DNA from: Flavobacteriales bacterium
GTDB lineage: Bacteria; Bacteroidota; Bacteroidia; Flavobacteriales_C; GCA-002722245
NCBI GenBank assembly: GCA_002720635.1
Contig: PBJD01000049.1
Coordinates: forward strand, 1 to 41,675
Direction: 5' to 3'
Length of the DNA: 41,675 nucleotides
Part shown: positions 1 to 41,675 of the stretch, piece after piece
Numbering within the stretch: position 1 is the stretch's first letter
Layout: every line of letters begins with the position of its first letter
The notes under the pieces: model-generated
The model's input: the letters and a program-made list of their open reading frames with translations, nothing else
The model's database searches: none
Told to the model about the DNA's origin: nothing
Translations under genes and position numbers: made by a program

Positions 1-89
1 ATTGCAAGCAATCCCTGTTACCCCTCGACTTGCATGTGTTAAGCCTGCCGCTAGCGTTCATCCTGAGCCAGGATCAAACTCTTCGTTGT
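1..89 (-). rRNA. 16S ribosomal RNA, 5' end only
   Basis: Read on the minus strand, this stretch contains the universal 16S start: AGAGTTTGATCCTGGCTCAG at about 82-63, followed by GATGAACGCTAGCGGCAGGC and the ACACATGCAAGTCGAG helix. The mature 5' end is placed at about 89 by counting back from E. coli position 8, so it may be off by a few bases. Only about the first 90 nucleotides are inside the window; the gene runs out at position 1. The GCTAGCGGCAGGC version is typical of Bacteroidota. Confidence 0.97.
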
Positions 90-126
90 AAAAGAAATTT
101 TAAATTTTGTCTGACTTTTTGTTACC

Positions 127-144
127 ATAAGTATTTATACTTAT
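127..144 (-). other. Hairpin in the 16S leader
   Basis: ATAAGTA (127-133) and TACTTAT (138-144) form a perfect 7-bp inverted repeat with a 4-base loop, about 38 bases upstream of the mature 16S end. A larger imperfect structure is possible further upstream (AGGACG at 203-208 with CGTCCT at 242-247, enclosing GATATA/TATATC). Leader structures of this kind commonly take part in pre-rRNA processing. That role is an inference here. Confidence 0.4.
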
Positions 145-170
145 AAGTAAACGCTGCTTCTATTTTCAAT

Positions 171-182
171 CTTTCAAAGAAC
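171..182 (-). promoter_or_regulatory. boxA-like antitermination site in the rrn leader
   Basis: The minus strand reads GTTCTTTGAAAG, close to the bacterial boxA consensus (TGCTCTTTAACA in E. coli). It sits about 80 bases before the 16S 5' end, the usual place for a Nus-factor site in an rRNA leader. The call rests on similarity and position only. Confidence 0.5.
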
Positions 183-298
183 TTTATATCTTTTGTCCGT
201 TTAGGACGATATAGCTTTTTGTATTCTTATATCATTAAGAACGTCCTCATTTGTATTCTTCACAGAAACTTTCCAGTCTATTACTTCAAACGGGGCGA

Positions 299-328
299 CA
301 AAGATATATAATATTTTTAAGACAACAA
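299..328 (-). promoter_or_regulatory. rrn promoter P2 (proximal)
   Basis: On the minus strand a TTG at 328-326 is followed, after exactly 19 bases, by TATCTTTG at 306-299. This matches the Bacteroidota primary-sigma consensus (TTTG at -33, TAnnTTTG at -7). A GC-rich stretch, TCGCCCCG, follows the -7 box directly in otherwise AT-rich DNA. That resembles the discriminator of rRNA promoters under growth-rate or stringent control. It drives the 16S gene leaving the window. Confidence 0.8.
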
Positions 329-400
329 TGAAAATAAAATTAATTGATTCTCATTTTTTGTTTTAAAAATATTTAGAACTTCTTCCCAAAAACGGGAGGG

Positions 401-429
401 CAAAGATACGTTAAGTAATTCTTAACAAA
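401..429 (-). promoter_or_regulatory. rrn promoter P1 (distal)
   Basis: A second copy of the promoter pattern lies about 100 bases upstream of P2: TTTG at 429-426, 17 bases, then TATCTTTG at 408-401, followed by the GC-rich CCCTCCCG. The -7 box is identical to that of P2 and the discriminator is very similar. Upstream at about 430-461 is an A/T tract (AAAAAAATATTTTTTT at 445-460) that could act as an UP element. Tandem promoters are usual for rRNA operons. Confidence 0.75.
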
Positions 430-518
430 CAAATAAAAATCAAGAAAAAAATATTTTTTTTCGCAAACCGCTATATGATAACGACTTAGAGTTTAAAAAA
501 GTTTCATTAAAACTCAAC

Positions 519-1193
519 TTATGGTGTAGACACTGAAAAGGGAATTATTTTTCCATTTATTATTTCTCCATAATGAAGTGCAAAATCAATAATTTTATCA
601 GCCATCGTTTTCGCTGAAACTGGTGCCTCGTATTCTGGAAAAGCGGAATGTAGCATTTCTGTGTTTACCGCACCCAACGCCAAACAATTGGATGTAATCC
701 CAAAATCCTTTAACTCCTCTGCCCAACACTCAGATAAATTTGCCAAAGCAGATTTTGTTGAACTATACACAGAAAGTCCCGGATATTTAACACTTCCTGA
801 AAAACCTCCCATAGACCCTATATTAACTATATGAGCCCTACCTTCCTTTGCGTTAGAATGCAACAACTGTATTATCCGTAACGGAGCGTAATAATTAATT
901 CGGTACATTTTATGAATTTCAGCTCCAGAAGTTGCTTCTATACTTCCATTAAACAAGTAACCTGCATTATTTATAATTACATTGAGTTGGTCACCCTTAA
1001 TTGATTTCCTTAAAGTTTCTTCCCATTGTTCACTTAAAAAATCAGCATGAATTTTAAGCACTTTTTCGGAATTACAAATAATTTCAGGATTACTTGACAA
1101 GGCAAAAATTCTTTTTACTAACGGTTCATTAATTAAGTTATCCAACATACATTTCCCTATCCCTCTGGAACAACCCGTAATTAAAACATTCAT
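519..1193 (-). CDS. SDR-family NAD(P)-dependent oxidoreductase
   Basis: This 224-residue protein is a classical short-chain dehydrogenase/reductase. It has the N-terminal cofactor motif TGCSRGIG (residues 6-13), the structural NNAG (75-78), a catalytic Ser (S127 in NIGSMGG) and the YxxxK pair Y143/K147. Length and motif order fit the single-domain classical SDR fold. The substrate cannot be read from the sequence. Its ATG overlaps the TAA of the upstream crotonase gene (TAATG), so the two are probably translationally coupled and may act on related acyl or ketone intermediates. No convincing intrinsic terminator follows it; the rrn promoters begin about 90 bases downstream on the same strand. 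Confidence 0.9.
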   Translation of the reverse strand: MNVLITGCSRGIGKCMLDNLINEPLVKRIFALSSNPEIICNSEKVLKIHADFLSEQWEETLRKSIKGDQLNVIINNAGYLFNGSIEATSGAEIHKMYRINYYAPLRIIQLLHSNAKEGRAHIVNIGSMGGFSGSVKYPGLSVYSSTKSALANLSECWAEELKDFGITSNCLALGAVNTEMLHSAFPEYEAPVSAKTMADKIIDFALHYGEIINGKIIPFSVSTP

Positions 1194-1948
1194 TATTTTG
1201 ACTGCAATGACTTTAAAATTTGAACTGTATAATCCGACAAAACTAATCGTCCGGATTGCTCTGCCCGTTTATCCATTTCCTCTTCAATTGAATCAAATCC
1301 ATCCCATAACATACATTTAATTTCACATATAGCTTCAGATGAATAATTCACATACTCACTCGTTAATTGATTTACTCTTAAATTTAATTCATCCAAGTCA
1401 GAAAAAACTTCAGAGAAAATTCCTTTATCAAGTGCCCAACCTGATGTTTTCCATTGTTTTGGGTTTAAACACATATTGGTGAAATGAGTCAACCCTAGTT
1501 TTCGTTGAAGGACTGGAGCAATAACAAAAGGGCCTATTCCAATGGACAGCTCACTTAATTTAATGCTGGCCGACTCATGAGCAACTACATAGTCCGAAGC
1601 GCAAACCAAACCAATACCTCCTCCAACAACTTTACCTTGCACACATGTAAGAACGAGTTTTGGTGCCTTTTTGATGGCTAGAATCACTTTTGCAAAACCT
1701 AAAAAGAACTGTTTTCCATCACGTTCATTTTCAATTGACAACAACTCATCAAAAGAAGCTCCAGCACAAAAAGCCTTTGTACCTCCACTTTTTAACACTA
1801 TACACTTTACCTTATCATCATCTCCTAATTTTTTAATCTCTAATGATAATTTTTCCAATAAAGAATATGGCAAAGAATTACTTTTAGAGTGATAAAACTC
1901 AAGCTCTCCAATTCCTTTTGAAATTTTGCTTTTTACGTAGGCTTTCAT
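1193..1948 (-). CDS. Enoyl-CoA hydratase/isomerase (methylglutaconyl-CoA hydratase-like)
   Basis: This is a crotonase-fold protein of 251 residues. The first oxyanion-hole strand is AFCAGASF (about residues 59-66) and the second is GKVVGGGIGL (about 105-114). The catalytic glutamate lies in SELSIGIGP (E133), matching Glu164 of rat crotonase, while the Glu144 position is Gly (G113). From memory, the N-terminal region and the SELxIGIGPF block resemble the Bacteroidota methylglutaconyl-CoA hydratase group of leucine breakdown. I chose the ATG at 1948. The reading frame extends to a TTG at 1966, but alignment with the family starts at MKAYV. It is followed by the coupled SDR gene. Confidence 0.85.
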   Translation of the reverse strand: MKAYVKSKISKGIGELEFYHSKSNSLPYSLLEKLSLEIKKLGDDDKVKCIVLKSGGTKAFCAGASFDELLSIENERDGKQFFLGFAKVILAIKKAPKLVLTCVQGKVVGGGIGLVCASDYVVAHESASIKLSELSIGIGPFVIAPVLQRKLGLTHFTNMCLNPKQWKTSGWALDKGIFSEVFSDLDELNLRVNQLTSEYVNYSSEAICEIKCMLWDGFDSIEEEMDKRAEQSGRLVLSDYTVQILKSLQSK

Positions 1949-2021
1949 AACAATCCTTAACTTCAATGAAGATAATAAAATTCAATTGAGTTTTAAATGA
2001 GAAAATTATTTTTACAACCTT

Positions 2022-2042
2022 AATCTAAGCATAACTTAGATT
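2022..2042. promoter_or_regulatory. Perfect inverted repeat between divergent genes (operator-like)
   Basis: AATCTAAG (2022-2029) and CTTAGATT (2035-2042) form a perfect 8-bp inverted repeat with a 5-base spacer. It lies between the divergent crotonase and M20 genes. A -7-like TATCTTAG (2058-2065, one mismatch to TAnnTTTG) lies 15 bases downstream, so the repeat covers the -33 region for the M20 gene. There is no T-run, which argues against a terminator. Binding by a repressor is an inference. Confidence 0.5.
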
Positions 2043-2083
2043 CATCAAAGAAACTTTTATCTTAGCAATCAATATAAGGTAGT

Positions 2084-3268
2084 ATGAAAGATAAAATTAA
2101 AGCATTGGCTGACAAATATTATGAAGAAGTTGTGAAGCACAGAAAACACCTTCATTCGAACCCTGAACTATCTTTTCAAGAATACAAAACTAGTAAATAC
2201 ATTAAAGATTTCCTGAAAAAAAATAATATCGTTTATACCGATGGCTACGTCAAAACCGGTATCGTGGCTCACATTGCAGGACAAAATCCTGAAAAAAAAA
2301 CAATTGCTTTACGAGCAGATATTGATGCTCTCCCTATTTTAGAAAAAAATGAAGTTGACTACAAATCTCAAAATGAAGGTGTAATGCATGCCTGCGGTCA
2401 TGATGTTCATACAAGTTCAATGCTTGGAGTTTGTAAAATTCTAAATGACTTAAAAAACTCGTTCGAAGGTACATTTAAAATTGTTTTTCAACCTGGAGAA
2501 GAAATTCTTCCTGGTGGAGCATCATTAATGATTAAAGAAGGTGCTTTAGAAAACCCTAATGCTGAATTGATTATTGGTCAACACGTTTATCCGCAACTTG
2601 AAGCAGGACAAGTTGGTTTTAAAAAAGGAATTTATATGGCATCAGCAGATGAAATTTACGTTACGGTAAAAGGAAAAGGTGGACATGGTGCACTTCCCGA
2701 TAAATGTATTGATTCTATACTGCTGGCTTCTCATATCATTGTTGCCTTACAGCAAATCGTCTCCAGGCATGCAAGTCCAACCATACCTTCAGTTTTAACA
2801 TTTGGACATATAGAAGGTTTGGGAGCTACGAATATTATCCCAAATGAGGTCAAAATAAAGGGAACATTCAGAACTTTTGACGAAACCTGGAGAAAAGAAG
2901 CAAAAATCAAAATGAAAAAAATGGCGGAAGCTATTGCAGAAGGAATGGGGGGAAGCTGTGACTTTGATATACATCATGGTTATCCTTTTTTAACAAACGA
3001 CGATGAAACTACTGAAATTGCCTGGGATGCTGCTAATGAATTTTTAGGAAAAGAGATGGTTTTTCCTCTTGACTTGCGAATGACTTCAGAAGATTTTTCA
3101 TTTTATTCTCAAAAAATTCCTTCTTGTTTTTACAGGTTAGGAATAGCAAATACAAAAAAGGGAATTAACTCGGGTTTACATACCAACACTTTTGATATTG
3201 ATCATGAATCTTTAAGAACCTCTATCGGTTTAATGAGTTTTATTGCTGTTAAAATGATAAATCAATAA
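2084..3268 (+). CDS. M20-family metallopeptidase / amidohydrolase
   Basis: This 394-residue protein is a full-length M20D amidohydrolase (hippurate hydrolase, N-acyl-amino-acid amidohydrolase and IAA-amino-acid hydrolase group). Motifs in order are RKHLHSNPELSF (about 20-31), ALRADIDALP (75-84), the metal-binding MHACGHDVH (101-109; C104, H106), QPGEE (136-140; general base E139 and ligand E140), GQHVYP with H167, TSEDFSFY (334-341), and a final histidine H366 in GLHTNTFDID. The central dimerisation domain spans roughly 185-300. It probably hydrolyses N-acyl amino acids or small peptides in the cytoplasm, since no signal peptide is seen. The exact substrate is unknown. Its stop codon directly abuts the stop of the convergent downstream gene. 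Confidence 0.92.
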   Translation: MKDKIKALADKYYEEVVKHRKHLHSNPELSFQEYKTSKYIKDFLKKNNIVYTDGYVKTGIVAHIAGQNPEKKTIALRADIDALPILEKNEVDYKSQNEGVMHACGHDVHTSSMLGVCKILNDLKNSFEGTFKIVFQPGEEILPGGASLMIKEGALENPNAELIIGQHVYPQLEAGQVGFKKGIYMASADEIYVTVKGKGGHGALPDKCIDSILLASHIIVALQQIVSRHASPTIPSVLTFGHIEGLGATNIIPNEVKIKGTFRTFDETWRKEAKIKMKKMAEAIAEGMGGSCDFDIHHGYPFLTNDDETTEIAWDAANEFLGKEMVFPLDLRMTSEDFSFYSQKIPSCFYRLGIANTKKGINSGLHTNTFDIDHESLRTSIGLMSFIAVKMINQ

Positions 3269-6115
3269 TTATTTTTTGATAAATTCAGCAGTGTAAAAAT
3301 TATTATTAATCTGAACGGTAAGCATATAGCATCCATTTGAAAGACTGGAGACGTCAACTGCTTTACTCTTCTGCTTCCTGCTCAATACAAGTTGACCCTT
3401 TAAATTGATTATTTGTATAAGCATATCCTGATTCAATTTATTTTCCAATTCAAAATTTAAACTTTTATATGAGGGGTTTGGATATACGGTTAATATATTT
3501 TCAGGGTGATTCAATTTTGATTGTTCATCTGTATTAGTGACATAATCTTTAGTAGTAAAAAGCCCTCTGCCATGAGTTGCAACATAAATTTGCCCTCTGT
3601 TCGCAGACCCTGGAAAAGTTTGTTGCCGAATCATAGTAACTGGACATTGAGGGGGGCCCTGAAACTCTTGATACCATGTAGAACCTTTATTTGAACTTGA
3701 AAATAATCCATATTCTGTTCCAATTATATAAACCCCGGTAGCGTCTTCAATCAAAGCTGAATAAATTGGTATTTGCGGCAGGTTTCCTGATACGGAGGTA
3801 AAACTTGAATCATTCGAAGTAGATGCTGCCATATTGCTAACATAAATATTGGTGGTTTGATCGTAGTAGCCAACTGTAACAAGTACATGCTCATTATCAT
3901 TTGGATCGACTGCAATATCGGTTATAAAAGAATTTAAAGACGTTCCTGTTTTCTTGATATCTGCTATTTTGGTCACAGATGCACTGTCAATTGTTTCGTT
4001 ATTAACAACTTTTGAGACATTTGATATTCGATAAACTTCTCCCCGATCCGTTCCGTAATATATAATATCCCCATCGCTTGAAACGCTGATACAAGTTGGG
4101 CCATACCCATAGCTGAATTGGTTGTAGTAACAACCCTTTTTTGAAAGCTCAATCCATTTAGCATTTGCCAAAAAATCAATTGCATTTCTAGATATATAGA
4201 TTGCCTGGTGAGTTCCATAGACAAACATGGATTGCTTGGGAACTTTGACATGCAGTGTGTCTCCTTGATTTAAGGATTGCTCAAGTTTGTAATCAAACGT
4301 TAAGTCAGTAATATTAGAGTTAATGATCACAGTATCTCCTTGAGCTAAATTGTTTTTTGCAATAAAAAATGAGCTATCTGGAACCAAGCTATCATATGGT
4401 GATTCCCATAGGAAAAAAGGAGTTATGAACTCACTCCAACGATAATCATAATCTAGATCATCACTATTTATGGCAGCATCCTCATGATAAAAAAATTCAG
4501 AATAAGATGCGCTTGTTGAATTCCCTCTATGGATTTTCCCAAATTGACTCTCTAAAAAAAAGGCATTTGGCATTAATTGAGAAATAGCCGAATGACCACC
4601 GTCACCATTGTGATGTATTTCACCACTTTGTTCAGTGTTTCCATTAAAATCTATATATATATTGGCATTATCTTGAGTCCCTCCTAAAACAACTCCATCA
4701 TACCTAAAGGCAACTCCATAAAATTGTGTAATATTAAATCCTCTATTCAATCTTTGGTATATTTCTCCTCTATCCTTGGTTACAAATATTCCACCATCAG
4801 TTCCTATATAATATTGATTTGGATTCGTTGGATGAAAAGTGAAAGTATGTATGTCAGCATGAACGTAATCATTATCACCCCAACTTCCATACCAGTTGGT
4901 TAATTTTTTCCAGTTCTGACCCTCCTCCCATTCATAAACATCAATACCGCCAAGCAAAATTTTATTAGGATTATCAGGAAAAACAGCTAAACATTGATTA
5001 TAGTTTCCTTGACCTGACCCGCCGGTAAAAGGTGTAAAAATATCGCTACCACCTCCAATAATCCGCTCCCATGTCTGACCTTTATCTACTGATTTGAATA
5101 AACCATCAAAAGAAGCATTTGAATTGGATCTGGAAATATAAATGACATTCTCGTCTGATGGAGCAACTGCAATGACAGATCGGCCTGTTGCTGGAGTTAA
5201 AACACCTGATGGGCTTGAAATTTTTGTAAACGAATACGGATTCCCATTGGGAGAAAAGTAATAATCATTGCCCATAGCCATTATTACACTACTGTCCGAC
5301 AAGGATTTAACATCATAAACATTACCCGAAATAGTTTGATTATCAATGGTTGTATTTACTTCACTCCACAACAAACCGCGATCAGTAGTTCTATATAATT
5401 TTCCTTTAGCACCAGCATAAACATTTCCTAATCCATCAGAAGTAATGGCATTAACGGCTACTGTTTTAGTCTCCTTACCTACCCATGAACTTTCCAAATG
5501 CATGAAAGTGGTCCCATGCGGATCAACTGACCTGAATATACCTCTTCCTCTATAACCGGCAGCTCCTATTCCAGGGGCTTCCTCATCATAACCTCCATCA
5601 TAGAATACCCCCTCTCCTGTTCCATAGTAAATATAGCCCAACTCATCCTGAACGATGCAATTCACCGTCAAAACTTCGGCTAAATCTCCCGGTTCTGTTT
5701 GATTCCATGTTAAACCTGCATCAGTACTAAACCACAACCCACCAGATACACCTCCTGCAAAAATCAAACTTGGATCTTCATTATCTATAAGTATGGTACG
5801 AGTTCTTCCCCCTATGTTATTTGGACCCAATTCTTCCCAATCCAACCCTAAAGTTCTTCTTTTGGGAATTCGTGAAATTTGTTTTCTGGCTTTTTCAATT
5901 GATTTTACAAACGCCTCTTCAGATGAAAACGTACCGATTCGTTTCTTCCAGTACTCTCTTGCCTCAGCATGGCCATCATACTCCTTGTTAGCAAACTCTT
6001 GAATTCTATTTTGTTGTAGAGCAATTTTAATGCATAAAAGAAAAAGTAAGAAGGATATAAATAAATATTTTTTCAATGATTGGAAATTACATTTAATGAA
6101 TATGTTTTTCTGCAT
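3269..6115 (-). CDS. Secreted VPS10/sortilin-like repeat protein with T9SS type A sorting domain
   Basis: This large protein (948 residues) starts with a charged segment and a hydrophobic signal sequence (about residues 15-33). The body has repeated beta-propeller signatures of the sortilin/sialidase type, for example [57 protein letters not shown] and [14 protein letters not shown]. The C-terminus (about 876-948) reads TVYPNPS...YMLTVQINN...FIKK, the pattern of a type IX secretion sorting domain. It is therefore probably exported across the outer membrane and cleaved or anchored there. Ligand or substrate is unknown, and the repeats alone do not prove an enzyme. The only plausible ATG lies inside the 3' end of lipA (23-base overlap). 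Confidence 0.88.
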
Positions 6116-6962
6116 GATAGGATGATCTTACTAATGGTGAACTTTCAACATGACGAAACCCCTTAGTTAAAGCATACTGTCTGTATTCTTCAAACTTTTC
6201 TGGTGTTATGAATTCCGCAATTTCAAGATGACCTGAAGTTGGTTGCAAATACTGTCCAATGGTAATAATTTCAACATTTACGGAAGCCAAATCATCAATC
6301 GTTTCAAAAATCTCTTCTTCTGATTCACCAAGTCCAACCATAAAACCAGATTTAGTTCTCATCCCTCCTTTTTTTAATCTGAACAAGACCTCTAAACTTC
6401 TGTCATATTTAGCCTGTTTTCTAACCTCCCTGGACAATCTTCTAACTGTCTCAATATTATGAGATACTACTTCTGGAGCAACATCTATTATCCTTTGTAA
6501 ATCATCCCATTTCCCTCTGAAATCTCCAACTAATGTCTCCATGGTTGTTCCCGGACTTATTCTTCTGACAGCCTGAACTGTTTTAACCCAATGCTCTGCT
6601 CCTCCATCAGATAAATCATCTCGATCAACAGAAGTAATTACCGCATGCTTAACTTCCATTGTTTTGATGGATTTAGCCACCTTTACAGGTTCCCATTCAT
6701 CTAAAGCCTCCCCTCGTCCGGTCTTAACAGCACAAAAACCACAACTTCTTGTACAAATATTACCCAGAATCATAAAAGTAGCTGTTCCTGCACCCCAACA
6801 CTCTCCCATGTTTGGACAATTACCACTTTGACATATTGTATTGAGGTTATTGTCATCAACCAGCTTTCTAACCTTCTTATACTCTTCACCAATAGGGAGC
6901 TTTACCCTAAGCCATTTAGGTTTCTTAAAACTAACTCTCTTTTTTTCTAATTGCTCCGCCAT
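6093..6962 (-). CDS. lipA: Lipoyl synthase
   Basis: LipA (289 residues) inserts two sulfur atoms into protein-bound octanoyl groups to make the lipoyl cofactor of 2-oxoacid dehydrogenases and the glycine cleavage system. Both iron-sulfur clusters are visible. The auxiliary cluster ligands are C44, C49 and C55 ([12 protein letters not shown]), and the radical-SAM cluster is C70, C74 and C77 (CTRSCGFC). The C-terminal RSSYHAE provides the conserved serine that ligates the auxiliary cluster. Length is normal. It lies 11 bases after the upstream secreted-protein gene and overlaps the next gene by 23 bases, so it is probably one member of a multi-gene transcript with mixed functions. Confidence 0.97.
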
Positions 6963-6973
6963 TCCCTGCTATA

Positions 6974-7702
6974 TTATCTATACCATTTTTTTCCGTATTG
7001 AAAGCTTAAATACAAACTTACAATAATAGGATAGTTATCTGCAAATGCTAAAATTTCCACATCTTTATAATATCCATCAACAATTGCCCCCACTTCCAAG
7101 CTTCTGATTGAAGACTTTTCTACAGCATATTCAAAGTTTAAAGCAAATTTACCGAAAATTCCTGGCTGAAGAGCAATCTCTTTAAACCCTTTAAAATATG
7201 ATCCTGACTTAACTACATTATAAACATTATGCTGGTCTTCGTCAAACTTTTCTAACTGAACCGTCTGGTTATCACCATAGGCCATATAATAATAAATTGG
7301 TTTTAAAAATGTTGTATTAATGCCAAATGCATAAATAGTTTTTAGTTCAATGCCTTCACCAAATGGTTTAAAAGCAATAACATTATGTTCCCCCTTACCC
7401 AGGCGTAGATTAAATGCGCTGTTCTTTTTAGCAAAAACAAAGCCATCACCACCATCAGAGGAAAGCATTTTAACTTCCCTGGGATGCTTTAGTGTATTAA
7501 ATCCCATTTCAAAAAGTTTCTTTTTCCGGGCTGTTTTGTGAAAGCCCCTTCTTACACTGCCACCAAAACCATTCGTATTGATTTGAATACCTGAATAAAA
7601 AATATTGTGGTAACCAACAGTATGATCATGCTTATCCTGTTTTTGAGCAAAGGAATCTGCAAAGCAAAATATTAAAATTAACACCAACAACCAATTCCTC
7701 AT
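6974..7702 (-). CDS. Conserved secreted protein, probable outer-membrane beta-barrel
   Basis: This is a 242-residue protein with a clear signal peptide (MRNWLLVLILIFCFADSFAQ). The body is rich in alternating aromatic and hydrophobic residues in short strand-like segments, and it ends in an aromatic-rich C-terminus (SLYLSFQYGKKWYR). These are typical of a small Bacteroidota outer-membrane beta-barrel. I recall similar uncharacterised proteins in this phylum but cannot assign a function. I chose the ATG at 7702; the frame opens at a TTG at 7714, which would add four residues before the signal peptide. It sits between ytxJ and lipA on the same strand. Confidence 0.75.
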   Translation of the reverse strand: MRNWLLVLILIFCFADSFAQKQDKHDHTVGYHNIFYSGIQINTNGFGGSVRRGFHKTARKKKLFEMGFNTLKHPREVKMLSSDGGDGFVFAKKNSAFNLRLGKGEHNVIAFKPFGEGIELKTIYAFGINTTFLKPIYYYMAYGDNQTVQLEKFDEDQHNVYNVVKSGSYFKGFKEIALQPGIFGKFALNFEYAVEKSSIRSLEVGAIVDGYYKDVEILAFADNYPIIVSLYLSFQYGKKWYR

Positions 7703-7732
7703 TCTATTAACCAAATTAAGACTTTTAAGTAC

Positions 7733-7752
7733 TTGAAACTAATTTGTTTCAA
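7733..7752 (-). other. Inverted repeat at the ytxJ stop codon
   Basis: TTGAAAC (7733-7739) and GTTTCAA (7746-7752) form a perfect 7-bp stem with a 6-base loop that covers the ytxJ stop codon. No T-run follows on the minus strand, so it is not a standard terminator. It could be a processing or stability hairpin between ytxJ and the next gene. Confidence 0.35.
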
Positions 7753-8078
7753 AGCAAAACTGATTTAAAACAGACATCAGAGTGTGACGCATTAGAAGTA
7801 CATTCTCCATTATTTATAGCTAAAATCTGGGGAGATTCATGAGTAACTCCATAATCATCTGCTATTTTATTACTTACTTCTCTAAAAGCAATTAAATCCA
7901 GATAATATACATCCGCATTTTTCTTTATTTCGTCCGTATATTCATCAACCAAAATTCGTTTAGCAAAAATACTAACAGTACAACGAGTACTATGTTTGAA
8001 TATAATTTGTGTTTTGTCATTCGATTTTTCATTAATTTCAGCTAATTGTTCAACTGAATTTAAATTTATCCAATCCAT
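7749..8078 (-). CDS. ytxJ: Bacillithiol-system redox protein YtxJ (monothiol bacilliredoxin-like)
   Basis: The 109-residue product matches the YtxJ family. It starts MDWINLNS, has the active-site block FKHSTRCTVS (C33) where most members have RCPIS, then VYYLDLIAFREVSNKIA, and the cis-proline segment THESPQIL (P83). YtxJ-type bacilliredoxins remove bacillithiol from S-bacillithiolated proteins in the cytoplasm, so its presence suggests the organism makes bacillithiol. I start it at the ATG at 8078, where family similarity begins. An in-frame ATG at 8132 would add 18 hydrophobic residues that look like a signal sequence, which would be odd for this family. Two further cysteines (C93, C103) lie near the C-terminus. 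Confidence 0.82.
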   Translation of the reverse strand: MDWINLNSVEQLAEINEKSNDKTQIIFKHSTRCTVSIFAKRILVDEYTDEIKKNADVYYLDLIAFREVSNKIADDYGVTHESPQILAINNGECTSNASHSDVCFKSVLL

Positions 8079-8172
8079 GTTACTACTTTTATTGAAAGCA
8101 AAGCTGCTGAAAAATAAAATTATTTTCAACATTACTCTAATTATTATTCTTATTAATTAATTGAATTTATCA

Positions 8173-8859
8173 ATGACAAACCCCGGTTCAAAAATTCATT
8201 CTTCCTGGTTAGTTAAGTTACAAAATGAATTTAACTCTCCATATTTCGAAAATCTTAGCTTATTCCTAAAAGAAGAAATGAACACTAAAATTATTTATCC
8301 CAACAAAGAAAATATTTTTGAGGCTTTCAATCAAACTTACTTTGAGAACGTAAAAGTGGTTATAATGGGACAAGATCCCTATCATGGAATCAATCAAGCC
8401 CATGGATTAAGCTTTTCAGTTCAAGATGGCACGACTATTCCTCCTTCATTAAAAAATATTTTCAGAGAATTAAATTCCGATTTAAACATTAAAGTTCCTA
8501 AATCGGGAAACTTATCAAAATGGGCTAAAGAAGGTGTTCTATTATTAAATTCTATACTCACAGTGAAAGCTAAAACACCACGAAGTCATCAAAAAATAGG
8601 GTGGGAAAAATTCACAAATGCAGCGATAAAAGCACTTTCTGATGAAAGAGAAAATATTGTTTTTATTCTTTGGGGAAAATATGCTCAAGACAAAGAATCT
8701 TTAATCAATTCTAAAAAGCACTATATCTTAAAATCTGCGCACCCTTCTCCTTTTTCAGCCCAAAAAGGTTTCTTCGGAAGTAAACCTTTCTCAAAATCCA
8801 ATAATTACCTACAATCTTCAGGAATTTCCACCGTTAATTGGTCTCTATCAAATTCATGA
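8173..8859 (+). CDS. ung: Uracil-DNA glycosylase (family 1)
   Basis: Ung (228 residues) removes uracil from DNA at the start of base-excision repair. The catalytic water-activating motif GQDPYHG is at 66-72 (D68), and the minor-groove loop HPSPFSAQKGFFGSKPFSKSN starts at H190. The uracil-binding LLLNSILTV segment is present at about 123-131. Length is normal for family 1. The frame is open from a TTG at 8161, but the ATG at 8173 fits the family start better. Its stop overlaps the start of the following Omp85-type gene by 4 bases (ATGA), so the two are translationally coupled although their functions look unrelated. Confidence 0.95.
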   Translation: MTNPGSKIHSSWLVKLQNEFNSPYFENLSLFLKEEMNTKIIYPNKENIFEAFNQTYFENVKVVIMGQDPYHGINQAHGLSFSVQDGTTIPPSLKNIFRELNSDLNIKVPKSGNLSKWAKEGVLLLNSILTVKAKTPRSHQKIGWEKFTNAAIKALSDERENIVFILWGKYAQDKESLINSKKHYILKSAHPSPFSAQKGFFGSKPFSKSNNYLQSSGISTVNWSLSNS

Positions 8860-10607
8860 AATACTTAACCGTTTTCATATTGTTTTTAGCGCATATAACT
8901 TTTAGTCAAATTAACATAAATTGGCAAAACAATTCCTTTTCTGATTTTAAACACAAGCCCGATTCAATTTATGAATCATGGAATGATTTTAACAATGATA
9001 TATTTGAACTTCAAAAAGAATCTTATTCAAAAGGACTATTGGAATTTTCAATAGATAGTTTAAAAACAGAAGACTCAACATTATTTACAGCATATATAAC
9101 ATTTGGAAAACCATACTCATGGAGCTCTATAAATTTAATCCATACCGGAATTAAGATTCCTTCAACTGTAATCAGTAATTGGAAAAACAAATTGGTAACA
9201 CCAAATGATTTAATGCTTAGAATTGATCATATTGCACATTTTTTTCAAAAAAACGGTTATCCATTTATCAGTATAAAAATGGACAGCATTAAATTAGACA
9301 GTACAAAACTATCAGGATATTTAGCCATTAATCCAGGACCAAAAATCATATGGGATACCCTTACAATAATCGGAGAAATAACCTTGGCAAGGTATTACAT
9401 GGAAAATTATTTAGGCGTAAAAGCAGGTAAATTATATAATGAAGAAATTTTTTTACAGGCTTCAAAAAAACTGAAAGAATTACCGTTTGTTACTTTAAAC
9501 GAACCTCCCAAGGTTATATTCCATAAAAACAAAGCATCTATTCTGCTCAATATCAAAAAAAAATCAGCCAACTTTATAAATGGTGTAATAGGTATTTTAC
9601 CCAATACCAGCAGCCCTTTAACTGGAGATAAATCTCAATTAGTAATTACGGGAGACATGAAACTAAACTTAGGGAATTCTTTTGGTTACGGAGAAAAAAT
9701 AAAATTAAACTGGAGAAGAATGCAAAGCGAATCTCAGCAACTAAATACAGAGGAAGACATCCCTTTTATCCTGCAATCCTATACAGGTCTCACACATTCA
9801 CTAAATCTGCTGAAGCAGGATACTTCTTTCATAACCTACAAAAACAGAATTGGAATTAAATATGATATTTCAGCAAAACAGTCTTTTACTGCTTTTTGGG
9901 AAAACGAAACAACAAATCGATTATCAAAAGAGACTTTATTATCTTCTAACTTAAGCTCTGTAAGTGGATCTCAAAACACTTATGGGTTAAATCTTTTTAT
10001 AAATTGGCTGGACTATAAATACAATCCAAGAAAAGGTTTTTTTCTAAATTTAGAAGCTAAATCCGGGATTAAAAAAATTATAGGTTCAAAAAGAGATAAT
10101 AAGATAATTATACCATTATCTGAAACAAATGAACTGGTATATTCTTTTTTAGTTCCAGAAAAATCAATGATTTATAAAGGTAAAATTCAAGTTGAAGGAT
10201 ACATACCTCTTTGGAGAGTTATTAGTTTAAAATTAGCAAATAATTCAGGTTTTCAATTAAATGACTATTTATTAGACAATGATTTATTTAGACTTGGAGG
10301 TTTTCAATTTCTGAGAGGTTTTGATCAACAATCTATATTTGTTACAAATTATTCAATTTTTACAACTGAAATTAAAGTGCTGTTTGAAGAAAATTCATTT
10401 ATGAATGTATTTTTTGATCAATCTATTCTTGACAAATCAACAATAACTGAAAAAACAATTAATCAAAGTTCCGCTTTGGGTGCTGGAATTAATTTTCAAA
10501 CCAAACCGGGAATATTCTCCATAAGTTATGCTTTGGGAAAATTTAGAGAGACAAATTTTAAATTTTCAAGCGCAAAAATACACTTTGGATTTATTAACCT
10601 ATTCTAG
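8856..10607 (+). CDS. Omp85/BamA-like outer-membrane protein
   Basis: This 583-residue protein begins with a signal peptide (MKYLTVFILFLAHITFSQ). The N-terminal half has POTRA-like segments, for example a long helix HIAHFFQKNGYPF followed by strands, then WDTLTIIGEI. The C-terminal half has beta-barrel strands and the Omp85 signature RLGGFQFLRGFDQQS (about residues 480-494), with the conserved RGF of extracellular loop 6 that folds back into the barrel. It ends in phenylalanine. It is shorter than BamA (about 800 residues) and nearer to TamA or two-partner-secretion size. I recognise the superfamily but not the subfamily or client. The ATG at 8856 overlaps the ung stop; a longer reading from TTG at 8838 is less likely. 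Confidence 0.8.
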   Translation: MKYLTVFILFLAHITFSQININWQNNSFSDFKHKPDSIYESWNDFNNDIFELQKESYSKGLLEFSIDSLKTEDSTLFTAYITFGKPYSWSSINLIHTGIKIPSTVISNWKNKLVTPNDLMLRIDHIAHFFQKNGYPFISIKMDSIKLDSTKLSGYLAINPGPKIIWDTLTIIGEITLARYYMENYLGVKAGKLYNEEIFLQASKKLKELPFVTLNEPPKVIFHKNKASILLNIKKKSANFINGVIGILPNTSSPLTGDKSQLVITGDMKLNLGNSFGYGEKIKLNWRRMQSESQQLNTEEDIPFILQSYTGLTHSLNLLKQDTSFITYKNRIGIKYDISAKQSFTAFWENETTNRLSKETLLSSNLSSVSGSQNTYGLNLFINWLDYKYNPRKGFFLNLEAKSGIKKIIGSKRDNKIIIPLSETNELVYSFLVPEKSMIYKGKIQVEGYIPLWRVISLKLANNSGFQLNDYLLDNDLFRLGGFQFLRGFDQQSIFVTNYSIFTTEIKVLFEENSFMNVFFDQSILDKSTITEKTINQSSALGAGINFQTKPGIFSISYALGKFRETNFKFSSAKIHFGFINLF

Positions 10608-10619
10608 TTAATTTACATT

Positions 10620-11273
10620 TTGAAACCAGATTCAACCTTAAGAAGTAAAAAACTCGTGCATCATAGTATATTATTTTATATCGCTATAATTTTCTTATCA
10701 TTTAGTTTCAGCAAAAGAAAGCCTAGTGAAAATGATGTATTGTTTTTTGTAAGGGAATACTGCAATGACTTTTATCCTGAGAACAGGATTAAAGAACTCC
10801 TGTTTGTATCTGTTAAACAACAGAGAATTTATTTGATCCGTCATGAAAAAATGATAACGTCATACCCTGTAAGTACGAGTAAATACGGATTAGGAAATAT
10901 TATAAATAGCAAGAAAACACCTCTTGGCCTTCACAAAATTCAAAATAAAATTGGCAAAGGTATTCCTTCAAGAGGAATAATCAAGGGTGGTGTTTATACG
11001 GGGGAAAAAGCTGATTTAGAACACTATCCAGTTACAGTAGAGGGTGACTTTGTCACCACGAGACTATTATGGTTAAAAGGACTGGAGCAAGGAATAAATT
11101 CAGGAGGCAAAGTTGATTCTTATACCAGAAGAATCTATATCCACGGAACACCGGAAGAGGGTTTAATTGGAAAACCCTCCTCTCACGGCTGCATAAGGAT
11201 GAAAAATCATGAAATTATCGAACTGTTTAAACTGGTAGAAAAAGGACTTCATGTAATCATATTAGACGTTTGA
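10620..11273 (+). CDS. L,D-transpeptidase (YkuD family), membrane-anchored or secreted
   Basis: The protein (up to 217 residues) has an N-terminal hydrophobic segment (about 15-30), then a YkuD domain. The catalytic signature runs from HGTPEEG (H175) to SHGCIRMKN (188-196; nucleophile C191). YkuD enzymes form 3-3 crosslinks in peptidoglycan or attach proteins to it, acting in the periplasm. The start is uncertain. No ATG lies upstream of the domain; the frame opens at TTG 10620 and has a GTG at codon 13 that would give a tidier signal peptide (VHHSILFYIAIIFLSFSFS). It follows the Omp85 gene by 12 bases, and its TGA lies within a candidate promoter for rmuC. Confidence 0.87.
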   Translation: MKPDSTLRSKKLVHHSILFYIAIIFLSFSFSKRKPSENDVLFFVREYCNDFYPENRIKELLFVSVKQQRIYLIRHEKMITSYPVSTSKYGLGNIINSKKTPLGLHKIQNKIGKGIPSRGIIKGGVYTGEKADLEHYPVTVEGDFVTTRLLWLKGLEQGINSGGKVDSYTRRIYIHGTPEEGLIGKPSSHGCIRMKNHEIIELFKLVEKGLHVIILDV

Positions 11274-11298
11274 CAGGACATTCATTTTCGTATCTTTA
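11269..11298 (+). promoter_or_regulatory. Candidate promoter for rmuC
   Basis: TTTG (11269-11272), 18 bases, then TATCTTTA (11291-11298), one base off the TAnnTTTG consensus. The -7 box ends only 4 bases before the rmuC ATG, so a transcript from it would have almost no leader. It overlaps the stop codon of the preceding gene. Confidence 0.5.
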
Positions 11299-11302
11299 AA
11301 AA

Positions 11303-12604
11303 ATGGATATTTCATTTTTGTTAGCAGGACTCGTAATTGGTTATATATCCGGATTTTTTATCGGAAAAAACAGTGTTTATAAAGCCTTTGGCACCTTTGA
11401 AAAGAAAAAAATCGAAAATGAAATTTTGATTGAACAGCTCAACACCCAAGTAGAAGATTTTAAAAAATCCATCCTTAATGAAACAGAAAAAAAGAATCAA
11501 TTGATTAATGATCTAAAAAATGCCGAAATAAAACTTGGACAGAAATCAGTTGAAATTAAAAATTTAAATGAAAGATTTTTCGAGTTTAAGAAAGAAACAA
11601 ATACATTACAAAAACAACTGAAAATAGAATTTAAAAACATTGCTAATGAGATTATAAAAGAACAATCAAAAGATTTTTCAGAACACAACAGCAATTTATT
11701 AAACCCTTTCAAAACTCAATTAGAATCATTTGAAAAAACAATTCAAACTCAGTTAAAAGACAATATTGAACGAGATGCTTCATTTAAGGCGCAATTGGAG
11801 AAATTAACTTCATTAAACAAAGAAATTTCACAAGAAGCCGCAAACCTGACTAATGCTTTAAAAGGAGATAATAAATTTCAAGGCAATTGGGGTGAACTCA
11901 TTTTAGAGAGAGTACTGGAGAGTTCAGGACTGGAGAAGGGCGCCGAGTACCATACACAAGTAAGTCTAACAAATGCGGATGATAATAAGATTCAACCCGA
12001 TGCAATTGTTCATTTACCAGACAACAAACATATTATCATTGACGCCAAAGTCTCACTTGTCGCTTATGAACAATACGTAAACTCGAAGAACCACGAAGAG
12101 CGTGAACAATATTTAAAATCACATTTGTTGTCTGTGAAAAATCATATAAAACAACTCAGTGAAAAAAAATATCAAACAGCAGAAGGATTAACTACCCCTG
12201 ATTTTATTTTACTCTTTGTCCCAATTGAAGCCTCATTTGGTTTAGCAGTAAAAGAAGATATTGAAGTGTTTAATTATGCCTGGAATAAAAATATCGTAAT
12301 TGTAAGTCCCAGCACGCTTTTAGCCACTCTAAAAACGATTGCTTCTCTGTGGAAACAAGATAAACAAAATAAAAATGTTCTTAAAATCGCTGAAGAAAGT
12401 GGCAAGTTTTATGATAAATTTGTTGGCTTCGTTAGTGACTTAACTAAAATTGAAAAAAGTCTGGACAAAACATCTAAAGATTTCTCTGAAGCACAAAAGA
12501 AATTATACGAGGGGAGAGGAAATATAGTAAGCAGAATTGAAAAAATAAAAGAACTGGGAGCAAAAACCACAAAACAAATTGATGAAAAGTATTTGGAAGA
12601 ATAA
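11303..12604 (+). CDS. rmuC: DNA recombination protein RmuC
   Basis: This 433-residue protein has the RmuC layout. An N-terminal membrane segment (about 4-22, LLAGLVIGYISGFFIG) is followed by a long coiled coil (about 35-185, rich in K/E/L/I heptads). Then comes the RmuC nuclease-like domain with FQGNWGELILERVLE, PDAIVHLP, HIIIDAKVSL and FVPIEASFGLA. The D...D-x-K arrangement (PDAIVHLP / IIIDAKVS) is the PD-(D/E)XK-like core. RmuC limits inversions between short inverted repeats; its biochemical activity is not fully settled. The 3' end overlaps the GWxTD lipoprotein gene by 23 bases. Confidence 0.94.
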   Translation: MDISFLLAGLVIGYISGFFIGKNSVYKAFGTFEKKKIENEILIEQLNTQVEDFKKSILNETEKKNQLINDLKNAEIKLGQKSVEIKNLNERFFEFKKETNTLQKQLKIEFKNIANEIIKEQSKDFSEHNSNLLNPFKTQLESFEKTIQTQLKDNIERDASFKAQLEKLTSLNKEISQEAANLTNALKGDNKFQGNWGELILERVLESSGLEKGAEYHTQVSLTNADDNKIQPDAIVHLPDNKHIIIDAKVSLVAYEQYVNSKNHEEREQYLKSHLLSVKNHIKQLSEKKYQTAEGLTTPDFILLFVPIEASFGLAVKEDIEVFNYAWNKNIVIVSPSTLLATLKTIASLWKQDKQNKNVLKIAEESGKFYDKFVGFVSDLTKIEKSLDKTSKDFSEAQKKLYEGRGNIVSRIEKIKELGAKTTKQIDEKYLEE

Positions 12605-13829
12605 CATTATTTTATTTCTTAGTACATTACTTTTTTTGGGGTGTAGTGGTAAATTGAGGCTTAATGAATTTGATTTATCTAACGAGTATCAGGTAAATGG
12701 TTTGATCTATGAAATTGATTTTTCTCTCACCAGTATTAATGATTCTATTTCCAGAGCTAACATAAGGATTAGTCCCAATGACTTGTTATTTAGTAAAACC
12801 AAATCTGGTAATTACATTGCCCGATATACAATTGGTTACAAAGTATTTGAAGGGTACAATGACAAAGAACCTATTGATACAGGCACTATTAACTATTCAA
12901 TACAAGAAATAAAAAAACAGAAACTTCATGATGTTAATTTTTATGCTCCAATTGGCAAAAACTATATTGTTAAAGTTTCTTTAACGGATGACAATAGAAA
13001 TCACACAACTTCAAAGATTAAAATACACAGAAAAAAACACACAAATGATAGATCTTATTTCAAAATATGCTCTTTAAAAAAAGAGAGCAACAACTGTAGC
13101 GTTTACCAAAAAGACTCTTTCAGCTTAATTCCTCCAAACAATTTTAACCAAGCAATTAAAGTCATGATATTTCAATACAAAATAACCTCTGCAGCAAAAC
13201 CCTATGAAGTAAACTATTCTTATCGATTAGCAACAAACCCAGATTCAATTTGGATTATCTCTGATAAAAGTAAATATAGTTTTCCACCACTTAAAAGTGG
13301 TTACTATCATTTTATTACAGACACTCAGAAACAAGAAGGATTTTCTGTTTTTTCAATAGATCAATATTTTCCAAAAATACATTCAATAAAACATGCAAAT
13401 GGTGCGCTTGGATATTTATTAGATAAGTCTGAATATGCGAATTTGCTAAGGAATAAAAACCAAAAAAAATCTTTTGAAAATGAATGGCTAAAATTAGCAG
13501 GAAACCGACACAGAGCAAGAAACTTAATCAAAAGCTATTATTCTGAAGTATCCAAAGCCAACAAACTATTCACAAATAATCAACCCGGATGGAGTACCGA
13601 TAGGGGAATGATTTATATAATTTATGGACCGCCAAAAATTGTATACCGTTATGAAAATTCAGAAACATGGATATATGGAGAAGAAAATAATTTATTGAGC
13701 GAGGAATTTGAATTCAACAAAATAAATTCTAATGTTTCTGATCATATTTATGAGTTAAAAAGAAATATAAATTTCAAAATTAGTTTCAATAGAATGGTCA
13801 ACGCCTGGATTGAAGAACGTGGTTATTAA
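12582..13829 (+). CDS. GWxTD-domain lipoprotein
   Basis: This is a 415-residue protein with a lipoprotein signal peptide (LLFLGC, lipidated Cys at about residue 21). The middle is beta-rich and poorly conserved. Near the C-terminus is the family signature GWSTDRGMIYIIYGPP, followed by ETWIYGEE. GWxTD proteins are widespread in Bacteroidota and related phyla, and I know of no established function. The family signature and the lipid anchor suggest an envelope role. The ATG at 12582 (with a TTG just before it at 12579) overlaps the end of rmuC. It converges on the M42 gene with only 8 bases between stops and no terminator. Confidence 0.85.
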   Translation: MKSIWKNNIILFLSTLLFLGCSGKLRLNEFDLSNEYQVNGLIYEIDFSLTSINDSISRANIRISPNDLLFSKTKSGNYIARYTIGYKVFEGYNDKEPIDTGTINYSIQEIKKQKLHDVNFYAPIGKNYIVKVSLTDDNRNHTTSKIKIHRKKHTNDRSYFKICSLKKESNNCSVYQKDSFSLIPPNNFNQAIKVMIFQYKITSAAKPYEVNYSYRLATNPDSIWIISDKSKYSFPPLKSGYYHFITDTQKQEGFSVFSIDQYFPKIHSIKHANGALGYLLDKSEYANLLRNKNQKKSFENEWLKLAGNRHRARNLIKSYYSEVSKANKLFTNNQPGWSTDRGMIYIIYGPPKIVYRYENSETWIYGEENNLLSEEFEFNKINSNVSDHIYELKRNINFKISFNRMVNAWIEERGY

Positions 13830-13837
13830 ACAAAAAA

Positions 13838-14887
13838 TCAATATGACCATTCATAATCACTAATTCCCTTAATACAGCTTACAAGAAGGTTGATTGAATC
13901 CTTAATATCTTCTTTATTACAAGTTTCTATTACTTGATGAATATGACGTGTAGGCACCGATATCGCACCTGCAATACTTCCCCCCGCAGTAAACTGCTGA
14001 AGTCCCATTGTATCAGTTCCTCCTCCTGTTAATATTTCCGGCTGCCATTTAATCGAATTATCTTCAGCTGTTTTCTTCATAAATTGAACCATTCTTTGGT
14101 CACAAATGGTTCGAGAATCCATAATTTTTATGCCGGCTCCACTTCCTAAAGAGGTTATTTTTTCATCATCAGGAGCACCAGGAGTATCAAAGGCTATGGT
14201 AGTGTCAATGCAAATTCCAAAATCGGGATTAATAGCTAATGCAGCGACTTGCGCACCTCGAATTCCGACCTCCTCCTGAACGGTAAACACAGCATAAAAA
14301 TCGTATGGAATTTCCTTTTTTTTCAATTGCTTAAGTGCCTCAATTAATATAAAAACAGCAACTCGATTATCAAGAGATTTACAATTTACGCAATCACCCA
14401 TTTCAATCAAGCCGCGCTCTCTTGTTATAGAATCTCCAATTGAAATCACCTTTTCAACCTCCTTCTTTTTCATTCCCAAATCAATGAAATAATCAGAAAG
14501 TTTAGGCGCTTTATTTTGCTCTTCAGGAGTCATTACATGAATAGGCTTTGCGCCCATTACTCCAAGAAGATCTGTTTTACCATGAACAATAACGCGTTGG
14601 GCTGTTAAAGTTTTTGGATCAAAACCACCCAATGTGTGAAATTTCAGGAATCCCTCATCAGTAATATGAGTCACAACAAAACCTATCTCATCCATATGAG
14701 CTGCTGCCATAACTTTTTTAGAATTCAAACCCTTTTTTATAGCTACAACATTGCCCATATTGTCAACGGAGATATCGTCAACCAAACCATCAATTTCTTT
14801 TAAAACAAAAGATCGAATTCTATTCTCAAACCCAGGCGCACCTGGAACCTCACAAATATCTCGTAATGATTCAATATTGATAGACAT
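13838..14887 (-). CDS. M42-family metallopeptidase (glutamyl aminopeptidase / FrvX type)
   Basis: The 349-residue protein has the full M42 metal site: AAHMDEIGF (H64, D66), SLDNR (D173), QEEVGIRG (E205 general base, E206 ligand), CIDTT (D228) and RHIHQ near the C-terminus (H315 or H317). These bind two metal ions in a co-catalytic centre. M42 enzymes are large dodecameric tetrahedral aminopeptidases that trim peptides in the cytoplasm. Some relatives were once annotated as endoglucanases, which is not supported here. It lies 75 bases downstream of pyk on the same strand. That gap shows no clear terminator, so co-transcription with pyk is possible. Confidence 0.92.
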   Translation of the reverse strand: MSINIESLRDICEVPGAPGFENRIRSFVLKEIDGLVDDISVDNMGNVVAIKKGLNSKKVMAAAHMDEIGFVVTHITDEGFLKFHTLGGFDPKTLTAQRVIVHGKTDLLGVMGAKPIHVMTPEEQNKAPKLSDYFIDLGMKKKEVEKVISIGDSITRERGLIEMGDCVNCKSLDNRVAVFILIEALKQLKKKEIPYDFYAVFTVQEEVGIRGAQVAALAINPDFGICIDTTIAFDTPGAPDDEKITSLGSGAGIKIMDSRTICDQRMVQFMKKTAEDNSIKWQPEILTGGGTDTMGLQQFTAGGSIAGAISVPTRHIHQVIETCNKEDIKDSINLLVSCIKGISDYEWSY

Positions 14888-14962
14888 AGTGAAAAAATGT
14901 TATGTTTAATTAAAAAGGCACTTGTATTCCAGTATTTATTTAGGCAAGAACACCACCTGAAT

Positions 14963-16384
14963 TTAGGCCTGACTCAACTTTAAAGTATTCGTTTTACCTT
15001 TTTCTTTTATTGGCATAGAAGCGATATTAATAAAGAAATCTCCTTCTTTAACGACTCCTTTAGCCATCAAAGAATTTTTAATGTCATCGATATTCTTATC
15101 TGTAGATGTAGAATTATCGTAATAGAACGCTTGTACACCCCATACAAGATTCAGCATATTTAAAATCGCCTTGTTGCTTGTATATACATATGTAAAAGCT
15201 CTTGGTCGTTGAGATGAAATTTTACGAGCAGTATATCCTGAGGCGGTCATTGTAATTATGGCTTTGGCATTAACACGTTCCGCCAAACTTACTGCACTTA
15301 CACATATGTTATCAGATATAAACCTCTCTTCTCTATAAATAGGCAAGTAATCATGATTATAAATATCATCGTATTCTTCCACTTTTTTCACAATATTGGT
15401 CATTGTTTCAACAACCAAACCAGGATGTTTACCTACTGAAGTTTCACCAGAAAGCATTACCGCATCAGCTCCATCCATAACCGCATTTGCAACATCATTT
15501 ACCTCTGCTCTGGATGGTGTAATGCCGTCAATCATACTTTCCATCATTTGTGTTGCGACTATGATAGGCTTAGAAGCTTTTAAACACTTTTTAACCATCA
15601 TTTTTTGTAATAAAGGGACGTCCTGATACGGCACTTCAATCCCTAAATCACCTCTTGCAACCATAATTCCGTCAGATTCATTGACAATATCATCAATATC
15701 ATCAATAGCTTCAGGCTTTTCAATTTTTGCAATTATTTTCAAATTTTTGCCAGACGCTTCAATTAACTTTCTAAGTTCAATAATATCTTGAGCAGAACGC
15801 ACAAAAGATAAGGCAACCCACTCAACATCCTGGGTAAGGATATAGTCTAAATCTTCTCTATCTTTTTTCGTCAAAGAAGGTAATGAAATTTTTGTATTGG
15901 GAAGGTTAACTCCTTTTTTACTCTTTAACATACCACCATGTTCAACAATTGCCACAACTTCATCAACTCCATTTGAAGACTCAACCTTAACAGCCAACTT
16001 TCCATCATCAATAAGAATTAACTCACCCGGATTTACATCTTTGGCAAAATTTTGATAGGTCATGTAAACCTTTTTTGCCGTGCCAACACATTCTTTATTA
16101 GTAAAAATAATTTTATCCCCATTTTTTATTTCACAGCCTTCATTCTCCATTGCACCAACTCGAAGTTTTGGACCTTGAAGGTCTGCTAAAATTGCAATGT
16201 TTGAATTAATTTCGTTATTTACTTTCTGAACCCGTTTAATATTTTCTTCATGAACACTGTGATCTCCATGGGAAAAGTTTAAACGACAAACATTCAATCC
16301 CTTATCATACATCTCCTTAATTACTTCAACAGATGAAGATGCAGGTCCTAAAGTCGCTACAATTTTTGTTCTCTTTAATTCCAT
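14963..16384 (-). CDS. pyk: Pyruvate kinase
   Basis: This 473-residue enzyme converts phosphoenolpyruvate and ADP to pyruvate and ATP. It is full length. Visible sites are NVCRLNFSHG (31-40; R34, N36, S38), ADLQGPKLRVG (67-77), the catalytic signature IIAKIEKPEAI (K220, with metal ligand E222) and MVARGDLGIEVP (D246). The C-terminal allosteric domain is present. A -7-like TATCTTTA lies upstream at 16429-16422 but has no matching -33 element, so pyk may have its own weak promoter or be read through from the IPExxxVDY gene 136 bases upstream. Confidence 0.97.
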   Translation of the reverse strand: MELKRTKIVATLGPASSSVEVIKEMYDKGLNVCRLNFSHGDHSVHEENIKRVQKVNNEINSNIAILADLQGPKLRVGAMENEGCEIKNGDKIIFTNKECVGTAKKVYMTYQNFAKDVNPGELILIDDGKLAVKVESSNGVDEVVAIVEHGGMLKSKKGVNLPNTKISLPSLTKKDREDLDYILTQDVEWVALSFVRSAQDIIELRKLIEASGKNLKIIAKIEKPEAIDDIDDIVNESDGIMVARGDLGIEVPYQDVPLLQKMMVKKCLKASKPIIVATQMMESMIDGITPSRAEVNDVANAVMDGADAVMLSGETSVGKHPGLVVETMTNIVKKVEEYDDIYNHDYLPIYREERFISDNICVSAVSLAERVNAKAIITMTASGYTARKISSQRPRAFTYVYTSNKAILNMLNLVWGVQAFYYDNSTSTDKNIDDIKNSLMAKGVVKEGDFFINIASMPIKEKGKTNTLKLSQA

Positions 16385-16520
16385 GTAGTATTGGTTTAAT
16401 TTCTAAATAAAAAACGAGCAGTAAAGATACATATTTCGTTTATAATAACACTGAACATTTACTTGTATTCAATGTGAATGATATCAAAAAAAACAGACAC
16501 CGAATCACTTTGTATAGAAG

Positions 16521-16937
16521 TTAAAAAAGTAAATTATTTCTACTTTTGAGTTCCATTGGATCAATCTGTATGGCCACCAATACGGATGGGATTTCCCTGA
16601 GCTCATCTTTGAAAGAAGACAATTCCTGATCCGACATAGGTCCCCAATATTGTAGAAAATAATCTATTTGCTTAAGTTCCGGAATTAAATAGCCCGAATC
16701 ACACCTGTTCGAGAGAAGATGAAATGTTGTATAGCTCTCCTCATCATTGAATCTGTATAAACTAAAGTTCCCCTTCTTATCAGAATCAAATGATATATCG
16801 ATGTCATCTACCCGCTCCAAATCGATTTCAAACAACTTATTCATACCCCATGCAATACGATAATTCGACACATGACTTGAAACTCCAAATAAAGAAAAAT
16901 CAAAATCTAGATCTAGATCTAAAACAAGTTTACTCAT
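16521..16937 (-). CDS. IPExxxVDY family protein
   Basis: This is a 138-residue acidic protein with the family signature as LIPELKQIDYFLQYWG (about residues 84-99, with Ile in place of Val of VDY). It starts with a low-complexity LDLDLDFDF run coded by a short AGATCT-type DNA repeat. No signal peptide or membrane segment is seen. From memory, this family is commonly found between rnc and pyk in Flavobacteriales, as it is here, and has no known function. Its ATG lies inside the 3' end of rnc (8-base overlap), which suggests translational coupling to RNase III. Confidence 0.82.
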   Translation of the reverse strand: MSKLVLDLDLDFDFSLFGVSSHVSNYRIAWGMNKLFEIDLERVDDIDISFDSDKKGNFSLYRFNDEESYTTFHLLSNRCDSGYLIPELKQIDYFLQYWGPMSDQELSSFKDELREIPSVLVAIQIDPMELKSRNNLLF

Positions 16938-17658
16938 CCAACAATTTAAATTTTTGACAGAATTTATTTGCGGCGATTTGCTCCGCCTTTTTCTTCGACT
17001 TTTCTTTACCCCAAGCTACCTCCTCCCCATCCAATTTTACGCAAGCCTCAAAAAATTTATTTCTGCCCTCTCCAGTTTCACTAACAATTTCAAAAGTCAA
17101 CTCTCTTTTTTCTTTCTGAGCCCATTCAATTATGCGAGACTTAAAATTTGTTTCTTCATTCTCTAATTTCTCCAAAGAAATGTATGGCTGAAGAATTCTT
17201 TTGAGAATAAAACTTTCACAAGCTTTAGTTCCTCTATCTAAATATATTGCACCAATTAAAGCTTCAAAAGCATTGCCATAAATAGAATCCGTTTTACTCT
17301 TTTTATCCAATCGAGCAATTACAATTTCATCTAATCCAATTTTTTTTGAAAGCTCATTAAGCGAATGTCTACTAACTATTTTAGATCTCATTTTTGTAAG
17401 AAACCCTTCATCTTTAAGAGGATATTTTTTAAATAGATAATCCGCTACAACTGCACCCAAAATCGCATCTCCTAAAAATTCAAGACGCTCATTACTCTCT
17501 GTATATTTAGAGGAATGATCGTAAACGGCAGATTTATGAATTAATGATTTCTCAAACAAAAAAACATCGTTGGGATAAAAACCAACGATGTTTTTTATAT
17601 TTTTTGCAAGTTTATTTCTTCTTAAGAATCTAAATCTAAAAATTGAAATAATACTCAA
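16930..17658 (-). CDS. rnc: Ribonuclease III
   Basis: RNase III (242 residues) cuts double-stranded RNA, including rRNA precursors. The catalytic signature is NERLEFLGD (56-64; E60, D64), followed by a second acidic site in YGNAFEALIGAIYLD (E132; the E. coli Asp114 position is N129). A double-stranded-RNA-binding domain fills about 172-239. The start is a TTG only 2 bases after the fabF stop, and no ATG or GTG precedes the conserved domain. Translation is probably low and coupled to fabF. A perfect 15-bp hairpin lies within codons 21-34 (see 17559-17596). The 3' end overlaps the IPExxxVDY gene by 8 bases. Confidence 0.95.
   Translation of the reverse strand: MSIISIFRFRFLRRNKLAKNIKNIVGFYPNDVFLFEKSLIHKSAVYDHSSKYTESNERLEFLGDAILGAVVADYLFKKYPLKDEGFLTKMRSKIVSRHSLNELSKKIGLDEIVIARLDKKSKTDSIYGNAFEALIGAIYLDRGTKACESFILKRILQPYISLEKLENEETNFKSRIIEWAQKEKRELTFEIVSETGEGRNKFFEACVKLDGEEVAWGKEKSKKKAEQIAANKFCQKFKLLDE
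17559..17596 (-). promoter_or_regulatory. Perfect 15-bp hairpin with T-run inside the rnc coding start
   Basis: Bases 17559-17573 (AAAAAACATCGTTGG on the plus strand) pair perfectly with 17582-17596 (CCAACGATGTTTTTT), with an 8-base loop at 17574-17581. On the rnc mRNA this is a 9-bp mixed stem extended by six A-U pairs. It has terminator geometry (stem then U-run) and lies 62-99 bases after the TTG start. It is in coding sequence for the conserved first helix (IVGFYPNDVF). It could be an attenuator or a substrate for RNase III acting on its own mRNA. The structure is seen; the function is inferred. Confidence 0.65.
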
Positions 17659-17660
17659 AA

Positions 17661-18923
17661 CTAGTCTTTGTATTTCTTAATTACAATAGAAGCATTATGA
17701 CCTCCGAAGCCAAATGTATTTGTCATTGCAACATCAACTTTTCTTGACTGACCCTTGTTTAAAGTAAGATTCAACTTACCATCAATATTTTCATCAGGTG
17801 TTGAATGATTTATTGTAGGCGGAATAAAATCTTCCTGAACAGCTTTAATGGTTGCAATAGTCTCTATCGCTCCAGCAGCCCCAAGTAAATGTCCAGTCAT
17901 AGATTTTGTTGAACTAATATTCAAATCATATGCCTTTTCACCAAATACTTTTTGAATTGCAGTTAATTCAGCTACATCTCCTAATGGAGTAGAAGTGCCA
18001 TGAACGTTAATGTAATCTACAGCTTCAATAGATAAGCCAGCATCATCCAAGGCATAATTCATTACATTTCTGGCTCCCAACCCTTCTGGATGAGGTGCTG
18101 TCATGTGATGAGCATCTGCAGACATACCTCCACCAACGATTTCGGCATAAATATTGGCTCCTCTGGCTTTAGCATGCTCATATTCTTCTAGGATAATAGC
18201 ACCGGCACCTTCACCTAATACAAACCCATCTCGAGTAGCATCAAATGGACGTGAGGCGGTTGCTGCCTTATCATTATTTGTGGAAAGTGCATGACATGCA
18301 TTAAATCCACCAATACCTGTTTCATTAACAGCTGCTTCAGAACCTCCAGTAACAATAACATCCGCTTTACCCAAACGTATATATGTGAATGAATCAATCA
18401 ATGCATGGCTTGATGAAGCACATGCGGAAACCGTCGTATAATTAGGACCTCGATAACCATGTTTAATTGAAATATTACCAGGGGCAATATCTGCAATCAT
18501 TTTAGGTATAAAGAATGGATTAAATTTAGGTCCTGTATCACTTTCTCTGGCTTTTAACAAAACTTGAGCTTCGTCTTGAAATGTTTCAAGACCTCCAATA
18601 CCTGAACCCCAAATAACCCCAACTCTATCGGGATCGAAACTTCCTTCAGTTAATCCTGCATCATTAATAGCTTCGTCAGTAACAACCATCGCATACTGAC
18701 TAAACTTATCCATTCTCCTTGCCTCTTTTCTGTGAATAAAATCATTCACATTAAAGCCTTTTAATTCGCAAGCAAACTGAGTTTTATGATGCTTAGGATC
18801 GAAGTAAGTAATTCTCGCAGCACCACTCACTCCCTTTTTAAGGGATTCCCAATAATCGGGAAGAGTATTCCCTATAGGAGTAAGCGCACCAAGACCTGTT
18901 ACAACAACTCTCTTTAACTCCAT
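17661..18923 (-). CDS. fabF: 3-oxoacyl-[acyl-carrier-protein] synthase II
   Basis: FabF (420 residues) condenses malonyl-ACP with growing acyl-ACP in fatty acid elongation. The Cys-His-His triad is visible: C168 in VSACASSSHAL, H309 in NVHGTSTPLGD and H345 in KSMTGHLLGAAG. The C-terminal FGFGGHN loop is present. Two histidines rather than His-Asn place it with KAS I/II rather than KAS III. It follows acpP by 21 bases and precedes rnc by 2 bases, forming an acpP-fabF-rnc operon. Confidence 0.97.
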   Translation of the reverse strand: MELKRVVVTGLGALTPIGNTLPDYWESLKKGVSGAARITYFDPKHHKTQFACELKGFNVNDFIHRKEARRMDKFSQYAMVVTDEAINDAGLTEGSFDPDRVGVIWGSGIGGLETFQDEAQVLLKARESDTGPKFNPFFIPKMIADIAPGNISIKHGYRGPNYTTVSACASSSHALIDSFTYIRLGKADVIVTGGSEAAVNETGIGGFNACHALSTNNDKAATASRPFDATRDGFVLGEGAGAIILEEYEHAKARGANIYAEIVGGGMSADAHHMTAPHPEGLGARNVMNYALDDAGLSIEAVDYINVHGTSTPLGDVAELTAIQKVFGEKAYDLNISSTKSMTGHLLGAAGAIETIATIKAVQEDFIPPTINHSTPDENIDGKLNLTLNKGQSRKVDVAMTNTFGFGGHNASIVIKKYKD

Positions 18924-18944
18924 AAATAAGTTAAAAATGGTTTA

Positions 18945-19181
18945 TTACTTTGCGTTTTCTTCGATGTAGCCAATTGCTTCCTTTACAGTACTAATTTTTT
19001 CAGCTTGATCATCAGGAATAGCAATATTGAATTCTTTTTCAAATTCCATAATTAGCTCAACCGTGTCTAATGAGTCAGCTCCTAGATCGTTTGTAAAGCT
19101 AGCTTCTGGAGCTACCTCACTTTCATCAACTCCTAACTTATCAACGATAATTGCTTTTACTCTTGATTCGATATCAGACAT
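18945..19181 (-). CDS. acpP: Acyl carrier protein
   Basis: This 78-residue acidic protein has the phosphopantetheine site [10 protein letters not shown], with S37 as the attachment serine. Length and charge are typical of ACP, which carries acyl chains through fatty acid synthesis as 4'-phosphopantetheine thioesters. It heads the acpP-fabF-rnc operon. The 167-base divergent gap to purN is very AT-rich; I saw no full TTTG-N19-TAnnTTTG promoter in it on either strand. Confidence 0.98.
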
Positions 19182-19348
19182 TTTTTAAATTTTTTAAAGT
19201 TATAGCGCACAAAGAAAAACATTTCTTTATAATTATTCAAATAATATACAAGTCGTGTTATTAACAATTTGATAATAACTTCCCTATTAAATGAGCAAAA
19301 CAGATTATAAACTTTACCTTTAAGGCAAGGTTTTAAGGAAAAAAATAA

Positions 19349-19915
19349 ATGAAAAAACTTGCCATTTTTGCCTCGGGAGGAGGGTCTAATGCTCTGAAAA
19401 TTCACGAATATCTGCAAAAAAATCCATTTGCAAAGATTGACTGCATTGTTGTAAACAATCCAAATGCAGGAATACTTAAGAAGGCTAAAAACTGGGATTG
19501 CGAAATAATAAAAATTTCAAAAAATGATTTTTATACAGATGAAAAAATATCAATTCAATTACTAAATAAAGGAATTGACTTGGTTGTTCTTGCTGGTTTT
19601 CTTTGGCTTATACCAGAGCATCTTTTACAATCATTTCCACAAAAAATCATTAACATACACCCTGCTCTACTCCCTAAATACGGAGGAAAAGGCATGTATG
19701 GAATGAATGTACATAAAGCCGTATTTGAAGCAAAGGAGAAAAAATCCGGAATAACCATTCATACAATTGATGAAAAATATGATAAAGGGAAAATTATTTT
19801 TCAAAAATCTGTTGCCATTGAATCTTGTAAAACACCAGAAGAAATAGCTAAAAAAGTTTTACAAATCGAACATGAAAATTTTGCTTCAACAATCCATGAA
19901 TATTTAACAAAATGA
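19349..19915 (+). CDS. purN: Phosphoribosylglycinamide formyltransferase
   Basis: PurN (188 residues) transfers a formyl group from 10-formyltetrahydrofolate to GAR in purine synthesis. Visible are the phosphate-binding FASGGGSNA (7-15), the catalytic NIHPALLPKYGG (N102, H104) and the second catalytic site HTIDEKYDKG (D145). Length is normal. The stop overlaps the rnhA start by 4 bases (ATGA), so the two are translationally coupled. Confidence 0.96.
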   Translation: MKKLAIFASGGGSNALKIHEYLQKNPFAKIDCIVVNNPNAGILKKAKNWDCEIIKISKNDFYTDEKISIQLLNKGIDLVVLAGFLWLIPEHLLQSFPQKIINIHPALLPKYGGKGMYGMNVHKAVFEAKEKKSGITIHTIDEKYDKGKIIFQKSVAIESCKTPEEIAKKVLQIEHENFASTIHEYLTK

Positions 19916-20364
19916 AAGAAATAATCATATATACGGATGGGGCAGCGAAAGGGAATCCTGGAAAAGGTGGTTATGGAACTGTATTGATTTCCGGAAATCA
20001 CGAAAAAAGACTCTCTCAAGGATATTTTTTAACAACCAATAATCGAATGGAATTAATGGCTGTAATCATTGGTTTAGAAGCATTAAATCAAAAATGCAAT
20101 GTAACCATCTATTCCGATTCTAAATATGTAGTTGATTCCGTAGAAAAAGGTTGGATATTTGGATGGGAAAAAAAAGGATTTAAATCTAAAAAAAACCCTG
20201 ATTTATGGAAGAGGTTCTTAAAGACATACCGAAATCACAATGTAAAATTTCAATGGGTAAAAGGGCATGCTGGTAATAAGTATAATGAAATTTGTGATCA
20301 ACTAGCAGTTGAAGCTGCAGAGAGCCCTAATCTATTACAAGACGAAGGATATGATGCTAATTGA
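19912..20364 (+). CDS. rnhA: Ribonuclease HI
   Basis: This 150-residue enzyme cuts the RNA strand of RNA-DNA hybrids. All four catalytic carboxylates are visible: D9 (YTDGAAKGNPG), E47 (NNRMELMA), D69 (YSDSKYV) and D129 (NEICDQLA). The flexible-loop histidine H119 is in WVKGHAGN. It is coupled to purN by a 4-base overlap. Its 3' end overlaps the convergent panC gene by 8 bases, with no terminator between them. Confidence 0.97.
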   Translation: MKEIIIYTDGAAKGNPGKGGYGTVLISGNHEKRLSQGYFLTTNNRMELMAVIIGLEALNQKCNVTIYSDSKYVVDSVEKGWIFGWEKKGFKSKKNPDLWKRFLKTYRNHNVKFQWVKGHAGNKYNEICDQLAVEAAESPNLLQDEGYDAN

Positions 20365-21136
20365 GTTCAATATTATCAATTAATCGAACCCCATCATAAA
20401 CTCCAGCAATAAATAGGCGTCTTTGGCCACCAAAATCATGTTTCTCCAAATACTCCAATGTAAACCCTGATTCAAAAAGACGCTTTTCCAAAATTTGTCT
20501 TTCTGTATTCACAAAACTCTTTAAAACTTCATAAATAAAACCCGCGTTATCTCTTGCTTTCTTGCTTAATCTTGAATTTCTACTGCTCATAGCAAGACCA
20601 TTAAATTCTCTTAGAATAGGTGCACCTATAATCTCCACGGGTAGCTTAAGTGTTTCAACCATTTTCTTAATGATTTGCAATTGTTGAAAATCTTTTTCTC
20701 CAAAAAACGCCTTATCAGGCATAACAACAGAAAATAAACGATAGACAACTTCTACTACTCCTTGAAAATGACCTGGCCGACAAATGCCCTCCATGATCAT
20801 GTCTAAACCTCCTAAATCAATAGAAACTTTTTGCAGTGAATCAATTTGTGCTCTTTCTGGAATAAAGGCTGCATCACAAAAATTTACTCTCAACAACCTT
20901 AAATCACCCTCTTCATTTTTTGGATATTTATTAAAATCATTTAAATCGTTAAACTGAGATGGATTAATATAAATACTTGCAATAGTAACATCCGCATACT
21001 TCTTAGATAAGTGTATCAACGAAATATGCCCCTCATGCAAAAACCCCATTGTGGGCACAAAGCCAATTTCTTTTCCAGCTTGTTTCTTTTCAATAACAAA
21101 CTGATGTAATTCCTTTAACGTTCTTATTACATTCAT
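20357..21136 (-). CDS. panC: Pantothenate synthetase
   Basis: PanC (259 residues) joins pantoate and beta-alanine with ATP to make pantothenate, the precursor of coenzyme A. Motifs are PTMGFLHEGH (28-37, the HxGH nucleotide-binding site), YINPSQF (56-62), MEGICRPGHFQGV (about 114-126), FFGEKDFQQL and REFNGLAMSSRN. It is about 20 residues shorter than most homologs, in the C-terminal domain, but all active-site motifs are intact. It is divergent from the GT5-like gene and has no panB or panD nearby. Confidence 0.96.
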   Translation of the reverse strand: MNVIRTLKELHQFVIEKKQAGKEIGFVPTMGFLHEGHISLIHLSKKYADVTIASIYINPSQFNDLNDFNKYPKNEEGDLRLLRVNFCDAAFIPERAQIDSLQKVSIDLGGLDMIMEGICRPGHFQGVVEVVYRLFSVVMPDKAFFGEKDFQQLQIIKKMVETLKLPVEIIGAPILREFNGLAMSSRNSRLSKKARDNAGFIYEVLKSFVNTERQILEKRLFESGFTLEYLEKHDFGGQRRLFIAGVYDGVRLIDNIELN

Positions 21137-21209
21137 AATTTATTCTGACAAACTTACTAAAGAATACGATTTCACATTCCATAAACCCCTAATTAATTGC
21201 GATGAATAA

Positions 21210-21240
21210 TTGAAAACCTCGCATATTATACGTAACTTCG
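21210..21240 (+). promoter_or_regulatory. Candidate promoter for the GT5-like gene
   Basis: TTG (21210-21212), 20 bases, then TAACTTCG (21233-21240), one base off TAnnTTTG. It lies 64 bases before the ATG at 21305, in the 168-base divergent gap with panC. Confidence 0.45.
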
Positions 21241-21304
21241 CGTCTTCTATTTCCTAAAAAAACCTACTTGTTTTATTGTAAAGGAAATAAATAACAAAAG
21301 CCCA

Positions 21305-22123
21305 ATGAAGAAGAGAGTTTTATTTATAAATCAAGAGATGCTACCGTACATCGAGGAGTCTGAAATTGCCAAAATAGGAAGGAATCTTCCTCAAGGAATC
21401 CAACAAAAAGGTAAAGAAATCAGAACTTTCATGCCTCGTTTTGGATGCATCAATGAAAGACGGAATCAGCTTCATGAAGTAATTCGACTAAGTGGAATGA
21501 ATCTTATTATAGATGATAATGACCACCCGTTAATTATAAAAGTTGCCTCTATCCAGGCTGCAAGAATGCAGGTCTATTTTATTGATAACGAGGAGTATTT
21601 CCAAAGAAAGTTTGGTTTAAAAGATAAAGCTGGAAACTTTTTTGAAGACAACGATGAAAGAGCAATATTCTACTGTAGAGGTGTTTTGGAAACTGTTAAA
21701 AAATTAGGATGGGCGCCTGACATTATTCACTGTCATGGCTGGATGAATGCTTTTGTCCCTCTTTATATTAAAAAAGTTTTTAACGAAGATCCTATTTTTG
21801 CAAATTCCAAAGTAATTTTTTCAATTTACAATACAGGTTTTGAAAAAGAACTCAATAAAAATTTTGGTAACAAGGCCATCCTGGATGGAGTAGATCTTGC
21901 AGATGTTGCCGACTTAACGAATCCCTCAGCTACAGAAGTTTATAAATATGCTGCGAAATGGTCTGATGGTGTTATAATTGGAAGTGAAGGAATAAACCCT
22001 GAATTAGAAAAAGAAATTAAAGAAATGGGTAAGCCTATTCTTGATTTTCAAAATGAAGAATCATATGTAGAAGAGTACAATAACTTCTATGATTCAGTGT
22101 TATCAGATAACAACTCTGAATAA
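21305..22123 (+). CDS. GT5-type glycogen/starch synthase N-terminal domain protein
   Basis: This is a 272-residue protein that matches only the N-terminal (GT5 catalytic) half of glycogen synthase. It keeps the opening strand (RVLFINQEMLPY), the EIRTFMPRFGCINERR block and the PDIIHCHGWMNAFVPLYI strand-helix. The usual K-x-G-G-L motif for ADP-glucose near the N-terminus is absent; that region reads ESEIAKIGRNLPQGI. The C-terminal GT1 domain with the catalytic E-x7-E is missing. From memory, similar short proteins are common in Bacteroidota beside panC and DUF4270 genes. Glycogen synthesis is doubtful. It may be a non-catalytic descendant with another role. Confidence 0.78.
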   Translation: MKKRVLFINQEMLPYIEESEIAKIGRNLPQGIQQKGKEIRTFMPRFGCINERRNQLHEVIRLSGMNLIIDDNDHPLIIKVASIQAARMQVYFIDNEEYFQRKFGLKDKAGNFFEDNDERAIFYCRGVLETVKKLGWAPDIIHCHGWMNAFVPLYIKKVFNEDPIFANSKVIFSIYNTGFEKELNKNFGNKAILDGVDLADVADLTNPSATEVYKYAAKWSDGVIIGSEGINPELEKEIKEMGKPILDFQNEESYVEEYNNFYDSVLSDNNSE

Positions 22124-22132
22124 TAATAACTT

Positions 22133-23365
22133 ATGAAAGAATTTAAATTATTCTTAATTGGGCTATGTTCACTCACAGCCCTTTTTTCTTGTAAAAAAGA
22201 TGATGCGAATATTGGAGCTTATCTTTCAGAAGCTCCAAATAAAATTGTTGCAGAAATAGTTGATTCCTTTTATGTAACCACATATTCCGGCATAGAAGAC
22301 TCAATAATCACTTCCGGGAGAATATCACCAATGTTGGGTACTATTAATTCGACTGAATTAGGAATCGCAAAAAGTAGTTTGTTTGCGAGTCTTATTCCCG
22401 ACTCCTTAGATAGATTTTTCCCAAGTTCTGATTTTAATATAGATTCATTTTACATCCAATTCCACATAATAGATGTATATGGAAAAAATATTAATCAAGA
22501 ATTTGAAATATTTAAAATTAACGAACCCATTGATGAAAATTCAACTTATTATAATTTCGACACCATTACCGTTGGAGAAAAACTAGGTTCTATCACACTT
22601 AATATTTCTGATTCAGGTATTTATAAATACAATTTAGACAGTTCGGCTGCACATTATCTATTCTCTAACATTAACTCCAGTTATGAATCCAACGAAGCCT
22701 TTAAATCCTTTTTTGCAGGTATTTACATCTCCCCTTCAACAAATCCTTATATAGATGAAGGAGCTATATATAAATTAAACAAAACAGGAATTTCGCTGCA
22801 CCTTTCTTTCTCAACGACAAACGGAACAGATAATCAATATGATACTGACCTGGTATATATGGTTGAAAATGAACAAAATATATTTGCTCGATTTACCCAT
22901 GATTATACGAATGCTGAAGTAAACAGTATTTTTACAGATTCTACTTTAGGACAGAATGCCTACTATGTGCAAGGGCTGGCAGGAGTTTATGGAAAAATTG
23001 AATTCCCGACCCTACAAAAATGGTTCAACAACGACTCCATAAATTATTTAATCACAGATTTTGAATTTACAATATATGTGGCTGATAATTCAACTTTCAC
23101 ATTACCTGATCAATTATTTCTTACCTACACGAGTTCAGCTGGTTTAAGAACCTATAAAAGTGCAATGTTAAATTCAGAAGAAAACTCTTACAGATTTGAA
23201 ATTTCCAATTCAGAAATAAATACATCACTTGAAAATGGAATGATAAATGATTTGAACTTCGAGATCTCTCATCCTTTTTCTGGAAGCAGTCCGGAACAGG
23301 TGAAAATATTTGGAGGTAATTCAGAAACTCCTCCAATCTTGAAAATCTCATATACAAGCTATTAA
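22133..23365 (+). CDS. DUF4270 family lipoprotein
   Basis: The 410-residue protein has a lipoprotein signal peptide (LTALFSCKKD, lipidated C20). The rest is beta-rich with low Cys content and the DUF4270 pattern: VDSFYVTTYSGIEDSI, then GRISPMLGTINSTELGIAKSS, which introduces the metal-free N-terminal domain. It is probably anchored in the outer membrane or its inner leaflet. No function is known for the family. It follows the GT5-like gene by 9 bases and is closed by the terminator at 23370-23397. Confidence 0.85.
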   Translation: MKEFKLFLIGLCSLTALFSCKKDDANIGAYLSEAPNKIVAEIVDSFYVTTYSGIEDSIITSGRISPMLGTINSTELGIAKSSLFASLIPDSLDRFFPSSDFNIDSFYIQFHIIDVYGKNINQEFEIFKINEPIDENSTYYNFDTITVGEKLGSITLNISDSGIYKYNLDSSAAHYLFSNINSSYESNEAFKSFFAGIYISPSTNPYIDEGAIYKLNKTGISLHLSFSTTNGTDNQYDTDLVYMVENEQNIFARFTHDYTNAEVNSIFTDSTLGQNAYYVQGLAGVYGKIEFPTLQKWFNNDSINYLITDFEFTIYVADNSTFTLPDQLFLTYTSSAGLRTYKSAMLNSEENSYRFEISNSEINTSLENGMINDLNFEISHPFSGSSPEQVKIFGGNSETPPILKISYTSY

Positions 23366-23369
23366 ACCA

Positions 23370-23397
23370 AAAAGGGAGGAATTATATCCCCCCTTTT
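23370..23397. terminator. Intrinsic terminator, bidirectional (DUF4270 / superoxide dismutase)
   Basis: AAAAGGGAGG (23370-23379), loop of 8 bases, CCCCCCTTTT (23388-23397). The stem has one A-C mismatch. It lies between two convergent genes and has A and T tails usable from both sides. Confidence 0.75.
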
Positions 23398-23416
23398 AAA
23401 ATACAATAAATTCAGC

Positions 23417-24022
23417 TTATATTTCAGCGTTGTACAACTCAGCAACCTTATCCCAGTTAACGACATTAAAAAACGCGTTAATGTAGTCTGGTCTTCTATT
23501 TTGATAGTTTAAATAATAAGCGTGCTCCCAGACATCTAATCCTAAAATAGGCCTCCCCTTTACCTCTGCAATATCCATCAATGGATTATCCTGATTTGAC
23601 GTAGAGGTTACCTTAAGTTTTCCGTCAACTACAATCAACCAGGCCCAACCTGAACCAAATCTTGTTGCAGCAGCTTTAGAAAACTCATCCTTAAATGCCT
23701 CAAATGATCCAAATGCAATATTAATTGCATCAGCCAAATCTCCTGAAGGGCTGCCACCAGCATTTGGAGCCATTATCTCCCAAAATAAAGAGTGATTATA
23801 AAAACCACCACCATTATTCCTTACGCCAGAACCTTGAGATCCTATATTCGCCAAAATATCCTCAATTGACTGTCCTTCCAATTCAGTACCAGCAATCGCG
23901 TTGTTTAAATTATTTGTATATCCAGCATGGTGTTTTCCATGATGAATCTCCATTGTTCTTGTGTCAATGTGCGGTTCCAACGCATCTGTTGCGTATGGTA
24001 ACTGTGGTAATTCAAATGCCAT
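23417..24022 (-). CDS. sodA: Superoxide dismutase, Fe/Mn family (Mn-type features)
   Basis: This 201-residue enzyme converts superoxide to hydrogen peroxide and oxygen. The four metal ligands are visible: H27 (MEIHHGKHH), H77 (FYNHSLFW), D163 and H167 (LDVWEHAYY). The residue that hydrogen-bonds the metal-bound water appears as Gln in the C-terminal half ([10 protein letters not shown]), while the N-terminal Fe-type Gln position is Gly (NNGGGFYNH). This pattern favours manganese or a cambialistic enzyme. No signal peptide is present, so it is cytoplasmic. It has a strong promoter directly upstream and appears to be a single-gene transcript. Confidence 0.96.
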
Positions 24023-24050
24023 ATCTTAAAATTTAAATTTAACTTGACTC

Positions 24051-24081
24051 CAAATATAAACATACAAAGCCGACCAACAAA
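24051..24081 (-). promoter_or_regulatory. Promoter for superoxide dismutase
   Basis: On the minus strand, TTTG (24081-24078), exactly 19 bases, then TATATTTG (24058-24051). Both elements match the Bacteroidota consensus perfectly. The -7 box ends 28 bases before the ATG, giving a leader of about 20 bases. Confidence 0.8.
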
Positions 24082-24143
24082 TTAGCTGATACTTTATATT
24101 TTTTTCGAATGAAGAGCTTTCAACTGACTACATTTTAAAGCAT

Positions 24144-24172
24144 AAAAAAAGCCTCGAAATTGAGGCTTTTTT
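24144..24172. terminator. Intrinsic terminator after the acidic protein gene
   Basis: GCCTC (24151-24155), loop GAAATT, GAGGC (24162-24166), flanked by an A-run (24144-24150) and a T-run. It ends the minus-strand transcript of the gene at 24189-24539 and insulates the sod promoter. The symmetry allows use in both directions. Confidence 0.88.
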
Positions 24173-24188
24173 ATAATTGCTATTTCTT

Positions 24189-24539
24189 CTAATATATTTC
24201 TTCCCAGATTGCTGATCTGTACCATTTTATCTCTTCTCGATTGTACTTATTATCTGAATCAATAATTAAATTAAGTAAATGCGATAAATGATTTTCAGGC
24301 TCTTCATATTCTTCTTCATCTTCCTCAGGAATCTCGAGATCAATATCAAAATCCAGTGACTCGTCCTCCTCTATCTTTTCTTTAATAATTCTAAGTGTTT
24401 TTACAATCAATGGATCATTAAGCTGCAAAGCTATCTTTCTAATCTCTGACAACTGTTCTCCAATCGATTCAATTGAAGCTTCTGCTTCTACATCAACAAC
24501 AACTTTCTTAAGTAATTCTTTCGCCTTAGGACTATTCAT
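24189..24539 (-). CDS. Hypothetical acidic protein
   Basis: I do not recognise this 116-residue protein. It is helical and strongly acidic in the middle (DLEIPEEDEEEYEEPE, about residues 66-81), with no signal peptide or membrane segment. The N-terminal part (KELLKKVVVDVEAEASIESI...RKIALQLNDPLIVKTLRIIKEKIEED) looks like two amphipathic helices. The C-terminal part (LSHLLNLIIDSDNKYNREEIKWYRS) looks like another helical unit. It has its own terminator downstream, and two direct repeats lie just upstream of its ATG. A cytoplasmic scaffold or adaptor is possible, but nothing in the sequence proves it. Confidence 0.65.
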   Translation of the reverse strand: MNSPKAKELLKKVVVDVEAEASIESIGEQLSEIRKIALQLNDPLIVKTLRIIKEKIEEDESLDFDIDLEIPEEDEEEYEEPENHLSHLLNLIIDSDNKYNREEIKWYRSAIWEEIY

Positions 24540-24562
24540 AATAATAAAATTAAAGAATAAAG

Positions 24563-24597
24563 TTACTACAATAAGTGCAAAGTATTACTAATAAGTG
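24563..24597 (-). repeat. Paired direct repeats upstream of the acidic protein gene
   Basis: TTACTACAATAAGTG (24563-24577) and TTACTAATAAGTG (24585-24597) are near-identical copies about 21 bases apart, or two helical turns. They begin 24 bases before the ATG at 24539. This spacing suits a dimeric regulator binding one DNA face, but a role is only inferred. Confidence 0.4.
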
Positions 24598-24650
24598 TAT
24601 TTTTTTCAAATCCCGCAATGCGGATTGAACACCTCATTATTTTTCTGAAG

Positions 24651-25238
24651 CTAATCCATTTGATATAATTTTGCAAGATACTTACCAACGATATCAAATT
24701 CTAAATTAACTATTGAACCACACCTTAAATATTTAAAATTTGTATTGTTATATGTGTACGGAATTATACAAACAGAAAAAAAGTCTTTTCCAGAATCTAC
24801 AACAGTAAGACTCGTGCCATTAATGGTTATACTTCCTTTGTTAACTGTTATATTGGAAAGTGATGGATCATATTTTACATAAAACTTCCAACTACCTTCT
24901 CCCTCTTCAACCTGGCTGACAACCCCAACCTGATCAACATGACCCTGGACAATATGACCATCTAATCGATCTCCAAGCTTCATACATCGCTCTAGATTCA
25001 CTTTTTCTCCAATCTTAATTTTACCAATATTCGTTTTTTGAAGAGTTTCGTCGATTGCTGTAACTGTGTAATTTCCCCCATTAATCTCTACAACAGTCAA
25101 ACAAATTCCATTATGAGCTAAACTTTGATCAATTTTCAACTCATTTGTAAACGGACAAGAGAAGGTAAAATGAATATTATCTCCTTTTTTTTTCGATTCT
25201 TTTAACTCCCCTAATCCTTCAATTATTCCTGTAAACAT
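24651..25238 (-). CDS. ribE: Riboflavin synthase (alpha chain)
   Basis: The enzyme (195 residues) makes riboflavin from two molecules of 6,7-dimethyl-8-ribityllumazine. It starts with the family signature MFTGIIEGLG. It contains two tandem lumazine-binding barrels, the first with HNGICLTVV and the second with INGTSLTVV, joined at GHIVQGHVDQVG. The C-terminal helix that mediates trimer formation is present. No FMN riboswitch is evident in the short upstream gap, and no other rib gene is nearby. Confidence 0.96.
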   Translation of the reverse strand: MFTGIIEGLGELKESKKKGDNIHFTFSCPFTNELKIDQSLAHNGICLTVVEINGGNYTVTAIDETLQKTNIGKIKIGEKVNLERCMKLGDRLDGHIVQGHVDQVGVVSQVEEGEGSWKFYVKYDPSLSNITVNKGSITINGTSLTVVDSGKDFFSVCIIPYTYNNTNFKYLRCGSIVNLEFDIVGKYLAKLYQMD

Positions 25239-25307
25239 GACCTACAATTTTAACAACGAATTTCTTTTTATCAATACACGTAATCCAAAAAACATATACT
25301 TTTTAAA

Positions 25308-25335
25308 CAAAAAAAGGCGTCTTAAAAAAACGCCT
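25308..25335 (-). terminator. Intrinsic terminator of the secreted-protein gene
   Basis: On the minus strand AGGCGT (25335-25330), a 9-base loop and ACGCCT (25320-25315) are followed by a T-run (25314-25308). It lies just downstream of the gene at 25359-26180 and upstream of ribE. Confidence 0.85.
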
Positions 25336-25358
25336 GATAATTTTTTTAGTATAGTATT

Positions 25359-26180
25359 TTATATTTTTTTTATCTGTCCCATTTTATTATCGTACATAAC
25401 AAAATAGTCTCCCCTCTTTAAATCCGATAAATTTACTTTTGCTCCAAAACCCTTACGTACAATTACACCCGTAGTATTATAGACCTCATATAAAGTAGAA
25501 ACCTCATTCCCTGATTCATCTGCAAAATTTACGACTCCTTCTATTTTCAAAAGATTGGCATTAGCAATAAACACTTCCTTAACAGATGATCGGATCAACT
25601 TTTTTTCCTGAGAATACCTAGGCTTTCTTGTATAATCAACTTGCTTAATTCTGTAAACATTTCTTCCAGAATGTGGTTTTAATTGAATTGAATAATCATT
25701 TTTTTCCACTAGTCCCTTCCCATTGACAGTAGCTACTTTCATCCACTTATTCCATCTCTTTTGCTCAATAACAAATGGAAGTTTGCCGGACTCGTTAGTA
25801 GTTGAAAAAGTAAGCAAACCATCAGGAGTAATATTCATACCGGCTATTACAAAAGTACTCGAAGGTTTTAAAACATCTGGATTCAAAACTCTGGGGGTAC
25901 AATCATCTTTATATTCTATTTTAACTTTTACCGGCGCTCCTTTAATAAGTTGATAACTCGAAAAATCAATTTCAAAAGCACTGGAGTTAATTTCATCAAT
26001 TGATTGCTGACCATTAATCATAACATTAGTTACACAGAAACCTACTCCTGAACTTGCAAACGGATTCTGCACATAAAGATTTTCCCCTTGATAAGTTCCC
26101 TCAAGAGTCATCTCTTTGCCTGCAGAGACAACGTTTATAAGGATTAACAAAAGTGAGAGTATTCCTACAGTCTTTTTCAT
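25359..26180 (-). CDS. Conserved secreted protein of unknown function (Bacteroidota)
   Basis: This is a 273-residue protein with a signal peptide (MKKTVGILSLLLILINVVSA). The first domain carries ENLYVQNPFASSGVGFCVTNV and NSSAFEIDFS, then KDDCTPRVLNPDVLKPSSTF, a block I recall in many uncharacterised Bacteroidota proteins of this length. The middle has WNKWMKVATVNGKG and HSGRNVYRIKQVDYT, which look like fibronectin-like beta sandwich strands. The end (LYEVYNTTGVIVRKGFG...LKRGDYFVMYDNKMGQIKKI) resembles a T9SS C-terminal sorting domain, though it lacks a clear PNP motif. Two cysteines (in GFCV and DCTP) could form a disulfide. Function unknown. Confidence 0.75.
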   Translation of the reverse strand: MKKTVGILSLLLILINVVSAGKEMTLEGTYQGENLYVQNPFASSGVGFCVTNVMINGQQSIDEINSSAFEIDFSSYQLIKGAPVKVKIEYKDDCTPRVLNPDVLKPSSTFVIAGMNITPDGLLTFSTTNESGKLPFVIEQKRWNKWMKVATVNGKGLVEKNDYSIQLKPHSGRNVYRIKQVDYTRKPRYSQEKKLIRSSVKEVFIANANLLKIEGVVNFADESGNEVSTLYEVYNTTGVIVRKGFGAKVNLSDLKRGDYFVMYDNKMGQIKKI

Positions 26181-26332
26181 ACCTATACTATTCTTGCCTG
26201 AGTTTTATTTTACATTTCTCGCAAAAAGTACAATAATAATACAATTGAGAAAAATATCAAAAATATAAACACATTAAAAACACCCTTTAAGATCAAAACG
26301 AATGCCAAAATAAAAACCTTTTTGTTTTTTAC

Positions 26333-28063
26333 ATGATTAAAACTTTAATTTGTAACTGGGTACTTTTAAAAATATTTAGGGTGTTAAACAACAGAATTAA
26401 AAAGGTTATATCACATTTAATTCCTTTTTTAATAATTAATGTTACAATCGTTTCCTGCTCTGAAAATTCTGCTAACAAAAGAATTGGGGGTAATTTCAAT
26501 TTCTGTTCTAAAAACAGAATTCATCATTTACACCCTTCTTTAATAAGTGATGAAAGCACATCTCTTGTAGCTAGTCAAATTTTTGAAGGTTTGGTAAAGC
26601 TAAATTCAAAAAGCCTTGATGTTGAACCGTGTCTTGCTAAATCCTATGATTTTAATCCAACTACATTTGTTTATAGTTTTAAGTTAAGAGACAACATATA
26701 TTTTCACAACAACAAATGCTTCAAAGATGGAGTTGGCCGAAAGGTAACCGTTGATGACGTGATTTACACCTTTAAAAATATTTGTACCAAGCAAATTGTT
26801 AACGGAGGCTACCATAATACACTAAAAGGTGTAGTAAAAGGTGTAGAAGACTATTTCAACGGAGAGTCAAATGATATATCTGGAATAAGAGCTATAAACA
26901 AGAGTACAATTGAAATTGAACTTCACCGACCCAATGGACTTTTCCTGAAAAGATTAGCGGGAATTAACTTCTCTATTATTGCTAAGGAAGCTGTTGAAAA
27001 ATATGGGATTGAAAACAATGTTGGAACAGGACCTTTTATTCCCCTAAAATTTGATTCATATAACGACCAACAAGTACTCATAAGAAATAATAAATACTAT
27101 CTAAAAGATAAAAACGGCACTCAACTCCCATACCTTGATAGCATTTTTATTGATTTTGAAATCGGCATCAAAAATCAAATCCAAAACGTTATTGACAAAA
27201 AATCCAGTACTGTACTTAACCTTCCTTTCCGAGCAGTAAAAAGAGTTTTTAGAGATCATAAAGATAAATTTGATAATGAAATCATGATGCAAAGTGCACC
27301 ATTTTTATGTACCAACTACATTGAATTTAATTTAAATAGTGATGTTCTCAAAAATAAAAACATCAGGAAGGCCATTAGTTTTGCTTTAAATAAACAAGTA
27401 ATTACAGATAAAGTTTTTGGTGAAACCAGAGGCAAAATAGGTGATTCTGGAATTACCCACCCATACATACCAAACTACAGAAAAAATGGAGTCAATGGTT
27501 ATTCTTATAATTCAGACACAGCAAAAAAACTAATCAAAACCTCCGGTATAGACACTATACGCCCCTTACAACTGGATATTAGTGAAGAGGATTACAAATC
27601 ATTAGGAATAGCTGATGAAATTAGATTTCAATTGGAAAAAGAACTTGGGATAATCATAGAAATCAATATTGTCACTGAACGATATAAAATTGAAAAATCT
27701 CGATATGCAAAGGGGGATATGTATATTTCCAAATCCATTGCTAACTTCTCAAGCCCTGAAGGATTTTTAAATATTTTCTACGGAAAAACCGTCCCTAAAT
27801 CATTGAATATACCTTCATTTCCAAACACAACCAGATTTATAAATAAAGACTTTGACAGGACGCTGGATCGAGCAAGAAGATCTATTGATGAAGAGAATGC
27901 AAATAAAAGCTACGCAGCTGCCGAACGACTACTTATGGAAGAATGCCCTATAGCTGTGTTATGGTATGAAGAAAGCAATCGATTATTAAATAGTGATATT
28001 AGAGGATTCCCGCTCAACCAGATTCAACACATTGATTTATCTCAAGTATATTATTCAAGGTAA
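26333..28063 (+). CDS. ABC-type peptide-binding lipoprotein (SBP family 5, DppA/OppA-like)
   Basis: This 576-residue protein is an extracytoplasmic solute-binding protein. A lipobox (TIVSC, C42) follows the signal sequence. The SBP_bac_5 fold is shown by LVASQIFEGLVKL, YSFKLRDNIYFHNN, VTVDDVIYTFKNI, NNVGTGPFIPLKF, IRKAISFALNKQVI and the late AAAERLLMEECPIAVLWY. It should bind oligopeptides or similar ligands outside the inner membrane. No permease or ATPase gene is adjacent. The start is unclear: ATG 26333 gives a long 41-residue signal region, while GTG at 26381 (codon 17) gives a normal 25-residue one. Confidence 0.88.
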   Translation: MIKTLICNWVLLKIFRVLNNRIKKVISHLIPFLIINVTIVSCSENSANKRIGGNFNFCSKNRIHHLHPSLISDESTSLVASQIFEGLVKLNSKSLDVEPCLAKSYDFNPTTFVYSFKLRDNIYFHNNKCFKDGVGRKVTVDDVIYTFKNICTKQIVNGGYHNTLKGVVKGVEDYFNGESNDISGIRAINKSTIEIELHRPNGLFLKRLAGINFSIIAKEAVEKYGIENNVGTGPFIPLKFDSYNDQQVLIRNNKYYLKDKNGTQLPYLDSIFIDFEIGIKNQIQNVIDKKSSTVLNLPFRAVKRVFRDHKDKFDNEIMMQSAPFLCTNYIEFNLNSDVLKNKNIRKAISFALNKQVITDKVFGETRGKIGDSGITHPYIPNYRKNGVNGYSYNSDTAKKLIKTSGIDTIRPLQLDISEEDYKSLGIADEIRFQLEKELGIIIEINIVTERYKIEKSRYAKGDMYISKSIANFSSPEGFLNIFYGKTVPKSLNIPSFPNTTRFINKDFDRTLDRARRSIDEENANKSYAAAERLLMEECPIAVLWYEESNRLLNSDIRGFPLNQIQHIDLSQVYYSR

Positions 28064-28386
28064 ATAGTTCAACACAAAAAAAACCAAATCAAACCTAAAT
28101 AATTAAAAGTTATTACTTGTATTTTTATTTTATTATGTTGCTTCAGGACAAAAATTAAGAAGAGGCAAATAATGGTGATCGCAGAAAATAAGCTACAAAA
28201 AAAAATAACATTAGTCCTTAAAAAAACCTTACCTACTGAAAAGCTAATACCTGAACAAACCCCACTTAATATTGGTCTTTAACACTCTCGATATATTGTT
28301 TATTTACAAGGCTCAATGTGCTAAAGATATCTTTTTAGAGGCAAAACCGAACTCGTTTAACTTTTTTTAATCCTAAATTTACTCAT
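28064..28386. other. 323-base intergenic region, no firm gene
   Basis: This AT-rich gap separates the peptide-binding protein from aguA. It holds one small open frame (28172-28282, ATG to TAA, 36 codons, starting MVIAENKLQKK) that I cannot support as a gene. A -7-like TATCTTTT (28328-28335) without a matching -33 lies 51 bases before aguA. No terminator, tRNA or riboswitch-like fold was recognised. Confidence 0.5.
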
Positions 28387-29391
28387 ATGGATAAGGTTTT
28401 ACTTGCAGAATGGGAAGAACAAGGTGCTATTATAATTGCATGGCCAAACTATTACACAGACTGGAAAGAAAACTTAGAGAAAATTGAAAAAACATATATA
28501 GAGATTGTTGAACAAATTGCCGACCATGAATTGGTAATTATACTCTCCAGAGATAATAACCTAAAGAAAAATTTCTCCAAAGAAATTTTAAAAAAAATAA
28601 AAATCATAATTGCCAACTATGATGACACATGGACAAGAGATTATATCGGATTATCTATTGAGACAAAAGATGGTTCTTTTTTAGTAGATTTTAAATTTAA
28701 TGGTTGGGGAGAAAAGTATAATCATTCGAGAGACAACTCAATTAATATTCAACTCAGGGAAAAGGGAATTATTTCTAAATTGGAACATAAATATAACCAT
28801 TTCGTTCTGGAGGGTGGTTCAATAGATTCTGACGGAAAAGGAACAATTTTAACCACCTCGAAATGCTTACTAAATAAAAACAGAAATCCAAATTTGAGCA
28901 AAAAAGAAATTGAAAAAACTTTACGGGAATCACTTGGAATAAAAAAAACACTTTGGCTGAATAATGGATCAATTTCAGGTGACGATACGAATTCTCATAT
29001 TGATACACTGGCGCGATTTTGTGATGAAAAAAATTTAGTGTATTCCATAAATAATTCCATAGAATTAAAATCAATGGAAAAAGAATTAAAAATTATTGCA
29101 CAAGAAAATCAATATGATCTAATCCCCATTGAACTGCCTAAACCTGTATTTTATAAAAACAGAGAATTACCTGCATCTTATGTGAATTTCTTAATAACAA
29201 ATAAAAAAATATTAGTACCAATTTATGGTGACGAAAATGATTCCAAGGCAATTTCAACTTTACAAATGTTATTTCCAACAAGAACAATTATTGGAATAAA
29301 CTGTATAGAAATCATTAAGCAAAACGGATCACTTCATTGTATAGCCATGCAAGTGTCCAAAAATGTTTTAAACTTATCTTTGTTTGAATGA
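28387..29391 (+). CDS. aguA: Agmatine deiminase
   Basis: The 334-residue enzyme hydrolyses agmatine to N-carbamoylputrescine and ammonia. It belongs to the Porphyromonas-type peptidylarginine-deiminase fold. Visible sites are the substrate-binding NYDDTWTRDY (77-86), LEGGSIDSDGKGT, the catalytic GDDTNSHIDTLARF (H204, D206) and the nucleophile cysteine C318 in NGSLHCIAMQ. Many homologs read GGNIHC at the last site, so the loop differs slightly but the His-Cys pair is kept. The stop overlaps the aguB start by 4 bases (ATGA), and the next gene performs the next step of the pathway. Confidence 0.93.
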   Translation: MDKVLLAEWEEQGAIIIAWPNYYTDWKENLEKIEKTYIEIVEQIADHELVIILSRDNNLKKNFSKEILKKIKIIIANYDDTWTRDYIGLSIETKDGSFLVDFKFNGWGEKYNHSRDNSINIQLREKGIISKLEHKYNHFVLEGGSIDSDGKGTILTTSKCLLNKNRNPNLSKKEIEKTLRESLGIKKTLWLNNGSISGDDTNSHIDTLARFCDEKNLVYSINNSIELKSMEKELKIIAQENQYDLIPIELPKPVFYKNRELPASYVNFLITNKKILVPIYGDENDSKAISTLQMLFPTRTIIGINCIEIIKQNGSLHCIAMQVSKNVLNLSLFE

Positions 29392-30287
29392 AAAATGAAT
29401 TAATAGTTGGTACAATTCAAATGACGTGCAATGATAATCGACACGAGAACCAATTAAAAACAGAAAGAAAGATAAAAAAGTTAGCGAATGAAAATATCGA
29501 TTTAATTGTTCTTCAGGAACTTCATGATTCACTATATTTTTGTCAAACAGAGGATGTTAAACAATTCGATCTGGCTCAAGAATTACCTGGACAAGCAACT
29601 CAATTTTATTCAATGCTGGCCAAAAAGTATAATGTTGTATTAGTAGCATCTCTTTTTGAAAAAAGGACGGCAGGACTGTACCATAATACAGCAGTTGTTT
29701 TTGAGAAAAATGGCTCCATCGCAGGAATTTATCGAAAAATGCATATACCCGACGACCCTGGCTATTATGAAAAGTTTTATTTCGCTCCCGGAGACCTTGG
29801 TTTTGAACCTATAAAAACATCAGTAGGAACTCTGGGCGTTATGATTTGTTGGGATCAGTGGTATCCGGAGGCGGCTCGAATAATGGCTTTAAAAGGTGCT
29901 GATATTTTAATTTACCCAACAGCGATAGGTTATGACTTTAAGGACAGTGAAGAAGAGCGTAAAACTCAATTAAATTCGTGGAAAACGATTCAAAAATCAC
30001 ATGCGATAGCAAATGGGATTCCGTTAATATGTGTAAATCGTTCGGGAGTTGAAATTTCTGAGAATTCAAAAAATAAAATTCATTTTTGGGGAAATAGTTT
30101 TGTTTGCGACCCACAAGGAAAAACGCTCTATCAAGCTGATGAAATTGAAGAATCAGGAATTACAACAATTTGTATGAATCAATCTGAAAAAGTGAGACGA
30201 AACTGGCCTTTCTTAAGAGACAGAAGAATTGAAGAATATTACGAAATACAAAAAAGATTTATCGACCATAAAAAAGGGCTTTTTTAA
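29388..30287 (+). CDS. aguB: N-carbamoylputrescine amidase
   Basis: This 299-residue member of the nitrilase superfamily hydrolyses N-carbamoylputrescine to putrescine, carbon dioxide and ammonia. The Glu-Lys-Cys triad is visible: E44 (VLQELH), K117 (YRKMHIP) and C154 (VMICWDQWYPE). Its 4-base overlap with aguA makes a two-gene putrescine pathway from agmatine. The last four codons (K-G-L-F) and the TAA are encoded inside the intrinsic terminator at 30271-30300, so the ribosome reaches the hairpin before it stops. Confidence 0.95.
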   Translation: MKNELIVGTIQMTCNDNRHENQLKTERKIKKLANENIDLIVLQELHDSLYFCQTEDVKQFDLAQELPGQATQFYSMLAKKYNVVLVASLFEKRTAGLYHNTAVVFEKNGSIAGIYRKMHIPDDPGYYEKFYFAPGDLGFEPIKTSVGTLGVMICWDQWYPEAARIMALKGADILIYPTAIGYDFKDSEEERKTQLNSWKTIQKSHAIANGIPLICVNRSGVEISENSKNKIHFWGNSFVCDPQGKTLYQADEIEESGITTICMNQSEKVRRNWPFLRDRRIEEYYEIQKRFIDHKKGLF

Positions 30288-30300
30288 AAAAGCCCTTTTT
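30271..30300. terminator. Bidirectional terminator containing the aguB stop codon
   Basis: The core GGGCTTTTTT (30276-30285) and AAAAAAGCCC (30286-30295) is a perfect 20-bp palindrome, flanked by A-run and T-run. The aguB TAA is at 30285-30287, in its centre. It also lies just past the 3' end of the convergent minus-strand gene at 30322. Confidence 0.85.
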
Positions 30301-30321
30301 TATTTTTTAAACACTTCCTCT

Positions 30322-30753
30322 CTACAAATCGTCAGGACTCGGAGCAACAGCAATCTTCTTTTTGGGGGGCTTGATAGACGTTGTGAATATAACATTTACA
30401 ATTTCATTATCTATTGTCAACCTCGATTTAGAAATTCCGTTAGAAACAATGGATTTACTATTCTCATGTTTCCATTTTTTAGTAAAAATCTGGTAAGTAC
30501 CATCAATATTTTTTAAATACATCTGAGTAACCGAACCTTTTTCAACCTGTACTTTCCCTAAAACACAATCAGCTTGATTTCCTTGACGAAAAGTGATAAC
30601 AACATTTTCATACCATCCATCTTTAACTTCATTTGCGCCTCTTTCAGCAAATTTTTTATTGTAGGCTTCATAGCAATTATCACTATTTCCTTCACCAGCT
30701 GAAACACTTACCGAGAATACAGACAAAATCAATCCAAATACTAAATTTTTCAT
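30322..30753 (-). CDS. Hypothetical secreted protein
   Basis: This is a 143-residue protein with a good signal peptide (MKNLVFGLILSVFSVSVSAG). The mature part has a short helical start (CYEAYNKKFAERGANEVKDG) and then beta strands with two cysteines (C27, C63) that might pair. It ends in a basic then acidic tail (PPKKKIAVAPSPDDL). I do not recognise the family. Its first part could be read as a compact periplasmic domain of unknown role. It stands alone between convergent aguB and divergent comM. Confidence 0.7.
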   Translation of the reverse strand: MKNLVFGLILSVFSVSVSAGEGNSDNCYEAYNKKFAERGANEVKDGWYENVVITFRQGNQADCVLGKVQVEKGSVTQMYLKNIDGTYQIFTKKWKHENSKSIVSNGISKSRLTIDNEIVNVIFTTSIKPPKKKIAVAPSPDDL

Positions 30754-30949
30754 TATACTTTATTTTTGTTTTAGCTTCTCTTTTACAAAATACTTGCCAA
30801 AAGAGGAAAACCAATTTAGTCTTCAAAATTAACAAATTATTGCCAATATTAACCAATTTTAAAAATACTCATATATTAATCAAATATCCCTTTTAATAAT
30901 TCAAAGTTCAAGTTTACTTAACAAGTAGATTTATAGTAAACCTATTTTT

Positions 30950-32488
30950 ATGTTAGTTAAAACATTTGGAGGAGCTGTTCATGGTGTTGATGCAAGGTTA
31001 ATCACAATTGAAGTGTCTGTTTCAAAAGGAAAAGACTTTTATCTGGTAGGCTTACCAGACAAAGCCGTTCAGGAAGCAAAAATCAGGATAGATACCGCCT
31101 TAAAAAACACAAATTTCCATAGTCCAAAAACCAAAACGGTTGTAAACATGGCCCCAGCAGACTTAAAAAAAGAAGGAGCTGTTTACGATTTGCCAATTGC
31201 TATGGGAATACTTGGAGCAACCGATCAAATTAAAAAAGAAAAACTTAAAGAATTTTTAATAATGGGAGAATTATCACTGGACGGTAACATTCAACCCATA
31301 AAAGGATCTCTTCCGATTTCTATACTTGCTAAAAAACTAGGTTTTAAAGGTATTATTTTACCCTTAGAAAACGCAAAAGAGGCAGCAATTGTAAGTGAAA
31401 TAGATGTTTATGGTTTTAAAACCATAAAAGAAGCAATTGATTTTTGCAATAATTCGAAAAAAGCCGATCCTGTATATATCGATACCAGAAAACAATTTTC
31501 AGAAAGTCTGGAAAATCCCGAGTTTGATTTTGCAGATGTAAAAGGACAGGCAAACATTAAAAGAGCAATGGAGATTGCAGCAGCCGGAGGTCATAATTTA
31601 ATATTAATCGGACCACCAGGTGCAGGAAAAACGATGCTTGCCAAGAGATTCTCCTCTATTTTACCACCTATGACACTTCGAGAGTCCCTCGAGACTACCA
31701 AAATACATTCAGTAGCAGGTAAATTGGGAAATGAACAAGGCCTGGTAGCACAAAGACCCTTTAGAAGTCCTCATCATACGATTTCAGATGTTGCACTTAT
31801 TGGAGGTGGCACCAACCCCCAACCTGGAGAGGTTTCAATGGCTCATAACGGAGTTTTATTTTTGGATGAATTACCGGAATTTAAAAGAACCGTTTTAGAG
31901 GTTCTTCGCCAACCTATGGAGGATAGGAATGTGTCAATTTCAAGGGCCAAATTTTCGGTAAACTATCCAGCGAGTTTAATGCTGATAGCAAGTATGAATC
32001 CCTGTCCGTGCGGTTATTATAATCATCCAGACAAAGAGTGTATTTGTCCCGGAGGTTCAGTTCAAAAATATCTTAATAAAATTTCCGGCCCTCTTCTAGA
32101 TAGAATAGATTTACATGTTGAGGTCACACCTGTTTCATTTGATGAACTTTCGAACTCTAGTCCTGGCGAAAAAAGCACTTCAATTCGAAAGCGCGTAATC
32201 AAAGCTCGAGAAATACAAACCAATAGATACAGGGACTCAAAAAAAACACATGCTAATGCTCAAATGAGTTCTTCTCAGCTTCAAAATGCGTGTTTTTTGA
32301 GTGATAATTGTAAGTCCTTACTCAAAAACGCAATGAACAAACTTAACTTATCAGCAAGAGCTTATAATCGCATTTTAAAAGTATCAAGAACTATTGCTGA
32401 CTTAGATGGATTAGACAATATCGAAGCGAAACACATTGCTGAAGCAATTCAATTTCGAAGCCTTGATCGAGATGGTTGGGCTGGCTAA
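30950..32488 (+). CDS. comM: YifB/ComM-family Mg-chelatase-like AAA+ ATPase
   Basis: This is a full-length 512-residue YifB/ComM protein. The N-terminal domain (about 1-170) is the Lon-protease/S5-like fold. The AAA+ part has Walker A GPPGAGKT (221-228) and Walker B LFLDELPEF (303-311), with FRSPHHTISDVALIGGG between them. A cysteine cluster follows (NPCPCGYYNHPDKECICPGG; C352, C354, C364, C366), then a C-terminal Mg-chelatase-type lid (RAYNRILKVSRTIADL). In naturally transformable bacteria ComM is a hexameric helicase that extends branch migration during DNA uptake. Whether that holds here is not shown by the sequence. Confidence 0.94.
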   Translation: MLVKTFGGAVHGVDARLITIEVSVSKGKDFYLVGLPDKAVQEAKIRIDTALKNTNFHSPKTKTVVNMAPADLKKEGAVYDLPIAMGILGATDQIKKEKLKEFLIMGELSLDGNIQPIKGSLPISILAKKLGFKGIILPLENAKEAAIVSEIDVYGFKTIKEAIDFCNNSKKADPVYIDTRKQFSESLENPEFDFADVKGQANIKRAMEIAAAGGHNLILIGPPGAGKTMLAKRFSSILPPMTLRESLETTKIHSVAGKLGNEQGLVAQRPFRSPHHTISDVALIGGGTNPQPGEVSMAHNGVLFLDELPEFKRTVLEVLRQPMEDRNVSISRAKFSVNYPASLMLIASMNPCPCGYYNHPDKECICPGGSVQKYLNKISGPLLDRIDLHVEVTPVSFDELSNSSPGEKSTSIRKRVIKAREIQTNRYRDSKKTHANAQMSSSQLQNACFLSDNCKSLLKNAMNKLNLSARAYNRILKVSRTIADLDGLDNIEAKHIAEAIQFRSLDRDGWAG

Positions 32489-32501
32489 ATCATTACTAAA
32501 A

Positions 32502-32532
32502 TTTGATACCGAAATCTAAAACCGTAACTTTG
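32502..32532 (+). promoter_or_regulatory. Promoter for the SulP gene
   Basis: TTTG (32502-32505), exactly 19 bases, then TAACTTTG (32525-32532): a perfect match to the Bacteroidota consensus. It ends 19 bases before the ATG at 32552, giving a leader of about 12 bases. Confidence 0.82.
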
Positions 32533-32551
32533 ACGGCTTCAAATCAGATAT

Positions 32552-34156
32552 ATGGTTCAGTGGATTAAAAGATCTAAAGGAAATTTAAAAGATGATGCAT
32601 TATCAGGAATCACTGTAGCTCTTGCTTTAGTTCCAGAGGCAATCGCCTTTGCTTTCATTGCAAAAATAGATCCAATGGTGGGGCTTTACGGCGCTTTTAT
32701 GGTGGGATTAATCACTGCAATTTTTGGAGGAAGACCAGGAATGATTTCAGGAGCTACGGGGGCATTGGCTGTTGTAATGGTTGATCTGATAGCTGAAGCT
32801 CCCAATCATGCTCCGGAAGGAATGGAAAATTCAGGTTTACAATATCTTTTTGCCACATTAATTCTGATGGGAATAATTCAAATTATATTCGGAGCAGTTA
32901 AACTTGGCAAACTAGTTCGACTTATACCTCATCCTGTAATGATGGGATTTGTGAATGGATTGGCAATTGTAATTTGCTACGCTCAATTTGGGATGTTACA
33001 AACGAAAAATGGCGATTGGCTTCCATCATCAGAAATGATTCCTATGCTACTTTTAATTGCTTTAACAATGGTAATCATGTGGCTTTTACCAAAACTAACT
33101 AAGGCTGTTCCCGCTGGTTTAGTTGCCATTGTAGTTGTAACCTCAATAGTTGCCTTTGGTGGAATTGAAACCGACACAGTGCTCTCTTTCCTTCAGTCAG
33201 AAGATCCAACAGCAACGTTAAAAGGAGCTCTGCCGACGTTTAATGTGCCATTCGCTGGTTATTTTGATACTTTATTCTCATTGGAAACATTATCGTTTAT
33301 TGGGCCGTATGCCTTTATTCTTGCCGCTGTCGGACTAATAGAATCATTAATGACCTTGCAACTGGTAGATGAAATTACAGACACAAAAGGATCAGGAAAC
33401 AGAGAAAGTTTAGGACAGGGATTAGCCAATATAGTTAACGGATTTTTCGGAGGAATGGGTGGATGTGCAATGATTGGGCAATCGATGATTAACGTTACAT
33501 CAGGAGGAAGAGGCCGCGCCTCAGGTATTGTTGCGGCTTTGGGTTTATTAACATTTATACTTTGGCTTTCAGAGTTAATTGAAATCATTCCTATTGCCGC
33601 ACTCGTAGGAGTAATGTTTATGGTTGTCATTGGAACTTTTGCCTGGAAAAGTTTTAAAACTTTAGTTACTGTTCCGAAAACTGATGCTTTTGTTATTGTG
33701 TTGGTTACCACTATTACTGTTCTTGAGGACTTAGCAGTAGCGGTAATTAGCGGCATAATTGTTTCTGCACTAATGTTTGCCTGGGAAAATGCAAAAAGAA
33801 TTCGAGCAAGAAAATCATTCAAAGAAGACGGAACAAAAGTTTATGAAATTTGGGGGCCTTTATTTTTTGGTTCCATAACGGCCTTTAATGAGAAATTTGA
33901 TGTTCACAATGACCCTGAAAGCATAGAAATTGATTTTATTGAATCAAAAGTATCCGATCATTCAGGGATTGAGGCTCTTGAAGTATTAATCACAAAATAT
34001 CAAAAAGCAGGAAAATCGATCAAGCTCACTCATTTAAGTAAAGATTGTAAAGATATACTGTTGAAAGCCAACCCTGTTCTAACAGAAGTTATTGAAGACA
34101 ACATCGATGATCCAAGATATTTTGTTTTATCAGAAGTAAATTCAGTAGATTCTTAA
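32552..34156 (+). CDS. SulP family inorganic anion transporter with STAS domain
   Basis: The 534-residue membrane protein has about 10-14 hydrophobic segments in the first 410 residues and a cytoplasmic STAS domain at the end (about 425-525, with VSDHSGIEAL). The SulP signature region is ALALVPEAIAFAFIAKIDPMVGLYGAFMVG near the N-terminus. The family includes sulfate, bicarbonate and other anion transporters; the substrate here cannot be told. It has its own strong promoter. Its 3' end overlaps the convergent DUF6427-like gene by 15 bases with no terminator. Confidence 0.93.
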   Translation: MVQWIKRSKGNLKDDALSGITVALALVPEAIAFAFIAKIDPMVGLYGAFMVGLITAIFGGRPGMISGATGALAVVMVDLIAEAPNHAPEGMENSGLQYLFATLILMGIIQIIFGAVKLGKLVRLIPHPVMMGFVNGLAIVICYAQFGMLQTKNGDWLPSSEMIPMLLLIALTMVIMWLLPKLTKAVPAGLVAIVVVTSIVAFGGIETDTVLSFLQSEDPTATLKGALPTFNVPFAGYFDTLFSLETLSFIGPYAFILAAVGLIESLMTLQLVDEITDTKGSGNRESLGQGLANIVNGFFGGMGGCAMIGQSMINVTSGGRGRASGIVAALGLLTFILWLSELIEIIPIAALVGVMFMVVIGTFAWKSFKTLVTVPKTDAFVIVLVTTITVLEDLAVAVISGIIVSALMFAWENAKRIRARKSFKEDGTKVYEIWGPLFFGSITAFNEKFDVHNDPESIEIDFIESKVSDHSGIEALEVLITKYQKAGKSIKLTHLSKDCKDILLKANPVLTEVIEDNIDDPRYFVLSEVNSVDS

Positions 34157-35089
34157 CGAAAATTGAATAATTATAATCAAATAAATTAAGAATTCTTTTT
34201 TCCAATACCCTCTTAAATTTCCCTTTTTGAGAAAATATTCAACACTAAAAACGGAACAAGGCAAACCCAAAAATGCAATGAAAAAAAACTTATCAAGGGA
34301 TTTTTGGAAAAACAATAATGATAGCAACAAAAAAATAAATGTCCATAACCATAACCAGTAGAAAGCCCTATCTTTTATACTTCTTTTCTCCAAAATCGTA
34401 AAAATTCTTAAAAAAAGAAATAACTCAAATAAAGCAAGCAGGAAAAATAAAATATAATCTAAATCAAAATCAATTTTTAGTTTTGGCACAGAAAAATAAA
34501 ATTCAAAATTTATGTCAAAATCCCCAATTCCCAAAATAAAAAACAAAGCGTGTTTTACAAAAAGCGTCCATAAACACCCTAATAATGGAACAATAAAATC
34601 TCTCCATGAAAAGGGAACAAGAAGACTAATACCAATAAAGATAATGCTTAACAACAAAAACAAATTTGGATAAATCACAACTGACAAACCAAATAAAATA
34701 CCAATTTCAAATTCTTTTAAGTAGTTCTTTTGTGAATTATAGAGTCCCATTAATTGACTGTTTCCCAATGTGATTAAAAAAAGGCCAACAAATTCTTTAT
34801 AATATTTATGCACATCATTTAACCCTAAAATAAATACTAAGAATAAAATACCCGATAAAGCATCACCAATACCAACTAACTTATTTTTTTGAAGTGTCCT
34901 ATTCAATAAAACAGATATACCTAAAATCGATAAATGAGCAGTTATAAGTTTAATTAATATAAAATCAGTCCAAATTGAAAAGTCGAAGAACACTTCTCGA
35001 AAACTAAGGAATAGATTAAGAGACCAAAAAATAAAAACCAGGAAAATTGATGAAATCGGATTTGTACTTCTTGCTTTAGAAATCAACAT
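34142..35089 (-). CDS. Multi-pass membrane protein (DUF6427-like)
   Basis: This 315-residue, very hydrophobic protein has roughly nine to ten membrane segments and few polar motifs. It starts MLISKARSTNPISS and has the conserved-looking loop LLNRTLQKNKLVGIGDALSG and SFSWRDFIVPLLG-type segments. From memory it resembles the DUF6427 family of Flavobacteriales, which is often found with the small DUF6341 protein. That gene pair is present here in divergent orientation (see 35186). Function unknown. A TACTTTTG sequence (35101-35094 on the minus strand) fits a -7 box but ends only 4 bases before the ATG. The 3' end overlaps sulP. Confidence 0.7.
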   Translation of the reverse strand: MLISKARSTNPISSIFLVFIFWSLNLFLSFREVFFDFSIWTDFILIKLITAHLSILGISVLLNRTLQKNKLVGIGDALSGILFLVFILGLNDVHKYYKEFVGLFLITLGNSQLMGLYNSQKNYLKEFEIGILFGLSVVIYPNLFLLLSIIFIGISLLVPFSWRDFIVPLLGCLWTLFVKHALFFILGIGDFDINFEFYFSVPKLKIDFDLDYILFFLLALFELFLFLRIFTILEKRSIKDRAFYWLWLWTFIFLLLSLLFFQKSLDKFFFIAFLGLPCSVFSVEYFLKKGNLRGYWKKEFLIYLIIIIQFSLRIY

Positions 35090-35162
35090 ATTTCAAAAGT
35101 AGCAATATTCTTATCAGATATTAAATATCTGTTTCAAATTCGCTTAATAATATTATTACCAT

Positions 35163-35170
35163 TATATTTG
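35163..35170 (+). promoter_or_regulatory. -7 box for the DUF6341-like gene
   Basis: TATATTTG matches the -7 consensus exactly, 15 bases before the ATG at 35186. No clear TTTG is seen at -33. Confidence 0.45.
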
Positions 35171-35185
35171 TAGAAATTGTTCAGA

Positions 35186-35353
35186 ATGAGTATCAACGGT
35201 ATTATTGAATTTTTACACAAGCTTTTTTACAGCACTTTTGAAGTTTTGCCAATGATTGGTTGGGCTGCAAATTACTTTTTCTTAATCGTAATGTTCTTAC
35301 TTTTCATATATTGGCTAAGTGTTCTAAATAAAACTGCTAAATCAGAGAGATAA
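35186..35353 (+). CDS. Small single-pass membrane protein (DUF6341-like)
   Basis: The 55-residue product begins MSINGIIEFLHKLFYSTFEVL, continues PMIGWAANYFFLIVMFLLFIYW and ends LSVLNKTAKSER. It has an amphipathic N-terminal helix and one membrane segment (about residues 27-46) with a basic C-terminus inside. I recall the DUF6341 family as short proteins of this layout next to DUF6427 in Flavobacteriales. A -7 box precedes it and an intrinsic terminator follows it closely, which supports a real gene. It is short enough to be skipped by length-based gene finders. Function unknown; it may partner the larger membrane protein. Confidence 0.75.
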   Translation: MSINGIIEFLHKLFYSTFEVLPMIGWAANYFFLIVMFLLFIYWLSVLNKTAKSER

Positions 35354-35370
35354 AAGAATAAAGCACTCAT

Positions 35371-35405
35371 AAAAAAAGGCCAATTATAAAGATTAGCCTT
35401 TTTTT
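35371..35405 (+). terminator. Intrinsic terminator after the DUF6341-like gene
   Basis: AAAAAAAGGC (35371-35380) and GCC plus a T-run (about 35396-35405) enclose an AAT/ATT extension with one mismatch. It begins 18 bases after the stop at 35353. Confidence 0.75.
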
Positions 35406-35423
35406 ATGCTTAATTCCCCAAAA

Positions 35424-35451
35424 AAAAGCCTCAGAATTTTCTGAGGCCTTT
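35424..35451 (-). terminator. Intrinsic terminator after the MORN protein gene
   Basis: GCCTCAGAA (35428-35436) and TTCTGAGGC (35439-35447) form a strong stem. On the minus strand it is followed by a T-run, as expected for the gene ending at 35480. It lies back to back with the terminator at 35371-35405. Confidence 0.88.
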
Positions 35452-35479
35452 TCGATGTTTATTTTACAAATTATTTCTA

Positions 35480-35902
35480 CTAATTACCGAATGTTGGTCT
35501 TTTCTGAGTATCGGTAACAGTATTAACATCCATATCAATTATTTGATCATCTTTCCAAAAACCAATATAAGTTGCACTATTTTTCCATTTGAAGGTACCA
35601 GAACCTTCTCTTTTATCTTCCTTCCACTGACCTTTATAAATACCTTTATCTTTCCACACATATGTTCCTGTACCGTCTCTTTTATTATCGTGAAAATCTC
35701 CATTATATCGGTCACCATTTGAAAATTCGTATTTACCATATCCGTGCATTTGAGAATCTACCCACTGACCTTCATACTTATCGCCATTAGCAAATTTCCA
35801 TGTGCCATTCCCGTTGAAACAATTCCCTTTTACGCATTGTGCATTTGAGTTCAAAGAGACACCTCCAATAAACAACAAGGTAATTAATACTATTCTTTCC
35901 AT
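35480..35902 (-). CDS. Secreted MORN-repeat protein
   Basis: This is a 140-residue protein with a signal peptide (MERIVLITLLFIGGVSLNSNA). Four MORN-type repeats follow at about 23-residue spacing: YEGQWVDSQMHGYGKYEFSN, YNGDFHDNKRDGTGTYVW, YKGQWKEDKREGSGTFKW and YIGFWKDDQ. MORN repeats form an elongated beta hairpin stack used for protein or lipid contacts. Most characterised examples are cytoplasmic and eukaryotic, so export here is notable but not rare in Bacteroidota. There is no attached enzyme domain. A TAACTTTG -7 box lies upstream. Confidence 0.88.
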   Translation of the reverse strand: MERIVLITLLFIGGVSLNSNAQCVKGNCFNGNGTWKFANGDKYEGQWVDSQMHGYGKYEFSNGDRYNGDFHDNKRDGTGTYVWKDKGIYKGQWKEDKREGSGTFKWKNSATYIGFWKDDQIIDMDVNTVTDTQKRPTFGN

Positions 35903-35951
35903 TTTTATAATTTTTAAGTTGGTATATGTTTTTACTGAACAAAAGCCATAC

Positions 35952-35959
35952 CAAAGTTA
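35952..35959 (-). promoter_or_regulatory. -7 box for the MORN protein gene
   Basis: The minus strand reads TAACTTTG, an exact -7 match, ending 49 bases before the ATG at 35902. The -33 region is T-rich without a clear TTG. Confidence 0.45.
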
Positions 35960-36093
35960 TTTTCTTGAAACTTAAAAAACATAGAATTTATACGTTACTA
36001 ATGCATTTTAAGTTTCGCCGCACTCTAAATTAGTATTAAAATTTTAGTTATCAAATTAAACATCATTTTCTACTCTTCAATAAACTCAATTAT

Positions 36094-36101
36094 TATATTT
36101 G
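36094..36101 (+). promoter_or_regulatory. -7 box for the DUF4296 gene
   Basis: TATATTTG matches the -7 consensus exactly, 14 bases before the ATG at 36116. No TTTG is seen at -33, so confidence is moderate. Confidence 0.45.
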
Positions 36102-36115
36102 ACCCATCATTTGAA

Positions 36116-36460
36116 ATGAAAAAAAAAATAACAATAAGCTGTATTTTTATATCAATTGTTCTTTCTTGTTCAAAAAAAGAAACCAATACTTATATTATAC
36201 CTCAAGACAAATTAATTCCAATGCTTTGTGATTTTCATATCTTTGATTCAGCATCAAAACAAGGTGTAATTAGCAACAACAGGAACAATCTTGTCCGGCA
36301 CCAACATTACAATAGTATTCTCGTAAAATATAAAATTGAACGTTCAAAATTTGATTCTACAATTAGCTACTATTCTCTTAGACCTGAAGAACATAAAATT
36401 CTTTATCAAAAAGTAGAAGCTGAACTTATTGAAAAATTAGAAAAAAATCATTCAGAATAA
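36116..36460 (+). CDS. DUF4296 family lipoprotein
   Basis: The 114-residue protein has a lipoprotein signal peptide (SIVLSCSKK, lipidated C18). The mature part follows the DUF4296 pattern: IIPQDKLIPMLCDFHIFDS, then NSILVKYKIERSKFDSTISYYSLRPEEHKILYQKV. It is predicted to be a small helical, membrane-anchored periplasmic protein. Function unknown. Its 3' end overlaps the convergent epimerase gene by 13 bases. Confidence 0.82.
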   Translation: MKKKITISCIFISIVLSCSKKETNTYIIPQDKLIPMLCDFHIFDSASKQGVISNNRNNLVRHQHYNSILVKYKIERSKFDSTISYYSLRPEEHKILYQKVEAELIEKLEKNHSE

Positions 36461-37461
36461 TCTTGTAAAAAGATTTTACTTGTATGGGCAATCGACTGCT
36501 TTATAGGAGTAGTTTTAAAATTCAACTGAGCTTTAATCTTATTATTTGAATATTTTACTATACTCAAAGCACTTTTGGATGATTCTTTGGTAACCAGAGG
36601 ATCAGAACCAAACAAAAAAGATCGTAATGCCTCTATTCTCCATATTAAGCTCGCCATCCAACTTTTAACCTCAATAAAGGGAATACGTTTACCAAGAGAA
36701 ATTGCAATTTCATTAAACAAATCTTGAAAAGTTAAGTTTTCACCTATTATTAAAAAACGTTCAGATGTTACAGAACTTTTCATTAATTCAACCATTGCTT
36801 TTGAAACATCTCTTACATCAACAAATGCATTCATACCTTTTGAATAATACCTCAACCCCTTCCAGACTTTAAGAAACAAATTTGAACTTGACTGCATCCA
36901 ATTTCCAGGGCCAATTATGATGGATGGATTTACAATGACAACATTCAAACCCTCCTCACTTCCTCTCCAGACTTCCATCTCCGAAAAATATTTTGAAATC
37001 GAATAATTTGAAAAAGAACCATCATTTTCCCAAATACAATCCTCATCTCTAATTCCATCTTTTTTGGCCTTTCCTATTGTAGCTGTTGAACTGACATGAC
37101 AAAACTTTTTTACTCCACATGCCAGACTCAAATTAACAACATTGGCGGTTCCTTCTATGTTTACTTTAAATAACTTCGTTTTATCGGCTTTATTGAAAGA
37201 TACCATAGCAGCACAATGATAAACATATTCAACATTTTTAAAAGCATCAATCAAAACCTCTGTATTTAACAAATCGGATTTAATCCATTCAATTTTATGC
37301 AGAGTTTGCTCCCATTTTATATTGTAAAAAGCGAAAATTTTACGCACCTTTTCCAATGCGTTATCCGATCGATAAATTGCTCGAATTGGAGTTTCATAAT
37401 TGAGTAGATCCATTAACAAATGGGTACCCACCAAACCTGTTCCTCCAGTAACTAAAATCAT
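36448..37461 (-). CDS. NAD-dependent epimerase/dehydratase (extended SDR)
   Basis: This 337-residue extended SDR has the nucleotide-binding motif [11 protein letters not shown] (5-15), YHCAAMVSF, the active-site SSTATIG and the YxxxK pair in YSISKYFSE. The substrate-binding half contains IIIGPGNW and [11 protein letters not shown]. It resembles the dihydroflavonol-reductase/3-beta-HSD-like branch, and the natural substrate is unknown. It is divergent from tyrS with a 69-base gap and converges on the DUF4296 gene. Confidence 0.88.
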
Positions 37462-37505
37462 AGAGTAAAATTAGTTATAATAAGTATTAGCTTAATGAAA
37501 TATCT

Positions 37506-37513
37506 TAAATTTG
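37506..37513 (+). promoter_or_regulatory. -7 box for tyrS
   Basis: TAAATTTG is an exact -7 match that ends 17 bases before the ATG at 37531. It lies inside the longer open frame from ATG 37495, which argues that the longer start is not used. Confidence 0.5.
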
Positions 37514-37530
37514 CCCTAAATTTTTTAAAA

Positions 37531-38805
37531 ATGAGTTTTGTCGGCGAATTACAATGGAGAGGGATGATTCATGATATCACCCCTGGAACTAAAGAGCAAC
37601 TTGAAAAAGAAACAACCACTGCATACGTTGGATTTGATCCAACAGCTGATTCTCTCCACATTGGAAATTTAGTTTCCATAATGATGCTTAAACACCTGCA
37701 AAGCGCCGGTCACAAACCTTTAGCACTAGTCGGTGGCGCTACAGGAATGGTTGGAGATCCCTCCGGAAAATCAGAAGAAAGAAAATTCCTGACAGAAGAG
37801 ACTCTTCAACACAACTTAGAGGGTGTTAAATCTCAATTAAAATCGTTCTTGGATTTTGATTGCGGCGAAAACTCTGCTGAAATTGTGAACAATTACGATT
37901 GGTTTAAAGAATTTTCATTGTTAGACTTTTTGAGGGACGCAGGAAAACACTTGACTGTAAATTATATGATGAGTAAGGATTCTGTTAAGAAAAGATTAGA
38001 AACAGGACTTTCCTTTACGGAATTCACATACCAGTTAATTCAAGGATACGACTTTTACTATTTAAACAAAGAAAGAAATTGTAAACTTCAAATGGGTGGT
38101 TCAGACCAATGGGGAAACATCACAACGGGAACGGAATTCATCAGAAGAATTGGAGGTGGTGAAGCATTTGCCTTAACGTGTCCATTAATTACAAAAGCAG
38201 ACGGTTCAAAATTCGGGAAATCAGAAGGGGGAAACATATGGTTGGATCCAGAAAAAACATCTCCTTATAAATTCTATCAATTCTGGTTGAATCAATCCGA
38301 TGAAGATGCCTTAAAATCAATTAAAATTTTCACTATGAAAAGTGAAAACGAAATTAAAGAATTGGCGAACAAACACAGCGAAGCACCCCACACAAGAATA
38401 TTGCAAAACGCATTGGCTGAAGACATAACAGTTACTGTCCACTCCCAAGAAGCTTTAGAAAACGTAAAAGCCGCCTCTGAAATTCTTTTTGGGAAAACAA
38501 CAGAAGAGAATGTTCGAAAATTATCAAAGGGAGCTTTAGAATCAATCGGAAATGAAGTTCCAAAACACGAAGTTTCAAAAGAAACAATTACTAATAAAAT
38601 TGGAATTATTGACTTACTTTCTGAACACGCGCCTATCTTTTCTTCCAAAGGTGAAGCACGGAGAGCACTCAAAAACAATGCTGTGGCCCTGAATAAAACT
38701 AAAGTCCAGGATTCAAAAACAGTTTCCTCTTCAGATATTATTCAAGGTGATTACATATTGGTACAAAACGGAAAAAAGAACTACCATTTAATTAATTTGA
38801 TTTAA
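37531..38805 (+). CDS. tyrS: Tyrosyl-tRNA synthetase
   Basis: The enzyme (424 residues) charges tRNA-Tyr. The class I motifs are visible: HIGN (43-46, in [10 protein letters not shown]) and KFGKS (227-231). The tyrosine site includes SDQWGNI. An S4 RNA-binding domain ends the protein ([18 protein letters not shown]). I start it at ATG 37531 because homologs begin near [15 protein letters not shown] and a -7 box falls within the upstream extension. The TAA is followed at once by the TTG start of tsaB. Confidence 0.96.
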
Positions 38806-39486
38806 TTGAGTTATATTCTCCACATAGATTCAACAACAAAAGTCTGCTCAATAGCGTTGAGTGAAAACGATAAGTTAATTCAGCTAATTGAATTGGATTC
38901 CGATGGATTGGTACATAGCGAAAAACTCCACCTTTTCATTGAGGAATGCCTGGAAAAGGCAAATATTAAACCCAGTCATTTAGACGCAATATCAGTCTCA
39001 AAAGGACCTGGTTCATATACAGGTTTAAGGATAGGTATCTCTGCTGCTAAAGGTTTATGCTACGGATTGAATATTCCGTTAATTGCAATTGACACGCTTT
39101 CCGCAATGGCTAATTCTGTTGCGCATAATGTTGAAAAGAATGCCGTATTAATTCCTATGATTGATGCCAGACGAATTGAGGTGTTTTGTTCAGTTCATCA
39201 TCTGGGAAAAGAAATAAAAGCTGTTCATTCAAGAGTTTTGAATGAAGAACCTTTTGATGAATTAGACTCAGAAAACGTCTATTATTTTGGAGACGGGGCT
39301 GAGAAAGGACAAGAACACTTAAATAGCTCCTGGACCTATTTACAAGAACCAAAAACCTCAGCTAAAAACCTCATACCAATAGCCTGGGAAAAATTCACTA
39401 AAAAGGATTTTGAAAATGCAGCCTATTTCGAACCTTCATACCACAAAGATTTTCAGGCAGGGAAACCAAAAAAAGTTCTTAAATAG
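38806..39486 (+). CDS. tsaB: tRNA threonylcarbamoyladenosine biosynthesis protein TsaB
   Basis: This 226-residue ASKHA-fold protein works with TsaD and TsaE to make the t6A modification of ANN-decoding tRNAs. Motifs are ILHIDSTTKVCSIAL at the start, SVSKGPGSYTGLRIGIS (63-79) and MIDARRIEVF. The start is a TTG directly after the tyrS TAA with no gap. No ATG or GTG lies nearby, and the family N-terminus begins exactly here, so the TTG is probably real. The operon pairing with tyrS links two tRNA-function genes. Confidence 0.92.
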   Translation: MSYILHIDSTTKVCSIALSENDKLIQLIELDSDGLVHSEKLHLFIEECLEKANIKPSHLDAISVSKGPGSYTGLRIGISAAKGLCYGLNIPLIAIDTLSAMANSVAHNVEKNAVLIPMIDARRIEVFCSVHHLGKEIKAVHSRVLNEEPFDELDSENVYYFGDGAEKGQEHLNSSWTYLQEPKTSAKNLIPIAWEKFTKKDFENAAYFEPSYHKDFQAGKPKKVLK

Positions 39487-39502
39487 AACTATTCAAAGTT
39501 AA

Positions 39503-40507
39503 TTACTTCAGAAGTCCCTGTATGGCCATAAATGTTTTTTTGGGGTTCTTTCCCTTGTATAAACACTGGTAAACAGCATCGGCAATTGGAAGATTCAGTT
39601 CAAACTTTTTTTGAATATCATTTACACATTTAGAAGCATAATATCCTTCCGCAACCATCTTCATTTCTAATTTTGCAAATTTAACTGAATAGCCCTTACC
39701 GATCATATTTCCAAACGTTCGATTTCTGGAATATTGAGAATAAGCAGTCACTAATAAATCTCCTAAATAAGCTGATGTTTTGACATCGCGATGTTTTGGG
39801 TAAACACAATCCACAAATTGCTCTGTTTCACGAATGGCATTAGAAATAAGAACTGCCATAAAATTATCTCCATAGCCGATACCAAAGCAAATTCCAGCAG
39901 CTATGGAATAAACGTTTTTCATTATTGCACTATACTCAGTACCGACCAGATCATCGTTTCGATTAACATTTATATAGCGACACTTTAAGAGGTCAGCTAT
40001 CGCATAAGCCCTGCCTCTCGTTGGTGTTGCTATGGTCAAATAAGATAATCGCTCATGGGCAACTTCTTCAGCATGACAAGGCCCGGCAACAATAGCCATA
40101 TTATTGTATTCCACACCAAACTGGTCATTTAAATATGCCGCTGGGATCAAAGTAAACTCAGGTATAATACCTTTAATTGCTGATACTATAATTTTATCCT
40201 TCAAATCCTCAGCAGTAATGTTCGCATTTAAAAATTCGGAATGAAGAAAAGCAGATGGGATAACTAAAAAAAGAACCTCTGAATTATTAATTGTTTCTTT
40301 TAAATTGGTTGAAACATTCAATTTTGATTTATCAAATTCAATAGAGGAGATATAATTTGGATTATGACCAAAATTACGAAGATGGTCTGCAGTTTCCTCC
40401 CTTCTTACCCACCAATTTACGCTGGACACATTGTTGAGTATAATTTTGGTGAGCGCTGTTGCCCAGCTTCCGCCACCTAATATCGCTATTTTTGAATCTG
40501 ACAACAT
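39503..40507 (-). CDS. gpsA: Glycerol-3-phosphate dehydrogenase [NAD(P)+]
   Basis: GpsA (334 residues) reduces dihydroxyacetone phosphate to sn-glycerol 3-phosphate for phospholipid synthesis. It has the cofactor loop GGGSWATA (11-18), K112 (SAIKGI) and the catalytic K197 (EYSAIMKNVYSIAAG), then LGDLLVT and SRNRTFG. The AGPCHAEEVA block replaces the more common GPSFA form. It lies 45 bases after lysS on the same strand and converges on tsaB with a 16-base gap. Confidence 0.95.
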   Translation of the reverse strand: MLSDSKIAILGGGSWATALTKIILNNVSSVNWWVRREETADHLRNFGHNPNYISSIEFDKSKLNVSTNLKETINNSEVLFLVIPSAFLHSEFLNANITAEDLKDKIIVSAIKGIIPEFTLIPAAYLNDQFGVEYNNMAIVAGPCHAEEVAHERLSYLTIATPTRGRAYAIADLLKCRYINVNRNDDLVGTEYSAIMKNVYSIAAGICFGIGYGDNFMAVLISNAIRETEQFVDCVYPKHRDVKTSAYLGDLLVTAYSQYSRNRTFGNMIGKGYSVKFAKLEMKMVAEGYYASKCVNDIQKKFELNLPIADAVYQCLYKGKNPKKTFMAIQGLLK

Positions 40508-40552
40508 AAAATTTTAATTATTCAAAAGAGGACAAACAACCAGGATGAAATA

Positions 40553-41675
40553 TTATGCGATAAGCTCAATAAACAAACCGTCATCAGTTTTATTGACCTT
40601 TGTTAAACCATGAGTAGCTAATCCTTTTAATGCCTTATCCCATTTTTTATTGCTTAAATCTACTTGAGCCTTGAGAATTCCAAGCTCCATTTTAGATTCT
40701 TTTTTGATAATATCAAAAATTAACTTTTCATTTTCTCCTAATTCTGGTCCTTTCTTTTCAGGCTTCATTTGAGGAAAAAACAATACATCCTGAATGGATT
40801 TTGAATTAGTCATAATCATTGCCAGCCGATCAATTCCAATACCTAAACCTGCAGTTGGAGGCATTCCGTACTCAATAGACCTTAAAAAATCCTCATCCAA
40901 AACCATAGCTTCATCATCGCCTCTTTTTCCAAGTTCCAACTGCTCTTCAAAACGTTTTCTCTGATCAATAGGGTCATTTAATTCTGAGTAAGCATTACAA
41001 ATTTCCTTACCATTACAAATACATTCAAAACGTTCTACCAGTCCTTCTTTTTCCCTGTGTTTTTTTGCTAATGGAGACATCTCAACTGGATAATCAGTAA
41101 TAAAAGTAGGCTGTATAAGTAGCCCCTCACATTTTTCACCAAAAATCTCATCAATTAATTTTCCTTTACCCATAGTGTCATCGACAGGGACATCTAATTT
41201 TTCAGCTGTAGTTCTTAGTTGAACTTCATCCATTGTTGAAATATCAATACCAGTATACTCCTCAATAGCTTCGAACATAGTATATCGCTTCCAGGGACGA
41301 GCAAAATTAATTTGATTTTCACCTACTTGTACTTTAGTATTCCCATGAAGAGCTATAGCTATTTTCTCAACCATTTCCTCTACCATATCCATCATCCAAT
41401 TGTAATCCTTGTAAGCTACATAGAGTTCCATTTGGGTAAACTCAGGATTATGAAAACGACTCATTCCCTCATTTCGAAAATCTTTTGCAAATTCAAAAAC
41501 ACCTTCGAAGCCACCAACTATAAGTCGTTTTAGATAAAGCTCGTTTGCAATTCTCAAATATAGTTTTGTATTATGGGTATTATGATGAGTAACAAAAGGT
41601 CTTGCAGCTGCTCCCCCTGGTATAGGCTGAAGTATAGGGGTTTCCACTTCTAAATATCCCCTTTCGGTAAGAAAA
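40553..41675 (-). CDS. lysS: Lysyl-tRNA synthetase class II (5' end cut by window edge)
   Basis: This is the C-terminal part of class II LysRS, about 373 residues visible; the frame stays open to the last base of the window. Just before the first in-window Met, codons read [11 protein letters not shown], the start of motif 1. Motif 2 is [20 protein letters not shown] and motif 3 is [15 protein letters not shown]-terminal extension (about the last 70 residues, with [34 protein letters not shown]) looks like a winged-helix-type domain and goes beyond the catalytic core. The true start lies outside the window. Confidence 0.96.

Follow-up and report, generated by a model that had tools for sequence, protein, structure and literature searches.

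In the Flavobacteriales contig analysed here (PBJD01000049.1, positions 1 to 41,675, hereafter the window), the first codons of rnc, the structural gene for RNase III, contain a perfect hairpin that is directly followed by a U-tract. Sequence comparisons suggest that this hairpin probably serves the acpP-fabF unit as an intrinsic terminator that overlaps the start of the following gene and is subject to ribosome-dependent read-through. Such a terminator would sit within rnc because the gap between fabF and rnc is too small to hold it.

The hairpin within the first codons of rnc

On the minus strand of the window, acpP, fabF, rnc, a short uncharacterised ORF and pyk follow each other in this order (Table 1), and almost no space (2 nt) separates the fabF stop from the TTG start codon of rnc. 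The rnc product was identified as an RNase III by Pfam matches to PF14622, PF00636 and dsrm domains. The 5' end of a 16S rRNA gene was detected by an Rfam match at the contig edge (window 1-89, minus strand). For the hairpins, Rfam covariance models yielded nothing relevant, either across the window or at the rnc and pth loci; only spurious sub-threshold matches came up. A single consensus-like match to a local promoter (17686-17656), overlapping the fabF stop, was present in the window's species only and was discarded as a candidate.

Table 1. Coordinates of the features discussed, given as window positions unless stated otherwise.
Feature	Position	Strand	Remarks
acpP-like acyl carrier protein ORF	18945..19181	-	first in the presumed unit with fabF, judged from sequence
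fabF, 3-oxoacyl-ACP synthase	17661..18923	-	stop codon 2 nt ahead of rnc start
rnc, RNase III, 242 aa	16930..17658	-	TTG start
hairpin, 15-bp stem and 8-nt loop	17559..17596	-	in rnc codons ~21-34; core CATCGTTGG/CCAACGATG
7 consecutive U completing the 3' arm of the hairpin, then G and UUU	17558..17564	-	terminator-type tail; same in 5/5 genus members
uncharacterised ORF	16521..16937	-	overlaps rnc end, downstream of hairpin; no Pfam match
pyk, pyruvate kinase	14963..16384	-	next gene downstream; gap about 136 nt
pth hairpin (loci L127-L134, L138-L140, L146, L156-L185)	pth nt ~73-116		terminator-shaped, covarying

The hairpin has 15 pairs without any mismatch (9 mixed and 6 A-U) and a loop of 8 nt, and it occupies about nt 63-100 of the gene; on the rnc sense strand it reads AAAAAACAUCGUUGG-UUUUUAUC-CCAACGAUGUUUUUU, followed by U-G-UUU. 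The original prediction had described just this stem and loop within codons 21-34, and its coordinates and description were correct, as was its statement that rnc begins with TTG 2 bases past the fabF stop. Folding of the 141-nt region around the hairpin gave z = -4.2 (z = -4.0 in the RNA sense) and the 26-nt core alone gave z = -6.3. The 13-bp part of the stem that adjoins the U-tract has a predicted stability of -16.4 kcal/mol, corresponding to the GC-containing hairpin of an intrinsic terminator, and the U-tract that such terminators possess lies on the transcribed strand right behind the 3' arm, reading UUUUUUUGUUU in all five genus members.

When a 425-kb sample of the window's genome was surveyed for perfect hairpins of at least 12 bp, 19 of the 23 hairpins detected were located between genes or at gene edges and 4 inside coding sequences. 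The intergenic ones mostly consist of an A-tract, a stem and a T-tract, with loops mostly of 3-4 nt. Among the four in coding sequences, it is the rnc hairpin that shows terminator anatomy, with an A-tract, a mixed core and 7 U on the sense strand, and it resembles the intergenic terminators of the same genome except for its loop of 8 nt.

The encoded peptide accounts for part, not all, of this structure. In a Monte Carlo recoding test, in which the protein was held fixed and codons were drawn according to genomic codon usage, about 5% of the synonymous recodings gave a U-tailed hairpin at -10 kcal/mol or better, so that the rnc peptide is predisposed to form one, whereas a hairpin with U-tail of the observed stability was obtained in only 0.05-0.3% of the recodings per species. 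Less-used codons form the stem (CCC, 13%; ATC, 13%; AAC, 28%).

Conservation of the element and a second form in the sister genus

The genus was represented by the window's genome and four further species with 74-84% protein identity; a contig search for more members returned the same four metagenome-assembled genomes and one distant match. The hairpin is kept in all five, with 14 of the 15 pairs intact in each, and the outermost A-U pair is missing in the other four members. In comparisons restricted to columns with an invariant amino acid, identical codons were found in 9 of 10 columns of the stem and tail versus 34 of 137 columns outside them (Fisher p = 6e-5), and none of the three loop codons (Gly, Phe, Tyr) is constant across the five species. 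Elsewhere in rnc, synonymous sites are near saturation, same-codon identity being 0.48-0.60 for all but the closest pair versus 0.47 expected at saturation. Two species carry AUU/AAU where the other three carry AUC/GAU, a C-G to U-A switch in which one of the two substitutions is silent and the other replaces Asp by Asn; this covariation concerns one pair only, in two closely related genomes, and with five sequences it does not exceed the shuffle control. It is thus evident that relatives preserve the pairing at synonymous sites, where the original prediction had expected any RNA constraint to appear, and that one pair covaries.

Symmetric changes in both arms would also suit the site of a dimeric repressor, and a palindromic DNA operator controlling rnc was considered. 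However, the exact palindrome occurs solely in rnc in each genus genome, for which reason the idea of an operator with a regulon was rejected; as the palindrome of the sister genus (see below) is different and a U-tract directly follows both, an operator is extremely unlikely. A potential frameshift site was also dismissed, as the heptamer A AAA AAC is present in the window's species alone, the others having T AAA AAC.

At the fabF-rnc junction of five genomes of the family's other genus, a hairpin followed by U6 was found inside the rnc start in 5/5 cases, 53-59 nt past the fabF stop (for example GACCCGGUUAAAGAAAUUAACCGGGUUUUUUCC). Its stem of 9-11 bp has no sequence in common with the hairpin of the first genus, and the hairpin occupies a different protein position, about 10 nt more upstream with respect to the GFxP motif, which is conserved. 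The stem includes the codons CGG (3% usage) and GGG (8%), and in synonymous recoding the chance of obtaining the hairpin was at most 3e-5 per species. A terminator-shaped element at the rnc start is consequently present in 10/10 family members in two unrelated forms, which share a GC-containing stem, an immediate U-tract on the sense strand and a similar distance from fabF. This recurrence is the strongest evidence obtained for the element.

These data bear on whether the hairpin could simply be a by-product of the conserved peptide KNIVGFYPN(D/N)VF, which might favour an inverted repeat that close relatives then inherited. The predisposition of the peptide speaks for this explanation, but the rarity of recodings with the observed stability, the near-saturation of synonymous sites elsewhere, the change of loop codons while stem codons stay, and the second, unrelated hairpin in the sister genus make it very improbable. 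Judged from these sequence patterns, the rnc hairpin appears to be a real nucleotide-level element under selection and no chance product.

A duplex of 9-11 bp is short for RNase III. If the enzyme cut its own transcript at the hairpin, so that rnc were lost but fabF preserved, the stem of 14-15 bp within rnc itself would be a plausible target, and autoregulation by cutting within the rnc coding sequence has been demonstrated in Staphylococcus aureus (PMC3386247) and reported for Streptomyces (as cited in PMC3386247). Against self-cleavage, the sister genus has the shorter stem, both genera conserve a U-tract for which cleavage would have no need, and the same architecture occurs in pth, which does not encode an RNase III. 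Since the two genera share the U-tract and the distance from fabF and not a long duplex, a terminator or attenuator is favoured over self-cleavage. Of the two mechanisms contemplated in the original prediction, attenuation thus gained from the likeness to intergenic terminators and from the unrelated hairpin with U-tract of the sister genus, whereas self-cleavage as the main role lost ground and is unlikely; as an additional role in the window's genus it is possible.

The element might alternatively terminate antisense transcripts that enter fabF-rnc on the plus strand. A U-rich run is indeed present on the plus strand in the window's genus, but the sister-genus hairpin has no U-tract right after the stem on the antisense strand and no large plus-strand gene ends nearby, so that this explanation is extremely unlikely. 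Outside the family, an embedded rnc hairpin of comparable strength was found in 0 of the 40 other class members examined; in one of them, L015, fabF and rnc are separated by an ordinary terminator. Where the fabF-rnc junction is just as tight, most other Bacteroidia have no hairpin at it.

Hairpins at the start of other genes and the case of pth

Terminator-like hairpins in the first 120 nt of genes numbered 14 in the window's genus versus 3.0 +/- 2.0 in synonymous shuffles, and 6 versus 1.4 in the sister genus, counts in which orthologues, including rnc of several species, figure more than once and to which few gene families contribute the excess. Beyond the first 120 nt there was no excess over the synonymous shuffles (14 versus 20 in the window's genus, 13 versus 10.8 in the sister genus).

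Several individual loci with such hairpins were observed. A gene for a DUF4270 lipoprotein located after a glycogen-synthase-like gene carries the hairpin GGGCTATG..CACAGCCC plus TTTTTT within its signal-peptide codons (window 22160-22187, plus strand; L077 7332-8573, L079 1773-3002, L086 18705-19955), with one mismatch in the window's species and with full pairing and compensating changes in other genus members. In the window's genome, L052 5855-6349 (minus strand) and L060 3330-4025 (plus strand) show a strong hairpin with a T-rich tail near nt 30. An rnpA-like gene of one genus member (L081 119-517, minus strand) has a strong hairpin with a U-rich tail at nt 65, which may resemble the intragenic terminators reported for E. 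coli rpmH-rnpA; a literature search for the latter returned nothing.

In the same scan of gene starts, pth, which encodes peptidyl-tRNA hydrolase and lies behind rplY (L25), showed a hairpin of 12-16 bp with a U-rich tail at nt ~74. Twelve sequences, chosen for showing the hairpin and aligned in codon register and not fitted to the structure, contained 8 two-sided pair changes and 22 compensatory cells versus 4.0 and 7.6 in shuffles. A covariance model built for this hairpin, which is not in Rfam, gave matches in 48 of the 198 class genomes, and a literature search for a rplY-pth terminator gave no result. pth is an even clearer case of an embedded hairpin than rnc, and one that extends across many families.

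Among distinct relatives picked by protein similarity, the hairpin was present in 12 of 13 in which no more than 42 nt separate the rplY stop from the GLGN motif of pth, whereas a hairpin with U-tail was missing in all 12 with a longer rplY-pth gap or no adjacent rplY, three of which have an intergenic terminator-like hairpin instead. Three loci of other families detected with the model (L165, L173, L185) possess the pth hairpin at apparent gaps of 100-128 nt, so that the gap rule is a tendency; for rnc, it fails outside the window's family.

The pth data also bear on the proposal that the rnc hairpin slows ribosomes early in the gene, in favour of nascent-chain folding or of a lower output, without any termination. 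A stable stem made of less-used codons about 20 codons past the start would fit such a speed bump, but it would leave unexplained why a conserved U-tract adjoins the stem in pth as well as in both genera, and why the pth hairpin is linked to a short intergenic gap; we consider this proposal highly unlikely.

A model for read-through, its implications and comparison with known systems

Termination at the rnc element and its degree of efficiency are inferred, as are the part played by the ribosome, the relative expression levels and any regulation. RNA polymerase leaving fabF would reach the hairpin and U-tract about 65-105 nt past the fabF stop. If a ribosome that had started at the weak TTG start of rnc were close behind, it would cover the 5' arm and polymerase would read on, whereas without a close ribosome the hairpin would form and transcription would end. 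Only some of the polymerases coming from fabF probably pass into rnc, and the expected outcome would be a plentiful acpP-fabF message, protected by the hairpin at its 3' end, and a scarce message for rnc and possibly for the genes downstream. The embedded terminator would most likely lower rnc relative to acpP-fabF. A search of 160 nt upstream for an antiterminator revealed no complement to the 5' arm common to all members, and no conserved regulatory signal was found at the rnc hairpin.

In Bacteroidia, where a strongly expressed gene is directly followed by one needed at low dose, a terminator may be written into the first codons of the second gene under dual coding selection, the translation of that gene setting its own read-through. 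That rnc in the window's family and pth in many families are instances of such a gene-packing rule is a tentative generalisation, to which we give slightly less than an even chance. Were it true, the dose of RNase III and of peptidyl-tRNA hydrolase would be set by a stop signal within their own coding sequences, and the codons of rnc and pth would hold a second message, providing a simple and testable case of overlapping terminator and protein information. It would also help to explain how high and low expression are split in tightly packed operons, and it would be a warning that synonymous recoding of such genes could alter their expression.

Intragenic attenuation as such is already known, and the present variant gains interest from its recurrence in two genera with unrelated sequence and from the parallel in pth. 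In E. coli, a trailing ribosome keeps intrinsic terminators from acting, among them predicted intragenic ones, and predicted terminators within genes can act once coupling is broken (PMC5021804). The predicted sites in narY and rsxC and pyrL-type attenuation resemble the rnc element in having a GC stem and a U-tract in a translated region, and both are expected to depend on the coupling of transcription and translation (PMC5021804). The rnc element, a predicted terminator, differs from them in its location in the first ~35 codons of the gene after fabF and in its family-wide synonymous selection. Mapped premature and ORF-internal 3' ends were described as points of regulation in E. coli, and about 20% of the listed ORF-internal ends score as intrinsic terminators, the main text of that study making no mention of rnc (PMC7815308).

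Other bacteria also possess hairpins by which the expression of rnc may be limited. In E. coli, rncO is a 5' terminal stem-loop of the message that is cleaved by RNase III and is autoregulatory; its likeness to the present case is one of analogy, a hairpin limiting rnc expression, whereas the element described here is situated in the coding sequence and is terminator-like. RNase III autoregulation located within the coding sequence is known from rnc of S. aureus (PMC3386247) and from absB of Streptomyces (as cited in PMC3386247), and what the element described here has in common with them is a hairpin in the rnc coding sequence that may limit rnc expression. The S. aureus helix, however, is long and irregular and is cut near nt 296, whereas the stem in the window's genus is short and perfect, with a U-tract, near nt 63-105, and that of the sister genus measures only 9-11 bp.
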